The notes under the pieces were generated by a model that was not told where the DNA came from, ran no database searches, and was given only the letters and a program-made list of their open reading frames with translations. From the NCBI RefSeq assembly GCF_017745095.1, contig NZ_JAGHZZ010000060.1:141169-205168 (forward strand): a DNA stretch of 64,000 nucleotides, in the 5' to 3' direction. The number at the start of each line of letters is the position of its first letter. Positions within the stretch are counted from its first letter, which is position 1. The DNA is from Sporocytophaga sp. Its GTDB lineage: Bacteria > Bacteroidota > Bacteroidia > Cytophagales > Cytophagaceae. Shown one piece after another: positions 1 to 64,000 of the stretch. The position numbers were made by a program, and so were the translations under genes.

Positions 1-701
1 ATTATAGCAGCACAGGTGAAAACTATAACGATGCTTATCAGTTCGAATCATCCGAAAGTGAAGACGTGGACATGAATGACGAAATGCTTGAAGACACTTC
101 TGCAGCATGCCCAAGCGGTTCATCTATGCTGAATGATACTTCATCTTTTGAAGAATCAGCCAGTACTGCAGGAGGAGACACTTCTCTATTTATGGAAGAA
201 GACTATGCAGATAACAGCGATCAGGCTATGACAAGCGAAGAGGAACTTGTAACTACAAGTGGCGAAATGACTGAAGCTACCGAAACCGTAACTTATAAGA
301 AGAAAGAGAAAGAGCATCAGTCAAAATTCAGAAATATTGTGGAAGCTCCTTTCAAAGTCGCTACAACTATAGTCAGTGAAACAGGTGAAGGTATTGCACG
401 TATTGCTTACTCACCAGTAAAAGGTATAACCAAGCTTTTCAGAGGTGAACCTAAGGATCAGTACAACAAAAAATATAGAGAAAGTGTCGTTGAAAATCCA
501 TCACAACCTGTTGAAAAAACAGAATATTATTATGAAGAAGAAGCAAAAACTCCAATGAATGAAGGATATGATGCTTCAAGCGAATATAATTTCGACAGCA
601 ACGACAATGTTGAAATTGAGCGCGATAGAAATAAAGATGTGGAAATAAATTCTGATTCTCCTTATCAGGATGAAAGCGATGTAGAAATTCATAATTATTA
701 A
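1..701 (+). CDS. Acidic low-complexity protein, 5' end outside window
   Basis: The frame is open from base 3 to the TAA at 699-701, so the true start lies left of the window; a GTG at 66 is only an internal codon. About 232 codons are visible. The first part is rich in Glu, Asp, Ser and Thr. A less acidic block at 327-444 contains short hydrophobic and basic stretches (FRNIVEAPFKVAT, IARIAYSPVKGITKLF). The tail is again acidic and Tyr/Asn-rich. There is no membrane segment or recognisable catalytic motif. I do not recognise the family; the middle block might be an amphipathic helix that binds membrane or a partner. It ends at a strong bidirectional terminator shared with the convergent msrB gene. 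Confidence 0.75.
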   Translation, partial: YSSTGENYNDAYQFESSESEDVDMNDEMLEDTSAACPSGSSMLNDTSSFEESASTAGGDTSLFMEEDYADNSDQAMTSEEELVTTSGEMTEATETVTYKKKEKEHQSKFRNIVEAPFKVATTIVSETGEGIARIAYSPVKGITKLFRGEPKDQYNKKYRESVVENPSQPVEKTEYYYEEEAKTPMNEGYDASSEYNFDSNDNVEIERDRNKDVEINSDSPYQDESDVEIHNY

Positions 702-723
702 TACTAAGAAGAATTTCTAACAA

Positions 724-756
724 GTAAAAAGCCCTCGAAAGTCGAGGGCTTTTTAC
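724..756. terminator. Bidirectional rho-independent terminator
   Basis: Perfect inverted repeat: GTAAAAAGCCCTCG (724-737), a five-base loop, CGAGGGCTTTTTAC (743-756). The A-run on one side and T-run on the other make it work for both the rightward acidic-protein gene and the leftward msrB gene. Confidence 0.9.
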
Positions 757-775
757 TTACAAAAATATTTACCCT

Positions 776-1276
776 TTACTTCTCTTTAAATGGGACAAAC
801 TCCATAGATACAGAATTGACGCAATGCCTTAAATTTTTAGCTGTAAATCCCTCCCCCTCAAAAACATGACCTAGATGAGCTTTACAATTAGCACAAATAA
901 TTTCAACTCTCATTCCATCCGGATCAGGAATTCTTTCTACAGCACCTGGAATTTCATCATCAAAACTTGGCCACCCACAAAAAGAATCGAACTTATCTTT
1001 AGATCTATATAGAGGAGCATTACACCTTTTACAGATATAAGTTCCCTCTTCTTTGTTTTTGTAATATTTACCTGTAAAAGGTCTTTCCGTGCCTTTATGC
1101 ACTATAACCCTTTCTTCTTCAGGATTCAAAGCATTAAACTGGGAAGAATCTTTAGCCACATGGAACTTTTCTAACCCCACAGATTTTTCATTTGTATTCA
1201 TAGATTTATTCTGAGAACAGGATGAAACATAAAACAACAACATATTGCTAAGCAAAAGAAAAACACATTTCTTCAT
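776..1276 (-). CDS. msrB: Peptide-methionine (R)-S-oxide reductase MsrB, lipoprotein
   Basis: Reduces methionine-R-sulfoxide in proteins. The 166-residue product has a lipoprotein signal peptide with lipobox VSSC (Cys20), so it is predicted to be anchored in the envelope, where it would repair oxidised exported proteins. The MsrB domain covers about residues 50-163. Visible are the structural zinc pairs CKRC (Cys82, Cys85) and CANC (Cys128, Cys131), the GWPSF motif preceded by the likely resolving Cys100, and the catalytic Cys152 in RHCVNS. All key residues are present. It is a single gene, convergent with the acidic-protein gene and divergent from hrpB. The start is the ATG just before the signal peptide. 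Confidence 0.95.
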   Translation of the reverse strand: MKKCVFLLLSNMLLFYVSSCSQNKSMNTNEKSVGLEKFHVAKDSSQFNALNPEEERVIVHKGTERPFTGKYYKNKEEGTYICKRCNAPLYRSKDKFDSFCGWPSFDDEIPGAVERIPDPDGMRVEIICANCKAHLGHVFEGEGFTAKNLRHCVNSVSMEFVPFKEK

Positions 1277-1415
1277 ATCAAAAAGATGTTAATTACAATA
1301 TAAAACTTTTTGAGATAGCTTTTCTTATGTCGTCTTTCTAATTTTAAAACAAAATAGTGCTTCTAAATATTGAATTGCATTTTGATTTTCACCTTCATTT
1401 AATTTAAAATAAAAA

Positions 1416-3911
1416 GTGAGTCCAATTGATCTTCCGATTCAGGAAATTATTCCGGATATAAAAGATAAATTAAATCTTAATACTACCCTGATATTACAAG
1501 CTCCTCCAGGAGCAGGAAAGAGTACAGTTCTTCCGCTTGCTTTGTATAATGAACCTTGGCTCAACGGCAAAAAGATCCTTATGCTGGAGCCAAGAAAACT
1601 GGCTGCCAGGGCCGTAGCCGCGAGGATGGCTCAGCACTTAGATGAAGATGTTGGAAAAACGGTTGGATATCGTGTACGTTTTGACAATAAGGTAAGTAAA
1701 GACACAAGGATTGAAGTACTTACAGAGGGAATTCTAACCAGAATGATTCAGCAGGACAATTCTCTTGAAAATGTAGGTCTTGTTATTTTCGACGAATTTC
1801 ACGAAAGAAGCCTTCATGCAGACCTTGCCCTGGCACTTTGCAGAGAAGTACAGACTGTACTTAGAGAAGATCTGCGCATCTTGATCATGTCTGCGACATT
1901 AAATGGTGATCAGCTATCTTCTTTATTGGGCAAGGCTCCAATACTCTCCAGCAGTGGCAGGCAACACCCGGTTACAATTAATTATATTTCTCCTGATAAT
2001 GACCTATCTATTCCTCAGCAGACATCAAAAGCCATAAAGAAAATATTATCGATTCATGACGATGGCGATGTACTTGTATTCTTGCCTGGGACAGGCGAAA
2101 TACTTAAAACCTTAGACTCGCTAAGTGAAGATTTGAGAGGTATAAAAATATTGCCATTGTACGGTGACCTTCCTCTACAAAAGCAACAAGAAGCTTTATC
2201 TCCTGATTCCAATGGCTATAGAAAAATAATACTGGCTACATCTATTGCAGAAACCAGCTTAACAATAGAAGGCATAAAAATCGTTGTAGATAGTGGATTT
2301 TCAAGGGCTCCCAAGTTTGATCCCAAAACCGGTTTAACCAAACTCGAAACAATACCAGTCACTAAAGATGCTGCCGAACAAAGAGCTGGAAGAGCCGGAA
2401 GACTTGGGCCGGGAATATGTTATAGGCTATGGTCACAACCATCTCATCAATATCTTCAGGACCAGAGAACACCCGAAATCCTTGAAGCAGATTTAAGCCC
2501 CACCATGCTGGAACTGATAAACTGGGGAGTAAGGGACATTAACAATCTTTCCTTCCTCACTGCTCCACCGCAGGGTTCCGTAAAGCAAGCCAAAGAGCTT
2601 TTAAAAAATATTGATGCAATTGATGATCAGGAAAAGATCACTGAAAGAGGAAAAGAAATTATTAAATTACCAACTCATCCAAGAATTGCTCACCTTCTGA
2701 TAGAAGGTAAACATAAAGGTCTCTTACCATTAGCTTCCGATCTTGCGGCCATTCTTGAAGAGAGGGATCCTTTGCGCAAAGAAGCTGGAAGCAACATGGT
2801 GATAAGAATAGAGGCTCTGAGAAGGTGGCGCAATAAGGAATATACAGATGCAGAAAAAAATGTCCTTGAAAGAATTGAACGTATAGCTTCTTCCTGGAGA
2901 AAAACATTTAATATCAATGCTGACAACTCAGCTGTAGATGCAACTTCTGTTGGAGAACTGATAGCAGATGCATATCCTGAAAGAATTGCTATTAAAAAAG
3001 ATTCCGCCAATAATTCCTACAGACTGGCTAACGGAAGATCCGCAAGGCTTGGAGAATATGATCCTTTAAATACTGAAAACTGGCTTGCCATTGCACATCT
3101 CGATGCAGGTATCGGTGAAGGCAAAATTTTTCTTGCAGCACCAGTTAACCCTGACGATCTGGATCATCTTAAAAAGAACAAAAGAGCGGTAGGTTGGGAT
3201 AAAAATAAGGGCATGATGATCGCCCGAAATGAGATTAAGATTGGAGAAATTATAGTCAGCTCTAGTCCGCTTAAAAACATTCCTGATGAAGAACTATCTG
3301 AAATGTTAAGTTCCGTTATCAAATCAGAAGGCAAAGATCTCCTTTCTTGGTCGGAAGAAACTGATGAATTAATGGCAAGGTTGTTGAGTCTTCACCTATG
3401 GAGGAATACAGAACCCTGGCCTGAAATGACCCGAAAGTACATTACAGATAATGCCGAAGAATGGATTGCTCCTTATCTTCAGAATCTCAGAAAAAAAGAA
3501 GATTTCAAAAAACTTGATGTAAATGGAATCATTTCAGGAATAGTTCCCTGGGATCTGTTTCAAAAACTAGATCATCTCGCACCATCACATATCAAAGTAC
3601 CCAGTGGCTCACTTATCAAACTTCAATACAAGGAAGATGGAGCACCACCAGTACTAGCAGTAAGACTTCAGGAAGTCTTTGGATTACTTGATTCCCCTGT
3701 GGTTAATGAAGGAAGAAATAAAGTAATTCTGCATTTGTTATCTCCAGGATATAAGCCTGTTCAAATAACGCAGGATTTAAAAAGTTTCTGGCAAAACACT
3801 TATCAGGAAGTGAGGAAAGAACTAAGAATGAGATATCCAAAACATCACTGGCCTGAAGATCCCTGGACTGCTGAGGCTGTAAGGGGTGTTAAAAGAAGAG
3901 AACAAAAATAA
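1416..3911 (+). CDS. hrpB: ATP-dependent RNA helicase HrpB
   Basis: DEAH-type helicase of the HrpB family, 831 residues, close to the length of E. coli HrpB. Visible motifs in order: Walker A PGAGKST (31-37), DEFHER (126-131) as motif II, SAT (159-161) as motif III, and motif VI QRAGRAGRLGPG. The C-terminal HrpB-specific region ends with the usual RYPKHHWPEDPW. The start is a GTG at 1416; there is no upstream ATG in frame and the protein begins at the normal family position. Its precise role in bacteria is poorly defined (RNA or ribosome remodelling is inferred for the family). A zinc-finger gene follows after 26 bases and is probably co-transcribed. Confidence 0.95.
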   Translation: MSPIDLPIQEIIPDIKDKLNLNTTLILQAPPGAGKSTVLPLALYNEPWLNGKKILMLEPRKLAARAVAARMAQHLDEDVGKTVGYRVRFDNKVSKDTRIEVLTEGILTRMIQQDNSLENVGLVIFDEFHERSLHADLALALCREVQTVLREDLRILIMSATLNGDQLSSLLGKAPILSSSGRQHPVTINYISPDNDLSIPQQTSKAIKKILSIHDDGDVLVFLPGTGEILKTLDSLSEDLRGIKILPLYGDLPLQKQQEALSPDSNGYRKIILATSIAETSLTIEGIKIVVDSGFSRAPKFDPKTGLTKLETIPVTKDAAEQRAGRAGRLGPGICYRLWSQPSHQYLQDQRTPEILEADLSPTMLELINWGVRDINNLSFLTAPPQGSVKQAKELLKNIDAIDDQEKITERGKEIIKLPTHPRIAHLLIEGKHKGLLPLASDLAAILEERDPLRKEAGSNMVIRIEALRRWRNKEYTDAEKNVLERIERIASSWRKTFNINADNSAVDATSVGELIADAYPERIAIKKDSANNSYRLANGRSARLGEYDPLNTENWLAIAHLDAGIGEGKIFLAAPVNPDDLDHLKKNKRAVGWDKNKGMMIARNEIKIGEIIVSSSPLKNIPDEELSEMLSSVIKSEGKDLLSWSEETDELMARLLSLHLWRNTEPWPEMTRKYITDNAEEWIAPYLQNLRKKEDFKKLDVNGIISGIVPWDLFQKLDHLAPSHIKVPSGSLIKLQYKEDGAPPVLAVRLQEVFGLLDSPVVNEGRNKVILHLLSPGYKPVQITQDLKSFWQNTYQEVRKELRMRYPKHHWPEDPWTAEAVRGVKRREQK

Positions 3912-3937
3912 AATATCCTTCGGAAGGAATTAAAACC

Positions 3938-4201
3938 ATGCAATGTATCAAATGTCAGAAAACCATTCCGGATCTGCGTCTGAAGGCTTTACCAAATGCC
4001 AAAACTTGCCTTGACTGTTCGGAAACAGCAAGAGTAGCTGGGTTTCCAATTGTTTCAGGTAAAACCACCTATTCTGAATTACAGATTGTTTCTACAGAAA
4101 AAGCAGAAGAGTTATATCAAAAACAGAACCGTACAGGAGGTGTTTCAGAAGGTGTTACATTTAAGGATAACTCTATACCTAAGCTGAGCAATCTCGAGTA
4201 A
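3938..4201 (+). CDS. DksA/TraR-type C4 zinc-finger protein
   Basis: 87-residue protein. The N-terminus carries a four-cysteine finger (Cys3, Cys6, Cys24, Cys27) with the spacing and the RLKALPNAKTC signature of the zf-DksA/TraR family. It lacks the long coiled coil that full-length DksA uses to enter the RNA polymerase secondary channel, so a DksA-like activity should not be assumed. The C-terminal half is of unknown function. A good ribosome binding site, GGAAGG, lies about 10 bases before the ATG. It sits 26 bases behind hrpB on the same strand and is probably in one operon with it. Confidence 0.8.
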   Translation: MQCIKCQKTIPDLRLKALPNAKTCLDCSETARVAGFPIVSGKTTYSELQIVSTEKAEELYQKQNRTGGVSEGVTFKDNSIPKLSNLE

Positions 4202-4343
4202 ATTTAGTTTGTATCAGTCACAATAATTTTGGGGAACGCGTTTAAAAATTTTAAAGTATACAGATTTAGAAAAATATAATTTTACATTTTTTTGTATAGG
4301 GGTAATTACCGAATACGTTGTCATAGCTATAAATACATTTGCT

Positions 4344-4592
4344 ATGAGAAATATTAAAAAAACTGTTTATGGAATTCTTGACAAAGAAATTCTGATTCAT
4401 TCAAAAAAAATTGACAGTACTTCATCTTTTACAAAAGATCTGAAATTAACCATTATAGATTTTAATCTTTTGTTATTCAACGTAGAAAATATTTTTAAAA
4501 TAGATATAGGGAATAATGAAATAACTCCGGAGTCTACAATTGACGATCTGATTTATTGCATTAACACCAAGGTAAATAATAATCAGGCATAG
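4344..4592 (+). CDS. Acyl-carrier-protein-like protein without the attachment serine
   Basis: 82 residues that line up end to end with acyl carrier proteins. The segment SSFTKDLKLTIIDF matches the AcpP segment around ASFVEDLGADSLD, and TPESTIDDLIYCIN matches the helix IV region. At the place of the phosphopantetheinylated Ser (DSL motif) this protein has Ile (TII), so it cannot carry an acyl chain in the usual way. It may be a scaffold or regulatory ACP paralogue; that is inference. The ATG follows an AT-rich leader, and a clear terminator comes six bases after the stop, so it is probably a single-gene transcript. Confidence 0.7.
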   Translation: MRNIKKTVYGILDKEILIHSKKIDSTSSFTKDLKLTIIDFNLLLFNVENIFKIDIGNNEITPESTIDDLIYCINTKVNNNQA

Positions 4593-4597
4593 GGCCC

Positions 4598-4639
4598 AAA
4601 GTCCTGCCTGGTAATAAGCTAAGCAGGACTTTTTATTCT
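4598..4639 (+). terminator. Rho-independent terminator after the ACP-like gene
   Basis: Stem AAAGTCCTGC (4598-4607) pairs with GCAGGACTTT (4623-4632) across a 15-base loop and runs into a T-rich tail. Confidence 0.85.
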
Positions 4640-4777
4640 TTTTTTGAGATAGGATTTGTACCTATTTTTGGTGAAATAATTTTAAAAAAGATTTAATTAT
4701 TTTTTTGTAATTCAACAACTATTGACTTTTTATATTCGATATAGGATTTATATAAACCATTATTTAGTCTTACTACC

Positions 4778-5719
4778 ATGATCTACGTTTTTATCATTTT
4801 CGCCATCCTGGTCCTCATTATTTTGTTTAGTTCTTTTGTTACTGTAAAACAAGGAACAATAGGTGTAATCACTGTTTTCGGAAAATATCGCCGAATCATG
4901 TCTCCAGGATTAAACCTGAAAATCCCCTTGATTGAAACCATACACAATAGAGTATCTGTCCAGAACCATTCCGCAGAACTTGAGTTTCAAGCGACTACCA
5001 TTGACCAGGCCAATGTTAATTTTACTGCCATGTTACTATACTCAGTATTGGACCAGAAAGAAGAAACCATAAAAAATGTTGCTTTTAAATTTGTGGACCA
5101 TACTAATTTCATGCAGGCACTGATACGCACGGTAGAAGGTTCAATCAGAGGATTTGTAGCAACAAAAAAACAATCTGAAGTGCTTTCGCTCCGGAGAGAA
5201 ATTGTAGAAGATGTAAAAGAACAGCTTGATGTAACCCTTGAAAGCTGGGGCTATCATTTGCTGGACCTTCAGATGAATGACATAACTTTTGATGAAGATA
5301 TTATGAAATCCATGGCTCAGGTGGTTGCATCCAATAATCTTAAAGCAGCTGCTGAAAATGAGGGTCAGGCATTACTCATTACCAAAACAAAAGCAGCAGA
5401 AGCAGAAGGTAATGCTATTAAAATTGCTGCAGAGGCAGAAAGGGAAGCATCAATGCTTCGCGGACAAGGAGTTGCCCTATTCAGACAAGAAGTAGCAAAA
5501 GGTATGACCCAGGCTGCCAAAGAAATGCAGGAAGCCAATCTTAACGCCTCACTCATTTTATTCTCGATGTGGACAGAAGCCGTAAAGCATTTTGCTGAAC
5601 ATGGTAAAGGAAATACAATATTCCTTGATGGATCAACAGATAGCATGCAGAGAACTATGAAAGAACTGTTGGCAATTTCAATGGGTGATTTTAAAAATGG
5701 GAAAAATACGGATAATTAA
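4778..5719 (+). CDS. SPFH/band 7 (stomatin-like) membrane protein
   Basis: 313 residues. One N-terminal membrane segment (about 2-24) is followed directly by an SPFH domain that starts with the typical VKQGTIGVITVFGKYRR and LKIPLIE. After about residue 195 comes an Ala/Glu/Lys-rich helical region (KAAEAEGNAIKIAAEAERE) expected to form the oligomerising coiled coil. Proteins of this family form ring or cage assemblies in membrane microdomains and often control membrane proteases; no NfeD or protease partner is adjacent here. It stands alone between two terminators. Confidence 0.88.
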   Translation: MIYVFIIFAILVLIILFSSFVTVKQGTIGVITVFGKYRRIMSPGLNLKIPLIETIHNRVSVQNHSAELEFQATTIDQANVNFTAMLLYSVLDQKEETIKNVAFKFVDHTNFMQALIRTVEGSIRGFVATKKQSEVLSLRREIVEDVKEQLDVTLESWGYHLLDLQMNDITFDEDIMKSMAQVVASNNLKAAAENEGQALLITKTKAAEAEGNAIKIAAEAEREASMLRGQGVALFRQEVAKGMTQAAKEMQEANLNASLILFSMWTEAVKHFAEHGKGNTIFLDGSTDSMQRTMKELLAISMGDFKNGKNTDN

Positions 5720-5735
5720 ACCCTGAATTAAGCCC

Positions 5736-5780
5736 TTCAATAAAAAAAGCATAGGCTTAACCTATGCTTTTTTTATTGAA
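5736..5780. terminator. Bidirectional terminator, 20-bp stem
   Basis: Perfect 20-base arms at 5736-5755 and 5761-5780 around the loop CTTAA. Each arm has a run of seven A or T, so it serves both the SPFH gene and the convergent hydroxylase gene. Confidence 0.9.
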
Positions 5781-5813
5781 CTCTTTTTAAAACTGCTGGC
5801 TTATATCTAATTA

Positions 5814-6740
5814 CTAAAAGAAAATAAGATAAATAATAGAGCCGAAAAGAGCATATTTTACCCCATAATAAACAGTCTTGTTGTATGCCTTTATCTTTTT
5901 GCCAAGCAATCTTATCTGATATAGATATTTGAATACTTTATTCAGATTTCCGGTTTTATCTTCTTCCTTATTCGGAGAAGCAGCGGAAGCCATAATAAAC
6001 CAACCGAAGAAACTATTGAGCCACCTTCCGATTTTTAATTTCATCGGTCTTTCAATATCACAGAAAAATATCAATCTGTCTTTATCTGTAGCGTTTTCCG
6101 CATAATGAATATAGGTTTCATCAAATAAAACATCTTCACCATCTTTCCAGAAATAAGGCTGGCCATCCAGAACAAGTTCGCACTTAGGTGAATTAGGAGT
6201 AATCAGGCCAAGGTGATACCTCAGGGAGCCAGCATAAGGATCACGATGCTCAGGAAGTTTGCTACCGGCAGGCAACACCACGAACATTGCTGCCTTTATG
6301 GAAGGAATATTTTTTACCAACTCTACAGTTTTCGGACAACACTCCAAAGCAGAAGGGTGAAAATCATTATACCATTTCAGATAAAACCTCTTCCACCCTC
6401 TTCTGAAAAATGAATTAAAACCAATGTCATTGTATTTATCAGAGCCCTTGATCAATGCGCTTCTTTCAAGACTCAAAGCTTCATCCCTGATAGTTTCCCA
6501 ATTATTTTTTAAAGTCTGTAAATCTGCATACTTAGAGACCTCCAGGTATGGCCGAGCCGGTGCTGAGGAAAACACGTACATCAGAAAATTTATTGGGGCC
6601 ATAAAGGTGGAGTGGTCCAACAGCTGACGAAAGAAAGTATATCTGACCTTTCCTCGATAATGAATGTACATAGAAGAAAATATCAGAACCAACAGAAATA
6701 CTACTTTTCCATTGAAGATATATTGATACCAGTTTTCCAT
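5814..6740 (-). CDS. Aspartyl/asparaginyl beta-hydroxylase family protein (LpxO-like)
   Basis: 308-residue protein of the Fe(II)/2-oxoglutarate-dependent Asp/Asn beta-hydroxylase family, the family that includes LpxO, which hydroxylates lipid A acyl chains. There is a membrane segment at about 11-26 and another at the C-terminus. The iron ligands His165 and Asp167 (EHRDPY) and His212 (IHYAEN) are present, and Arg222 (DRLIFF) is the likely 2-oxoglutarate contact. The architecture, a soluble hydroxylase core between membrane anchors, fits lipid modification at the inner membrane better than protein modification, but the substrate is an inference. It is a single gene on the minus strand. Confidence 0.85.
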   Translation of the reverse strand: MENWYQYIFNGKVVFLLVLIFSSMYIHYRGKVRYTFFRQLLDHSTFMAPINFLMYVFSSAPARPYLEVSKYADLQTLKNNWETIRDEALSLERSALIKGSDKYNDIGFNSFFRRGWKRFYLKWYNDFHPSALECCPKTVELVKNIPSIKAAMFVVLPAGSKLPEHRDPYAGSLRYHLGLITPNSPKCELVLDGQPYFWKDGEDVLFDETYIHYAENATDKDRLIFFCDIERPMKLKIGRWLNSFFGWFIMASAASPNKEEDKTGNLNKVFKYLYQIRLLGKKIKAYNKTVYYGVKYALFGSIIYLIFF

Positions 6741-6808
6741 AAGACAAATGTTGTAGCTTCGTGATTAAAAATGATTTAGCTAAACAATTTTCCAGGAATA
6801 ATGTTTAC

Positions 6809-6837
6809 AAAAAAAGCAGATAGCTCTCACCATCTGC
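6809..6837 (-). terminator. Terminator downstream of the T9SS substrate gene
   Basis: Read on the minus strand: GCAGAT, a 10-base loop, ATCTGC, then a run of seven T. It lies about 190 bases beyond the stop of the gene ending at 7023. Confidence 0.65.
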
Positions 6838-7022
6838 TTCATTTCAACCAAAAAAATTTATAATTACAAAACATTCACCCAATCCAAGCCAAAGACCTTA
6901 TACAAGAAAAAATTCACAACTGTGATTGTATAAAAAATAAGTTCGCCGATTTAAGAATTAGGGCAAATATGATCATTCTACAATCAGGTACATGGAATGT
7001 AACCCCTCTTTTATAATTTTTT

Positions 7023-8978
7023 TTATTTAATTACAGTAACTACTATTTTCTGATTTTCACCGCATACAATAATATAATCTCCCATTGGTACAACTTCCCC
7101 ATTATTTCCGGTACCATCCCATTCAGCAGGAGTTGGAATAGTTTTAATAAGAAGCCCGCTCATATCATAAATCTTTGTCGTCCCCGGAAATCCGATAAAA
7201 TAAGAAGGCTGGGATGTTCCGGTAAAGGCAAGTACCTTTTCCGGACAAGGTTCCGCTTTCTTTACTGTAATTATATTATTACTACTTAATGCTTTGCAAC
7301 CCTGGGAATCTCTGATTTCAAAATTATAGTTACCTTCTTGCACATTATTAAATATTCCGTTAGGGCTATTACTCACGACAAATCCATCTTTTATCAGATC
7401 ATAGGTATACGGAAAAGCTCCATAAAGCGAATCAGGATTAAGCTTAACACTTATATTTTCATTACAAGGAGGATTAATGATTTCAACAGAGATATTTCCT
7501 ACCGAAAAGCCGTCCTTAAATTCCACCGCAATATCATCAGAGTTTGAGCATCCATTTTGGTCCTTAACTGTTAATGTGTATATCCCTGTAGCCTGAACTT
7601 TAATCGAATCTGCCTTTTCACCAGTACTCCAGGTATATGACACACCTGAAGTATTTGATTTAATTATAAATGAAGATGCACATACTATAGTATCAGAACC
7701 AAGATTTATAGCAGGCATATCAGCTGCCTTAGAAAAATCTACAGTAATACTATCAATGGATTTGCACCCATCACCATCAATTAGAGTAAGATAATACTTT
7801 CCTGACTTATTAACTTGAATTGTTTGTGAATGATCACCTGTTTCCCATTGATATTTATAACCAGGAGGACCGCTCAGATTAAATGGAGATAGACACAAGA
7901 CAGAGGTATCCTTTCCCAGATCAAATTGAACAGGTTTTTTCAATGTGATAAAAATAGAATCTAATACAGTACAAAATTCATTGCCCGTTTTTACTGTATA
8001 CAATCCCGAAGTATCCACTGTAATAGACTTTTCTTGATTACCTGTATTCCATTGATAAAAATAGCCATCCGGAGCATTTAAAGTAATGGTATTTGTACAA
8101 ATAACTGTATCATTACCAAGTATCTTTTTAGGCAAAAGATTCACTACCATAGTGTCTTGGGACAAGCATCCCATTGTATCTATCATCTTCACCCAGTATT
8201 CACCAGGCTTGTTTATGTTAATAGATTGTGAAGAATCTCCGGTATTCCAGACATAGATATTAGATTCATTGAAATAGAATGCACCTATTTCGCCTGTCTC
8301 TTCACAAATAGTAGTATCACTTGATTCAAGTAAATTTTTCCCTTCAGTTATCGTAATTGAAAAAGTATCATTTGCCAAACAGCTTTCTGTTACAGCTTTT
8401 ACTTTATATTCACCAGGCCTGCTGTTTTCAGTATTGATGGTTCCTGTAAGAGAATCAATCGCTAAACCATACGGAGTGGAAGAAAAAGTAGGAGCTAAAT
8501 TATCGATAATTATAGGAAACAAGTCTTCTTTACTCCTGCAGCTAACAATCTGAGGATAAACAACTGAAGGAAGGGCTACTGTCAGAGAAGAGACGTCCAG
8601 ATAAACCGGATTTCCAAATGTAGATGAATTATATGAGCCCAATACCATATAGCAACCCATTTTAGGATTATAAACTCTAAACTGATATTCCTCTCCATTC
8701 AAAAAGCCATCATTATAAGCATCTTTACCATATACTCTAAGAACTGAGTCCCCAGGTACTCTGGCATATCCACCACATTTAAAAAAACCTGGGGACTTAC
8801 TATAAAATGCACCGAGCAATAAGGTATCTCCCTCATACAAAGATTGAGTTGTATTTATTTCAATATCTTCGAAAATAGTAGTCTCTTGTACCGCCGTCCA
8901 TGGTAATTTCTGGCTGTATCCTACTGTTGTCGCAAATAGTATGAGATAAATCAGTATTTTGAAGAATCCTTTACTCAT
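7023..8978 (-). CDS. Secreted T9SS substrate with Ig-like repeats and gliding-type C-terminus
   Basis: The ATG at 8978 is chosen because it begins a signal peptide (MSKGFFKILIYLILFATTVGYSQ); an upstream ATG at 9050 overlaps the previous gene and would put 24 polar residues before it. The mature protein of about 630 residues has four or more Ig-like repeats of about 65 residues, each with a pattern like LGNDTVIC, YxWNTG, SGxYxxxVxDxxGC. A SprB-type repeat follows (IRDSQGCKALSS). The end (IYDMSGLLIKT, WDGTGNNGEVVPMGDYIIV) resembles the gliding-associated T9SS sorting domain. It is predicted to be exported by T9SS and displayed on or released from the surface. It follows a PorP/SprF-family gene, a common pairing of substrate and partner. 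Confidence 0.85.
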   Translation of the reverse strand: MSKGFFKILIYLILFATTVGYSQKLPWTAVQETTIFEDIEINTTQSLYEGDTLLLGAFYSKSPGFFKCGGYARVPGDSVLRVYGKDAYNDGFLNGEEYQFRVYNPKMGCYMVLGSYNSSTFGNPVYLDVSSLTVALPSVVYPQIVSCRSKEDLFPIIIDNLAPTFSSTPYGLAIDSLTGTINTENSRPGEYKVKAVTESCLANDTFSITITEGKNLLESSDTTICEETGEIGAFYFNESNIYVWNTGDSSQSININKPGEYWVKMIDTMGCLSQDTMVVNLLPKKILGNDTVICTNTITLNAPDGYFYQWNTGNQEKSITVDTSGLYTVKTGNEFCTVLDSIFITLKKPVQFDLGKDTSVLCLSPFNLSGPPGYKYQWETGDHSQTIQVNKSGKYYLTLIDGDGCKSIDSITVDFSKAADMPAINLGSDTIVCASSFIIKSNTSGVSYTWSTGEKADSIKVQATGIYTLTVKDQNGCSNSDDIAVEFKDGFSVGNISVEIINPPCNENISVKLNPDSLYGAFPYTYDLIKDGFVVSNSPNGIFNNVQEGNYNFEIRDSQGCKALSSNNIITVKKAEPCPEKVLAFTGTSQPSYFIGFPGTTKIYDMSGLLIKTIPTPAEWDGTGNNGEVVPMGDYIIVCGENQKIVVTVIK

Positions 8979-9036
8979 TCTTTTATCATTCTTCTGTGTA
9001 TTCAATACTACAGTCAAGCCATCCGATTGTAACCCT

Positions 9037-9969
9037 TTATTCCGAGTCATCTTCCTCCAACTTGTCTGGACTTCTTTTCTCTTTTATATAGAAGCCCAGT
9101 CCGATCTCGTACGTACGCAGATTAAGTCTGGCATGGGTGCTATATACCTGATAAGAAAAAAAGATGTTTAATTTATTGTCATTCAGATAAATTCCTTCGA
9201 GGCCCGCGGTTAAAGCCATGCCATTTTTATACTGATATACTGCTCCTGCAGAGAATAATCCGCCGAGGAGCGTACCAAAATATATCTGTGGGAAGGGTCT
9301 TTCGCTGTCATTTATCGGGTTGTTTACGTACCTGATCAGCAAAGCAGATTTTAATGAAATATAGTGATTTAAATGGAAAATTTTACCACAAACAACATTA
9401 TAATGTCGTGAAAGCCTTGTCACCTCATTAATTGGTACCACTCTTCCATTAGTTAACTGATTTACTGAGGCTCCGCAAAAAAACTGGTCGTTATAAAGTA
9501 ATATTCCTGCATTTCCAGTACTCGTCATGGAATTCGCACCCGCGGAAAGTTGTGTGGCCCCCACTGCATAATTGAATGCTCCCAACGCTAATCCTACTGA
9601 AAGATAATTTTTCTTACCAACAGGCATATGCCAGGCATAACTAACCATTACCTGATTTTTCTTGAAGTATTGGCCTTCTGAAATGCCAATAAAACTCAGA
9701 CCTACATTGTGAATGCGATCATACTTCTGGTAAAATTTAGCCTGAGCATTCAAATAATTCATATGATTGGTTATTCCTTCATAAGCATACCCTCTGTGAC
9801 CAACATTAATATCATATTTAAAATTTTCAGAACTCCTTGCAGGATTTGTCAAAGAATAAAATTCACAGAATTGATAGAGTTGAACAGGAAGAAATCTGTT
9901 CTCAGCCTGCTGTGCAATAGAATTTAAAGACCCAAAAGTTAAAAATAAAAATATTAGATAAATCCTCAT
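9037..9969 (-). CDS. PorP/SprF family T9SS outer-membrane protein
   Basis: 310 residues with a signal peptide (to about AQQ, residue 21). The early block FYSLTNPARS corresponds to the family signature YLLNPAxAG. Alternating beta strands rich in Gly and Tyr run to the C-terminus (IGLGFYI), followed by a charged tail. Family members sit in the outer membrane and help attach or export a specific partner, as SprF does for SprB. Here the partner is inferred to be the Ig-repeat protein directly downstream. It is divergent from the ECF sigma gene, with about 157 bases between them. Confidence 0.88.
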   Translation of the reverse strand: MRIYLIFLFLTFGSLNSIAQQAENRFLPVQLYQFCEFYSLTNPARSSENFKYDINVGHRGYAYEGITNHMNYLNAQAKFYQKYDRIHNVGLSFIGISEGQYFKKNQVMVSYAWHMPVGKKNYLSVGLALGAFNYAVGATQLSAGANSMTSTGNAGILLYNDQFFCGASVNQLTNGRVVPINEVTRLSRHYNVVCGKIFHLNHYISLKSALLIRYVNNPINDSERPFPQIYFGTLLGGLFSAGAVYQYKNGMALTAGLEGIYLNDNKLNIFFSYQVYSTHARLNLRTYEIGLGFYIKEKRSPDKLEEDDSE

Positions 9970-10126
9970 TTAGCTAGTGCTTCCAAAGCACTTTAAAACT
10001 AGTCAAACTTTATGAAAATTTGTCACTAAATTCAATAAAATGAGTGGTAACTTTTATAAAAAAATTCCACAGAGGGGTTACAATTAATTCCTTAATTTGT
10101 AGAATGATCAGATAAAATCCGGTTCA

Positions 10127-10726
10127 GTGGCTTACAGCAACACCTACATCCTAGAATCTATTGCAGGGAAAGATAATTCACAAATATTATCTTATCTCTA
10201 CAAGACTTATTTCCCGAGGATTAAAAAATTAATTATTGAAAATTCAGGAAATTCTGAAGATGCTGAAGATATTTTCCAGGAAGCCATTGTCATTCTATAC
10301 AGACAGGTGAAACTAAACCGGTTTGATTCCACCTATGAAGTCGGAGCATTTATATATTCAGTGGCTCGGAACTTGTGGATCAATGAAGCAAAACGTAGAA
10401 AAGTAAAAGAAAAAGTATATAAAGAAGAATCCTCGGCAATAATCTATTCTGAGTCCGATACATTAGACCTGATGATATCAGAAGAAAGGTCTCAACTCTT
10501 AACCTCAGTACTTGGGGAGTTGGGTGATAGATGTAAAGAACTTCTTTCTTACACCATTTATCATAAAATGTCTATGAAAGAAATTTGTGAAAAAATGGGC
10601 TTTACTACTGAAAATGGAGCAAAAACCAGAAACTACAAATGCAAACAGCAGCTGATAAGCTTGCTGAAGAAAAATCCCTTAGTAAAAGAATTAATAAATC
10701 ATGAGCAACCTGAGAGACAGTTTTGA
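10127..10726 (+). CDS. ECF-type RNA polymerase sigma factor
   Basis: 199 residues. Region 2 covers about 20-95 (YKTYFPRIKKL, AEDIFQEAIVILYRQV, AFIYSVARNLWINEAKRRK). Region 4 covers about 130-185 with the helix-turn-helix MSMKEICEKMGFTTENGAKTRNYKCKQQ split over a short loop. The start is a GTG at 10127. It overlaps the downstream membrane anti-sigma gene by 26 bases, which implies translational coupling. The divergent neighbours are a PorP-like protein and a T9SS substrate, which makes them candidate regulon members; no operator can be assigned by eye. Confidence 0.93.
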   Translation: MAYSNTYILESIAGKDNSQILSYLYKTYFPRIKKLIIENSGNSEDAEDIFQEAIVILYRQVKLNRFDSTYEVGAFIYSVARNLWINEAKRRKVKEKVYKEESSAIIYSESDTLDLMISEERSQLLTSVLGELGDRCKELLSYTIYHKMSMKEICEKMGFTTENGAKTRNYKCKQQLISLLKKNPLVKELINHEQPERQF

Positions 10727-11831
10727 GAAGATAGATGAATACCTTAACGGGGAGCTTTCCGGACACAATCTTATTGAATTTAAGGAGATGATGGAAAAGC
10801 ACGAAAGTCTTGCCGAAGAGGTGCAATTGCAACAGCTTGCTAATGAAGCAATCGTAGAACTGAATCTGACTGAGCTCAGAAAAGATTTAAAACGCATCTC
10901 TTTGAAAGAAAGAACCACCAGTCGCTACAAACTATTTGGAAGCCTTGCAGCTGCTGTTGTATTGATTTCAGGTATTACCTACTTTACGCTGTCCCCTAAT
11001 GCAGATGAATTTGAAGCTGCAAATCCCCCCCTTGTAAACCCGGCTTCAAAAGAATCACCTATATCCAAAAATGCTAAACTGTCAGAAAAAATAGTAGCTA
11101 CTCCTAATCACTATACTTCTGAAATTGCAACTCAAAAACAAACAAATGTTGAGAAAAAAGAGCAGGTTGCATCTTCGTCAACATCGGATCCGCAAAGATT
11201 AAAAGATTCTATAATACAACTTCCTGCTACTATCACATATTCTAAGTCTAATAATCTGGACATAGAACAAAAGGCAGAGCAATCGAAGGAAAACAATAAT
11301 CAAAACAGCGGCACGGTTCCTTGCAAAGCAGAAGCTATAGATGCTTTTATACATATTGAACCTGCTTGTAAGGACCAGAAAGGTTCAGGAAAAATTACAA
11401 TTGACCTTGCTTCAGTAAAAGGTGGGAAACCTGGCTATAAGTTTTCACTTAATGGGGGCACCGAGTATCAAGAATTTCCGGTATTTGAAGAGTTAGCTTC
11501 CGGGTCAGTTCAGCTCTTAATCAAAGATGCACAAGGTTGTATATCAAAAAAACATTTGACAATACCTGAGAAAAATTGCTTTAAAGAAGTGATCATTTAC
11601 CCATTAAAAGGCGAAACCTGGACAGCTCCTGTTATTTCAAAAGAAAATGTAATTACAATTAAAGATCTTCAAGGCAAAATTTTATTTGAATACAGCTATT
11701 CCGATAGTGATAACTTTACTTGGGATGGCAAAACAAACGATGGACAAGATTTGTCAATGGGACAATACTATTATACTATTAAAGGAGATAAAGGAAATAT
11801 TATTAACGGATATATTTCCATACCTCGCTAA
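10701..11831 (+). CDS. Transmembrane anti-sigma protein with T9SS type B-like C-terminal domain
   Basis: 376 residues. The cytosolic N-terminus (about 1-75) has the acidic, helical look of Bacteroidota anti-sigma domains (KIDEYLNGELSGHNLIEF). One membrane helix follows at 78-97. The periplasmic part begins with a Ser/Lys/Asn-rich linker to about residue 205. Next is a SprB-like repeat with the features GGKPGYKFSLNGG and LLIKDAQGC. The end is a domain closing with WDGKTNDGQDLSMGQYYY and GYISIPR, the pattern of gliding-associated (type B) T9SS sorting domains. The same two modules end the T9SS substrate encoded at 7023-8978. That an inner-membrane anti-sigma protein carries them suggests it senses T9SS cargo or machinery; this is inference. 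Confidence 0.85.
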   Translation: MSNLRDSFEKIDEYLNGELSGHNLIEFKEMMEKHESLAEEVQLQQLANEAIVELNLTELRKDLKRISLKERTTSRYKLFGSLAAAVVLISGITYFTLSPNADEFEAANPPLVNPASKESPISKNAKLSEKIVATPNHYTSEIATQKQTNVEKKEQVASSSTSDPQRLKDSIIQLPATITYSKSNNLDIEQKAEQSKENNNQNSGTVPCKAEAIDAFIHIEPACKDQKGSGKITIDLASVKGGKPGYKFSLNGGTEYQEFPVFEELASGSVQLLIKDAQGCISKKHLTIPEKNCFKEVIIYPLKGETWTAPVISKENVITIKDLQGKILFEYSYSDSDNFTWDGKTNDGQDLSMGQYYYTIKGDKGNIINGYISIPR

Positions 11832-11833
11832 CC

Positions 11834-12118
11834 TTACCACATCTCATCTATACTGCGGTCATAATTATGATAATATCTGTAATTATAAGGATAATAATTC
11901 CAACCATAACCGTAATTATAGTTCTGGTAACCCGGGTTTGAATAAGGGTAGAATGATCCATAATCATTCCAGTACGGATCATAATTATTATAGTAAGAAT
12001 ACGGATAATAATCATATCCATAGCTATTTGGATATGTTCTGCCAACATAAGTTCCCGAAGAACAAGCAATCATAAAAAATATTAACAAAGAAATAATGAA
12101 TAACCCCAACCGCTTCAT
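11834..12118 (-). CDS. Small tyrosine-rich lipoprotein
   Basis: 94 residues. It begins with a clear lipoprotein signal peptide (MKRLGLFIISLLIFFMIACS, lipid Cys19). The mature 76 residues contain 25 Tyr and many Asn, Pro and Gly in a pattern of short YxxY units. It ends in a charged RSIDEMW. No family is recognised. The stop is only two bases from the stop of the convergent anti-sigma gene. The signal peptide and lipobox argue that this frame, rather than the overlapping frames on either strand, is the real gene. The composition suggests a structural or surface-coat role, which is speculative. Confidence 0.75.
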   Translation of the reverse strand: MKRLGLFIISLLIFFMIACSSGTYVGRTYPNSYGYDYYPYSYYNNYDPYWNDYGSFYPYSNPGYQNYNYGYGWNYYPYNYRYYHNYDRSIDEMW

Positions 12119-12202
12119 AACCTTTTGTAGTTTTAGCCCTTCTTTATTTTAACAACACAATAAAATTTTTTGTGCAATAATTCGTTAGCTAGATTAAATT
12201 TA

Positions 12203-12619
12203 ATGACGTCAGAGACAAGCGTAAAAATGGAAAGTCAGGAAAGTCAATATGAAGATGAGTTTATATATATAAAAATCATTGATGGCATTATTTGCTGTGA
12301 GACCAAAAAAGAAATGGTTATCAATTACGAATTTGCCGAGCTTGCAATAAACAAAAGAATAAAGATCTGTGGAGACAAGTACTATCCATTACTCAACGAT
12401 GTCCGCAAAGTAAAATATGTTACTAAAGATGCTATGCAACTGCTTAATTCGGATAAAGGTACATGTTATCTGACAGCGGGAGCATTCATCATTAAAAGTA
12501 AAGCTCAGGAAATCTTCGGGAACTTTTTCATAAAATTTAAAACTCATAAAGTGCCTGCAAGGCTCTTTACTGACAAGACCAAAGCACTTCAGTGGCTCGA
12601 ACAATATAAGGTATCATAG
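12203..12619 (+). CDS. Small soluble protein, possibly STAS/SpoIIAA-like
   Basis: 138 residues from the ATG at 12203 (MTSETSVKME); a TTG at 12170 in frame is less likely. The alternating pattern (FIYIKIIDGIICCETK, YYPLLNDVRKVKYVT, KVPARLFTDKTKALQWLEQY) resembles the SpoIIAA/STAS-like fold of small Cytophagales proteins in which a central strand is followed by a helix and a C-terminal ALxWL helix. There is no signal peptide or membrane segment. The function is unknown, and the fold assignment is from pattern only. Confidence 0.65.
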   Translation: MTSETSVKMESQESQYEDEFIYIKIIDGIICCETKKEMVINYEFAELAINKRIKICGDKYYPLLNDVRKVKYVTKDAMQLLNSDKGTCYLTAGAFIIKSKAQEIFGNFFIKFKTHKVPARLFTDKTKALQWLEQYKVS

Positions 12620-12762
12620 ATAAAATTTAATGAAATCTTAATTACCACATAAAAAAATGGGAATGGTTTTTGAAATTAAATTTTAATACTTATATTGAAG
12701 CAAGATCATAGAATCTCTTTAATATAATTATATTTTAACCGAATATAAATCAAAGCTTAGAG

Positions 12763-13008
12763 ATGGATTTCGAAAAAATTTCAGCCGAACTCAACAATAA
12801 AACAGTAGTTGCTGTTTTTGACGAAAAAAGTGAATCGTACAAAAAGCTTGGGCTAAAATTTATTGGCAGACTGGTTGGTAGAACTAAAGTAAAAACCGGT
12901 GCCATTGCTCAAGGCGTGATCTCAATCACAATTCTTACCCAGGATTACATTACACTTACGATCCCCTGCACAGACATTAAGTCACTCTCCGAATGGTTAA
13001 TGAAATAG
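12763..13008 (+). CDS. Hypothetical 81-residue protein
   Basis: It begins MDFEKISAELNNKTVVAVF and ends in IKSLSEWLMK. The predicted structure is alternating strands and a terminal helix, without signal peptide, cysteines or known motif. It is not recognised. It has a plausible ATG start, its own upstream spacing of about 140 bases, and a terminator about 30 bases after the stop, which supports it as a real single gene. Confidence 0.6.
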   Translation: MDFEKISAELNNKTVVAVFDEKSESYKKLGLKFIGRLVGRTKVKTGAIAQGVISITILTQDYITLTIPCTDIKSLSEWLMK

Positions 13009-13036
13009 TCTTTAACCATAGGTAAAAATTTTAAGG

Positions 13037-13080
13037 CCCGAAGCATTTTGATCCATCAAGTACTTCGGGTTCTTTATTTT
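13037..13080 (+). terminator. Terminator between convergent genes
   Basis: Stem CCCGAAG (13037-13043) with CTTCGGG (13063-13069), followed by TTCTTTATTTTC. It lies between the 81-residue gene and the antiporter gene. Confidence 0.75.
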
Positions 13081-13084
13081 CAAA

Positions 13085-14536
13085 TCAAGAAAAATACTCT
13101 TTCAATTCGTGTACTTTCTCTTTCGCTACCAAAACCTGAATGATGTCTCCTGGCTCCAGCACTGTTCCTCCACTGGGCACAAAGTAATTATTGTCTCTTG
13201 TAATGGTGACAATCAGGTTCCCTTTCAACTGCGGAATCTGTACCAGAGATTTATTAATACTACCATGTCTTTCAGGTACACGAAGATTAATAAGTTTCAT
13301 AGAACTATCTTGAGGATAACTGAATTCAACAGGTGATTTTATTTTTGTTTTTGATGGTGCGTCAAGTTTCAGCCATTTAGCTATTGGAGATATAATCCAA
13401 CCTTGAACAATAGCTGAAGACAGCACAATAAAAAACACTACATTAAATATCCAACCAGCTTCTTTTATCCCTGCCAAAAGAGGAAAGGTGGCTAGGATCA
13501 CAGGTACAGCTCCTCTGAGACCAACCCAGGAGATCAAAAACTTTTCTCTGTAATTAAATTCAGACTTCGCCAACGAAATAAATACTCCTAATGGCCTTGC
13601 TACCACTATAAGAAAAACAGACACCAGGATTCCGGTAAACATTACCGGCACCAACTTACTTGGAAATACAAGCAAACCAAGAGTAATAAACATTCCTGTT
13701 TGAGACAGCCAGGCAAGACCATCAAAAAATCTATATATAGCTCTTTTGTGTACTACTTCATAATTATTAACTACAACCCCCGCTACATATACAGCCAGGA
13801 ATCCACTTCCCTCTACCTTTGCAGTAAAGGAATATATTAATACTGAAAAAGCCAGCACAAAAACAGTGTAAAAACCTTCAATAGGAAATCTTACTCTGTT
13901 TATAATTGCCACCATTAACCTACCTGCAGAAAAACCAATAAGGAAGCCAAGTCCCATTTGCAGAAAAAACAACTCAAAAAATTCAATATATGATGTGCTT
14001 CTATTGGTAATAAATGCAATAAGACTTATTGTAAGGAAAATGGCCATTGGATCATTCGTTCCAGATTCAAGCTCCAGCAATGGCTTTACCTTCCCTTTCA
14101 AGTTCAAATTACTGAAGCTTAATATTGAAAATACTGCTGCTGCATCTGTTGACGAAACTACCGCACCAAGCAACAATGCCTTGGCCCATTGAAGATCAAA
14201 AAGGAAATGAACAAATGCTCCCACAGCATATGTAGTAATTAAAACTCCAAGCGTAGAAAGACTTAGAGACGACCACATCACAGGTTTGGTTTTGGACCAG
14301 TTGGTATCAAGTCCACCAGAAAAAAGTATAAATATTAATGAAATAATTCCAACATTCTGGGCTATTGAGGCATTATCAAACTCAATACCACCAGGACCTT
14401 CAGAACCGGCAAGCATACCAATACCTATAAAGATTAATAATACAGGCATTCCAATTTTCTTTGACACTTTAGCAACAATTGTACTAATGATGATAAGGAT
14501 AGATATACTAAGTAAAATTGTTTCCAGAGAATTCAT
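13085..14536 (-). CDS. CPA1-type potassium/proton antiporter (CvrA/NhaP2-like)
   Basis: 483 residues with about 12 hydrophobic segments. The transport core shows Asp131 in SSTDAAAVF and the Asn161-Asp162 pair in ESGTNDPMA, the ion-binding residues of CPA1 antiporters. After about residue 395 the protein becomes cytosolic and ends with a TrkA-C (RCK_C) regulatory domain (LRVPERHGSINKSLVQIP, LEPGDIIQVLVA). This core plus RCK_C layout is that of NhaP2/CvrA K+/H+ antiporters, which export potassium from the cytoplasm. It is a single gene on the minus strand; the start ATG at 14536 gives a normal N-terminal membrane helix. Confidence 0.92.
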   Translation of the reverse strand: MNSLETILLSISILIIISTIVAKVSKKIGMPVLLIFIGIGMLAGSEGPGGIEFDNASIAQNVGIISLIFILFSGGLDTNWSKTKPVMWSSLSLSTLGVLITTYAVGAFVHFLFDLQWAKALLLGAVVSSTDAAAVFSILSFSNLNLKGKVKPLLELESGTNDPMAIFLTISLIAFITNRSTSYIEFFELFFLQMGLGFLIGFSAGRLMVAIINRVRFPIEGFYTVFVLAFSVLIYSFTAKVEGSGFLAVYVAGVVVNNYEVVHKRAIYRFFDGLAWLSQTGMFITLGLLVFPSKLVPVMFTGILVSVFLIVVARPLGVFISLAKSEFNYREKFLISWVGLRGAVPVILATFPLLAGIKEAGWIFNVVFFIVLSSAIVQGWIISPIAKWLKLDAPSKTKIKSPVEFSYPQDSSMKLINLRVPERHGSINKSLVQIPQLKGNLIVTITRDNNYFVPSGGTVLEPGDIIQVLVAKEKVHELKEYFS

Positions 14537-14906
14537 GAATTAAATATACTAAGCTTTTGATGATTGTTATTATTTGAAAATGCTCTTTCGGCTTATATAA
14601 AATATAGATTGAATCTATCTGGCCCTCTAAAAGACATTCTCCAAAATTTCTATTGCATTCAAAAATTGAACTGAATAAAAACTATTAAACCAGAAAAACT
14701 TTAACTGATATGGCAAAAAAATCAAGATATCTTTAGAAGTAAAATAATATAGGAAATATACTTCCTGCACCATACCCAATAAGAGACCTGGAACTATGGC
14801 AACAAAATGAAAAGCAGAAAAAAATTGCTTTTTCAACCTAACCTATAAATGTTCAATACAATGGTAAAAAAACCTGCAGGTTATTCATTATTCTTCATCA
14901 ACTAAA

Positions 14907-15080
14907 TCATAAATATGATTCAGCTTTTTTATAGTGCCTATAAAAGCTTATTCTCTTAGCTCTTATTTCTTTCATCATTGCCATGTTTTCTTCAATAATC
15001 ATGTCAATGTTTGCTTTTTTCTGCCTAAAACCCAAACTGGATCTAAGCCAGACTAATGTTTTTAAGACCATCTTTTTCAT
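14907..15080 (-). CDS. Possible small basic protein, 57 codons
   Basis: ATG at 15078-15080, TGA at 14907-14909. The product starts MKKMVLKTLVWLRSSLGF and continues as a charged helix (MIIEENMAMMKEIRAKR). The codon and residue use is like that of real genes nearby (Lys, Ile, Met, Glu-rich, no odd codons). On the minus strand it is followed after 25 bases by AACCTGCAGGTT and seven T, a weak terminator. It is not recognised; it could be a small gene or the remnant of a larger one. Confidence 0.35.
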   Translation of the reverse strand: MKKMVLKTLVWLRSSLGFRQKKANIDMIIEENMAMMKEIRAKRISFYRHYKKAESYL

Positions 15081-15423
15081 AATGTATTTTTACGATTTTA
15101 GAACGTGGACAGTTTCAATTTTTAATTGTTATATCCCAAGAAATCATCAATTCAACTATAGACTTTAAATATTCAACAAAAAAATGTACAGGTAAACTAC
15201 CAATCTTTTATGTTTCAGATGTTTACTTTTTCCATGTGATTTAGTATTACAAAAATTACTTTATTGCTGGCCTCCAGCTTAACATTAGGATTTTTTTTAT
15301 GAATTATAATAAGGTGGATAGGTAAAACAATTATAATTCTAATTTTAGGCACAAAAACTTTTCCTTTAAAGAATAGAATACTAGAAAGTTACAGTAATAT
15401 ATATAACTTTAAATCCTCTTTAA

Positions 15424-15462
15424 TTGAAGTATGATTTAAAGTACAAATTAACCATACTTCAA
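15424..15462. promoter_or_regulatory. Inverted repeat upstream of the PAS-LuxR gene
   Basis: TTGAAGTATG (15424-15433) and CATACTTCAA (15453-15462) are perfect 10-base arms with a 19-base spacer. They end 59 bases before the start codon at 15522. No T-run follows, so it looks more like an operator or leader hairpin than a terminator. Confidence 0.45.
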
Positions 15463-15521
15463 CAACTAGTTAGTTTAGTTTTTAATACGACAGTATAACA
15501 TTTTTCAATTTCAAATAGCAT

Positions 15522-16328
15522 ATGGAAAAAACAGTTTCCGATTCAATCAACAGAAAACTGGTAGACATTACCAGGAAATTCTATAATTATCCTGATGGAA
15601 AAATTAAGGGTAATCAAAGAGATTTAAACATAGCTGATTTATTAAATATAAATTCAGCTACAATAACAGGTATATACAATCATGTCAGTTGTGGTTATGA
15701 TTTTTTCAGTTCTAACACCAAGGCAATTTTAGGATTTGATCATAAAAAGTTCTTGCAAGGAAACATCCAATTTATACTTTCCTTATTGCATCCAGCGCAA
15801 AGAGATCTTTTCGACAATGAAATCCTTCCACTACTTTTTAAGTATTATCATTTGTATTCTCAGAAAAGAAAAGTCACTGACCTTAAATTAAGTTTTACTT
15901 TAAAGATGAGAAGAAGTGATGGCAACTATATTTGGACTTTATTAGAATTGAGGCCATTTAAAACCAACTCCAAAGGACAGCCCATTCATTCAATACTTTC
16001 AATATCTGATGTTTCTTTATTTAAAAAAGATGAAGTAAATGAGTTTCTTGTTTGCAAAAAATCAGACGCAGGCCTGTTAAAAAAAATCTTCTCTACCAGC
16101 TTTAGCTCTACAGGTGCCAAATACAAATTTTCAAAGAGAGAACTCGAAATCATCTCTCTTCTGGCAGAAGGAAAGACAAGCAAAAAGATAGGTGAAATTC
16201 TAAATCTCAGTGTCCACACAGTTTCTACGCACAGAAAAAATATGATTGAAAAGAGCAGTGTGCAGAACACCACTGAATTGATAAAACTGGCAACTATTAG
16301 GGGCTTAATAGAAAATTTTAATAGATAA
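15522..16328 (+). CDS. PAS domain LuxR-type transcriptional regulator
   Basis: 268 residues. A PAS-fold sensor lies at about 45-170 (GYDFFSSNTKAILGFDHKKF, the sequence MRRSDGNYIWTLLELRPF and the closing ILSISDVS are typical of PAS_3). A LuxR/GerE helix-turn-helix covers about 203-265 (FSKRELEIISLLAEGKTSKKI, LNLSVHTVSTHRKNM). There is no receiver domain, so it is a one-component regulator. The ligand is unknown. An inverted repeat upstream (15424-15462) is a candidate autoregulatory site. It is convergent with the TonB-domain gene cluster. Confidence 0.9.
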   Translation: MEKTVSDSINRKLVDITRKFYNYPDGKIKGNQRDLNIADLLNINSATITGIYNHVSCGYDFFSSNTKAILGFDHKKFLQGNIQFILSLLHPAQRDLFDNEILPLLFKYYHLYSQKRKVTDLKLSFTLKMRRSDGNYIWTLLELRPFKTNSKGQPIHSILSISDVSLFKKDEVNEFLVCKKSDAGLLKKIFSTSFSSTGAKYKFSKRELEIISLLAEGKTSKKIGEILNLSVHTVSTHRKNMIEKSSVQNTTELIKLATIRGLIENFNR

Positions 16329-16337
16329 TAAGGACTC

Positions 16338-16769
16338 TTATTTTAAGGAATGGTGTTTTTCAGGAAGTCTGAATATTACTGGTAATATCTGGCATCCTGA
16401 AACAGCCTCTCCATCTATTGTGGCAGGATTCCAAGCCGGCATTAGTTTTATTACCCGCAATGCTTCCTCGTCAAAAAATATTTGCCCAGGCTCAGCTATT
16501 CTGGGATCCATTATATTTCCGTATATATCAATATCAAAGGTAACAAATACTGTATCTTCTAGCCCTTTTATCAAAGCCTCTTCCGGGTATTGGAGATTTT
16601 GCTTTAAATATATTTTCAGATTCCCTCTAAATGTGGCTGGCTTTTTCTTTTGTTTTCCTGCCGTTGATTTATATGCTTCTTTAGAATTCGAAAGCGTAAT
16701 TTCAGTTGAATTATTAGCTGATGCTATTCCGGAAAATAGTATCAATGCCACAATCATCAGATTTCTCAT
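16338..16769 (-). CDS. Secreted TonB C-terminal domain protein (third of three)
   Basis: The ATG at 16769 is chosen because it starts a signal peptide (MRNLMIVALILFSGIASA); the in-frame TTG nine bases earlier is not needed. The rest, about 120 residues, is a TonB C-terminal domain: LKIYLKQNLQYPEEALIKG, VFVTFDIDIYGNIMDPRI, DEEALRVIKLMPAWNPA, LPVIFRLP. There is no membrane anchor or proline-rich spanning region, so it cannot act as a classical TonB energy transducer. Such free-standing domains are common in Bacteroidota, with unknown function. It starts 9 bases after the stop of the preceding paralogue, in one operon. Confidence 0.8.
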   Translation of the reverse strand: MRNLMIVALILFSGIASANNSTEITLSNSKEAYKSTAGKQKKKPATFRGNLKIYLKQNLQYPEEALIKGLEDTVFVTFDIDIYGNIMDPRIAEPGQIFFDEEALRVIKLMPAWNPATIDGEAVSGCQILPVIFRLPEKHHSLK

Positions 16770-16778
16770 AAATAACAA

Positions 16779-17240
16779 TTACTTTTTACCTTTTTTAGAC
16801 AGAAGAAATTCTACTGGTAACACCTTTTTACTATCAACGGGTTTGCCATCCGAATATCCAGGTTTCCAATCTGGCATTAACTGAAATACTCTCATTACTT
16901 CTTCATCAAAACCATTACCAAGTCCTCTTACAATACGAGGATTAATAATTTTACCAGTTGAGTCTATAGTGAATTCTACAAAAACTTTTCCTTCAAGCTT
17001 ATTTTTCAATCCCTCTTCCGGATACTTAATATTTTCACGAAAAAACTTTTCCAGATTGTACGGACAAACTGGTGGTCTAAAATTATCAGTATCCTCAGAT
17101 TTGTTCTTTTTTTTATCAGGATAAATTCTTTCTCCTTTGGAGTTAACTATTGAACTTTCATGGACAAAATCTGATTGAGCAGATGCTATTACATTAAATG
17201 TAAGCAAAAGAAGAATTATAAAAATATACTTAGAGATCAT
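16779..17240 (-). CDS. Secreted TonB C-terminal domain protein (second of three)
   Basis: 153 residues. The signal peptide ends at about residue 21 (MISKYIFIILLLLTFNVIASAQ). A charged linker with several Lys follows (PDKKKNKSED). The TonB C-terminal domain contains LEKFFRENIKYPEEGLKNK, VFVEFTIDSTGKIINPRIV, DEEVMRVFQLMPDWKPG and LPVEFLL. It lies between two paralogues on the same strand, with 30 bases to the upstream one. As with its neighbours there is no TonB membrane helix. Confidence 0.8.
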   Translation of the reverse strand: MISKYIFIILLLLTFNVIASAQSDFVHESSIVNSKGERIYPDKKKNKSEDTDNFRPPVCPYNLEKFFRENIKYPEEGLKNKLEGKVFVEFTIDSTGKIINPRIVRGLGNGFDEEVMRVFQLMPDWKPGYSDGKPVDSKKVLPVEFLLSKKGKK

Positions 17241-17270
17241 TTATAAAATTAAATCAATTTATGTGAATCA

Positions 17271-17660
17271 TTAATCAGGTAATCGAAATATTAAAGGAAG
17301 CGACTTCTCACTCTTAACAGGTTCACCTTTTTTAGTTGCAGGATTCCAGGGTGGCATTATACCTATCACTCGTAAAAATTCATTATCTAATAATTCATGC
17401 ACACTCTTTACAATATGAATATTTGAAATAATTCCATTTGTATCAACCATAAAAGTGGCGACAACTTTACCTTGAATTCCTTTATTTTGTGCTCCCCGAG
17501 GATATATTACATTTTCCCTAATATACTTCTCCAAATCTCCTTTAAATGAAGCAGGAATAATTGAATCCCCAGATACACTGTCAATCTTTGGAGATGTCTC
17601 TATTTGGCCAAATGCATTCAAAGGAAAAACAAGAGCCAGTAAAACAATTATCTTATACAT
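17271..17660 (-). CDS. Secreted TonB C-terminal domain protein (first of three)
   Basis: The ATG at 17660 begins a signal peptide (MYKIIVLLALVFPLNAFGQ); an in-frame TTG nine bases upstream is ignored. The product of about 129 residues has a TonB C-terminal domain: LEKYIRENVIYPRGAQNKG, VVATFMVDTNGIISNIHIV, DNEFLRVIGIMPPWNPATK, LPLIFRLPD. It is the promoter-proximal member of the three-gene cluster, which probably arose by tandem duplication; the three are clearly related but quite diverged. Confidence 0.8.
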   Translation of the reverse strand: MYKIIVLLALVFPLNAFGQIETSPKIDSVSGDSIIPASFKGDLEKYIRENVIYPRGAQNKGIQGKVVATFMVDTNGIISNIHIVKSVHELLDNEFLRVIGIMPPWNPATKKGEPVKSEKSLPLIFRLPD

Positions 17661-17693
17661 ATCTGTCAAAAAATTATATACAAATATAAACAG

Positions 17694-17717
17694 AAAAAGC
17701 AGGGCTTCCCCTGCTTT
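17694..17717 (-). terminator. Terminator of the chalcone-isomerase-like gene
   Basis: AAAGCAGGG (17696-17704) and CCCTGCTTT (17709-17717) with a four-base loop; on the minus strand the stem is followed by T-rich sequence. It separates the chalcone-isomerase-like gene from the TonB-domain cluster. Confidence 0.8.
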
Positions 17718-17765
17718 CTACCACCTTAACATACTTCAAACTTACAACTTAAAACTTATCAATTC

Positions 17766-18335
17766 TCAGCCCATCATGCCTTTTTTAAGCTTTGCATCCT
17801 GAGGATCATTGCCTAACCATATAGAATACAAAAGTTTTTTAAAATCGAGGCTTTTGACAAGAGCCTGCTCTTTATTGTTTTTATAAATCCTTAAACCTAT
17901 ACCAGGAAGATAAACCAAATCAAACACGTCGCCATTATTGACATCTTCTTTAAACGCATTCATTACTGTTTCAATATTAGCTTTATTCGTCCCCCAATTA
18001 CCATTGGTCACACGGTCAAATTCCGAACGCATATTCTCTTCAAGTCTTTTGCTGGTTATGAGGTCAGAGACAACATGTATTCTGATGCTCATAGGTTCAT
18101 CTGCCTGAATAATTTTATTGGCATCTTTACTTCTCTCTTTCAGATAAAGCCCACCTTCGAAAAGGTCCATGCAAAACTTCCTTCTTACTCCCCATCCGTT
18201 TAATACCAATTGCTGCTTTTCTGCCGATATATTTAAATTATCTGGCATTTTGTTATCCTTACCTTTGCTTTGAGCTTGTGGTACAATAGAGCATACCAAT
18301 AATACCAGTATCAGCAGATTTTTCAGTTTTGACAT
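17766..18335 (-). CDS. Chalcone isomerase-like secreted protein
   Basis: 189 residues with a signal peptide (MSKLKNLLILVLLVCSIVPQAQS). The rest matches the bacterial chalcone-isomerase-like domain: LVLNGWGVRRKFCMDLFEGGLYL, where the usual word is GxGxRxKxxxxVYxxxLYL, then SIRIHVVSDLITSKRLEE, FDLVYLPGIGLRIY and LLYSIWLGNDPQD. Bacterial members are not known to isomerise flavonoids; the fold probably binds a fatty acid or other small molecule in the periplasm. It is a single gene, followed by its own terminator. Confidence 0.85.
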   Translation of the reverse strand: MSKLKNLLILVLLVCSIVPQAQSKGKDNKMPDNLNISAEKQQLVLNGWGVRRKFCMDLFEGGLYLKERSKDANKIIQADEPMSIRIHVVSDLITSKRLEENMRSEFDRVTNGNWGTNKANIETVMNAFKEDVNNGDVFDLVYLPGIGLRIYKNNKEQALVKSLDFKKLLYSIWLGNDPQDAKLKKGMMG

Positions 18336-18419
18336 AAAGAGGGGTTATTTTTTATTGATGCTCCTATAACCTCTTCGACATATCCATAAGTTCAATCTCG
18401 CACAAAAAGCTTCAACCTT

Positions 18420-20303
18420 TTAATCCATAATTAAAAGTTCCCAGTTTTCAATTTCTTTTATCTTAAGAGTCTTCCTTTTCTCATCCTGCCTTTGCTGTAC
18501 TCTTTTTCTGAATTCCCAACAAGTATTTTTGCCAATCTCCAGCTTCACACTTAACTCATCCAAAGTATACTTAGCCGTTTTGAGATTTGTACAGTAAAGC
18601 AGATAAAAGGCCTTATTCAAAGGAATTTTAATCCCGTGAAAGAGAGTATTAGAAGTTGGAGATTCTATGTAATTACACTTTGTACATTTTCTTGAAAAAG
18701 TTTTTTCAGAAAACTTTCCATTGTTACACTTCCTGCAAACATACCCTTCTGCCCATTTCAACTCTTCTAAATATCTGAGACATGCACTCTGATCCGGAAA
18801 GGTTGTTAAAAATTCTTCAAGAGAAATCTCTTCTGAAACTATCCTTGCCTTGCGTTCTTCCTTCACCTTGGTCTTTAGTTTCCAGTTATCCAGATCAAGC
18901 TGAATATTCATTTCAGCCAGCTTTTTAGAATACAATTCCAGTTTATCATGAGCCAAAGACAATTCATCTGTCTTCTCCTGAAGTGCTCTTGTCCGCTCTT
19001 GTACTTTCATATCCAACTCCCTATTTACTTTGCCCGCAAGCAGATTCTTCTCTTCCAATTCAACAACTAATTGGCCTTTAAGATCATTGTTTTCTTTTAA
19101 ATGAATGATGATTTGTTTGTCAGCCTCATTCTTTTCTTTCCTGATCATCTTGAGCCTGTCTCCTAGTGCAAATGAAAGAATCATAGCTTCAGCAAGAATC
19201 CCATAATTAAAAACATATACACTAAAAATATCTGGTTCTATAATTTTATTTAACCTGAGCTGAAGGATGATCAAGGATATAAAGACTACTGTATAACCCA
19301 GTATAAAAAATCTGGCTGCCTTATAACCTTTTATATAGATATAAATAGAAATTGCATAAATCAATACAAAAGGCACTATATATAGCTCTGGCAAAGAAAA
19401 TTTAGAATTTCTGAACGCTTCAATACCAACATAACAAGTATATAATATTGTAAGAAAAAGTAATGTTTTATCAGCTTGAGGAAAGTTTATTTTCAGATTT
19501 AGAAAAGCTCTTGCATAGAATACAGAACTGATAAGAAATACCAGAGGGGCAATGTAATAATAGAGATAAAGACTATCTGAAGAAAAACCTTTCCAGAAAA
19601 CCTCTACTCCCAGACCATCTTCTGTAAGAGATAGGAATATGCAAGCAACAACATAAACAGAATAAAATAAATAAACCCTCTCCTTATTGGTAATATAAAG
19701 CAGCAGGTTATAAATCAGCATTAGCAGAAGACAGCCATAATAAATACCAAGAAAGAAATACTCATATAACGCATAAGCGGTAAAGTAATGCTGAGACCTT
19801 ATTTTAAATTCTAGTCCGGTATCATTAGGAGAATAAATCCTGGCATAAACTGTATAATTAGTAAGCGTAGACGGTAAGTCAAAGACGTAATTTTTATGAG
19901 GATAGCTTTTGGCCTTTTGATGAAGCAGACCTGAAGTATATTGCCTTATAACCCCCTTTTCATCCGGAATCCATACATCCAATAATTTAATGTTGGGCGT
20001 AAGACTTTCCAGCACCCATTTTTTATCCCTTGAGGCATTATTCTTAACATGAAATCTGATCCAATAAACAGAAGAAGGATTAAAGTTTCTTAAAACTCCA
20101 CTTTCTGATTTAAAAAAGGTTCCTTTTGATGCTATTTCTTCAAATGTTTTTTCACCTGAAAAATCCTCCAACCATTCAGCTTCTTTTCCCTGAATGATCA
20201 AATCTTCTGCGTGATCTGTCAGATCAATTTTTGCATAAATTTCCCCCACTGATAAAATCAGACAAGTCAGAAAAATTATAAACCTGAAAACTCGACTGCT
20301 CAT
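18420..20303 (-). CDS. 7TMR-DISM receptor fused to an IS1595-type transposase zinc ribbon
   Basis: The ATG at 20303 begins a signal peptide (MSSRVFRFIIFLTCLILSVG); an in-frame ATG at 20384 would add 27 polar residues. The 627-residue product has an extracytoplasmic 7TMR-DISMED2 domain (about 25-175), seven membrane helices (about 185-390), and a coiled coil (about 395-490). A C-terminal module of about 110 residues follows. That module begins FPDQSACLRYLEELKWAEGY, has a CxxC-x13-CxxC ribbon (Cys523, Cys526, Cys540, Cys543), then NTLFHGIKIPLNKAF and a helix-turn-helix-like LDELSVKLEIGKNTCWEFRK. This is the N-terminal zinc ribbon and HTH of ISXO2/IS1595 transposases. The DDE catalytic domain is absent. 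It is predicted to be a membrane receptor with a domesticated DNA-binding end. The usual kinase or cyclase output is missing. Confidence 0.85.
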   Translation of the reverse strand: MSSRVFRFIIFLTCLILSVGEIYAKIDLTDHAEDLIIQGKEAEWLEDFSGEKTFEEIASKGTFFKSESGVLRNFNPSSVYWIRFHVKNNASRDKKWVLESLTPNIKLLDVWIPDEKGVIRQYTSGLLHQKAKSYPHKNYVFDLPSTLTNYTVYARIYSPNDTGLEFKIRSQHYFTAYALYEYFFLGIYYGCLLLMLIYNLLLYITNKERVYLFYSVYVVACIFLSLTEDGLGVEVFWKGFSSDSLYLYYYIAPLVFLISSVFYARAFLNLKINFPQADKTLLFLTILYTCYVGIEAFRNSKFSLPELYIVPFVLIYAISIYIYIKGYKAARFFILGYTVVFISLIILQLRLNKIIEPDIFSVYVFNYGILAEAMILSFALGDRLKMIRKEKNEADKQIIIHLKENNDLKGQLVVELEEKNLLAGKVNRELDMKVQERTRALQEKTDELSLAHDKLELYSKKLAEMNIQLDLDNWKLKTKVKEERKARIVSEEISLEEFLTTFPDQSACLRYLEELKWAEGYVCRKCNNGKFSEKTFSRKCTKCNYIESPTSNTLFHGIKIPLNKAFYLLYCTNLKTAKYTLDELSVKLEIGKNTCWEFRKRVQQRQDEKRKTLKIKEIENWELLIMD

Positions 20304-20530
20304 AAATTGCTTTTTTCTAAGATCGTTACTCCGGGATGACTTTTCATCACCATTTAACCATAAAAACTTGAATAACAGACACAAAACTAAGGTAATAAAC
20401 CGTAATTTTATTCTTCAATAACGAAGATTACCCAGCCCAAAAATATAATTTTTTATAAAAAATCTTATTTATTTCTTATTTCTCTTCCTATTCTTTGCTA
20501 TCGATTACATGGTAAAAAATTAATTATCCT

Positions 20531-22810
20531 ATGAAAAGATTATTTAAAAAGTTAACTAAAGCTGGTAATCTAGTAGTTATGGCTTTAGCATTCAGTTATC
20601 AAAATACCCAGGCGCAAAGTCAGGATCAAAAGATTGATCATCTGATATCTCAGATGTCTATTGAAGAAAAAGTAGGTCAGATGACACAAATTGACCTGAA
20701 CCTGCTTGCTGTCAATGGATACCAGAACACAGACGGTAGTCTTGATAAAGAAAAGCTTAAAAAAGCTATTCTTGAATACAAGGTGGGCTCCGTCCTTAAT
20801 CCTGTTGGAAGAGCCTATTCTGTTGAGACCTGGCATAAGATCATTACAGAAATCCAGGACTTAGCGAAAAAGACGCCTAACAAAATTCCTGTGATATATG
20901 GAATAGATGCAGTGCATGGAACAACTTTTACCCTTAATTCAACACTTTTTCCTCATAACCTGGGACTTGCAGCTACTCGAAATGAGGACCTTGCCAAACA
21001 AGGAGGAAACATAACTGCAAGAGAAGTAAGAGCTTCCGGCATCAGATGGAATTTCTCTCCTGTATTAGACGCTGGCAGACAGCCATTATGGTCAAGATTT
21101 GCAGAAACCTGGGGTGAAGATGTCTACCTTACCAAACAAATGGGAGTTGCAACCATCAAAGGTATGGAAGGCGATGGTCTTAAAAATCCTACAGCTGTAG
21201 CATCATGTATGAAGCACTTTATCGGCTATTCTGCTCCAAGAACAGGTAAGGACAGAACACCGGCTCATATTCCTGATATTATTCTCAGAGAATATTATCT
21301 GCCTCAATTTAAAGCTGCTATTGAAGCTGGTGCATCCACAGTAATGATTAACTCGGCAGAAATCAATGGCATACCAACCCATGCAAATGAATACCTTCTG
21401 AAAGAAGTGCTAAGAAAAGAACTTGGCTTTAAGGGATTAGTCGTAACAGACTGGGAAGACATTATAAGATTGCACAACAGACATATGATCGCTGCTAGTC
21501 CTAAAGAGGCAGTTAAGATAGCTATTAATGCAGGTATTGACATGAGTATGGTACCTAATGACTATAGCTTCTTCACCTATCTGACCGAACTTGTAAAAGA
21601 AGGACAAGTAAGCATGGAAACGATTAATGCATCTGTTAAAAGAATATTAAAGCTTAAATATGATCTGGGATTATTTGACAATCCTTATCCTGAAAAATCA
21701 GCTGCCTCTTTGTTTAACCTTCCTGAATATGGTGCAGCAGCACTGCAGGCTTCAAGAGAGTCTATAACGCTCTTAAAAAATGAAACCCTTGGAACAAGTC
21801 CGGTATTGCCTTTAAAGAAAAATGCTAAGATACTCCTTGCCGGTCCCGGAGCTGATAACCTTCCAAGTCTTCACGGATGCTGGTCTTATTCATGGCAAGG
21901 TAACAATAGCAAATACTATCCTTCCACAACCAAAACAATTCTTCAGGCAATAGAAGAAAAAACAGGTAAAAACAATGTTACCTTTTACGGTTCAAAAGAA
22001 TATAATAGCGAGGTCAATTTTGCTACAGAATCTATTTTTAAATATGCATCATCGTTTGACTTCATTGTTCTTTGTCTTGGAGAAGATGCATATGCTGAAC
22101 AGCCTGGAGCCATCGATGAATTAGCGCTTCCTGCAAATCAGTTAAATCTTGCCAAAGTAGCAATTAGCACAGGCAAGCCAGTAATTCTTATCATGACTCA
22201 AGGCAGACCTCGCGTGATCAATACTATAGTTCCTGGTGTAAAAGGAATTATACAAGCATATTGGCCAGGTACCAAAGGTGCTGATGCAATAGCAGACGTA
22301 TTGTTTGGAGATTATAACCCTGACGGCAGATTGCCATTTACTTATCCTGCAGCCACAGGAGATCTGGTTTTGTATGATCACAAGTTTACTGAAAAAATTC
22401 AGGAAACAGCTCAAGGGTTTGAATACAATGGATACAAACCACAGTGGCCTTTCGGTTTCGGCCTTAGCTATACGACTTTTGAATACAGTCCTATTAAGGT
22501 CAACAAGAAAGAGTTTACAGGAAATGAAACAGTAAAAATTTCAGTGGAAGTGAAAAACAGTGGGCAGATGAATGGAAAACATACTGTAGAATTATATTCG
22601 AGAGACCTGTTTGCCAGCGTCACACCTGACAACAAGCGCCTTAGAAAATTTAAAAAGGTTGCAATCAAAGCTGGAGAAACTGTCACTATAGAATTCGAAC
22701 TAGACAAAAATGATCTGGCATTTGTAAATAAAAAGCTGGAGACTGTAACTGAGCCTGGTGAATTTGAGTTAATGATTGAAAATCAAAAGGTGTTAATTTC
22801 ATATAAATAG
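20531..22810 (+). CDS. bglX: Periplasmic beta-glucosidase, GH3 (BglX-like)
   Basis: 759 residues with a signal peptide (cleavage near AQAQS, residue 30). The GH3 N-terminal domain covers about 32-370. It has the KHF motif (228-230) and the nucleophile Asp307 in VVTDWED. The GH3 C-terminal domain (about 405-630) and the C-terminal Fn3-like domain (about 665-750) complete the BglX architecture. The enzyme hydrolyses terminal beta-glucose from cello-oligosaccharides or similar glucans; periplasmic location follows from the signal peptide and from the absence of a T9SS tail. No SusC/SusD genes are adjacent, so it is not in an obvious polysaccharide-utilisation locus. Confidence 0.93.
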   Translation: MKRLFKKLTKAGNLVVMALAFSYQNTQAQSQDQKIDHLISQMSIEEKVGQMTQIDLNLLAVNGYQNTDGSLDKEKLKKAILEYKVGSVLNPVGRAYSVETWHKIITEIQDLAKKTPNKIPVIYGIDAVHGTTFTLNSTLFPHNLGLAATRNEDLAKQGGNITAREVRASGIRWNFSPVLDAGRQPLWSRFAETWGEDVYLTKQMGVATIKGMEGDGLKNPTAVASCMKHFIGYSAPRTGKDRTPAHIPDIILREYYLPQFKAAIEAGASTVMINSAEINGIPTHANEYLLKEVLRKELGFKGLVVTDWEDIIRLHNRHMIAASPKEAVKIAINAGIDMSMVPNDYSFFTYLTELVKEGQVSMETINASVKRILKLKYDLGLFDNPYPEKSAASLFNLPEYGAAALQASRESITLLKNETLGTSPVLPLKKNAKILLAGPGADNLPSLHGCWSYSWQGNNSKYYPSTTKTILQAIEEKTGKNNVTFYGSKEYNSEVNFATESIFKYASSFDFIVLCLGEDAYAEQPGAIDELALPANQLNLAKVAISTGKPVILIMTQGRPRVINTIVPGVKGIIQAYWPGTKGADAIADVLFGDYNPDGRLPFTYPAATGDLVLYDHKFTEKIQETAQGFEYNGYKPQWPFGFGLSYTTFEYSPIKVNKKEFTGNETVKISVEVKNSGQMNGKHTVELYSRDLFASVTPDNKRLRKFKKVAIKAGETVTIEFELDKNDLAFVNKKLETVTEPGEFELMIENQKVLISYK

Positions 22811-22989
22811 ACTGAATTGAGTGTTTCTTATCCTGTTCGTCTTTACATTTCAAGATTTGGTATATTCTTTGTAAAAGTCGAAAGAAACAGGCACTAATTT
22901 CGTGTTAATGGTTTAGTAGATATGAATAAACAAACGGGCAATACCCGGATTAAAATTTTATTAATAAGTAAACTAAACCTTTGAAAACT

Positions 22990-23388
22990 ATGACCACCAT
23001 GAAATTAAAAGTAATCTTCAGTGCACTTATAATGAGTGCTGTCCTATTTGTTTCACAGGCCAATGCTCAGACTGACGGGCCTAAACATCCCCATAAAGGA
23101 GGAGAAAGATTTAGCCCAAAGAAACAAACTGAATGGATGAAAACAGAGCTGTCATTATCAGACGATCAGACAGCTAAAGTTGAAACCATCAATCAGAAAT
23201 ATTCTGACAAAAGAAAAGCAATGCATGAAGAACATCGTAAACAGATGAAAGCATTGAAAGATGAACAGGATAAAGAATTTCAAAGCGTACTAAATAAAGA
23301 CCAGTATGCTAAACTCGAAGCCAAAAAAGCAGAGATGAAAGAAAAAAGAAAGCAAGCTCACAAAGAGCGTAAAGGTACCAACAAATAG
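22990..23388 (+). CDS. Spy/CpxP-like small periplasmic protein
   Basis: About 132 residues from ATG 22990 (ATG 22999 is equally possible). The signal peptide is MKLKVIFSALIMSAVLFVSQ, ending in ANAQ. The mature part is helical and very rich in Lys, Glu and Gln, with WMKTELSLSDDQTAKVETI resembling the LTxxQ motif of Spy/CpxP proteins and KDQYAKLEAKKAEMKEKRK forming the last helix. Spy-like proteins are periplasmic chaperones or stress sensors; here the function is inferred. It stands alone with a strong terminator. Confidence 0.7.
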   Translation: MTTMKLKVIFSALIMSAVLFVSQANAQTDGPKHPHKGGERFSPKKQTEWMKTELSLSDDQTAKVETINQKYSDKRKAMHEEHRKQMKALKDEQDKEFQSVLNKDQYAKLEAKKAEMKEKRKQAHKERKGTNK

Positions 23389-23432
23389 TTTGAATTTTTG
23401 ACGAAGTACAAAATTTGTTGTGTTTAAGTGTG

Positions 23433-23466
23433 AAGCCCCGCAAGCGAAAGCAGCGGGGCTTTTTTG
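23433..23466 (+). terminator. Terminator after the Spy-like gene
   Basis: AAGCCCCGC (23433-23441) pairs with GCGGGGCTT (23453-23461), followed by a T-run. Confidence 0.9.
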
Positions 23467-23485
23467 TTTTATATATTAGTCACAA

Positions 23486-23800
23486 CTACTCACCCTTCAA
23501 CTTAAACATCATTCCATTCAAATGGCTTCCTATTCTTATTTGACAAGCCAATCTACTCGTAGAAGAAGCATCTGGCAAAGTATCAAGCATATCCAGTTCT
23601 GTATCAGAAGGCTCTCCTAATTTTTCCAAACCTCTTTCCACCTCCACATGACATGTAGCACAAAGTGCCATTCCACCACAAGTAGCCAACACAGGATAAT
23701 CTGAAGCCTTTAAGACTTCCATTAAACTCAGGTTGATATCTTCAGGAATCTCTACCTCCTGTATATTACCTTGTCTATCTTCTATTTCAAATTTTATCAT
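23486..23800 (-). CDS. [2Fe-2S] ferredoxin, adrenodoxin type
   Basis: 104 residues. The cluster ligands are Cys41, Cys47, Cys50 and Cys86 in the pattern CGGMALCATC ... LACQI, that of the vertebrate-type (adrenodoxin/isc-type) ferredoxins. It lies 11 bases downstream of the ferredoxin-NADP reductase gene on the same strand, so electron flow NADPH to FAD reductase to this ferredoxin is very likely. The final electron acceptor is not encoded nearby. Confidence 0.93.
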   Translation of the reverse strand: MIKFEIEDRQGNIQEVEIPEDINLSLMEVLKASDYPVLATCGGMALCATCHVEVERGLEKLGEPSDTELDMLDTLPDASSTSRLACQIRIGSHLNGMMFKLKGE

Positions 23801-23811
23801 TAGAGTAAATA

Positions 23812-24816
23812 TTAAAATGCATTGACACCATTAACAGTTGTGTATTTAAAGCTAAGCTTCTGATCAGGATAAACATATTTGAAAGCACTTTGGGCCATCA
23901 ATGCTGCTTCATGGAAACCGCACAGAATAAGCTTCAGCTTACCCGGATAGGTATTAATATCACCTATCGCAAAAACACCGGGAATATTCGTGCTATAATC
24001 AAATGTATTTACTTCAATTGCATTTTTATCTATGTTCAATCCCCACTCTGCAATAGGTCCAAGCTTTGGACTCAAACCAAATAAAGGAATGAGATAATCC
24101 GTTTTAAGTTCGCTTACTTCTTTATCCTTCCCAATCACAGTGGCAGATTCAAGAACATTATCTCCTTTCAGCTCTTTAAGGTGAGTGTTTAATAGCAATT
24201 TAATCTTACCAGCTTTAGCAAGCTCAAAGACCTTCTCAGCACTGTCTGGTGCACCTCTGAAAGATTCATTTCTATGAACAAGCGTTACCTCTGATGCTAC
24301 GTTTGACAAAAAGATAGTCCAGTCTAATGCAGAATCACCTCCACCCGCAATAATGATTTTCTTATCACGAAAGCGTTCAGGATCTTTGACCATATAATAA
24401 ACACCTTTCCCTTCATATTTTTCAAGTTTTTCAATCTCAGGTTTTCTTGGCTCAAAACACCCCAGACCACCCGCAATTACGACAGTCTTGCAGGAAATGA
24501 TAGACTCATCAGAAGTTTTGATTTCGAAAGTCCCATCTTCCTTCTTTGCAAGTGTCTCAACCCTTTCACCCAACGTAAAGGTAGGTTTGAAAGGATCAAT
24601 CTGTTTTTTGAGATTATCAACGAGATCCTGAGCCAAAACCTCAGGAAAGCCAGGAATATCATAAATTGGCTTCTTAGGATAAATTTCCGATAACTGTCCA
24701 CCTATCTGCGGAAGTACATCGATAAGGTGACATCGCATCTTTAATAAACCGGCTTCAAAAACAGCAAAAAGTCCGACAGGTCCGGCTCCAATGATGCATA
24801 TATCTGTGTGTATCAT
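23812..24816 (-). CDS. Ferredoxin-NADP reductase, thioredoxin-reductase-like type
   Basis: 334 residues. FAD-binding GAGPVG (10-15), the LIDVLPQIGGQLSEIYP block typical of the YumC-type reductases, and NADP-binding AGGGDSALDW (from about 157). The redox CxxC of true thioredoxin reductases is missing, which together with the downstream ferredoxin supports the FNR assignment. The C-terminal FAD motif GVFAIGDINTYPGKLKLI is intact. It is in an operon with the ferredoxin; a MarR-type regulator gene is upstream on the same strand, 106 bases away. Confidence 0.93.
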   Translation of the reverse strand: MIHTDICIIGAGPVGLFAVFEAGLLKMRCHLIDVLPQIGGQLSEIYPKKPIYDIPGFPEVLAQDLVDNLKKQIDPFKPTFTLGERVETLAKKEDGTFEIKTSDESIISCKTVVIAGGLGCFEPRKPEIEKLEKYEGKGVYYMVKDPERFRDKKIIIAGGGDSALDWTIFLSNVASEVTLVHRNESFRGAPDSAEKVFELAKAGKIKLLLNTHLKELKGDNVLESATVIGKDKEVSELKTDYLIPLFGLSPKLGPIAEWGLNIDKNAIEVNTFDYSTNIPGVFAIGDINTYPGKLKLILCGFHEAALMAQSAFKYVYPDQKLSFKYTTVNGVNAF

Positions 24817-24922
24817 AAAAATTATGAATTAGGTGGATGAATTACTTATAAACAAATATGCTTAACAATAATTAGCACAACAACTATTTTAGTAAAAAAA
24901 TTTCAAACCTAAATAACTTATT

Positions 24923-25354
24923 CTATTCCAAGTTATTATATATTGAATTAAGAATTCTTTTAAAGTCTTCAAAATCCTTATCTGAAAGACCTTCCCAGGC
25001 TTTTAGCCTGATTTCCGAAACCGGAGGCATCAATTCCTTAACCATTGCAAGACCTGACTCTGTAAGGTGAACAATGAAAGATCGTCTATCCTTGGCATGC
25101 ATTTTACGCTCAGTTAGCCCTTTTTCACAAAGAAGATCGATTATACGAGTGAGCGTAGGAGTATCTTTAAAAAGAAGCTCTGCCAGTTCCTTTTGATTCA
25201 AATCATTATGTTCATATAAATGTCGAAGGACAAGCCACTGATCCAGAGTGACATTAAAGCTTTTCTCATTAAACTGCTGCTGCGCATATTGTTTGACTCT
25301 CCGCGCTGTGCGGTCGAGGAGAAAGGAGTACATATTACAGAGGTAGTCTTCCAT
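24923..25354 (-). CDS. MarR family transcriptional regulator
   Basis: 143 residues from ATG 25354 (MEDYLCNMYSF), preferred over an in-frame start 48 bases upstream because it gives the normal MarR N-terminus. The winged helix-turn-helix is clear: LDQWLVLRHLYEHNDLNQ, ELAELLFKDTPTLTRIIDLL, GLTERKMHAKDRRSFIVHLT. It probably responds to a small phenolic or oxidant-type ligand as others do, but nothing here shows which. It lies upstream of the FNR-ferredoxin pair and probably controls it or itself. A palindrome at 25432-25445 is a candidate operator. Confidence 0.88.
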   Translation of the reverse strand: MEDYLCNMYSFLLDRTARRVKQYAQQQFNEKSFNVTLDQWLVLRHLYEHNDLNQKELAELLFKDTPTLTRIIDLLCEKGLTERKMHAKDRRSFIVHLTESGLAMVKELMPPVSEIRLKAWEGLSDKDFEDFKRILNSIYNNLE

Positions 25355-25381
25355 TTTAGTATTTTTCAAATCACAAATACT

Positions 25382-25413
25382 CAAAATTATTGCAAAAACC
25401 AATTTGATTACAA
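25382..25413 (-). promoter_or_regulatory. Candidate Bacteroidota promoter for the MarR gene
   Basis: On the minus strand a TTG (bases 25411-25413) is followed after 21 bases by TAATTTTG (25382-25389), an exact match to the TAnnTTTG -7 element. It lies 27 bases before the ATG at 25354. Confidence 0.4.
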
Positions 25414-25431
25414 TTCTTCAGGATTTTTTTT

Positions 25432-25445
25432 ACAAATCAATTTGT
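25432..25445. promoter_or_regulatory. Palindrome, candidate MarR operator
   Basis: ACAAATCAATTTGT is a perfect dyad (6-base arms, 2-base centre) in the region between the divergent marR and response-regulator genes. A half-site CAATTTG recurs at 25400-25406. AT-rich palindromes of this size are typical MarR targets. Confidence 0.35.
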
Positions 25446-25554
25446 TGCATTTGTTTCTAATTAAGTGAATTTGAGAAAAAGCTTAATCTTGAAAAGATTA
25501 CCTATTCCCATTTTACTCCAGAATCATTCACTACTTTTATAAAAACGTTGCTTT

Positions 25555-26232
25555 ATGAAAATTCTGGTTATTGAAGATGAAAAAGCACTTGCAGGAAGCA
25601 TTACTTCTCAACTGGAGAAGGAAGGATACCTCTGCGAAGCTGCCTACGACTATCCAAGCGGACTGGAGAAGATAATGATATACAACTATGACTGTGTTGT
25701 AGTTGATATTAATCTTCCGGGAGGAGATGGTTTTTCTTTGGTAGACAATCTAAAAAAATCTTCTTCCTCTACAGGCATAATAATTATTTCTGCAAGAAAC
25801 TCTCTGGATGATAAAGTACGGGGCTTAAACACGGGCTCAGACGATTACCTTGTAAAGCCATTTCACTTTTCTGAATTAAATGCGCGCATAAAATCTCTTC
25901 TTAGAAGAAGAAATTTCAACGGCAGTAATGAAATCGTATTTCATGAAATCAAAGTTGATCTTAACTCCAGAAAGGTATATGTGAACAATAATGAGATTGT
26001 TCTTTACAGAAAAGAATTCGATCTGTTAATGTATTTTCTTTCTAACAAAAATCATGTGCTCACGAAAGTTGCCATTGCAGAGCATTTGTGGGGAGACAAC
26101 ATAGACTCGGCGGATTCATTGGATATTGTGTATTCACACATTAAAAACTTAAGGAAAAAGCTTCTGGATAAAGGCAGCAAAGATTATATCCAGTCGGTTT
26201 ACGGTATCGGATATAAATTTGGGGAAAAATGA
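25555..26232 (+). CDS. OmpR-type response regulator
   Basis: 225 residues. The receiver domain (1-120) has the acidic pair Glu7-Asp8, phosphoacceptor Asp51 in VVVDINLPGGDG and Lys101 in DYLVKPF. The winged-helix OmpR output domain is at about 125-222 (LYRKEFDLLMYFLSNKNHVL, VYSHIKNLRKKL, IQSVYGIGYKF). It overlaps the sensor kinase gene by four bases (ATGA), so the two are translationally coupled. Confidence 0.95.
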   Translation: MKILVIEDEKALAGSITSQLEKEGYLCEAAYDYPSGLEKIMIYNYDCVVVDINLPGGDGFSLVDNLKKSSSSTGIIIISARNSLDDKVRGLNTGSDDYLVKPFHFSELNARIKSLLRRRNFNGSNEIVFHEIKVDLNSRKVYVNNNEIVLYRKEFDLLMYFLSNKNHVLTKVAIAEHLWGDNIDSADSLDIVYSHIKNLRKKLLDKGSKDYIQSVYGIGYKFGEK

Positions 26233-27491
26233 AACTTCTTACCAAAACAACAATCTACTATATATTAATCTCTTTAATAACCTATCTTCTTATTGCAGGA
26301 ACATTCTACATTGCTGTAAAGCATTTGATCTATAAAGAAGTGGAAGAAAGGTTAAGAGCGGAGCAGCATGATTTCGAAGCCTTCGTAAAAAGGCATGGTG
26401 GTTGGGATGAAAGCTCTTATTTTGTGGAAAATAAAATTGAAATAACAAAACTCCGCAACTTTGATCCTGTGCAAGCTGAGGATTCTTTCAAGGATACAAT
26501 TTTTTATGACAAATTTGCCAGAGAGAATGTACCGTTCCGTGAACTCACTTTTTATAATAGTTTTAAAAACGACTGGTATAAAATAAGCATTCGTAAGTCA
26601 CTGATAGAAACTACTGAACTTATCAGATATATCACACTCACTATGCTCTTTCTATTAAATATAGGCCTTTCCAGCATGTTTATCTTTTTCAGAAAAATGT
26701 CAAAAAATATATGGATGCCTTTTTACAATACTCTTGATAAGGCTAAAAAATTTGATATCAAAGATGACAAAGATGTTCAGGTTTCAGAAACAAAAATCTA
26801 TGAATTTAATGAACTGAACGATGTTATTAAAAAGATGACAGGTAAAATGCGTAAAGACTATCTGAGTCTTAAAGAATATACCGAAAACGCTTCTCATGAA
26901 ATTCAAACGCCACTAGCGATTATCAATAGCAAAGTTGAAAACCTTATCCAATGTGACAATCTCACAGACAATCAGGTTTTGTGGATAGAAGAAATTCAGA
27001 ATGCATGCTTAAAAATTTCTAAGATGCACAAAGCCCTTCTGCTTCTTTCAAAAATAGATAATGGGCAATACAATGCTTCAGAGCAGATAGATTTTAATGA
27101 TATGATCCGCGGCAAACTGGAAGAATTTGAAGCTTTATATACACATAAAAATATCAGTATAAGTTTTATCAATAAAGGAACATTTCTGTCAAACATACAT
27201 GCGGATCTTGCTGATATATTATTAACAAATATTATCAAAAACTCCATAGTCCACAATGTATCTCATGGTGCTGTAAATATTGAAATAAAAAACACATCCA
27301 TTGAGGTTTGCAATACCGGTCAACCGCTTATTACTGTTCCTGAGAAGTTATTTGAAAGATTTAAGAAAGATAAGGCTAGTGACTCTCTCGGCCTTGGTCT
27401 TTCCATTGTAAAGAAAATTGCAGACCACTCAGGGTTGAAAGTGGAATACAGATATGGCAATTCGTTGCATAAGATGATATTATCGAAATAA
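26229..27491 (+). CDS. Sensor histidine kinase
   Basis: 420 residues. Membrane helices at about 9-30 and 134-154 flank a periplasmic sensor of about 100 residues with no recognised fold. The HisKA domain has His223 in ENASHEIQTPLA. The HATPase domain has the N box IIKNSIVHN, and a shortened G region SLGLGLSIVKKIADHSG. The partner is the OmpR-type regulator just upstream. The downstream efflux operon is convergent, so co-regulation with it is possible but not shown by sequence. Confidence 0.93.
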   Translation: MKLLTKTTIYYILISLITYLLIAGTFYIAVKHLIYKEVEERLRAEQHDFEAFVKRHGGWDESSYFVENKIEITKLRNFDPVQAEDSFKDTIFYDKFARENVPFRELTFYNSFKNDWYKISIRKSLIETTELIRYITLTMLFLLNIGLSSMFIFFRKMSKNIWMPFYNTLDKAKKFDIKDDKDVQVSETKIYEFNELNDVIKKMTGKMRKDYLSLKEYTENASHEIQTPLAIINSKVENLIQCDNLTDNQVLWIEEIQNACLKISKMHKALLLLSKIDNGQYNASEQIDFNDMIRGKLEEFEALYTHKNISISFINKGTFLSNIHADLADILLTNIIKNSIVHNVSHGAVNIEIKNTSIEVCNTGQPLITVPEKLFERFKKDKASDSLGLGLSIVKKIADHSGLKVEYRYGNSLHKMILSK

Positions 27492-27504
27492 AGTTTTAAG
27501 TTTT

Positions 27505-27557
27505 AAGTTTTAAGTTGTAAGAATCCTTCGAGTTCCTTTACTTATAACTTAAAACTT
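27505..27557. repeat. Stem-loop made of AAGTTTTAAGTT units
   Basis: Between the convergent kinase and MFP genes. Arms of 17 bases at 27505-27521 and 27541-27557 pair with one mismatch. The left arm is preceded by further copies of the 7-base unit AAGTTTT from 27491. A related sequence, ACTTACAACTTAAAACTTATC, lies at 17740-17760, also beyond the stop of a minus-strand gene. It may serve as a terminator or be a dispersed intergenic repeat. Confidence 0.55.
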
Positions 27558-27562
27558 AGTAC

Positions 27563-28702
27563 TTATAACTTACCATTCACCCTCAACTCCTGCCCATCTC
27601 TTATCTCCTCAGAACCTTCTTTTAGAATAACATCCCCTTTACTCAGGTCACCGAAAACTTCAACGAGTGTATCGAGTACAATCCCCTTTTTCACAGGCAC
27701 CCATTCTGCTTTGTTCTTATTATTTCTTATCACAAATACTTCTTCACTTGAATTTACAACTGCCGACTTTGGAACAAATAATGTTGCTGATGATCTCACA
27801 ACAGGTATCTGAACATCCGCATACATCCCTGCTTTTAGCTCTTTAGTAATATTATTATAATCAAACTCTGCCATCATCACTCTGTTTTTATCCAGCACAC
27901 TTCCTGCACTTCTTCCAAACTTTGCTTTAAAATCCTTATCAGGAACTGCACTTACCTGAAAAGTGACCACACCTTCTTTGCTAACAGTATTGGAATACAG
28001 TTCCGGAACTGCAAGTGTAAGTCGAAGTCTGGAGTTATCTTCCAGAACAAAAAGTGGTTTAGAATTTCCATCTGTCGCCCCTGTCAATGCACCAGGACTT
28101 ATATTTCTTTCTATAATTACACCATCAAATGGTGCAGTAATAGAAAGATAATTGACCAATTCCTGTTTAGTCCTGTAATGCGAGCGTGCTGCATCCAGAT
28201 TACCTTTTGCATTGAAAACGGATGCACTGTCTGCAAACATTTTTGCTTGAGCTTGATCCAGTTCATTTAAGGCGACTGCTCCTCTTGTAGCATTCGCCTT
28301 TATCAAACGATTATATGTTAGAGATGATGCAATCAGCCTGGCTTTTGATTCCTCATAAGCACCTTCTGCTGCTGAAAGCTGACCTTTAGCCTGATCAAAT
28401 TCAGCAAGTACTTCAGGAGCATCTAATTCAGCAAGAATCTGACCTTTGCGTACCTGAGAACCTCTATCTACCTTCAGCTCTTTTACAAAACCTTTTACTT
28501 TCGAATAGATACTAACCTTATTCCAGGGATGTAATTCTCCTGGTAATAGCAGCGGCTTTTCAGGCTGAAGACTCAATACTTTTGAAACCGCAACCAATGC
28601 AACTTCATCTTTGTGCACAGACTCATTCTTCCGTTCTTCCTTGCTACATGCTGATATTAATGTAACAATTGCTATACTAAAAGCTATTCTAAACATGTTC
28701 AT
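27563..28702 (-). CDS. RND efflux periplasmic adaptor (MFP) lipoprotein
   Basis: 379 residues from ATG 28702 (28696 also possible). The lipobox is in MFRIAFSIAIVTLISAC. The following parts match the AcrA/MexA layout: the barrel-sandwich hybrid halves (VKGFVKELKVDRGSQVRKG, LSITAPFDGVIIERN), a helical hairpin between them, and a beta-barrel (LTLAVPELYSNTV) with a C-terminal membrane-proximal domain. It joins the inner-membrane RND pump to the outer-membrane channel. The start overlaps the end of the RND gene by about 14 bases. It is the last gene of the operon, whereas the adaptor usually comes first. Confidence 0.92.
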   Translation of the reverse strand: MNMFRIAFSIAIVTLISACSKEERKNESVHKDEVALVAVSKVLSLQPEKPLLLPGELHPWNKVSIYSKVKGFVKELKVDRGSQVRKGQILAELDAPEVLAEFDQAKGQLSAAEGAYEESKARLIASSLTYNRLIKANATRGAVALNELDQAQAKMFADSASVFNAKGNLDAARSHYRTKQELVNYLSITAPFDGVIIERNISPGALTGATDGNSKPLFVLEDNSRLRLTLAVPELYSNTVSKEGVVTFQVSAVPDKDFKAKFGRSAGSVLDKNRVMMAEFDYNNITKELKAGMYADVQIPVVRSSATLFVPKSAVVNSSEEVFVIRNNKNKAEWVPVKKGIVLDTLVEVFGDLSKGDVILKEGSEEIRDGQELRVNGKL

Positions 28703-31700
28703 ATATTCCTTTTTGATATAATTTATAGTAGGTACTTTCCGGATCTTCCGGGTCAAGAGAGATTGAATTAAATGATGCCTTTTTTTGCAATGAAACAAAA
28801 ATTGCAGGCAAAATAAACAGAGAAGCAAGTGTTGATGCTAACAACCCTCCAATAACAGCCTGTCCTAACGGAGCAACCTGATCACCTCCTTCTCCTAGTC
28901 CGCTAGCCATGGGAATCATACCTGCAATCATTGCAATACTTGTCATGAGTATAGGTCGGATTCTGCTATTTGCAGCCAACATTGCAGCATGCGGAGCATC
29001 TTTTAATTCCAATCTGACCTGCTCAGCATTGGTAATCATCAAAATCGCATTTGCCACAGAAACACCCACAGACATAATCAATCCCATATATGATTGCAAA
29101 TTAAGAGTCGCCCCACAAGCCATCAACATTAGAAGAGCTCCCGCAACCACAGCAGGAACAGCCGACAGAATAAGTAAGGCCAGTTTAAATGATTTAAAAT
29201 TAGCAGCTAGCAAAAGGAAGATAATGACAACGGCCACAAGCAGTCCCAATTGAAGACTATTCAATGTATCATTTAAAAGTTTAGTTTGCCCTTTAAGTTC
29301 CACAACCAAACCTCTCGGAAGACTACCAGCTTCTTTAATTGCCCTTTGAACTTCTTTCCCTGCTCTTCCCAGATCTGCTTTATGGAGATTTGCAGTAATT
29401 GTTACAAGTCTGTTGGGACCAGACCGATCAAACTGACCAGGGGTTGATACTTCCGAAAATGTTGCCACATCTGAAAGCACAGGATGTAATTGATCACTAA
29501 GAAGAGGAATGTTCCCAATATCTTCAACAGAACTCATTTCCGTTTCCGGAATCTGAACCTGTACCTGATAAGCCAAACCTTTCTTATAATCCATCCAAAG
29601 GTTTTTATCAGTGAACCTACTTGAAGAAGTCGCAGCTACAAGTGACCTTGAAATTTGAGTAGATGTAAGGCCGAGTTGTCCGGCACGTTCTCTATCAATA
29701 TTTACCTTAAGTGTAGGATATGACATAGGCTGAGCTATCTGAACATCTCTCAAAAATGGAATAGCTTCCATATTCTTCAAAATTTTCCCTGCAAACTTAT
29801 TCGCTTCTTTGATATCTTTAGATGCTACAATAACTTCTATTGGATTCGGAGAGCCCTGACTCATTATTTTATCAACCAGTTCTATTGGCTCAAAAGATAT
29901 TCTTATATCCGGAAGCTGCTCTTTAACCTTTGTTCTAATACGCTCCTTTAAATCATACATATTTATATTAGCATGTTCAGAAAAAGCTACCTGCATAACA
30001 GATTCCTGAGGACCACTATTAAAAACAAAGATATTAGAGGTACCATAGCTTGAAGGTACGGTCCCGACAAAAGCTGAAGAAATTTCCACGTTATTTGCTC
30101 CTACTTCATTCTGAATTAATCTTAATACTTTCAGAGTTATTCTTTCCGTTTCTTCCACCCTTGTTCCATCTTTGGCTCTGATACGAAGTTGAAATTGATT
30201 ACTGCTGGCTTTCGGAAGTATATCTGTTCCAATAGCATACATGCATAGCCCGATTAACAAGATGGTGGCCGAAAAATATGCTAGAGTCCATTTTACTCTA
30301 TTCTTTAAAATTTTTCCCAATGAACGAATATACCTTTGCTTGAATCGTTCAAATGCGGAAGCTTTTCTCGGCCTTTCAAATCCGTCATTGATCATTGTTT
30401 TGATCTCTTCAGGATCCAGCGCTAAAGTATTTCCCTCATGACGTCCATGATGTTTGAGCAGCCAGTTTGATAAAACCGGCACCAAAGTTTGTGAAAGTAT
30501 AAATGAAGCAATCATCGCAAAGCCCACTGCAAGGGAAAGGGGTAGAAACATCGACTTAGGCACTCCTACCATTATAAATGCCGGAGCAAATACGGCGAGT
30601 ATACAAAACAAAATTAATAATTTCGGAAGAGCAATTTCTTTACAAGCATCCCAGATGGCAACTGCCTTAGGCTTATTCATCTCCAGATGTTGATGAATAT
30701 TCTCAATGGTGACAGTAGATTCGTCCACCAGAACACCAATTGCCAATGCCAGGCCACTTAATGTCATAATATTTATCGTTTGTCCAAATAAATTCAGCAA
30801 AATGACTGCTGATAGAATCGAAATCGGAATTGTCACAACGACAATAATCACACTACGCCAGTCCTTAAGAAACAACAGTACCATAAGTCCTGTAAGTACT
30901 GCTCCCAAAACACCTTCACTGATTAGGCTTTTCAGAGCATTCAATACATAACCTGACTGATCAAATTCATACCTTACATTTACATCTTCAGGCAAAGCAT
31001 TTTGAAGAGAGGGTAAAGCAGCTTTTATGTTATTTACTACTGTTAAGGTAGAGGCATCTGATTTTTTTACAACAGGAATATAAACTGCTCTTCTACCATT
31101 GACCAAAGCATAGCTTACAGTAATATCAGATCCGTCTTCTACAATGCCTATATCACGAATGAAAACAGTCGGTCCAGCACCTACTCTTATTGGGATATTC
31201 AAAAAGTCTTCAGGGCGCTCAATCAAAGAATTCACAGGCGTCATAAGCGTTTTCTTTCCTATTCTGAGGTTACCAGCAGGAGAAGGCTGATTGTTAGCAA
31301 CAACAGCTTTAATTATTTCCTCCGGAGTTAATTTATAACTCCTTACAAGATTAGGATCAATTTTGATAACAATGGATCTTTGATTTCCACCTAAAGGAGG
31401 AGGACTGGAAACGCCTTCTATCTTAGAAAACATCGGACGGACTCTTGAACTTGCAAGGTCCTGAATTTCGTTCAGAGAACTGGTTTTACTTTCAAAAACG
31501 ATTTGTCCAACCGGTACCGAACTTGCATCAAACCGTATTACTTGCGGAGGCACTGTTCCTTCAGGCATATAAGCTTTTGCCCTCGAAACATTATTGGCTA
31601 CCTCTCCTGCAGCCTGAGCCATATTGGTCCCGGGATAAAATTCAAGTTTTATAAGACACAATCCCTGTATGGTTTTCACATCAACATTTCTTATTCCAGA

Positions 31701-31925
31701 AACATAAAGAAAGTGATCCTGATACCTGGTTGCTATAAATGCATCCATCTCTTCTGGTGCCATACCACCATATGGTTGCACAATATAAATAGTCGGCAAA
31801 TCCAGATTCGGAAATATATCAACCGGAATTTTAAACAACGAGAGCATGGAAAAAAATCCTATTCCTATCACCATTACCAAAATGGCAATCGGGTTTCTTA
31901 GTGCTGACCTGATTAGTTGAAACAT
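28689..31925 (-). CDS. RND family efflux transporter, inner-membrane pump
   Basis: 1078 residues, normal length for the AcrB/HAE1-like superfamily. An N-terminal membrane helix (NPIAILVMVIGIGFFSMLSL) is followed by porter domains, the helix block TM2-6 at about 335-475, a second porter half and TM7-12 ending near 1055. The proton-relay motif of TM4 reads GVLVDESTVTIENIH, with Glu where most pumps have the second Asp. The substrate cannot be told; the sequence resembles multidrug or lipid-type pumps rather than heavy-metal ones, as no metal-binding Met cluster is evident. It is translated between the TolC-like and MFP genes in a three-gene operon. Confidence 0.93.
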   Translation of the reverse strand: MFQLIRSALRNPIAILVMVIGIGFFSMLSLFKIPVDIFPNLDLPTIYIVQPYGGMAPEEMDAFIATRYQDHFLYVSGIRNVDVKTIQGLCLIKLEFYPGTNMAQAAGEVANNVSRAKAYMPEGTVPPQVIRFDASSVPVGQIVFESKTSSLNEIQDLASSRVRPMFSKIEGVSSPPPLGGNQRSIVIKIDPNLVRSYKLTPEEIIKAVVANNQPSPAGNLRIGKKTLMTPVNSLIERPEDFLNIPIRVGAGPTVFIRDIGIVEDGSDITVSYALVNGRRAVYIPVVKKSDASTLTVVNNIKAALPSLQNALPEDVNVRYEFDQSGYVLNALKSLISEGVLGAVLTGLMVLLFLKDWRSVIIVVVTIPISILSAVILLNLFGQTINIMTLSGLALAIGVLVDESTVTIENIHQHLEMNKPKAVAIWDACKEIALPKLLILFCILAVFAPAFIMVGVPKSMFLPLSLAVGFAMIASFILSQTLVPVLSNWLLKHHGRHEGNTLALDPEEIKTMINDGFERPRKASAFERFKQRYIRSLGKILKNRVKWTLAYFSATILLIGLCMYAIGTDILPKASSNQFQLRIRAKDGTRVEETERITLKVLRLIQNEVGANNVEISSAFVGTVPSSYGTSNIFVFNSGPQESVMQVAFSEHANINMYDLKERIRTKVKEQLPDIRISFEPIELVDKIMSQGSPNPIEVIVASKDIKEANKFAGKILKNMEAIPFLRDVQIAQPMSYPTLKVNIDRERAGQLGLTSTQISRSLVAATSSSRFTDKNLWMDYKKGLAYQVQVQIPETEMSSVEDIGNIPLLSDQLHPVLSDVATFSEVSTPGQFDRSGPNRLVTITANLHKADLGRAGKEVQRAIKEAGSLPRGLVVELKGQTKLLNDTLNSLQLGLLVAVVIIFLLLAANFKSFKLALLILSAVPAVVAGALLMLMACGATLNLQSYMGLIMSVGVSVANAILMITNAEQVRLELKDAPHAAMLAANSRIRPILMTSIAMIAGMIPMASGLGEGGDQVAPLGQAVIGGLLASTLASLFILPAIFVSLQKKASFNSISLDPEDPESTYYKLYQKGIYEHV

Positions 31926-31946
31926 GTATCCTGGTTAGTTTAAAAT

Positions 31947-33329
31947 TTATTTCACCTGATTTAAAAACAATGAAAGATCTCCAGCCGCTGCGGCTTTCAT
32001 GAGCAAAGCCCGCCATGCATTGCTATAGGCAATAAAGTTATCGGCCTCTGCTCTATTGAGAGTTACAAGGCTTTGGGTGAACGTCGGCAAATCAGTCAAC
32101 CCGGAGCTATACCTAGTCTGCGCCTGTTCAAAGGCTGCCCTTGCTGCTTCCAGCTGAACAGGCGACAACTGAGCCTGCTTTAATGCTACATTAAACTGCA
32201 TCTCAGAATCCTTCAATTCCCGGCTCTGACGCAAGACCTGGGCATCATATAAAAGTTGATATTTATCATACTGAAACATTTCACTTTTATAATCTCGGTG
32301 AATTTTAAAGTAGCTTGTAAGATTCCACTTTAATGCCACACCAGCCAGATAATTGAATACCTGATAATCCACACCACTTGAAAAATCAGTTCTGTATTCA
32401 TTTGTTTTTCTTGAGATGCCGGAGCCTCTGGCCCATGTTGTCCCGACAACAGATAAAGAAGGATAAAACGATCGTTTTATTGAAATACTTCTTGCTTTGC
32501 TTAAATCTCTGAAAGATTGATATAACCTGAGTGATGGAGCATTTTTCAGATTATCCTTATCTGTTACAATCTGATTAGGTAACTCTTTGAAAAAATTCAT
32601 AGTATCGATAGAAAGAGTGTCTTTCAATTCTCCCCCGCTCAATTCCTTAAGCTTAAGCCCATAGGATAGCTCATTTCGCTGGCTCTCTAAAAGTAAAAGT
32701 TCTGCTTTGGTATATTCTGCATGCGCAAGTGAACTGTCTACTCCAGGCTTTAGACCCGCAGAAACCTTTGCATTAACAGTATTCATATAATCAGCCGCCC
32801 TTTGGAGATTATACTCCTGCACTCGTTTCAACTGTTGATTGATAAGTAAAAGAAGATATAAATCTGCGATTTTAATCTGATGCTGAAACAATTCATTTTC
32901 ATAATCCTTTTCAGCTTTCGACTTCTCGGCCTTTGCAGCATTGATACCTGCTGAAACCTTTCCAAAGTTAACTACCTTCCAATCAAGGATGGCTGTTGTA
33001 TAACTACCATATGCGCCCTTATATATATTATCCTGCCTTATACCACCTGATGGAGCAAAGGTAGATCCTTCGTTAGGATAAAAGGCTCCTTCAACATTAT
33101 TACTTGTAGAATAAGTATATTGATCTGCCAATATTAAATTAGGGAGATAATCGGCACGCGCAAATCCCACCTTCTCCTGAGCGCTTCTTACTTCGTATTG
33201 CTTTGCCTTTATACCAGGATAGGAAGACTTTGCTTTTTCAAGCAACTGATTTAGATTATAATCTTGTGCATAAGCAATACCTGGCACGACAAAAAATAAT
33301 AATAAATAATGTTTCAGTATTTTCATCAT
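31947..33329 (-). CDS. TolC-like outer-membrane efflux protein
   Basis: About 460 residues from ATG 33329. The signal peptide is MMKILKHYLLLFFVVPGIAYAQ. Two internally repeated halves with long helices (YNLNQLLEKAKSSYPGIKAKQ and NAPSLRLYQSFRDLSKARS) are the outer-membrane efflux protein pattern. The last part contains RYSSGLTDLPTFTQSLVTLN, typical of the family. It is the first gene of the operon, 21 bases before the RND pump. Confidence 0.92.
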   Translation of the reverse strand: MMKILKHYLLLFFVVPGIAYAQDYNLNQLLEKAKSSYPGIKAKQYEVRSAQEKVGFARADYLPNLILADQYTYSTSNNVEGAFYPNEGSTFAPSGGIRQDNIYKGAYGSYTTAILDWKVVNFGKVSAGINAAKAEKSKAEKDYENELFQHQIKIADLYLLLLINQQLKRVQEYNLQRAADYMNTVNAKVSAGLKPGVDSSLAHAEYTKAELLLLESQRNELSYGLKLKELSGGELKDTLSIDTMNFFKELPNQIVTDKDNLKNAPSLRLYQSFRDLSKARSISIKRSFYPSLSVVGTTWARGSGISRKTNEYRTDFSSGVDYQVFNYLAGVALKWNLTSYFKIHRDYKSEMFQYDKYQLLYDAQVLRQSRELKDSEMQFNVALKQAQLSPVQLEAARAAFEQAQTRYSSGLTDLPTFTQSLVTLNRAEADNFIAYSNAWRALLMKAAAAGDLSLFLNQVK

Positions 33330-33593
33330 TATTTTACCACCTTTCAAAATAGATTTAAGACTCCTTTAATATTTAAATCAAAACTAAAGGAGGATTCTGT
33401 AAGGAATTAGGAATACTAAGATTATGCATCAAAAAAATATTTTTCAGCACTTCCTAAATGTTTCCAGAATTAAAGGAATCAAAACTGAATTATGATTCTC
33501 TTATTTGACAACATCTATGTAGGCTCCTTTGAATAGCTACATAAGATTTCATTCATTTCTTTTATATTTATAAAAATCTAATTCTTCTACTAT

Positions 33594-34481
33594 ATGTTTA
33601 AAATCGGCATTGACCTTGGCGGTACCAAAATAGAAGCTATCATTCTAGATGATTCTTTAAAGGAAATTCTCAGAAAGAGGATTAATACTGAACAAGAAAA
33701 AGGTTATGAACACATTCTAGACAACATAGCTTCATTGTATAAAGAATGTAGCAAGGCTATCAATGAAGCCCCACATACCTTTGGAATTGGTACCCCTGGA
33801 TCAGTCTCGGCCAAAACGGGGATGCTCAAAAACTCCAATACTGTTTGCCTTAATGGGAAACCATTTCTGCATGATCTTGAAAAAAGAATTGGAAGAAAAG
33901 TGGCTATAGAAAATGATGCTAATTGCTTTGCCATGGCTGAGGCTTTGAACGGAGCAGGCAGAGGCCAACCAATGGTATTCGGAGTTATCATGGGAACAGG
34001 ATGTGGTGGAGGAATCGTATACAATGGACAAGTCATACAAGGCTTGCAATCTATAGCAGGAGAATGGGGACATACCACAATAGATTATCAGAGAGGACCA
34101 AAATGTTATTGTGGCAAACATGGCTGTGTAGAAACATTTATCTCTGGAGGTGGAGTAGAGAAGCGATATGAAGAACTTACAGGAGATAAAAAATCATTGC
34201 ATGAAATCATATTATTATATCGTTCAGGCAATGAAAATGCAGGAATCATCATGCACAATTTTTTTGAGCATTTTGGTGTAGCGCTATCTAATGTGCTTGC
34301 AGTAATAGATCCTGATATTGTGGTATTAGGAGGAGGTGTTTCAAATATCGAAGAACTTTATACTTTGGGAATTGAGCAAGTCAGAAAGTATCATTTCAAT
34401 GACGAACTCAAAACCCAAATTATAAAAAATCAGACAGGAGATTCTGCTGGTGTTATTGGTGCTGCCTTGATTGGTATTTAA
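33594..34481 (+). CDS. ROK family sugar kinase
   Basis: 295 residues. The ATP-binding phosphate-1 motif is IGIDLGGTKIEAI at the N-terminus. The ROK zinc motif is GHTTIDYQRGPKCYCGKHGC, with one His and three Cys. IENDANCFAMAEA contains the catalytic Asp. The family phosphorylates glucose, fructose, N-acetylglucosamine or N-acetylmannosamine; the sequence alone does not decide among them, although the length and motifs fit a fructokinase/GlcNAc kinase-type enzyme. It is a single gene, convergent with a membrane protein. Confidence 0.9.
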   Translation: MFKIGIDLGGTKIEAIILDDSLKEILRKRINTEQEKGYEHILDNIASLYKECSKAINEAPHTFGIGTPGSVSAKTGMLKNSNTVCLNGKPFLHDLEKRIGRKVAIENDANCFAMAEALNGAGRGQPMVFGVIMGTGCGGGIVYNGQVIQGLQSIAGEWGHTTIDYQRGPKCYCGKHGCVETFISGGGVEKRYEELTGDKKSLHEIILLYRSGNENAGIIMHNFFEHFGVALSNVLAVIDPDIVVLGGGVSNIEELYTLGIEQVRKYHFNDELKTQIIKNQTGDSAGVIGAALIGI

Positions 34482-34499
34482 ACTTATTAAAGTTTAAAT
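34476..34499. terminator. Hairpin overlapping the ROK stop codon
   Basis: ATTTAAACTT (34476-34485) and AAGTTTAAAT (34490-34499) form a perfect 10-bp stem with a 4-base loop. It contains the TAA stop and lies between convergent genes; the AT-only stem and lack of a T-run make it a weak terminator candidate. Confidence 0.35.
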
Positions 34500-34511
34500 A
34501 CAATTTATATA

Positions 34512-35999
34512 TTAATTTTGGCTCTTCTTTTTCACAAGAAACCTGCTATTATTATATGACTTGACAACTTCCACTCTTTCCTTGGCAACATTGTACTCCT
34601 CACTATCAGCATAGTAGTAATCATAATCCGAGTCTATCCCTGCCTTATAAGTGCCGTATTTAATCCAGGAAAGGTCCTGAGTTCTTAGATAGAAATCAAA
34701 TGATGATGCAAATAGCCAATTTGTATTCAATACAATAGGTTTTTTCTGAGGATCTTGTTTATATTGGGTTTCGAGAAAACTTATTATATCTTTGGTATCT
34801 GCATCAAACCACCATTCAGCACATGAATAAAAATTATAAGTCCTCGATAGGTTAGCAATCCCAACAAAAACAAATCCATACACAATTATTCCATATAGCA
34901 ACCCTTTCTTCTCATAAAGATATTCTGCCAATCCAACAATAGAAAGTGCAAACAAAGGATAAAGAAACAATGCTGTCCTTGTTGTGAGATAGGGCGTTCC
35001 TGCAATTTTATGCTGTGCTATATTAACTATTACTGTCCCTATAAATAAAAGTGGAAAAATCTGAAAAGGTTTGGTCAACAATATGCGGTTACCTTTCCAG
35101 TAAGTTGGCAAAATCAACAGAAAATAATACGTAAATATCGCACCCAATAAAGCGGCAATAGCGATGATCGGAATCACATAATTATTACCTCCGTAATAGT
35201 AGAAGGTATAAGTTAATAGAGACTCTATTGTATCCTTGTAAAATCCGCTTGTACCCCAATGAACAAATTGATTAGTAGCGATCATTTTCGTAATTGGCAA
35301 ATAAGATAAGGCGAACAAAATCGCTGAAACTCCACCCACTATAAACATTTTATTCACTCTTCCCTCCCAAGAAACTGTTTTATACTCCAGGAGTATGAGC
35401 ACAAACAAGAGGCCTGAAAAAGCTACATAAAAATTAAGTATAGTAAAATTTGTATAAACTGCTATAGCAGCAATGCCTGAAGCATAGAAAAGATTTGCCA
35501 CCGAATTGGCTTCTAAATAACAAATCATAAAATAAATTGCTGCAAACATAAAGGCAATTGACAATCCATAACCTCTTGCCAAACTAAAAAAATCAAGTAA
35601 ATATTGATTACACACCAGAACAACGATCCCAAATAATACAAACGTCCAATCACTTCTCTTTTTTCTAAGAATACCAAGAACCGAAAGATAATAAACGACA
35701 AATCCTAAAATATTCGGCAATCTGACAAAGAATTGATTCCAGCCGAACAATTGAGTCGTTAATTTGATAAGCAATGTATTAACGATATGGTTATTGGGAA
35801 TCGGATGTGCATATGTGATTATATCAATTACAGACATGCTTACAAATTCCGAGCATGTCCAATTTTCATCCACTGTAATGGGAAGAATAATTGCTCTTAC
35901 TATAAGATAGATAAGCAAAATAAAGCCCGGTAAGTAAATAATTGATGATTTTAAAAGAGGATTTTCAAAGGTCCTTTTTAACTGGAGAGGTTGAAGCAT
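34512..35999 (-). CDS. Multipass membrane protein, GT-C glycosyltransferase-like
   Basis: 495 residues with about 11 membrane helices. The first periplasmic loop holds ITVDENWTCSEFVSMS followed by AHPIPNNHIVNTLL and FFVRLPNILGF. An acidic pair in loop 1 and an Arg-Leu-Pro after the third segment are typical of the ArnT/PMT-like (GT39/GT83-type) GT-C enzymes that use polyprenyl-phosphate sugars. The C-terminal 90 residues form a soluble domain (FLETQYKQDPQKKPIVLN). The acceptor is unknown. It is a single gene. Confidence 0.75.
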   Translation of the reverse strand: MLQPLQLKRTFENPLLKSSIIYLPGFILLIYLIVRAIILPITVDENWTCSEFVSMSVIDIITYAHPIPNNHIVNTLLIKLTTQLFGWNQFFVRLPNILGFVVYYLSVLGILRKKRSDWTFVLFGIVVLVCNQYLLDFFSLARGYGLSIAFMFAAIYFMICYLEANSVANLFYASGIAAIAVYTNFTILNFYVAFSGLLFVLILLEYKTVSWEGRVNKMFIVGGVSAILFALSYLPITKMIATNQFVHWGTSGFYKDTIESLLTYTFYYYGGNNYVIPIIAIAALLGAIFTYYFLLILPTYWKGNRILLTKPFQIFPLLFIGTVIVNIAQHKIAGTPYLTTRTALFLYPLFALSIVGLAEYLYEKKGLLYGIIVYGFVFVGIANLSRTYNFYSCAEWWFDADTKDIISFLETQYKQDPQKKPIVLNTNWLFASSFDFYLRTQDLSWIKYGTYKAGIDSDYDYYYADSEEYNVAKERVEVVKSYNNSRFLVKKKSQN

Positions 36000-36158
36000 A
36001 AAACTCTTAACTTATAATGTATAACAAAATCTTAGAAAGATACTAATTTTTCTTGATAGCTATTCAAAAAAAACACCATTCTATAAAACTGCAAAAACTT
36101 TGGAAGGTACTAATACCCTGAGTTAGTTAAAATTAAGAAAAATAAAAAAACAAAAAAA

Positions 36159-36433
36159 CTATTTTAAACAAGCAAGCACCGTTCTCCAATCCCCCCTCTC
36201 CGGAAGTCCCGGCTTCCTTTTGTCAAAGAACAAGGCTATATAATTACCATCCTTATCAAATATTTCAAGCGAATTAACATCTCCAAAATCTGTTGGCTTT
36301 TAACGATCCATGTACTTGAAATCCTGTCTTCTCTAAGGTGTAGATTAAACTGAGGGTCCAACACCTTATACCCTGGACTGAAAAGATTCCAAACGACAAA
36401 GATAAAAGAGAATGCAGCCAGGATAAATTTTAT
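36159..36433 (-). pseudogene. Frameshifted small membrane-anchored protein gene
   Basis: Two adjacent minus-strand frames join into one sensible protein. From 36433 down to about 36312 one reads IKFILAAFSFIFVVWNLFSP, then KVLDPQFNLHLREDRISSTW. From about 36304 down to the TAG at 36159-36161 the other frame reads KPTDFGDVNSLEIFDKDGNY, then FFDKRKPGLPERGDW. The frames are offset by one missing base within an A-run (GTTAAAAGCC). No ATG precedes the first part; an in-frame TAA lies just upstream, and another frame continues upstream with coding-like sequence, suggesting a second indel in the AAAA near 36428. No family is recognised: one membrane helix plus a soluble tail of about 75 residues. Confidence 0.6.
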
Positions 36434-36883
36434 TTAGAATAATTCCAAACAAATCAACCAATTTTAATCTGCCTTTAATAAATTCAATTCTCGACTCTTA
36501 ATATCAAAAAGTCAGAAATACTTGAAACTGATTTTTTGGGTGTTTAAACACCATAGTCTCTATTTTAACCTAAGAAAATAAAACATTCATAGACAGGAAG
36601 ATTTCCTTAGCAAAAAGCTGACTCATTTATCTAACTAATTTAAATACTATATCTAGTGCTATACAATGCACGAGACTAAGGATTCAGGAGATTCCGAAAC
36701 TGAAAAAATACCGTTTTACTTGACTTACCTTCAATTGAATTTCTTTTAACTTTGCATCCCATTGAATTTTTAGAGGGCATAAAAAATCATATTAAATCAT
36801 ATACTACCTGGTAGTACTCTATATATACACCTGATTTTCAGGACACCATACTATAACCTAACAGCAAATTTTACTAAATCACT
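36434..36883 (+). other. Non-coding leader region before the giant gene
   Basis: About 450 AT-rich bases. TAACTTTG at 36747-36754 matches the TAnnTTTG -7 consensus and has a TTG 24 bases upstream (36720-36722), a spacing slightly longer than usual. A perfect dyad TACTACC-T-GGTAGTA lies at 36802-36816. If this promoter is used, the giant gene has a leader of about 120 bases containing the dyad. No convincing gene is seen. Confidence 0.4.
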
Positions 36884-39800
36884 ATGAATCGTTTTTTACA
36901 TCTATTGTGCTACTTTTTCCTTGCTGCATTTATTCCGATACAGGCAAGAGATTTAAGTACAATTCAAAAAGATGCTTCTCCTCTTTTCATTGAAAACAGA
37001 GGACAGCTGGCTAGCCATGACGGAAAAGCTATGAAAGACATAAGGTATTATATGTCTGCCAAGGGCGCTCAAGTCTATTTTCTTCAGGATCGAATTGTAT
37101 ATTCATTCAAAAAAGAGAAGGAAGAATATTCTGAAGCCACAGGAAAATCAAATGGCCGAGCAACAGGTACGAAGTTAACTTTTGAAGAACAAACAGTAGT
37201 CCTTCATTTAAAAGGTGGAAATAAAACTCCTGAAATTCTCTCTGAGGAGAAAGCTGAATGCCATTTCAACTTCTATTATAAACATTGCCTTCAAGGCATT
37301 ATAAATGTACCTGGCTATAAAAGAATTATCTACAAAAAGATTTATCCTAATATTGATCTCGTATTTTATGCAAATGGCCAGGGAATCAAGTATGACTTTA
37401 TAGTTCATCCTGGAGGAGACCCTTCTATAATAGCAATGGAATATGAGGGTGCAGAAGGAACTGCATTAAGTAATAATGGGCAGCTTTTGATCAATCATAA
37501 GTTAGGAAAGATTGAAGAGCATAAACCATATACTTATCAGACAGTCAATGATCAAAAGATTGAAGTAGGTTCTGATTTTAAGTTAATAAATAATAAAACG
37601 GTTGGATTTAACATATCCCGTTTCAACAAAAATAAGGATCTTGTAATAGATCCTTTTGCCACTTACTATGGAGGGACCGGTTCTGATGAGGCCAAAGATA
37701 TCGCCACAGACATAGCAGGCAATATATATATGGCAGGAAACACTTATAGTGATGATTTCCCAACACAAGATATATCGGGAGGATACAATCAATCTGCATT
37801 TGCCGGATATCAGGATGCCTTTATAGTTAAATTCAATAACAATGGAGTTCGCCAGTGGGCCACTTATTTTGGAGGCAATGATGATGATGCGCTGAAAGGT
37901 ATCGGAGTAGATGCAAACGGAAACATAGCAATTACAGGTTATACAACCAGTAATGACTTTCCTGTAAAAACATTGACTGGTGGCTACCAACAGTCATTTA
38001 ATGATGACTATATTAAAGAAGCTTTTATTGCAAAATTCAATACAGGCGGCGCTCTTCAATGGAGCACCTACTTTGGCGGTTCAGAAGATGATGAAGGTGC
38101 TGATGTTGCCATTGATGGATCAGGGAATATCATCGTTACAGGAACTACACAAAGCACAAACTTACCTATAAAATCCTTAACAGGAGCTCTTAATGTTTCT
38201 ACTTCTTTTGGAACAGGTGATAGCTATTTCGCAAAGTTTGATGCAAACGGAGCACGTATTTGGGCAAGTTACTATGGTGGTTATTCTATTAATCCGAGCG
38301 GAATTGTTGTAGATGCGAGCAACAACTTCTGGATCACAGGAATTACATCTTATGGTTTCACAGGGAAAAGCTTATCCGGAGCATACAACCAGAGTTTAAA
38401 TTTTTCTGCTACAAATTATTATGATGCCTTCCTGATGAAATTTAACAGCAGTGCATCTTTAGTTTGGGCAACATGCTATGGTGGAAACGGAACAGAAAGT
38501 GCCGGTGGAATAGCAATTGACGCAGGTAATAACGTATTAATTACAGGTGGAACTGCAAGTACAGACTTCCCTCTTCAGAATCTTTCCGGAGCTTATAATC
38601 AGGCTACTAATGCCGGTGGTGAAAGCGATGCATTTATTGTAAAGTTTTCAAACGCAGGTGTTCGTTCATGGGCCACTTATTATGGTGGAACAGGCAATGA
38701 CTATGGAACAGCTATCGCATCTGATAAATCAAGTAATATACTTTTAGGTGGTTATTCTTCTTTAGGAAATTTACCAACACTATCTATTACAGGAGGATAT
38801 AATCAAACACAAGGATCTACTCAAGATGATGACGATGGTTTTATTCTAAAACTTAACAGTTCTGGTGCAAGACAATGGGCTACTTATTATGGAGGTAGCT
38901 ATGATGACCAAATAACAGCCATTACTTCTGATGGAAATGGTAATGTCATAGCTGCTGGTTTCTCTAACAGTGAATCTTTGCCGGTTCAATCTAATGCAGG
39001 TGGTTATAGTCAGGGAAATGATTATAGTACTAAAGCTGTCATTGTTCAGCTGTCACCTAATGGTGTTTTATCCTCCGGACAAACTGCCCAAACCATTACA
39101 TTCAATACTCTTCCAGACAGAGACTTTGACGATTATTTTACATTGAATGCAAGCTCAAGTTCAGGGCTGCCGGTAACATACACAATCTCAGGGCCAGCGC
39201 AGCTTTATAATGGAAATGAAGTATCCTTTACTGGTATCGGAACCGTTACTATCCAGGCTTCCCAAAATGGAAACGCAACATACAAAGCTGCAGATCCTGT
39301 TATAAGAACATTTTGCGTAAATCCATCAAGACCATATGCAATACAGGGAGAAGAAAGTTCTTGCCTCGGAGAACAGATCTATACAACATCAAACCTTGAT
39401 GGTGCAACTTATCATTGGATGGTTTCTTCAGGCGGTACTATCACAAAAAATGAAGGTAGAACTATAACTGTGAAGTGGGCTACTCTAGGAAATCAAACAG
39501 TTTCATTATATGTCAGCGGTAATTGTGGAAAGAACAGCGATACCATTTCTAGGAATATAGCTATAGTTTCATTACCTGCATTGGGAACAGTTACCACAGT
39601 TCATCCTGCTAACGATGCCAATAACCTGACATTACCAGTGATTTTCACCTGGAATAAAACTACTAATGCAACTAAATACGACCTTTACTATGGCACAACT
39701 GATTTTGCATTAACTTATCCTTATGCAAGCAATATTACAGATACTGCCTACAAAGTTACATTTGGCATTGATTATGGAGTTCCCTACAAATGGAAAATTG

Positions 39801-42800
39801 TTGCAAAATCATTATGCGAAGCGAAGGAAAGTGCTGTGAAAACATTTACATTGAACTGTGTAACACCTTCTCAGCCGGCAGCTATAAATGGCTCTACCTC
39901 AGTATGTCCGGGAGAACAATCCTACTATGTCGAGCTACAACCAGGTGTTGATTACAACTGGACTGTTTCCGGAGGAGGCACTGTAACCGGCATCGGCAGC
40001 TTTGCAACCATAAACTGGACTTCAACCGGAACATTCATCATCACAGTAACACCGTCTGTGGCATGTGGAAAGACCGGTACTGCAAAGACGTTAACTGTAA
40101 CTGTTGCTGATAAACCAGTTCCAACTGCTGCCACCAATATGGTTCCTGCAGATGCTGCTACAGATCTTGCTTTGCCATTAAACCTTTCCTGGTCTGCAAG
40201 TCAAAATGCAGACAATTATGACTTATACATTTGGAAAGATGGTACCTCCAGGCCGACAAGCCCTTTATATAATGGAATCACATCAACAAGCTATATTTTA
40301 AGTTCAGGACTTGAATTTGGCAAACCATACAAATGGCAAGTTGTAGCAAACAATAGCTGTAAATCCAAAGAAAGTGCTGTACAGACATTTACACTTAATT
40401 GTATTACACCTCAACAGCCGCCAGCTATATCAGGAGAAACGCAGACTTGTCCCGTTAAAAAATCATATAGCATTCAAGGAGCTCAAGGAATAGATTACAC
40501 CTGGTCAGTTACAGGTGACGGAGTAATTTCCGGATCTGGTACATCAGTAGATGTAACTTGGAATACTCCCGGAACATATACGCTAACTGTCACTCCTTCA
40601 GTAAAGTGTGGCAAGACAGGAACTGCGCGTACATTACAGGTAACAGTAATCAATACACCTGTTCCTGCTGCTGTTTCCGGAATGACACCTTCTAATGGCA
40701 GCGAAAATCTGACTCTTCCATTAGACCTTTCATGGTCAACTGCTAAGGACGCTACATCATATGACCTTTTTTTATGGCCGAAAAACGAATCAAAACCTGG
40801 CGCTCCTTTCAAAAATGCTTTAGCGGCCGTTACATACAGAGTAACAGAAGAACTTTCAAAGGGCATTGTATACAACTGGCAAGTAATATCGCGAAATACC
40901 TGTAAACAAACAGAAAGTTCTGTTCAAACCTTTAAACTTTTATGTCCTGTACCTGACCAGCCTTCTGCAATAACTGGTCTTACGGATGTCTGTCCTGGTG
41001 AATGGACTTACTCTGTCCCAGGTCAGTTCGGTATTAATTTTGAATGGCAAGTTTCTGGCGGTGGCTCAGTCACTGGAACAGGAGCTTCAGTGAAGGTAAA
41101 CTGGACAACAACAGGAACATTCAATGTAACTGTAACACCAGTTGCAGCCTGCGGCGAAAGAGGAGCATCAAGAACAATAAGTGTATCAGTGAAAAATCCT
41201 GTTACACCAGCAGTAGTAACAGAAATGAAACCAGCTGATGGAGCCATCAACGCATCAGTGCCTGTAAATCTCACCTGGTCAACTTCTTTTGGAGCTACTT
41301 CATATGACCTATATATTTGGCCGGATTCAGTAGCTGCAAGACCAGCATTTGCTTATGCATCCAATATTAATGGAACAGCTTATGCCGCTAAAACAGATTT
41401 AGCAAATAATCTGTTTTACAAGTGGCAGGTTGTAGCAAAAAATAACTGTAGATCTACTTCAAGTCCAGTACAAAGATTCAAGACCATTCCACTTCCTGAC
41501 CTTCAGATAATAGGTTCAACAATTCCAACTTCTGCAAACGGAGGAACACCGATAGCACTAACATGGGAAGTTAAAAACACTGGCCTTACTTCTACCGGAA
41601 GTGCTGAGTGGGAAGATAAAGTATACCTTTCAACAGACCTTGACTTGAGAGCTGCTGATGATCAGTTATTGGGTACATTTAACAATGTAAGTTATCTGCA
41701 GCCAGGAAAATCATATACACAGCGTGAGGAAGTGGTGCTCCCTTCAGTACCTGGAACATATTATCTGTTTATCATTACAGATAATAAACATGCAACATGT
41801 ACTGGAACCCTTACTGGAGACAAATGTTCAACAGACAGAATCAGCGGAGGAGACCATGTACTTGAAAGCAACGAACAAAACAATTATATATATAAAGTAA
41901 TAACTGTAAACCCATCCCCTGCTGCAGACCTTGCTGTTACTTCTGTAGGTGTACCAACTTCAGTATTTAACGGAAGTAAAATCAATGTAACTTATCAGGT
42001 TAAAAATATTGGTCAGGCGAATGCGGTTGGAAAGAAATCCTATCCAAGCGGTGTGATTCCTTTTACCACAGGAGTTAGCAGCGGAGGTTCTTACAGAGGT
42101 GGATCAGTACCAAGCTGTTATGATCAATACTGGAACGATATGATCTATTTATCAGAAGATAATTCATATTCTCCTGAAACAGACGTGTACGTAGGCTATT
42201 CATTTGTTGCCCTGAAAAGTAAAACACAAAGGGACATTTGTATGAATTATGCAGGAATACCACTTGTAATAGACAGTTCATATACCATGACAAGTGAAGT
42301 GAATCTTCCTCCCAAATATGTAGGCAAATACTACATCATTGTGGTTGCTGCAGACAAAGAAGGTGTTGATGAAGCTTCTCGCTATGGGAATAACATTAAG
42401 GCAAGTGAGCAGATTACAATTAACCTCACTCCTCCCCCTGACTTTTCTGTTACACAAGTTGTAGCTCCAGCTACAGCAGTTTCTGGTCAGGAAGCAACTT
42501 TCTCCTATACGGTAAAAAATATAGGAGCGAACGGACCTCATAAATCAGAAACTGTCTGGTACGACAATATTTATATTTCAAAGAAAAGTATGTTTAACAA
42601 AGATTCTTCAATCAGTGTTGGTAAATTCTATAAAACGAATAGCCCAGCATTCCTTAGAGATTCCAGTTATACAAATACTAAGGAATTAAAAATTCCAGAA
42701 GGTATTGCAGGAAATTATTATGTATATGTTGTGACGAACGAAGAATTCAAAGTTTTTGAACATACTTATACTGCGAATAATATTGCAAAAAGTTCAGGAA

Positions 42801-45800
42801 CTATTAATATTTCTGCAGGATCTTATCCTGACCTTTCAGTATTGTCTGTTGAGGTTCCTGATACTATCTATGCGGGAAGAGAATTCACGATAAAATATCA
42901 GGTTAAGAACATAGGAACCGGAAGAATAACAACAAATTACTTCGATCATATTTATTATTCCACGACATCTACATGGAATCCTGTGTATGTTTTGAGAAGC
43001 AATATTATGACAAGTACCTTCGAAGCAGGCCAGACAAAAAATCTGGAAATGAAACTTAATGCTCCGGAAAGTATTGGTAATGCCTGGTTCTTTGTTTATT
43101 TAGATCCTAATGATATTATATTTGAAAATGGAAGTGAAGCCAACAATTTAAAAGGTATTTCAAAGAGTGTATATATTAAATATGCTCCTTTGGAATCTGA
43201 TTTATCTGTATCTTCTCTAACAGTGCCTCTTGCTGGACATTCAGGAAGCAAAGCCAAAATTGAATGGAAGATAAGCAATATCGGCACTGATGTCACCAAA
43301 GTCAATTCATGGTCAGATGGTTTATATATATCAGCAGATACGATATTGGATGGTAATGACAAGTCTTTAGTTATAAATAACTTCAGAAATAGTCCACTTT
43401 CCCCAAGAGAAAGCTATAATGCTTCTACTGAAGTCGATCTACCTAAAGGTCTTTCAGGAAAATACTACCTCTTCATTGTTACCGATGCGACCAGAGCTGT
43501 AATAAATGAAGGTACTGAAAAGAATAATATTGCATTCAAAACGATCACCCTAACTCCAAATCCTGCTGCTGACCTTGTGGTAACCTCATGGAATGCTCCT
43601 TCTGAGGCATATGCAGGCCAGACAATAACTGTTAAATATACAGTTAAAAATCAAGGAGGCACTGATGCTCAATCGATATACAATGATTTCAAATTCTGGA
43701 CTGACGCAGTTTATGTGGCACTAGATCCTGCATTTGCATCTCAATCAGGAGTTGTTCAGGTAGGAAAATCAGGATATAATCTTCTTTTGAAGAAAAATGA
43801 AAGTTATACTGATAGTATTGAAGTTACACTTCCTGACTATCTGAATGGTAACTACTTTATTTTCTACAAAGCCGACAACCAGAATATGGTATTTGAAGAT
43901 GCGCAGGATGACAACAACCTGTCTCTAGGACTACCAATTAAAGTTGTTACTGCAGCACCGGCAGATCTCGTAGTTAAGAGATTGAACCTTACTCCTTCTG
44001 CATATCTTGGTGATACTATACAGGCATCATATTCTGTCAGAAACATAGGGACTGTGCCTGCAATAGGAAACTTGCGTAATAATGCGTTCCTATCCAAAGA
44101 TCTTATCCTGCAAACCAATAAGGATGTTTTGGTAAATTATGATTACAAATCCATCAATCTTTTACCTGGTGATTCTATAAGAGGAACATTTTCTGCTCCT
44201 TTAATAGGAATCACTCCAGATGTTTACAATGGATTACTTCAGACCAACAGCTCAAATGCTGTCAATGAGATAAATACCAACAATAATATCGGAACCAGCA
44301 GCAATACGCTTACAGTAAAAGCACGATCATTATATCTTGATGTTATAGAAAATACTGTTCTTACACCCAAAGACAGATTGTACTATCAGATCAGTGTGGA
44401 TGCTGACCTTGACCTGATATTCACGCTTACAAGTGATCAGTCATACGGATTAAATGAGGTATACATAGCTTACAACCGTGTACCTTCAAGTACTGATTTT
44501 GATTTCAAATACACTGAAGCAAACAGGCCAAATCAGAAAGTACTGGTGCCACAGACAAAAGCAGGTAACTATTATATCCTGATAAAATCTTCAGTAGGTT
44601 ACAATGGAAGTCAAAAATTAAAACTCCTTGCCAAAGCTCTTCCATTCTCAATTTTGAGCATTACACCTAATGAAATGGGACAAGGAATTGTAAGCGGAGT
44701 ATTGAATGGTGCAGGCTTCAGAAATGGAGTGAAAGTAGTGTTGAAAAACGGAAATGCAACAGTGGCCTCTGCTAAGATAACTAAAATGATTAGCAGTATG
44801 GAACTAAACTTGCGTTGGGATCTGACATCTACACCAAAAGGTATCTATGATGTAGTTGCTATCAATCCGGATAACAAAGAACAGGTTCTTGTTAAAGGAG
44901 TGGTAGTTGAAGCTGCAAGAGCTTATTCTATTGATTACATTCCTCAAGCTCCAAGTATTTTAAGAAGAGGAAAAAGCGGATTCTATACTTTCACATTCAG
45001 GAATACCTCAAACATAGATATTCCAGTGCTTCATGGAGACCTTACTGTTTTACAAAAAACAGAAGTAGTAGAAGTTCAGAAACTTGAAGGTAAAATTATT
45101 ACAGGCATTGATTATCCTCTTGATATTGATCTTCCTAACACTGACTTTACAGAAATTGGTGGAATTAAACTCATCCCATTTATTTCAAGAGACCTTGCTC
45201 CTGGCAATCAAATTACACTTGCTGTAAATCTGGGAATAAGAGAATTTAACTATAGCAATTTCCCTCTATCAGTGAGGCTTTATGCATATGATCAACAACA
45301 TCTGATGAATAGATTAAATCAAGATATTGAACTTATGCGACTTGGAATTCTTTCAGACCCAGCATTATTAAGAGCTGACATCGTAGAAGGATTGGTAGAA
45401 ACTGCTGGTAACAGAAAAGCTTTTGTTGATCTGATGTTAACTCCTTCCTTCAAAAACGGACTATTAACTGAAGCTGATACAATAGATTTTGATTTTGCAT
45501 GTCATAGCTGTCTGGACGCAGAAGGTTTAAATGCCGCATATCCGAAAGACAATGATACTGCTGGAGTTACTTTCAACTTTGATCCAGGAGCAAGCCCTGG
45601 CACTGCAAATCTTCCGTCAGCAGTCTTCGGTCCGGGAGAGGATTACTTGTGGGAAATCAACAAATACAATGGCACAGCAGGGGCTGATCCTGGCTTTGAT
45701 CTGATTAAAGTTCAGGGAAGTATCAATATTACAGCAACATCAGCCAATCCTTTTGTTATCAGAATTTCATCTCTTGATGAAGACAACTACCCTGGATATC

Positions 45801-48800
45801 TTTCCGGCTGGTGGCCTTCAGTAACCAAGAGCTGGCCAATCGCAGTAGCAGCAGGCGGAATCAAAGCTTTTGAAACTTCAAAAATTTCAATTGACACTTC
45901 AAGATTTGTTGCCCATAACTATACTTATGGAGGAAAGTTCTCTTTAAAACTTCAGGGTACAGATACATTACTACTTGTGTACACCCCAAGAATACCTAAA
46001 CCTGGAGAAGCTGGTATCCCTGGTGCTCCGGGTGGATATGGACAACCAGGTAGTCCTGGTGGACAAGGTGGACCTGGAAACAGTACTACACCAGCAGGAC
46101 CTGGTGGACAAGGCGGCTGGGGTGGACCTGGCGGTGGAAGCGGTGGTCAGGGTGGACCTGGCGGATCAAGCACAACAGGACCTGGTGGAACAGGTGGACC
46201 TGGTGGACCTGGTGGGCCTGGTGACGGCGGTGCAACAAGTGGCGGAGAAGGTGGAGAAGGCGGACCTGGTGGTACAGGTCCTGGTGGAACCGGACCTGAA
46301 GGTGGTAATGGCCCTACGGGAACAATTAATCCTGGCCCCGAGACAACTCCTCCTGGTACACCTCCTGGAACTCCTCCAAGAAAAAGACCAGGAAGCAGAA
46401 CTAAAGGACCTGGTTCTTATAGAACAAGTAAATATTATGTCCCTCCAAGACCAAGGACACCGAGCGAGCAGGAATTACCTCCTCCTCCGAAGCAACCTTG
46501 CAATGATAGCGAAACTTCAAATGAACAATGCAAGAAAGGATTTGATATAACCAATCAATTTGTAAAAGTAGCGACTAAGTCCAGCGATCCTTATTCAGCT
46601 GTAATAGCAGCAGGGTCTACAGGATTCCCAATAGACAACTGTTATGCAAATGCAGTAGTAGGAGGAGTTGCCGATGGTATTAACGGAGCACTTTCAGCAA
46701 AAGAAGCTAAAGGTTTTAATCCCATCATTTCAGCGAGTATAGCAGCAAATGCAATTAAATTTACAGTTGCAGTGACATTGTGTTCTGAAACCAATGAGGA
46801 AGTAAAGAGACGTGGTCAGATGATCATCGATGGTATCAACTGTGTGAATTCATCCAGTGGTGTTGAGTTCTTTATAAACGTTGCTACTTGTATCGGAAAA
46901 GAATTCTTCTGTACTAATATCCTCAGCTCATGCGATCCAAATGAGATTATCGGACCTGTTGGTTATGGACCTGATAGAATGGTTGCTTCATCTCTACCAA
47001 TGTCTTATAAGGTAACATATGAAAACGACTCTGCAGCAGCAACGACTGCAGCTCAGAGAGTATCTATTACAGTTCCTTTAGATGATCATCTGAATCCACT
47101 AAGTTTCAGAGTTGGAAAATTTGGCTTCGGTAAATTCAACTTTGAAGTTCCGGCAAATCAGTCGAGCTATTTCACCACACTTGACCTTCCGGATTCTCTG
47201 GGCTATGATGTAGAGGCCACAGCAGGAGTAGATGTAATCAAAAATGAATTGTTCTGGACATTCCAGACGATAGATCCAACAACTGGTTTACCTCCTTCAA
47301 ATCCTTTGAAAGGGTACCTTCCTATCAATGATCTTATTGGAAGCGGAGAAGGTTATGTTACTTTTTCAATCCGTCCGAAAGAAAACGTCCAGACTGGAGA
47401 TACTGTGAGAGCGAGAGCTTCAATTGTATTCGATACTAATGAGCCTATCATTACCAATCAGGCAAGGAATACGCTGGATGCTAAAGCTCCTGTCTCTTCG
47501 GTAAATATTGTACCTGTTCAGATAGATTCTACAACTATGATCACAGTAAATGTTGAAGATGACTTGAAAGGCAGCGGGCCTGGAAATTACGATCTGTTCG
47601 TGTCTGAAAACGGAGCGCCATATAAAGTACTTGTACAAAAGTATTCTGCAGACAAGCCATATCTGTTCAAAGGAATCGCCGGATCTAACTATTGTTTCTT
47701 CTCTATTGCAAGAGACAATACTGGTAATTCAGAACGAATAAAAACAATTGCAGAAGCTTGCACACATGTTAAAGGCGGTGACGATGCAATATCGATGCTT
47801 TCACCTAATGGAGGCGAAAGCTTCTGCTCTGGATCCAATGTTAACATATCATGGTTAAGTTCAGGAACCAATCCTGTTGACCTCTCCTATTCTGCTGATA
47901 GTGGTAAAACTTATACTACAATAGCTGAAGGTCAGAGCCCCTCTGGAGCATATACTTGGATTTTACCTGAAACAATCATTTCTTCGGACAACTATCTTAT
48001 CAAAGTTACTGATAGTAATGCTTCATCAAAAACAGATTCAAGCGATAAGGTATTTGCTATAGGAAAAGTAAATATTGCCAATGCAGGTTCTGATGAAACA
48101 GTTTGTAAAAGTGCAGCTCCATATAGCCTCAGTGGCTACAGTCCTCAGGGAGGAGTATGGTCAGGCAATGGAGTAAGAGTAGATGGACTATTCAATCCAT
48201 CATTGGCAGGAACAGGTACGCATCTAATTAAATATAGTGTCAATACGGATAACTGTCTGACAGTGGTAAGCAAGAATGTAACAGTTACAGAATCTCCTGA
48301 TGTTACTCTTGAAGCGATAGCTCCTATTAATGTTAAGGCACCTGCATTTGCACTCACAGGTGGAAGACCTGCAGGTGGCACCTATTCAGGAATGGGAATA
48401 ATTAATGGAACGTTTAATCCTGCGATCACTGGTACTGGTTCATTTAACATCACATATACATACAAGATTGGTGATGCGTGCTCCGGTACAGCAACACAGG
48501 TGATATCTGTAATTACTTCACTGGAAGCGCCAACAAACTTAACCGGAAAGGCAGTAACAGAAACCCAGATCAATCTCAGCTGGCTGGATAACTCTACCAC
48601 TGAAACAGGCTATGTTATTGAGCGTTCAGAGAACGGGACTGACTTTGAAGTAATAGCTACGTTACCTGCGAACAGTACAACCTACAATGACAAAAACCTT
48701 ACTCCTGATGGCGTTTACTTCTACAAAGTAAAAGCTGTGAATTATAATGGAGTCCATTCAGAATATAGCAATGTAGTTAAAACCATTGCAGACCCTGTTG

Positions 48801-49078
48801 CGATTCATCCATCACTTTCGGAAAGTATCTATATGAAATTATATCCGAACGTTGTATACAATAGTTTCACATTAGAGTATAACTCAATCGGAGCAAATCA
48901 GAAGGTGCTGGTATCAATCTACAATACGCTCGGTGTATTGCTGATGCAGAGAGAGATCGACGGAACATCTGGTAACTTCCAGTCAGACTTTAATGTGACT
49001 GGCATGACATCTGGAACCTATTTCCTTAAGATCACAGATGGTGATGACCAGTTTATAAAAACCTTTATAAAGGAATAA
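36884..49078 (+). CDS. Giant (4064-residue) T9SS-secreted multidomain protein
   Basis: Signal peptide 1-21. Then, in order: an N-terminal domain that usually precedes SBBP repeats (about 30-250, with LFIENRGQ and NIDLVFYANGQGIKYDF); seven SBBP repeats (about 255-730, pattern WATYYGGxxxD ... GNxxxxGxT), probably one seven-bladed propeller; an Ig-like domain; four copies of a PKD-like plus Fn3-like pair (about 809-1536, each with WTVSGGG-type and YKWQVVAKN-type motifs); seven CARDB repeats (about 1536-2480, DLxVxxxxxPxxxxxG, YxVKNIG); prepeptidase-like and IPT-like domains; a collagen-like Gly-Pro stretch (about 3039-3173); later Ig-like domains; an Fn3 domain (about 3880-3970); and a type A T9SS sorting domain starting KLYPNVVYNSFTLEY. 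It is predicted to be a surface or released adhesin; no catalytic domain is seen. It is transcribed alone and ends at a terminator. Confidence 0.93.
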   Translation: MNRFLHLLCYFFLAAFIPIQARDLSTIQKDASPLFIENRGQLASHDGKAMKDIRYYMSAKGAQVYFLQDRIVYSFKKEKEEYSEATGKSNGRATGTKLTFEEQTVVLHLKGGNKTPEILSEEKAECHFNFYYKHCLQGIINVPGYKRIIYKKIYPNIDLVFYANGQGIKYDFIVHPGGDPSIIAMEYEGAEGTALSNNGQLLINHKLGKIEEHKPYTYQTVNDQKIEVGSDFKLINNKTVGFNISRFNKNKDLVIDPFATYYGGTGSDEAKDIATDIAGNIYMAGNTYSDDFPTQDISGGYNQSAFAGYQDAFIVKFNNNGVRQWATYFGGNDDDALKGIGVDANGNIAITGYTTSNDFPVKTLTGGYQQSFNDDYIKEAFIAKFNTGGALQWSTYFGGSEDDEGADVAIDGSGNIIVTGTTQSTNLPIKSLTGALNVSTSFGTGDSYFAKFDANGARIWASYYGGYSINPSGIVVDASNNFWITGITSYGFTGKSLSGAYNQSLNFSATNYYDAFLMKFNSSASLVWATCYGGNGTESAGGIAIDAGNNVLITGGTASTDFPLQNLSGAYNQATNAGGESDAFIVKFSNAGVRSWATYYGGTGNDYGTAIASDKSSNILLGGYSSLGNLPTLSITGGYNQTQGSTQDDDDGFILKLNSSGARQWATYYGGSYDDQITAITSDGNGNVIAAGFSNSESLPVQSNAGGYSQGNDYSTKAVIVQLSPNGVLSSGQTAQTITFNTLPDRDFDDYFTLNASSSSGLPVTYTISGPAQLYNGNEVSFTGIGTVTIQASQNGNATYKAADPVIRTFCVNPSRPYAIQGEESSCLGEQIYTTSNLDGATYHWMVSSGGTITKNEGRTITVKWATLGNQTVSLYVSGNCGKNSDTISRNIAIVSLPALGTVTTVHPANDANNLTLPVIFTWNKTTNATKYDLYYGTTDFALTYPYASNITDTAYKVTFGIDYGVPYKWKIVAKSLCEAKESAVKTFTLNCVTPSQPAAINGSTSVCPGEQSYYVELQPGVDYNWTVSGGGTVTGIGSFATINWTSTGTFIITVTPSVACGKTGTAKTLTVTVADKPVPTAATNMVPADAATDLALPLNLSWSASQNADNYDLYIWKDGTSRPTSPLYNGITSTSYILSSGLEFGKPYKWQVVANNSCKSKESAVQTFTLNCITPQQPPAISGETQTCPVKKSYSIQGAQGIDYTWSVTGDGVISGSGTSVDVTWNTPGTYTLTVTPSVKCGKTGTARTLQVTVINTPVPAAVSGMTPSNGSENLTLPLDLSWSTAKDATSYDLFLWPKNESKPGAPFKNALAAVTYRVTEELSKGIVYNWQVISRNTCKQTESSVQTFKLLCPVPDQPSAITGLTDVCPGEWTYSVPGQFGINFEWQVSGGGSVTGTGASVKVNWTTTGTFNVTVTPVAACGERGASRTISVSVKNPVTPAVVTEMKPADGAINASVPVNLTWSTSFGATSYDLYIWPDSVAARPAFAYASNINGTAYAAKTDLANNLFYKWQVVAKNNCRSTSSPVQRFKTIPLPDLQIIGSTIPTSANGGTPIALTWEVKNTGLTSTGSAEWEDKVYLSTDLDLRAADDQLLGTFNNVSYLQPGKSYTQREEVVLPSVPGTYYLFIITDNKHATCTGTLTGDKCSTDRISGGDHVLESNEQNNYIYKVITVNPSPAADLAVTSVGVPTSVFNGSKINVTYQVKNIGQANAVGKKSYPSGVIPFTTGVSSGGSYRGGSVPSCYDQYWNDMIYLSEDNSYSPETDVYVGYSFVALKSKTQRDICMNYAGIPLVIDSSYTMTSEVNLPPKYVGKYYIIVVAADKEGVDEASRYGNNIKASEQITINLTPPPDFSVTQVVAPATAVSGQEATFSYTVKNIGANGPHKSETVWYDNIYISKKSMFNKDSSISVGKFYKTNSPAFLRDSSYTNTKELKIPEGIAGNYYVYVVTNEEFKVFEHTYTANNIAKSSGTINISAGSYPDLSVLSVEVPDTIYAGREFTIKYQVKNIGTGRITTNYFDHIYYSTTSTWNPVYVLRSNIMTSTFEAGQTKNLEMKLNAPESIGNAWFFVYLDPNDIIFENGSEANNLKGISKSVYIKYAPLESDLSVSSLTVPLAGHSGSKAKIEWKISNIGTDVTKVNSWSDGLYISADTILDGNDKSLVINNFRNSPLSPRESYNASTEVDLPKGLSGKYYLFIVTDATRAVINEGTEKNNIAFKTITLTPNPAADLVVTSWNAPSEAYAGQTITVKYTVKNQGGTDAQSIYNDFKFWTDAVYVALDPAFASQSGVVQVGKSGYNLLLKKNESYTDSIEVTLPDYLNGNYFIFYKADNQNMVFEDAQDDNNLSLGLPIKVVTAAPADLVVKRLNLTPSAYLGDTIQASYSVRNIGTVPAIGNLRNNAFLSKDLILQTNKDVLVNYDYKSINLLPGDSIRGTFSAPLIGITPDVYNGLLQTNSSNAVNEINTNNNIGTSSNTLTVKARSLYLDVIENTVLTPKDRLYYQISVDADLDLIFTLTSDQSYGLNEVYIAYNRVPSSTDFDFKYTEANRPNQKVLVPQTKAGNYYILIKSSVGYNGSQKLKLLAKALPFSILSITPNEMGQGIVSGVLNGAGFRNGVKVVLKNGNATVASAKITKMISSMELNLRWDLTSTPKGIYDVVAINPDNKEQVLVKGVVVEAARAYSIDYIPQAPSILRRGKSGFYTFTFRNTSNIDIPVLHGDLTVLQKTEVVEVQKLEGKIITGIDYPLDIDLPNTDFTEIGGIKLIPFISRDLAPGNQITLAVNLGIREFNYSNFPLSVRLYAYDQQHLMNRLNQDIELMRLGILSDPALLRADIVEGLVETAGNRKAFVDLMLTPSFKNGLLTEADTIDFDFACHSCLDAEGLNAAYPKDNDTAGVTFNFDPGASPGTANLPSAVFGPGEDYLWEINKYNGTAGADPGFDLIKVQGSINITATSANPFVIRISSLDEDNYPGYLSGWWPSVTKSWPIAVAAGGIKAFETSKISIDTSRFVAHNYTYGGKFSLKLQGTDTLLLVYTPRIPKPGEAGIPGAPGGYGQPGSPGGQGGPGNSTTPAGPGGQGGWGGPGGGSGGQGGPGGSSTTGPGGTGGPGGPGGPGDGGATSGGEGGEGGPGGTGPGGTGPEGGNGPTGTINPGPETTPPGTPPGTPPRKRPGSRTKGPGSYRTSKYYVPPRPRTPSEQELPPPPKQPCNDSETSNEQCKKGFDITNQFVKVATKSSDPYSAVIAAGSTGFPIDNCYANAVVGGVADGINGALSAKEAKGFNPIISASIAANAIKFTVAVTLCSETNEEVKRRGQMIIDGINCVNSSSGVEFFINVATCIGKEFFCTNILSSCDPNEIIGPVGYGPDRMVASSLPMSYKVTYENDSAAATTAAQRVSITVPLDDHLNPLSFRVGKFGFGKFNFEVPANQSSYFTTLDLPDSLGYDVEATAGVDVIKNELFWTFQTIDPTTGLPPSNPLKGYLPINDLIGSGEGYVTFSIRPKENVQTGDTVRARASIVFDTNEPIITNQARNTLDAKAPVSSVNIVPVQIDSTTMITVNVEDDLKGSGPGNYDLFVSENGAPYKVLVQKYSADKPYLFKGIAGSNYCFFSIARDNTGNSERIKTIAEACTHVKGGDDAISMLSPNGGESFCSGSNVNISWLSSGTNPVDLSYSADSGKTYTTIAEGQSPSGAYTWILPETIISSDNYLIKVTDSNASSKTDSSDKVFAIGKVNIANAGSDETVCKSAAPYSLSGYSPQGGVWSGNGVRVDGLFNPSLAGTGTHLIKYSVNTDNCLTVVSKNVTVTESPDVTLEAIAPINVKAPAFALTGGRPAGGTYSGMGIINGTFNPAITGTGSFNITYTYKIGDACSGTATQVISVITSLEAPTNLTGKAVTETQINLSWLDNSTTETGYVIERSENGTDFEVIATLPANSTTYNDKNLTPDGVYFYKVKAVNYNGVHSEYSNVVKTIADPVAIHPSLSESIYMKLYPNVVYNSFTLEYNSIGANQKVLVSIYNTLGVLLMQREIDGTSGNFQSDFNVTGMTSGTYFLKITDGDDQFIKTFIKE
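45998..46400 (+). repeat. Collagen-like GGPGG repeat region within the giant gene
   Basis: A low-complexity DNA stretch built from variants of GGTGGACCTGG, coding for about 130 residues dominated by Gly, Pro, Ser and Thr (units such as GGQGGPGG, GGPGGPGGPG). It is followed by a Pro-rich and then basic segment (PRKRPGSRTKGPGSYR). Only part fits strict Gly-X-Y; much is GGX, so it may be flexible rather than triple-helical. Confidence 0.8.
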
Positions 49079-49099
49079 AGAACCACCACATAATAAATT

Positions 49100-49136
49100 A
49101 AAAGGCTGTCTTGTATAGGGACAGCCTTTTTTAATT
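49100..49136 (+). terminator. Terminator of the giant gene
   Basis: AAAAGGCTGTC (49100-49110) with GACAGCCTTTT (49120-49130), then TTAATT; it is 22 bases after the stop. Confidence 0.9.
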
Positions 49137-49203
49137 CCTATTATTAATAAATGAAATTCAGTGTATCAAAATCAATCAACAAAAAAATATAATTTGTCCT
49201 CCC

Positions 49204-49596
49204 TCAAGCTGCAATTGATTTAACCCCCTTCTGAATGGAATGAATAGTTATCACTTCATGAAACTTACCCCTGATCACAACATATACCTCCTTATTTAAA
49301 TATCCTTCAAACACATAAAGAATAGCCTCTGTAACCTTTTTCTGATGAGCCCGATAGAAAATCAAAGATGCATCAGATATTAAACCTTCTCTTGTTTTAT
49401 GACACAAGGGCTTAAGAAAAGACGGTAAGCCTGAAATAAGGAAAACTTGTTCTTCTGAAGACAAATCCTTCATCATCTCCTGAAAAAAGATTTTCAGAAT
49501 ATCTTCTGATAATTTCATATCTATTGAAATAGAAAATCTTAATGCAAGATCACGAAGCATGGTACTCGAATTTCCTTTATATTTAATCAGCATCAT
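49204..49596 (-). CDS. Small DUF2267-like protein
   Basis: 130 residues, no signal peptide. The segment SSEEQVFLISGLPSFLKPLC resembles the DUF2267 core, in which a helix, an xxLPxxLxxL word and a further helix repeat. Function unknown. The ATG at 49596 is itself part of the last unit of a 10-base tandem repeat, and a second ATG follows directly. Upstream repeat units supply out-of-frame ATGs that lead to tiny overlapping reading frames, so translation may be weak or repeat-number dependent. Confidence 0.55.
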   Translation of the reverse strand: MMLIKYKGNSSTMLRDLALRFSISIDMKLSEDILKIFFQEMMKDLSSEEQVFLISGLPSFLKPLCHKTREGLISDASLIFYRAHQKKVTEAILYVFEGYLNKEVYVVIRGKFHEVITIHSIQKGVKSIAA

Positions 49597-49643
49597 TTAA
49601 ATTCATTTAAATTCATTTAAATTCATTTAAATTCATTTAATTT
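49594..49643. repeat. 10-bp tandem repeat at the start of the DUF2267-like gene
   Basis: Four perfect copies of CATTTAAATT (49594-49633) and a fifth, degenerate copy CATTTAATTT (49634-49643). On the minus strand each unit reads AATTTAAATG and ends in ATG. Confidence 0.9.
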
Positions 49644-49736
49644 AAAAATATAATTTAACGCCATAGTCTGAAGAGAAACTGAATGCGTCCGGGAGCTAAA
49701 TTAATGGACATATTCCACCATAAAAATGACATAATA

Positions 49737-49772
49737 AGTTTAGAAAAATGATTTATATCATTTTTCTAAACT
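49737..49772. terminator. Perfect 16-bp hairpin
   Basis: Arms 49737-49752 and 49757-49772 are perfect complements around the loop TTAT. It lies downstream of the PAS pseudogene on the minus strand; the arms include runs of five A and five T. Probably the old terminator of that gene, although no long T-run follows outside the stem. Confidence 0.5.
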
Positions 49773-49796
49773 CACTAATTAACAATCCCCACAAAA

Positions 49797-50405
49797 TCAG
49801 GAATTTGATTTTATCAATGCCAACCCTAACAACCTCGCCTGATTATTATACAATTCCTCCGCAATCTTATCACTTGAAATATGATATCTGGCACCTATAT
49901 ATTTAACAATAACACCATTAGTATCAACTACTGGCACGATAGTCACATCTACCCAATAATGACTTCCATCTTTTGCTTTGTTTTTAATGATTCCTCTGAA
50001 TACTTTTCCGGCTTTTATTACTTCCCAAAATAATTTAAACAACTCCCTAGGCATATCCGAATGTCTGAAAAATTATGTGGCTTACCTATCAGTTTCCTCT
50101 TTAGAATATTTTGACACGTCGCAAAGCTTGACATTTGCAATCAGAATGTTTCCATATTGATCTGATTCAGACATAATAGTAGTTAATCCAAAAACATTCT
50201 CTCATACCTGAAGTACCACTTTCATTGCTTCCAGCTGGATCATACTCTTCCTCATTTATTCCTGAGAACTTGCAAGTTTTTCCATGCTTTGCCTAAGCTC
50301 TTCTTCCTGGACTTTCAGATTTGCCGCCTGAATCTGGGATTCGCTTAGCAAAGTCCTGGATTCTGCAGTTTTGTTACTTATAAGCTCTAGGGAATACAAT
50401 TTGTA
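49797..50405 (-). pseudogene. Broken PAS-domain signalling gene
   Basis: Reading the minus strand from about 50405: a helical linker (SESQIQAANLKVQEEELRQS), a TAA where Glu is expected (CAG GAA TAA ATG AGG, at about 50247), MRKSMIQLEAMKVVLQ, a TGA (about 50201), then SESDQYGNILIANVKLCDVS. An extra A in GAGGAAACTGATAGG shifts the frame, IGKPHN follows in the next frame, and a missing base in AATTTTTCAGACAT restores a third frame that continues HSDMPRELFKLFWEVIKAG to 49797. Correcting these lesions gives a coiled coil plus the typical PAS end (KDGSHYWVDVTIVPVVDTNG). Two stops and two frameshifts make it a clear pseudogene of a PAS sensor of the kind common in Cytophagales; its N-terminal part is missing. 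Confidence 0.88.
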
Positions 50406-50453
50406 TTAAAAAATATTACAAAAAATCTGCTAAAGATTAAAGCTGTTGATCTT

Positions 50454-51284
50454 TTACTTTATCTGAAAATGAATATGATCATCATGTCTCACAGCCTGAC
50501 AGCCATGAAACCTGATTTTTCCTGACTGAAGACTCAGCCTCTGCTTCAGATGAGGTTCAATGAAAATTTTACTGACCGCTTCTTCATTAGCTAAAAGCTC
50601 AACTAAGATCCTAGTTCTTTCAGCATCAAATTTAAAATCCGACTTTTTATTTTGAGGAATAATGTATTTTAAAAAACTGTATTGGAGATAACCTTTATCA
50701 TTGCAAAACTCAGCTGTATTCACTTCTCCACTGCGTGGTTCTTCGCAAATACCATATCCAATAAAAGAAGGACTTTCATCCCCTTCTTGTCCTGAGCTTT
50801 TGTCAATATAAAAAAAAGCGAGATCTAGCTTCTTTCCATCATTATGACTCAGATGTGGTATCAATGGGAATTTATTTATAAAAGGAAAACAAGCATCCAA
50901 ATAACTCACTTCTGTTCCAGGATATTTTTTATTCATTTTAACAGATGCATTCAAGACAGCGCTTTTGAGGTCCGGCTTCACATAATTGCGATTGAGCAAG
51001 CAAGTAATTCTATTCAACGGCTTCAAGTGATTTGAAGAAAACATTGGCAAAGGAACTCTGCCAAATAAAGATGCAACAGGAGGAACAATAATAAAAGTAG
51101 CAATCAGATATAGAACAATAAATGAAGTCAATTTTAATACTGCTAAGACTACTTTATTTTCAACCTTATCATTTAGAAATCTAAAAATATAAAGGGTTAG
51201 TAAATATACTAACCCTCCAATCTGAGTGATAACCGTAAGTATACAGAAAATAAATATTCTGAAAAGAAGTTTAACTTTATTCAT
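50454..51284 (-). CDS. Membrane-anchored putative LAS-type metallopeptidase
   Basis: 276 residues. Two N-terminal membrane helices (about 9-31 and 47-71) precede a soluble domain. This has LSHNDGKKLDLAF with His147 and Asp154, similar to the SxHxxGxAxD zinc motif, and ends with RHDDHIHFQIK, giving His270 and His272 as an HxH motif. These are the hallmarks of LAS peptidases (VanY, MepA, Hedgehog-type), which cut peptidoglycan cross-links or stem peptides. The match is by motif only, and the surrounding sequence is diverged. It lies 18 bases downstream of another membrane protein gene and probably shares its operon. Confidence 0.6.
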   Translation of the reverse strand: MNKVKLLFRIFIFCILTVITQIGGLVYLLTLYIFRFLNDKVENKVVLAVLKLTSFIVLYLIATFIIVPPVASLFGRVPLPMFSSNHLKPLNRITCLLNRNYVKPDLKSAVLNASVKMNKKYPGTEVSYLDACFPFINKFPLIPHLSHNDGKKLDLAFFYIDKSSGQEGDESPSFIGYGICEEPRSGEVNTAEFCNDKGYLQYSFLKYIIPQNKKSDFKFDAERTRILVELLANEEAVSKIFIEPHLKQRLSLQSGKIRFHGCQAVRHDDHIHFQIK

Positions 51285-51302
51285 TCCGAAAAACGGAGAT
51301 TA

Positions 51303-51959
51303 TTACTTATCAAAATAAACTGCAAGACTAAGAATAAGAACATGCACCAATGAAAGAATCCAGAACATTTTAAGAGAAGGATTAGCTATTGCGCTTATCT
51401 GAGCTTTGATTTTTTCAGAAATAGTAGTCTGGATACTAAAATCAGAACCCTGGAAATCTATACCATCGAGACTTAACTTTTTAAATCCATAATCCAGCAC
51501 CTTTTTCTGAATCTTATTTGCATTATCATCTTTTCTAATCTCATCCAGTAGTCGAGCCTTAACTGTTACTCCGTCAATGCCATTTTTAAGCCAGTCGGGC
51601 TGTTTTGATGAAATTTTCTTAAAACCCTTTTCAACCAAAGGATCTACAAAATCTGCCAGTTTATTTTCCCAGATAAGGTATATGGATGTTTGTAAAGCAT
51701 GTTTATTGGCAAGCATAATGTAAATAACAACAAGACCTATTGAAACAACAAGCAATAAGTAGCTCCATAAATCGCCTGATGGCGCAGCAGCCAGATAAGT
51801 ATCACCTGAAATATTGTCCTGCCCTGAAGATGTACCTCTAATAATCAAAGCGGTAATGATTCCAACAATAGACAAAGTTACGCCAATAAGAACGACCTTT
51901 ATCCAGCTAAAAAAAGACTTACCTGCGATTGAAGCAAAGAGTTTTAAATTTTCTTTCAT
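51303..51959 (-). CDS. Hypothetical membrane protein
   Basis: 218 residues. Hydrophobic segments lie at about 18-41, 66-84 and 197-215. A soluble stretch of about 110 residues between the second and third contains charged helices (WLKNGIDGVTVKARLLDEIR, KKVLDYGFKKLSL). No family is recognised. It is followed by the putative LAS peptidase gene after 18 bases, and a functional link (for example an accessory membrane protein for the peptidase) is plausible but unproven. Confidence 0.7.
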   Translation of the reverse strand: MKENLKLFASIAGKSFFSWIKVVLIGVTLSIVGIITALIIRGTSSGQDNISGDTYLAAAPSGDLWSYLLLVVSIGLVVIYIMLANKHALQTSIYLIWENKLADFVDPLVEKGFKKISSKQPDWLKNGIDGVTVKARLLDEIRKDDNANKIQKKVLDYGFKKLSLDGIDFQGSDFSIQTTISEKIKAQISAIANPSLKMFWILSLVHVLILSLAVYFDK

Positions 51960-52092
51960 GTTAGTTGTAAAAAGAAGTTAAGTTATAAATTATCAAAAAA
52001 TTTCAGTTCAAATACTCGTATAAAAATCTGAAAAGATTATTGAATTAAAAATAAGAAATGCTGAATTATAATTAAATAACTTTACAAAAAGA

Positions 52093-52127
52093 ATGAAGGT
52101 TTGAATTGAAAAAAAGAAAACCTTCAT
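52093..52127 (-). terminator. Terminator of the small coiled-coil gene
   Basis: On the minus strand ATGAAGGTTT (bases 52118-52127), a 15-base loop, AAACCTTCAT (52093-52102), then TCTTTTTG. It is 7 bases past the stop of the gene at 52135, supporting that gene as real. Confidence 0.75.
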
Positions 52128-52134
52128 GCTTTTA

Positions 52135-52323
52135 TTACTTATCCAAAGTCGTTTTAAGCTTTACCAATACTTCCTCTACAAATTTGTTTCTTTCTGAGCA
52201 TCTGGTCTTTAGACGGTCTATCTCCATCCTTTTAACTTTTAATTGGAAAAGCCTTTCTTGCAACTGTCTGATCTTACGCTCTAGTTCTATTTGTCTTTGA
52301 TTAATATTATCCAATGTATTCAT
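52135..52323 (-). CDS. Small coiled-coil protein
   Basis: 62 residues, MNTLDNINQRQIELERKIRQ onward, with heptad spacing of Leu, Ile and Val along most of its length and many Lys, Arg and Glu. There is one Cys and no signal peptide. No family is recognised. It may be a structural or adaptor protein. A terminator directly after the stop supports expression. It is divergent from the CheB/CheR-kinase gene. Confidence 0.6.
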   Translation of the reverse strand: MNTLDNINQRQIELERKIRQLQERLFQLKVKRMEIDRLKTRCSERNKFVEEVLVKLKTTLDK

Positions 52324-52494
52324 AAAAAAAATACTATTTATTATTAAACATTTATCCCTTGCATAATGTTATTAGAATGCAAATAATACCATTATCAATT
52401 TCATAAATATTTAAATACAAAGACTTAAGTTAGTAGCCGTCAGTATGGTTAATGGTATAAACCATGATATCTGAAAAAGTTTTATTTTTTGGCC

Positions 52495-52502
52495 TATATT
52501 TG
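52495..52502 (+). promoter_or_regulatory. Candidate -7 element for the light-signalling operon
   Basis: TATATTTG matches TAnnTTTG exactly and lies 44 bases before the GTG start at 52547. A clear -33 TTG at the right distance is not seen. An imperfect dyad ATGGTT...AACCAT lies just upstream at 52445-52465. Confidence 0.4.
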
Positions 52503-52546
52503 AGTTCAGACAGAAAAAGATCTCACTAATATCTAACAAGAAAACA

Positions 52547-55500
52547 GTGAAACCGCTCCCAATACATGAAGAATCAAATAATAGTTTTCCGATTATAGGA
52601 ATTGGAGCCTCTGCAGGAGGTCTGGAAGCTATTATGGAGTTTTTTGATAACCTGAGACAAGAGGTTAACGCTGCTTTTGTAATTATTCAGCATTTATCTC
52701 CTGACTATAAAAGCATGATGCCTCAGCTTCTATTAAAGCACACAAAGATGCAGATACATGAAGCACAGGAAGATATTATTATTGAAGCAGGTTGCATATA
52801 TGTAATCACTCCAAGTAGAAATATCACATTAAGCAACAACAGATTAAAACTCCATCAAAAGAAAGCAGGCAAAACGCCCAACATGGCTATTGATATCTTT
52901 TTCAAGTCTTTGGCAGATGAGCGCGGACCAAATGCAATTGGAGTAGTATTATCCGGAACAGGAACTGACGGCACAAAAGGCCTGGAAGAAATCAGAAGTG
53001 CCGGAGGGCTCGCTGTAGTGCAAGATCCCAAATCCGCAAAATTTGACGGAATGCCGAAGAATGCCATTGACACTGGCAATGCAGACATGATTCTCGCTGT
53101 GAATCAAATGCCTGAAGAAATTCTAAATTTCCTTCAGGACACACCTGGAAATACTATTCCAGGACGATTGTCTGATGAAGAAGAAACGATCATTCATGAA
53201 ATCCTCAATTTAATTAATAAAAGAGGCGGAAACGATTTTACATCCTATAAGCCCTCTACTATAAGTAGACGGATAGCTAAAAGAATGACCCTTAACAATT
53301 TTAGGAGGCTTATTGATTACAAAGATTTCCTTCACACTAATAAGGATGAACTTGACATACTGGCTCAGGATTTTCTGATTGGTGTTACAAAATTTTTTAG
53401 AGACAAAGATTCATTTACGATACTGGAGAAGGAGGTAATTCCTGCACTATTTGATACTAATGAAAAAGAGATAAAAATATGGGTAGCTGCATGCAGCACA
53501 GGAGAAGAGGCATATAGTATTGCTATACTTGCTCACGAATATATCTTAAAGCATGGCTTAACTCATCAGGTAAAAATATTTGCAACAGACATCAACAAAA
53601 CTGCTCTGGAAACGGCTTCTAAAGGTATTTATCCAACTTCCATTGAAAAAGATATATCAGAAAGCCGATTAAAAACATGGTTTGATAAATCAGGAGACAA
53701 CTATAGAATAAATGGTCATTTAAGAAAGATGATTGTTTTCGCACAGCATGACCTGACAAGAAATGCACCTTACAGCAAAATAGATCTTATTTCTTGCAGA
53801 AACCTGCTTATATATTTAAATCATGGGTTACAAAAAAATATCCTATCCAAATTTTACTTCAGCATAAAACCCAATAGGTATTTATTTCTCGGAACCAGCG
53901 AAAACATTGGAGATCTGAACCATGAGTTTAATGAGTTACACAAAAAATACAGAATCTATCAGAAAACCAGTAATAAAAGGAAATTACCAACTGAAAGTTA
54001 TGGTGCATTTGGAGGATTTACTCTTAATAATCCTACTTTGTTCAAATTTCCAGAGGCTTCACATAAACCATTTGCATTTCCTTCAGCTCCCGCACCTAAC
54101 CTAACCGACCTGTTGCTTACCCATTCAGGTTTCAGTGCAGTCTGTATCAATGAAAATTATGAGTTAACGCAGGCTTCAGGAGACTATGAAAAATATATAC
54201 AGTTTAAGCCCAAACATTTGGAACTTAATATACTGAAAATTGTATCCGAAGAATTGTCTATTGTTCTGGGGTCAGCTATACGCAAGGCAATCAAACATAA
54301 TGAAACTATAACTCTTGACAGGATAAAACTTCAGGAAGAGAATTCCAAACGCAACATACAGATCATTATCTCTCCTACCACTGAAAAGAAGACCGAAAAA
54401 AAAATTTATTGGATATTCTTTAAAGAACTTCCAGTGATTGAGTCGTTGAAAAACGAAAATACCATAGACCTCAGTGAGCAGAAATTTATTACCTCTGAGC
54501 GTATCATGGAGTTGGAAGATGAATTGATCGAAACAAGAGAAAACCTTCAGACTGCTGTTGAAGAGTTGGAAACATCCAACGAAGAAATGCAGTCTTCAAA
54601 TGAAGAATTGGTTTCTGCAAATGAGGAATTACAAAGCACTAATGAAGAACTTCAGTCACTGAATGAGGAACTGCACTCTGTAAACGCCGAATTTCAGATC
54701 AAGATAAAAGAACTAGTTGAACTTAACGATGATTTAAATAACTTCTTCAAAAGCTCTGATATTTCTCAAATCTTTATCAATAGAGAACTTGTCATAAGGA
54801 AATTCACCCCTATATCAGCAAAACAGATAAACCTTATTGAAAGTGATATAGGAAGGCCCATTGCTCATATTTCCAATAATATTAACCATCCGAGATTGAT
54901 AGAGGACATTAAATATGTGATTAACACACAATCCGTATTGCAAAAGGAAATCCAGTCTTACAACAATATGTGGTATCAGATGAAAATAATGCCATATACT
55001 AAACAGGATCAGACTGTAGATGGAGCTATTATTACCTTTGTTGATATCACCTATCTGAAGAGTTTGAACAATCTTATCTCAGGGGTAAACAACAGTTCAC
55101 TCAATGGCATCATGGCTCTGGAACCTGTGAAAGATAGAAATGGAAATATTACTGACATGTGTTTTGTTCTTACCAACAGTACTTTAGAGAAAATCTTCAG
55201 AAAAAAACCAGAAGCCCTAAATGGCAAACTTTTGAAGTCTGAATTTTCGGACATCATAACATCTGAACTTTTTGAAAAACTTGTAATGGCATATGAAACG
55301 GATGACTCATTACACACAGAGCAGTATAGTGAGAGACAACATAAGTGGTTTGAATTATCAGCCATCAAAACAGGCGAAACACTTGTCATTACAATTGGTG
55401 ATATTACAGAGAAGAGAGAAGCTGAACTAAGGATCAGGGAAGCCTATGAAGAATTGAAAAAAACTCAACAAAACCTTCAGCTACTGAATGATCATCTCGA

Positions 55501-56680
55501 AGATAGAGTAGAAAAAAGAACCAGGGACCTTACCATAAGTCAGGAACGTTATAAAGCTCTTTCTCTTGCGACCAACGATGCTATTTATGATTGGGATTTT
55601 TCTTCCAATACAGTCTGGTGGAATGAAGGATTCAAAAATATGTTCGGTTATGAAACCACAGGTGAGTCCCAGGGTATTGAATCAAGATTTGAGAAGATCC
55701 ACCCTGAAGACAAGCAAAAAATTATTGAGAGTATACAGAACAGTGTTACACAAGGTAAAACTCAATGGCAAGAAGAATACAGATTTGAAAAAGCTGATGG
55801 AAGTTATTCGAATGTGCTCGACAGAGCATATATACTCCATTTTGAAGACGGAATGCCATATAGAGTTATCGGATCAATTGTGGATCTTACTTCATTAAAA
55901 AAGACTCAGCTTGAACTTGAAAAAACAAATAAAAATCTCGTCAGAATTAATGCGGATCTGGACAATTTTATTTATACCGCATCTCATGATTTAAAAGCAC
56001 CCATACTCAATATTGAAGGGCTCATCCAAACAATAAAGTTAGAGGTATTGCCTAATAATGAAGATGAAGATTTTAAATCACTTCTGGAAATGGTCGATAT
56101 ATCAATAGCTAAATTTAAAGAGACTATAAGAGATTTGACTGAAATAGCCAAGGTTCAGAAAGAGATCATAATAGATCAGGAGGTAATTGATCTGAAAGAA
56201 ACTATTGAAGAGACGAGGTTATCTATATTGGATTCATTTATTCAAAATAACGTTACCCTTGAATATAATCTTCAAGTTCCCTTTATTCTTTTCTCAAGGA
56301 AAAATCTTAGAAGTATCTTTTATAACTTTATTAGTAATGGTATAAAGTATAGACATCCTGACAGAGATCCTCACCTTAATATTACCACTGAAACTGTTGG
56401 TGACTTTATTATATTTACTTTCTCTGATAACGGGCTAGGTATTGAAGAAGATAAACTTGACCAGATGTTTGGCATGTTTAAACGTTTCCACGCTCATGTG
56501 GATGGTACTGGAATAGGACTTTATATTGTAAAAAAAATAGTTGAAAATGCAGGAGGAAAAATAAGTGTAGAAAGCACACTGAATGAAGGAACTACATTTA
56601 GAATTTTTCTAAAAGCAAATAGTATTCAGCAACTGAGTAATGATTTAACGAATTCAAAAAAATTTATTAATGGAAAATAG
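52547..56680 (+). CDS. CheB-CheR-PAS hybrid sensor histidine kinase
   Basis: 1377 residues from a GTG start. CheB methylesterase domain 14-190 with the triad Ser22 (GASAGG), His49 (IIQHLSP) and Asp141 (GTGTDGTKG). CheR methyltransferase domain about 210-485 with the SAM-binding VAACSTGEEAYSIAI. A long coiled coil (about 650-730) with repeats such as SNEELVSANEELQSTNEELQ. Three PAS domains follow (about 732-838, 839-958, 1002-1118). HisKA has His1147 in YTASHDLKAP. The ATPase domain has NFISNGIKYRHPD, DNGLGIEE and GTGIGLYIVKK. It has no receiver or membrane segment and is probably cytosolic. The chemoreceptor-modifying domains look intact, but no chemoreceptor is nearby. The last 11 bases overlap the phytochrome gene, indicating coupling. 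Confidence 0.95.
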   Translation: MKPLPIHEESNNSFPIIGIGASAGGLEAIMEFFDNLRQEVNAAFVIIQHLSPDYKSMMPQLLLKHTKMQIHEAQEDIIIEAGCIYVITPSRNITLSNNRLKLHQKKAGKTPNMAIDIFFKSLADERGPNAIGVVLSGTGTDGTKGLEEIRSAGGLAVVQDPKSAKFDGMPKNAIDTGNADMILAVNQMPEEILNFLQDTPGNTIPGRLSDEEETIIHEILNLINKRGGNDFTSYKPSTISRRIAKRMTLNNFRRLIDYKDFLHTNKDELDILAQDFLIGVTKFFRDKDSFTILEKEVIPALFDTNEKEIKIWVAACSTGEEAYSIAILAHEYILKHGLTHQVKIFATDINKTALETASKGIYPTSIEKDISESRLKTWFDKSGDNYRINGHLRKMIVFAQHDLTRNAPYSKIDLISCRNLLIYLNHGLQKNILSKFYFSIKPNRYLFLGTSENIGDLNHEFNELHKKYRIYQKTSNKRKLPTESYGAFGGFTLNNPTLFKFPEASHKPFAFPSAPAPNLTDLLLTHSGFSAVCINENYELTQASGDYEKYIQFKPKHLELNILKIVSEELSIVLGSAIRKAIKHNETITLDRIKLQEENSKRNIQIIISPTTEKKTEKKIYWIFFKELPVIESLKNENTIDLSEQKFITSERIMELEDELIETRENLQTAVEELETSNEEMQSSNEELVSANEELQSTNEELQSLNEELHSVNAEFQIKIKELVELNDDLNNFFKSSDISQIFINRELVIRKFTPISAKQINLIESDIGRPIAHISNNINHPRLIEDIKYVINTQSVLQKEIQSYNNMWYQMKIMPYTKQDQTVDGAIITFVDITYLKSLNNLISGVNNSSLNGIMALEPVKDRNGNITDMCFVLTNSTLEKIFRKKPEALNGKLLKSEFSDIITSELFEKLVMAYETDDSLHTEQYSERQHKWFELSAIKTGETLVITIGDITEKREAELRIREAYEELKKTQQNLQLLNDHLEDRVEKRTRDLTISQERYKALSLATNDAIYDWDFSSNTVWWNEGFKNMFGYETTGESQGIESRFEKIHPEDKQKIIESIQNSVTQGKTQWQEEYRFEKADGSYSNVLDRAYILHFEDGMPYRVIGSIVDLTSLKKTQLELEKTNKNLVRINADLDNFIYTASHDLKAPILNIEGLIQTIKLEVLPNNEDEDFKSLLEMVDISIAKFKETIRDLTEIAKVQKEIIIDQEVIDLKETIEETRLSILDSFIQNNVTLEYNLQVPFILFSRKNLRSIFYNFISNGIKYRHPDRDPHLNITTETVGDFIIFTFSDNGLGIEEDKLDQMFGMFKRFHAHVDGTGIGLYIVKKIVENAGGKISVESTLNEGTTFRIFLKANSIQQLSNDLTNSKKFINGK

Positions 56681-58187
56681 TCCAAGCAAAAAGAATTATG
56701 ATTCGGATTTTTGTGGTAATCTGCCTCTTAATTTTATTAATTCAATACAACCCTATGGTGCACTTATTGTTGTTGAAAAAGTAAGATGGACTATTATACA
56801 GGTAAGTGAAAATATAAAAGAGCTTTTTGGAAAAGAGGTCATAGAGATTATCAACAATCCTCTATCAGCCTTTGTATCAAAGAAAGACTATGAAGCAGTG
56901 TTATTAAAAATCAACGATGATAATTTAAAAGAAAGAGTTCCTTTAAATTTCAGTTTTAATAATTTTGAATGTTTTGCTATTGCTCATTTCAAAGATGGAC
57001 AAGTGGTCATGGAACTTGAAAGAGTTCCGGCAATTAAGAAAGATTTTTCCTACTTATATCAAGATGTTAAATATATTGTCGCCAAACTCAAAAATGTTGA
57101 TAGCATTACTCAGATCAGCAAAATAGCTTGCGAAGAAATTAAGAGAATTTCCGGGTTTGATAAAGTCATGATTTACCAGTTTGATGAATCGTGGAATGGA
57201 CTAGTGATCGCTGAATCAAAAAATGAAGACATGGATGCTTATCTTGGCCTTAGATTTCCTGCCTCAGATATTCCAAAACAGGCGAGAGACCTTTACTTTA
57301 ATAATCCATATAGATTTATTCCGGACAGAAGTTATAAAGCAGTAAAGCTAAATCCTATACTCAATCCTATAACTTTCAGATATACAGACCTTGGAGATTG
57401 CAACTTAAGAGCAGTAGCTCCTGTTCATCTTGAATACCTTCACAACATGAAAGTTGAAACTTCAATGTCAACACCCATAATAAAAAATGATAAGTTATGG
57501 GGCTTAATCTCTTGTCATCATAAAACTTCAAGAGAGATACCCTATGACTTGAGGTCTGCATTTGAGCTCTTGTCCAGCATTTTATCTACCCAACTTGTAT
57601 TGAACGAAAAACAAAACGATTTGCTGGTAACCTCTCATCTAAGTTCAATACAGTCCAGACTTTACAGGCAAATGACCTCAGCTCTTAATTTTACGGACGG
57701 GCTGCTTGAAAACAACAACTTGCTTGAGCTACTTGAGATACAAGGTGCGGTAATAGTTTATAATGGCAAAACAAGAGAATTGGGAAAAACTCCGGCAAAC
57801 TCGTTTATAAAGGAGCTTTCTTACTGGCTGAAAGTAAAAAATATAGACAAAATTTTTCATTCGGACACTACGCTTATTGAGCTTGACGCAAATCACAAAT
57901 ACAAAGAGGAAGCCAGCGGAATAATTGTAATTCCTATATCTGTAAAAAAAGGAGAATACATCGTTGGATTTCGCCCCGAAATCATTCAGACTGTACATTG
58001 GGGCGGCAACCCTGATGAAGCCATTCATTTCGAATCTGATCAGAAAACATATCATCCCAGAAACTCATTCAGCACATGGAAAGAAACAGTTAAAAATACT
58101 TCTAAAGCTTGGACACCCCAGACTTTAAAAGCTGCAGATGAACTTCATAAATCCATCAGTGACATTCTTTATAAAAATCAGAATTAG
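56670..58187 (+). CDS. Bacteriophytochrome photosensory core without kinase domain
   Basis: 505 residues. The PAS_2 domain begins with Cys15 in DSDFCGNLPLNFINSIQPYG, the place of the biliverdin-binding Cys of bacteriophytochromes. The GAF domain has RFPASDIPKQARDLY and LRAVAPVHLEYLHNMKVETS, then LWGLISCHH. The PHY domain includes the tongue motifs GFRPEIIQTVHWGGNP and PRNSF. All chromophore-pocket signatures are thus present, but the protein ends after PHY: there is no HisKA/HATPase or other output domain. The start ATG lies inside the end of the kinase gene. The inferred role is a red/far-red sensor that signals through the co-encoded CheB/CheR kinase. The heme oxygenase downstream would make the chromophore. 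Confidence 0.93.
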   Translation: MENSPSKKNYDSDFCGNLPLNFINSIQPYGALIVVEKVRWTIIQVSENIKELFGKEVIEIINNPLSAFVSKKDYEAVLLKINDDNLKERVPLNFSFNNFECFAIAHFKDGQVVMELERVPAIKKDFSYLYQDVKYIVAKLKNVDSITQISKIACEEIKRISGFDKVMIYQFDESWNGLVIAESKNEDMDAYLGLRFPASDIPKQARDLYFNNPYRFIPDRSYKAVKLNPILNPITFRYTDLGDCNLRAVAPVHLEYLHNMKVETSMSTPIIKNDKLWGLISCHHKTSREIPYDLRSAFELLSSILSTQLVLNEKQNDLLVTSHLSSIQSRLYRQMTSALNFTDGLLENNNLLELLEIQGAVIVYNGKTRELGKTPANSFIKELSYWLKVKNIDKIFHSDTTLIELDANHKYKEEASGIIVIPISVKKGEYIVGFRPEIIQTVHWGGNPDEAIHFESDQKTYHPRNSFSTWKETVKNTSKAWTPQTLKAADELHKSISDILYKNQN

Positions 58188-58216
58188 TTAAGCATCCTAA
58201 CATAACACTACAGATT

Positions 58217-58786
58217 ATGCTTCTTGAAAAAATCAAACAGTTAACCTCCCAAAACCATACTGCTATGGAAAATAGCAATTTAATGAAGCCAATAATCGAT
58301 CGGGAACTTAACCTTGAATCATACAAAAATATACTGATCAAATTTTATGGTTTTTTTCAGCCTCTTGAAAATTCAATAAACAAATTCTCTGATATTCATA
58401 ATTACCTACCTGACTTAGAAACAAGAAGAAAGTCAATGGCATTGAAGGATGATCTTAATATACTTGGCTTTACAGATGAAATCAGCCTTTGCACAGACTT
58501 ACCGGAAATTAAAACTTCCTCCCAGGCCTTAGGATGTCTCTATGTAATGGAAGGATCCACTCTCGGAGGAAGAATAATATCAAGAATAATAAAAGAAACG
58601 CTTTTACTGGATAACGAGTCTGGAGCAAGCTTCTTTAGTGGATATGGAGAAGAGACAAGCAAAAAATGGAAATTATTCTGTGAAGTGTTAACAGATTATG
58701 GCACTACTGCAAATGATGATGGTACAATCATCGATGCTGCAAATGAAACTTTCATTAAATTTAAAAACTGGGTAGAATTAGAATAG
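58217..58786 (+). CDS. Biliverdin-producing heme oxygenase
   Basis: 189 residues of the bacterial BphO/HemO type. The proximal heme ligand is His14 in TSQNHTAMEN, and the distal helix reads LYVMEGSTLGGRIISR. It converts heme to biliverdin, CO and iron. It starts 29 bases after the phytochrome gene on the same strand, a classic pairing that supplies the phytochrome chromophore. Iron acquisition is a less likely role because no heme-uptake genes are near. Confidence 0.93.
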   Translation: MLLEKIKQLTSQNHTAMENSNLMKPIIDRELNLESYKNILIKFYGFFQPLENSINKFSDIHNYLPDLETRRKSMALKDDLNILGFTDEISLCTDLPEIKTSSQALGCLYVMEGSTLGGRIISRIIKETLLLDNESGASFFSGYGEETSKKWKLFCEVLTDYGTTANDDGTIIDAANETFIKFKNWVELE

Positions 58787-58919
58787 AAATCATAATAAAC
58801 TTAACCATAGGATATAAAAAGTTCTAAAACTATAATGAAAAATTAAAACAAATTTATATATTCAATACCTTGTGCTTTTATTACTTTTTTAACTTTTAAA
58901 TCAACTAAACTTAATTGCA

Positions 58920-59309
58920 ATGAAAAAGATTGATAAAATTCTTCTCGTTGATAATGATAATGTAAATAACTTTTTAAATGCCAGGCTCCTTAAAAAGCTT
59001 GAAATTGCTAACGAAATAAATGTAGCGCTAAATGGAAGAGAAGCCATTAATCACCTTAATAAGAGTGCTACCTGTCCTGAGTTAATTCTTCTTGATATCA
59101 ATATGCCTGTGATGGATGGCTTTGAATTCTTGAATTCTTATAAAACGCACACCTCCAGTGATCCGGTAATAGTCGTGCTTACAACATCATCCAATGAAAA
59201 TGATATTAGCAAATTAGAAAACCATCCTTCTGTAATGGGCTATCTTAACAAACCGCTTACTGCAGAAAAAATCAATTCGGTGTTGGAAAAACATTTTAGC
59301 GATACATAA
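58920..59309 (+). CDS. Single-domain response regulator (Rcp1-like)
   Basis: 129 residues, receiver domain only: acidic pocket VDNDN (10-14), phosphoacceptor Asp59 in LLLDINMPVMDGFEF-like context, Thr in VVLTTSSNEND, and Lys in YLNKPLTAE. The acceptor loop has the insertion and pattern of the Rcp1 family, the regulators that pair with phytochrome kinases in cyanobacteria and Bacteroidota. It lies 133 bases after heme oxygenase and is followed by the operon's terminator. Predicted partner: the kinase at 52547. Confidence 0.92.
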   Translation: MKKIDKILLVDNDNVNNFLNARLLKKLEIANEINVALNGREAINHLNKSATCPELILLDINMPVMDGFEFLNSYKTHTSSDPVIVVLTTSSNENDISKLENHPSVMGYLNKPLTAEKINSVLEKHFSDT

Positions 59310-59314
59310 AAAAA

Positions 59315-59340
59315 GCTCCTTTACAGGAGCCTTATTTATT
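59315..59340 (+). terminator. Terminator of the light-signalling gene cluster
   Basis: GCTCCT (59315-59320) pairs with AGGAGC (59325-59330) around TTAC, with A-run before and a T-rich stretch after. Confidence 0.8.
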
Positions 59341-59377
59341 TTTCAGATGCCTTTAAGCAACTTCAGATTTTCAATAA

Positions 59378-61297
59378 TTATTCAACAATCATCAACTCTG
59401 TCCTCCTGTTGATCTGTTTGTTTTCAGGACTATTATTCGGAACAATTGGCTTATTAGGCCCATAACCATTACTTATAAGCCTATCAGCCCTTATACCTTT
59501 TTTAATTAAATATTCAGCTACTGCAGCAGCTCTCTTTTTAGATAACTCCATGTTATATCCCCTATTGCCATCACTATCGCTATGTCCCGATACTTCTAAC
59601 TTTATATTTGGGTATTTTAATAAAAAGTTAAAAACCCTGGTAAGTTCAATCTCAGATTCAGGTCGAAGGGAGGCGTCATTTACGTTAAAGAAAATATTTC
59701 TAAGCACAATGACTGTACCCTTTTTAAGTGGCTTCAGATAGATATCCTCATCAATTTCCTCGTATTTATTAAGACCTGAGACATCAAGATTCTTTGAATA
59801 AAAAGAATAATTATCAGATTCAACTGCAATATTATAATTACGGCCGGTAGGTAAAGCAATGATATATTTACCGGAGCTCTTATTTGGCAAAAATTTACCT
59901 ATAGACTTTTGAGTAGAGTTATCCCATATCTCAATTTTAGCTTCAATAGGTTTTAAAGTCAATTCATCTATTACACTCCCTTTCCATACAACAACCGGAG
60001 CTAGAGCGATACTTCTTTCCAGCATATAGATATCTTTCTCGCCGTTTCCTCCTTCTCTTACAGAAGAAAAGTAAGCCCTTGAATTATCCGCCGACCAGGT
60101 AAAATAAACATCATCATCAGCGGTATTGATGGGATACCCGATATTTTCAGGATTAGATAATATTTCACCGGTTTCGAGATCTATTTCAACTGAAAAAATA
60201 TCAAAACCACCCATTGAGTTATAACTTCTCGAACTAAAATAAAGTGTTTTTCCATCCGCATGAATAAAAGGAGACAGCTCATCATCAGGAGTATTTACCT
60301 GTGGTCCCAATAATATAGGCATACTATACTCTCCGTTACCCTGCATTCTGGCCATATAAATATCAGTACCGCCAACACCACCGCTTTTATTGCTTGTAAA
60401 AAACAAGACTTTATGATCTGAAGACAAACTACCGCTAGACTCCCAGAAAGGCGTATTGATATTAGGCCCGAGATTTTTTGGTGATGACCAGTTTTTCCCA
60501 TCAAGATTACTGATAAATAAGTCTCCACCATTTGAAGTAGCTTTGTATATAAGCATTTGTTGCCCATCAGCACTTAAACCTATACATGCATCATGACTCT
60601 CTGTATTTATCTTACTCCCAACGCCTTCAGCAAGAGACCAGCTCGTATCTTTCTTTGAATAGTAAATATCTTCATAATAGTGAAAATCTTCATGAAGCAT
60701 TTGACCTGTACTATTATCCCTTCTTGATGTAAAATAAAGCATTGATTCATCAGCAGAAATTACAGGGTTATAATCCGGAAATTTAGAATTCACTGTGGGC
60801 CCAAGATTTTTCACTTTAATTTCCAAAGGACTCGCAATTAGTTTTATTCCGTTATGGCAATTTTTGATCAGATTGTCTAGTTCCTGCACTCTGTTTCGCT
60901 CAGATCCCTTTAATTGCTGCTGAAATGCAGTGTAATACGGAATGGCCTCTTTAAAATTATGGGTTAAATGATTTGCTTTACCTAAATAAAAATTAAGCTC
61001 TCGAATAGTACATCCTTTTGATTTGGCATCTTCCAGATATGATAAAGCTTTTGAATAATTTCTCAGCTCACAATTACACGCTCCCAGATAATATTTGATT
61101 CCAGCATTTTCTTTATCAATACTTTCTGCAATAGCAAAATTTTCCATTGCACTTTTGTAATCTCCATCTATAAAAAATGTCAATCCGTATTCAAAATGTT
61201 TTTTTGCTTTTTTGTCAGCAGGAGCCTGCCCCTGGCATACCATTGCAGAAACAATAATAAAGGTAAAGATTAAGATATACTGTTTAATGAATTCCAT
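59378..61297 (-). CDS. PorE-like OmpA/TPR/propeller protein of the T9SS
   Basis: 639 residues with a signal peptide (ending near VCQGQA). Domains in order: TPR repeats (about 26-130, YGLTFFIDGDYKSAMENFA); a PD40/WD40-like propeller (about 165-430, with SADESMLYFTSRRDN-type blades); a carboxypeptidase-regulatory-like domain (about 435-525, WKGSVIDELTLKPIEAKIEI); and an OmpA C-terminal peptidoglycan-binding domain (about 530-639, SGHSDSDGNRGYNMELSKKR). This is the same four-domain order as PorE of Porphyromonas gingivalis, an essential T9SS component that binds peptidoglycan. It may also be one of the paralogues that serve a single substrate. It is the last gene of a cluster with PorP/SprF and a SprB-like substrate; 59 bases separate it from the PorP/SprF gene. 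Confidence 0.88.
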   Translation of the reverse strand: MEFIKQYILIFTFIIVSAMVCQGQAPADKKAKKHFEYGLTFFIDGDYKSAMENFAIAESIDKENAGIKYYLGACNCELRNYSKALSYLEDAKSKGCTIRELNFYLGKANHLTHNFKEAIPYYTAFQQQLKGSERNRVQELDNLIKNCHNGIKLIASPLEIKVKNLGPTVNSKFPDYNPVISADESMLYFTSRRDNSTGQMLHEDFHYYEDIYYSKKDTSWSLAEGVGSKINTESHDACIGLSADGQQMLIYKATSNGGDLFISNLDGKNWSSPKNLGPNINTPFWESSGSLSSDHKVLFFTSNKSGGVGGTDIYMARMQGNGEYSMPILLGPQVNTPDDELSPFIHADGKTLYFSSRSYNSMGGFDIFSVEIDLETGEILSNPENIGYPINTADDDVYFTWSADNSRAYFSSVREGGNGEKDIYMLERSIALAPVVVWKGSVIDELTLKPIEAKIEIWDNSTQKSIGKFLPNKSSGKYIIALPTGRNYNIAVESDNYSFYSKNLDVSGLNKYEEIDEDIYLKPLKKGTVIVLRNIFFNVNDASLRPESEIELTRVFNFLLKYPNIKLEVSGHSDSDGNRGYNMELSKKRAAAVAEYLIKKGIRADRLISNGYGPNKPIVPNNSPENKQINRRTELMIVE

Positions 61298-61356
61298 TTT
61301 TAAATATAACGACTATTAAACTTTATACAAACCAAATAGATTTAGGAAAGACTACA

Positions 61357-62451
61357 CTACCAGACGTAACTTGGTTTACAACCGGTTGTAGGTTTATTCA
61401 CTATTCTATAAGACAAAACGATTTCATGAGTCCCTCGGCTGAACTGACGGATTCGGCTTGTAGTCATATCATAGGAATAACCAATATCAAGCATATTTCT
61501 ATAAGAAACCCCGAACAGAACTATAAAAGCATCCTTTGCTCTCATGGAAGCTCCCGCCCAGATAAGATCTTTATAGTTAAACTTTGCGGTAAAATCTACA
61601 GAAGGGGGAACCCCATAGTTAAACCTGACAATAGCAGAAGGTACTATAGCAAGCTCTTCTGAAAGATTTACTCTATAACCTCCCATTAGAAAATAATGTG
61701 GAGATAATGAACTATTCTGCGTAAAAGCATAAGCGGTTGTATTCTGAAACTTCAATTTGCTACTAAATATCTGATCCATTGAGACTCCGATATAATACTT
61801 CGGAGCATAAACCATCAAACCCACCATAGCATCAGGTGTAATGGTACTGAGATTTCCTGAATTACCGATTGCATTATCAGTAACCGGATTAGCAGATGGA
61901 TTAGCATTCAGTATTATTTTATCAACATCTATTCTGTATTGCTTAATACCAATAAAAGTACCCATTGACATATAAGTTTCGCGGGCCAGAGGAATATGAT
62001 ATGCATAAGATCCGTATATACCAAGTGTACTGAAAGGCCCTATCCTGTCATGCATAATCTGTCCACCGAAACCATGATGTCCTTTCAGCTTGAAGGATGC
62101 AGGAGCAGTAGGATATTTTCTTGTTTTATATCCTAGAGCTTTTTCTACTCCATTTAATGGTTTCTTAAAACCCCTAGTCTTTCTTCTGCTAACAACATCG
62201 ACATCTTCTCTGTTAATTAACTTCTTCCCCTTCTGTCCCTGAATAGTAAGATAATACGTCTGTGGCGCACCATCCAAGCCTACCCACTGGTTTCGGTATC
62301 CCACCTTGGCTTCTACAAAATTATCCGCACCTGCTATGGCAGGATTAATCAGATAGCTGTTCCAGATGTATTGGGAAAATTGCGGTATTTGCTGACCATA
62401 AATATCAGAACAGGCAATTATCAAAAACACTAATATTAAAATTCTTTTCAT
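61357..62451 (-). CDS. PorP/SprF family T9SS outer-membrane protein
   Basis: 364 residues, signal peptide ending near YGQQ (residue 21). The family signature FSQYIWNSYLINPAIAGADN is followed by GYRNQWVGLDGAPQTYYLT, both highly typical of PorP/SprF. The rest is a beta-barrel with Gly/Tyr-rich strands. It begins two bases after the stop of the SprB-like gene, the arrangement of sprB-sprF in Flavobacterium, where SprF is needed for surface attachment of SprB. The inferred partner is therefore the upstream repeat protein. Confidence 0.95.
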   Translation of the reverse strand: MKRILILVFLIIACSDIYGQQIPQFSQYIWNSYLINPAIAGADNFVEAKVGYRNQWVGLDGAPQTYYLTIQGQKGKKLINREDVDVVSRRKTRGFKKPLNGVEKALGYKTRKYPTAPASFKLKGHHGFGGQIMHDRIGPFSTLGIYGSYAYHIPLARETYMSMGTFIGIKQYRIDVDKIILNANPSANPVTDNAIGNSGNLSTITPDAMVGLMVYAPKYYIGVSMDQIFSSKLKFQNTTAYAFTQNSSLSPHYFLMGGYRVNLSEELAIVPSAIVRFNYGVPPSVDFTAKFNYKDLIWAGASMRAKDAFIVLFGVSYRNMLDIGYSYDMTTSRIRQFSRGTHEIVLSYRIVNKPTTGCKPSYVW

Positions 62452-62453
62452 AA

Positions 62454-64000
62454 CTATCTGATTATACTAACTGATCCTGCCATTGGTTCAGATCCATCTT
62501 TTAGATCTAAAATATAGAAATACGTTCCTACTGCCATCTCTACCCCTTTTACTCTTCCATCCCATGACTCAATATTTTTATTCCATTTGATGATAATACT
62601 TCCATAACGATTATATATTTCAAGCGATGCTTCAGGATAATCTCCTATATTTTCAATTACCCATTCATCATATGTTCCATCACCATTAGGAGTAAATGTA
62701 TTCGGAATCATAACGGGTCTTCTGCCTACAACTGAGACCGTAATTTCATCAGTTGCCTTACACCCAAACTCATTCGTTGCTTCTACTGAATAGGTAGTTG
62801 TTTCCGCAGGACTTGCCACTGGATTAGCAATAAACAGATTACTTAAGCTCTTATCAGCCATCCATACATAATTTATTCCACCAGTTGCCTGCAGTTGAAC
62901 CTTTTTATTTGTTGCAATTGCGGTATCCTTTCCTGCATTTAGGTTTGGTAAAGGATTAACTGTTACAATAATGGAATTTGTATAAGCAAAACCACATGAA
63001 TTGGAAACTTGAGCTCTATATTGCCTTGTTTTATAAAGCTCTTCCTGAACCTCCGGAAACTCTTGGTTTGTTGCAGTAACCCAGGTTGTAAAAGGAGTTT
63101 CTGCATACTGCCATGTTATTTTATTTGCATTGTTACCGCTAATGATCGGATAGTTAACTTTCTCACCAGAGCAAATTGTAGTATCTCCTGAAAGTACACC
63201 TGGAATCAACATTACAGGCTCTCCTATCTCTAGTGATATTGTCGAAGTACAGCCATTAGCATCTGTTACTGTATAAGAGTAAGTTCCTGCAGCAAGACCA
63301 GTTTTTATACCAATATTTGAATATGGAGCTATTCCACCTGTTGCACTGATCGTTGCAGTACCGTCTGAAGCACCATTACAAAGCGCATCAGTATGAGTTT
63401 CGCTTGCGAAAATAACTGCTGGCTCTACTATTGATACTGATACTGTTGAAGTACAGCCTTTAGCATCGGTTACTATATAAGAGTAAGCTCCTGCGGCAAG
63501 GCCTGATTTTATACCTGTTTCTGAATATGGAGCTGTCCCACCAGTTGCGCTAATTGTTATTGTACCATTTGAAGCTCCATTACACAATACATCTGTTTTA
63601 GATACACTTGCTGATAATAGAGCTGGCTCAGTGATTGTCTGAGTTGCAAGAGCAACCACGCAAGCATTTGCATCTCTGATTGCCAGAGTATAAGTTCCTG
63701 CAGCTAGACCTGTGAAGCTTCCGTTAGACTGATAAGTTCCGCCATTCATTGAATACTCATATCCTGGTACTCCTCCTGTTGGGGAAGTGATTAATATCTC
63801 TCCATTTGATGCTCCATTGCATGATACATCTGTTTTAGATACACTTGCTGATAAAAGAGCAGGCTCTGTGATTGTCTGAGTAGCAAGAGCTACCACGCAG
63901 CTATTAGCATCTCTGATTGCAAGAGTATAAGTTCCTGCTACTAGTCCTGTGAAGCTTCCGTTAGACTGATAAGTTCCGCCATTCATTGAATACTCATATC
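62454..64000 (-). CDS. SprB-like T9SS adhesin, N-terminus outside window
   Basis: The frame is open to the right edge, so only the last 514 or so residues are visible. They begin with SprB repeats of 79 residues (features: GGVPGYEYSMNGGTYQSNG, LAAGTYTLAIRDANAC, KTDVSCNGASNGEI). Two shorter variants follow (SATGGIAPYSNIGIKTGLAA). Next come Ig-like domains (NAGKDTAIAT) and the C-terminal gliding-type (type B) sorting domain (NTFTPNGDGTYDEWVI, SWDGRVKG, GTYFYILDLKDG, GSVSIIR). It is predicted to be a repetitive surface adhesin exported by T9SS, possibly moving along the cell during gliding. PorP/SprF and PorE-like genes follow directly. Confidence 0.93.
   Translation of the reverse strand, partial: YEYSMNGGTYQSNGSFTGLVAGTYTLAIRDANSCVVALATQTITEPALLSASVSKTDVSCNGASNGEILITSPTGGVPGYEYSMNGGTYQSNGSFTGLAAGTYTLAIRDANACVVALATQTITEPALLSASVSKTDVLCNGASNGTITISATGGTAPYSETGIKSGLAAGAYSYIVTDAKGCTSTVSVSIVEPAVIFASETHTDALCNGASDGTATISATGGIAPYSNIGIKTGLAAGTYSYTVTDANGCTSTISLEIGEPVMLIPGVLSGDTTICSGEKVNYPIISGNNANKITWQYAETPFTTWVTATNQEFPEVQEELYKTRQYRAQVSNSCGFAYTNSIIVTVNPLPNLNAGKDTAIATNKKVQLQATGGINYVWMADKSLSNLFIANPVASPAETTTYSVEATNEFGCKATDEITVSVVGRRPVMIPNTFTPNGDGTYDEWVIENIGDYPEASLEIYNRYGSIIIKWNKNIESWDGRVKGVEMAVGTYFYILDLKDGSEPMAGSVSIIR
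63601..64000. repeat. 237-bp tandem repeat in the SprB-like gene
   Basis: The sequence at 63601-63764 recurs at 63838-64000 with only a few differences, a period of 237 bases or 79 codons. The array continues beyond the window edge. Confidence 0.85.

Follow-up and report, generated by a model that had tools for sequence, protein, structure and literature searches.

A 7TMR-DISM receptor ending in a transposase-derived zinc ribbon and helix-turn-helix: a candidate membrane-tethered regulator of glycan-utilisation genes in Bacteroidota

The window, the 64,000-nucleotide stretch of Sporocytophaga sp. DNA analysed here, contains a receptor gene on the minus strand and, diverging from it, a gene for a bglX-like beta-glucosidase. 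The features of this locus are as follows.

18420..20303, minus strand: receptor gene, 627 aa, ordered DISMED2, 7TM, coiled coil, zinc ribbon, helix-turn-helix (open reading frame, Pfam, and AlphaFold2)
19800..20189, minus strand: 7TMR-DISMED2 periplasmic sensor domain, residues 39-168 (Pfam PF07696, 2.9e-23)
19155..19763, minus strand: 7TM region, residues 181-383 (Pfam PF07695, 1.4e-40, over the cut-off; seven long helices in the model)
18828..19133, minus strand: coiled-coil signalling-helix linker, residues 391-492 (model helices 359-441 and 444-490)
18486..18827, minus strand: transposase-derived module, residues 493-606 (model pLDDT 92.3; dN/dS 0.031-0.045)
18669..18797, minus strand: zinc ribbon, residues 503-545, with Cys523/526/540/543 (PF12760, Zn_ribbon_IS1595)
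18465..18620, minus strand: helix-turn-helix, helices 562-573, 581-588, and 592-613
20304..20530, no strand: divergent promoter region between the receptor gene and bglX, 227 bp (conservation among congeners)
20531..22810, plus strand: GH3 beta-glucosidase (bglX-like), divergent neighbour and candidate target (PF00933/PF01915/PF14310)

The initial annotation described an intact frame encoding a DISMED2 sensor, seven helices, and a coiled coil, in which the usual kinase, cyclase, or phosphatase was replaced by an IS1595-type zinc ribbon and helix-turn-helix. The frame begins with an ATG at 20303 and runs uninterrupted for 627 aa with no internal stops. Pfam bore out the architecture, as did the full-length AlphaFold2 model, in which the membrane region contains seven long helices and is followed by a long coil and a C-terminal module predicted with confidence. 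The sensor profile from receptor alignment A1 matched three solved structures of RetS-type sensors (3jyb, 2xbz, and 9jpe). Linker residues N427, T438, L469, and L476 were invariant in that alignment; model pLDDT in the linker was below 50 at residues 437-450 and 452-456. The Pfam scan of the window receptor found no kinase, cyclase, or phosphatase, as described, and no Reg_prop/Y_Y_Y sensor. The missing signalling enzyme leaves membership in the 7TMR-DISM family intact, because the family is named for its diverse outputs.

The four cysteines lie at positions 523, 526, 540, and 543, where they had been placed. Zn_ribbon_IS1595 matched the window receptor at 1.4e-4 and 22.2 bits by hmmscan, below the curated cut-off of 25.4, and at 27.9 bits, above it, in a whole-genome search with PF12760; the same family was over the cut-off in three relatives (L161, L162, and L138). 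An NCBIfam model of IS1595 transposases matched residues 559-615 weakly (17.3 bits; cut-off 75). The proposed resemblance of the C-terminus to transposase zinc ribbons and helix-turn-helices was therefore found. When modelled alone, the module formed a two-strand ribbon followed by three helices (pLDDT 92.3, pTM 0.82), and comparison with solved structures returned no significant match. Absence of the catalytic DDE domain was also upheld, as Pfam detected no PF12762 in the window receptor and the frame stops 21 residues past the module.

A homologue search with the window receptor returned 334 proteins at E<=0.001. The motif CxxC-x(8-22)-CxxC was kept in 120 of 121 proteins (the query and the best 120 of the 334), the sole exception being P0100, a shorter protein. 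In an alignment of 89 of these 121 rows (the 32 omitted were mostly near-copies and included P0100), K516, W517, and all four cysteines were invariant, and the helix-turn-helix residues K564, A565, F566, Y567, T594, F598, and K601 were nearly invariant.

The fusion was present in many Cytophagales genomes and some Sphingobacteriales, and so is not limited to this assembly beside an insertion sequence. Among the best 80 loci listed in a GTDB contig scan, titles were mostly Cytophagales, plus Pedobacter and Mucilaginibacter, and some MAGs were labelled Flavobacteriales or Chitinophagaceae and one Rickettsiales. The module profile matched 13 of 19 genomes of near relatives, 172 of 390 in the order, and 41 of 296 in the phylum, own genome included, counts that take in transposases, which the profile also matches. 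Some of the receptor genes are annotated as 'transposase' or 'chromosome segregation ATPase', misnaming that hides them. The window genome (a draft of 64 contigs) had seven module matches, comprising five receptors, one remnant, and one solo protein. The remnant (L010, 1500-1860, plus strand, on contig C11) is a broken receptor C-terminus with stops, situated between two other genes. Three further observations on receptor copies were made: locus L046 (3608-7508) holds a tandem pair of module receptors on one strand; a divergent module receptor in G004 (L118, 2015-3888, minus strand) has an N-terminal part that may be a separate open reading frame, and is possibly broken or an assembly error; and contig C1 of G371 shows four successive 7TMR-DISM matches on one strand at approximately 3187395-3194862, with open reading frames of 701-728 aa.

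The module was not confined to DISM receptors. Reg_prop/Y_Y_Y propellers are the sensor of many HTCS regulators, and in two genomes (G389 and G466) propeller proteins of 997 or 1068 aa, L161 and L162, end in the same module. Pfam found no kinase, receiver, or AraC domain in either protein, and L162 directly precedes susC and susD. A 138-aa protein in G178 (L138) consists of the module standing alone. A portable DNA-binding output would be expected to show such a distribution, across two kinds of sensor and a free-standing protein.

A profile built from receptor modules only found transposase-length open reading frames (306-339 aa) at 9.7e-40 to 1.9e-45 in the congener G003 and in G180, a genome with 14 matches to the module profile. 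Two IS1595 copies in G003 (L110, at 1870-2861, and L111) are 99.5% identical over 1006 bp, terminate in the inverted repeats TAGGATTACCCATTTA, and lie between 8-bp target duplications, TTATAGAA and TAATATAT; PF12762 confirmed a DDE domain in L110. This subgroup, which lies next to the receptor clade, is probably live. No transposase of the close subgroup was detected in the window's draft genome, and the only DDE match there (PF12762, on contig C5) belongs to a distant IS1595 member.

For the module tree, 113 rows were chosen by identity from 384 aligned, and removal of four long branches (L118, L018, L128, and L155) left 109, among them a contig-edge receptor fragment, L102. In the 109-row tree, a branch with SH-aLRT 98.9 had 72 receptor modules and the solo L138 together on one side. 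In the first tree, of 113 rows, the close IS group appeared paraphyletic; however, constraining it as a clade scored 42.5 log units better (p-AU 0.929), and the direction of capture was therefore not argued from nesting alone. Outgroup rows were IS1595-length open reading frames or short solo modules. None of them sits on a receptor, which makes capture by a receptor from an insertion sequence the more parsimonious direction. The module likely arose once, when the DNA-recognition end of an IS1595 transposase from Bacteroidota was captured and its DDE domain lost. The window genome also has kinase-type DISM receptors with related sensor and coil, which suggests that the output was swapped after the signalling helix.

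A stand-alone IS1595-type zinc-ribbon protein of 151 aa without a DDE domain is encoded on contig C6 of the window genome (L127, 1998-2453, minus strand), and short open reading frames like it occur in the congeners G001, G002, and G003 and in G007. Proteins of this type are probably a second, independent domestication, because the tree rows of such short frames (L123 and L125) group among distant transposases.

The module is under purifying selection. Its dN/dS was 0.045, 0.031, and 0.041 against the orthologues of three congeners, similar to that of the 7TM region (0.024-0.034 against the same three). In the G003 orthologue (L160, 6733-8649, minus strand) the last approximately 20 residues are out of frame, which may be a sequencing error or a real change. 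The proposal of a domesticated transposase domain is well supported, because the module is conserved, under purifying selection, and in one clade. These data also bear on whether the fusion is a recent accident in which an IS1595 fragment inserted into the gene of a kinase-type receptor. Such receptors do exist as paralogues with the same sensor (L004 is 40% identical to the window receptor over residues 7-449); however, module receptors occur in many Cytophagales and some Sphingobacteriales with their modules in one clade, dN/dS is 0.03-0.045, and a close IS1595 copy was not seen in the window's draft genome. We regard such an insertion as ruled out by distribution, the single module clade, and selection, and give it next to no probability.

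The divergent arrangement of receptor gene and bglX was found in 3 of 3 congeners, where bglX was recognised by its near-identical start and length. The gap between the two genes was 86-90% identical to the three congeners; the third codon positions of both flanking genes were 63-79% identical, and six other gaps in the neighbourhood were 60-89% identical. No SusC gene lies beside the window receptor, whose neighbour is the GH3 enzyme. Other genes in the vicinity were a Chalcone-isomerase-like protein (PF16036; 17766-18335, minus strand) 84 bp downstream of the receptor gene in the same direction, with a neighbour of similar length and near-identical start at the same place in three congeners; three small tandem proteins with TonB-C-terminal-like sequence (16338-17669, minus strand), of which the one scanned with Pfam was TonB_C; and a regulator with PAS and LuxR-type helix-turn-helix domains (15522-16328, plus strand).

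We compared the neighbourhoods of 40 module receptors, sampled from the top rows of the order-level search, with those of 40 DISM receptors lacking the module, picked by long open reading frame from the listed PF07695 matches. Linkage was counted when SusC was the next gene of at least 150 aa downstream, on the same strand and within 800 bp. SusC was linked at 26 of 39 usable module receptors (1 of 40 was omitted for too little room) and at 0 of 40 controls (Fisher p 1.6e-11), in samples that are both non-random because they were drawn from ranked lists. When SusC was counted anywhere in the stretch on either strand, the numbers were 28 of 40 and 1 of 40. A second set (L019-L098), overlapping the first in 12 loci, had SusC next downstream at 33 of 63 usable loci (17 of 80 omitted for room). 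Pfam on representatives confirmed SusC, SusD, GH30, GH97, and GH16, with GH30 in one SusC-linked locus.

The remaining 13 of the 39 sampled module receptors had no SusC immediately downstream, and SusC and SusD were absent within about 1.5 kb of the four other receptors of the window genome (L002, L003, L005, and L006). Neighbours at loci without SusC next were picked by hand, including two (L020 and L025) with too little room for the SusC count; 18 proteins were scanned, 14 of them from such loci. Eleven of these 14 hand-picked neighbours were glycoside hydrolases, a glucoamylase, or a sulfatase (three GH9, one of them also with ThuA; two GH30; and one each of GH18, GH20, GH97, GH81, glucoamylase, and sulfatase). 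The other three were a glycosyltransferase-3-type enzyme, a TPR histidine kinase, and a DISM kinase.

We then searched the receptor-susC gaps for a common motif by expectation maximisation (EM) at width 22, using 50 non-redundant gaps of 63. The motif TcAaTGTTTTTtAagcGttAAA had a log-likelihood ratio of 259.6, compared with 106.9-111.4 for three dinucleotide-shuffled sets, and its best sites were forward in 45 of the 50 gaps at a median of 170 bp from the susC start. In five-fold cross-validation, the held-out score was at least 12 in 33 of 50 receptor-susC gaps; among 23 other SusC promoters, drawn from nine of these genomes, 1 reached that score. The one high-scoring promoter belongs to G569, a genome in which one receptor was detected among the 10 of 28 candidates that were scored, without SusC adjacent; the only exact match to TTGTTTTTWAAGCGCAA in that genome is upstream of susC on another contig. 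In G536, of the same genus, one receptor was likewise detected with no SusC beside it, and one of seven matches to the pattern (TTGTTTTTTAAGCGCAATA) falls at the 5' edge of a susC frame with an approximately placed start. The placement of the motif in G569 and G536 is a prediction, from sequence, that these receptors would act in trans.

The motif was not significant in the window receptor-bglX promoter (best score 8.1, shuffle P 0.093) or in the gap of the HTCS-type L162 (9.9, P 0.12), and most gaps at receptors lacking SusC were unremarkable. The window recognition helix begins GKNTCWEF and has G at position 591, a residue shared by 17 of 89 rows. Because 62 of the 89 have R at that position, a different DNA site could be expected for the window protein.

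One alternative is that the receptor sits beside susCD through inheritance of one ancestral locus, with the motif belonging to another regulator or being a general promoter element of that locus. Part of the linkage may stem from such a locus because the linked SusC proteins are partly related: at 45% identity, single linkage joins 52 of 63 (some counted twice) into one cluster. In addition, 17 of 50 held-out gaps scored below 12, and the motif was weak in some linked clusters (median 8.8 for L246, L247, L249, and L250; 8.9 for L096). However, linked SusC proteins had a median pairwise identity of only 34% and still formed nine clusters at 50%. Other receptor copies adjoin GH9, GH18, GH20, GH30, GH97, GH16/GH81, GH3, glucoamylase, or sulfatase genes (Pfam), none of the 40 DISM receptors without the module was linked to SusC, and in G569 and G536 the motif accompanies susC even though the detected receptor is elsewhere. 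We consider this alternative very unlikely.

Alternatively, the module could be a captured transposase end that has lost DNA binding and now forms a zinc-stabilised protein-protein interface, in which case the receptor would signal through an unspecified partner. Zinc ribbons often mediate protein contacts, the module is without a significant structural match, and its binding of DNA is a prediction from motif and linkage. Against this, the helix-turn-helix is conserved along with the ribbon, the motif of linked susC genes scores below 12 in 22 of 23 other susC promoters, and the module is also found by itself and at the end of another kind of sensor, as a portable DNA-binding output would be. 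This explanation seems to us unlikely.

Taken together, these data point to a 7TMR-DISM receptor with an IS1595 zinc ribbon and helix-turn-helix that acts as a one-component, membrane-tethered, glycan-sensing regulator of nearby glycan-utilisation genes, a reading to which we assign a probability of roughly three in four. The ligand would be a sugar or oligosaccharide, recognised in the periplasm by the DISMED2 domain, and the 7TM region and signalling helix would relay the change to the C-terminus. There the transposase-derived module, probably dimerised through the coil, would bind an upstream motif and so change transcription of susCD in the relatives or of bglX in the window. The initial annotation had offered either a membrane-tethered transcription regulator or a DNA-positioning protein. 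The former is strengthened because susC, susD, and CAZyme genes often adjoin the receptors and the receptor-susC gaps have a common motif, from which DNA binding is predicted; nothing in this analysis favoured the latter.

Anantharaman and Aravind 2003 is said to be the founding paper on 7TMR-DISM receptors. The window receptor has the DISMED2 sensor, 7TM region, and coiled-coil linker in common with RetS, LadS, SagS, and their kin, whose output is a kinase, cyclase, or phosphatase, whereas its own is a predicted DNA-binding module. That module is homologous to the zinc ribbon and helix-turn-helix of the IS1595 transposases of the Bacteroidota subgroup L110/L111; in contrast to those, it lacks a DDE domain and is fused to a receptor. 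HTCS regulators combine kinase, receiver, and AraC-type output in one protein, a combination that Pfam did not find in the window receptor, L161, or L162; L161 and L162 keep the Reg_prop/Y_Y_Y sensor, and in them the ZnR-HTH module takes the place of the kinase, receiver, and AraC domains.

Three Bacteroidetes-specific types of PUL regulator, SusR-like, HTCS, and ECF sigma/anti-sigma, are described in PMC3878776. As portrayed there, SusR-like regulators are membrane proteins with a periplasmic sensor and a cytoplasmic DNA-binding domain, often encoded beside susC/susD. By that description, the module receptors would work most like SusR, with a periplasmic sensor and a predicted cytoplasmic DNA-binding domain; their sensor differs in being DISMED2/7TM. 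As to position next to susC/susD, the picture was mixed: 26 of 39 sampled relatives have SusC immediately downstream, and the window copy adjoins GH3. The legend of Fig. 5 in PMC8092284 includes 7TMR-DISM among architectures drawn with the ChiS DNA-binding domain; the ChiS family is described there in proteobacterial genomes and has another DNA-binding domain, for which that legend states no transposase origin. Exaptation of a bacterial transposon protein as a transcription factor is outlined for the TldR proteins, TnpB-derived RNA-guided repressors, in PMC13418256. TldR is an RNA-guided, nuclease-dead TnpB-like protein, whereas the window module sits on a membrane sensor. The combination of 7TMR-DISM with a transposase-derived output was not seen in searches of open-licence papers, and the genomic role of these receptors, their linkage to susC and CAZyme genes, is new here.

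For the Bacteroidota, we judge it fairly likely that these proteins form a fourth class of PUL regulator, in which an IS1595 module captured once would serve as a plug-in output through which 7TMR-DISM and propeller sensors control transcription of susCD and CAZyme genes while tethered to the membrane and without phosphorylation. If this is true, glycan degradation in the phylum would have a regulator class beyond the SusR-like, HTCS, and ECF sigma/anti-sigma types set out in PMC3878776. It would also mean that the recognition end of a bacterial transposase, from a family whose close IS subgroup looks still mobile, has been reused as a sensor-coupled transcription factor, and it would offer a candidate operator motif together with a portable glycan-responsive regulator.
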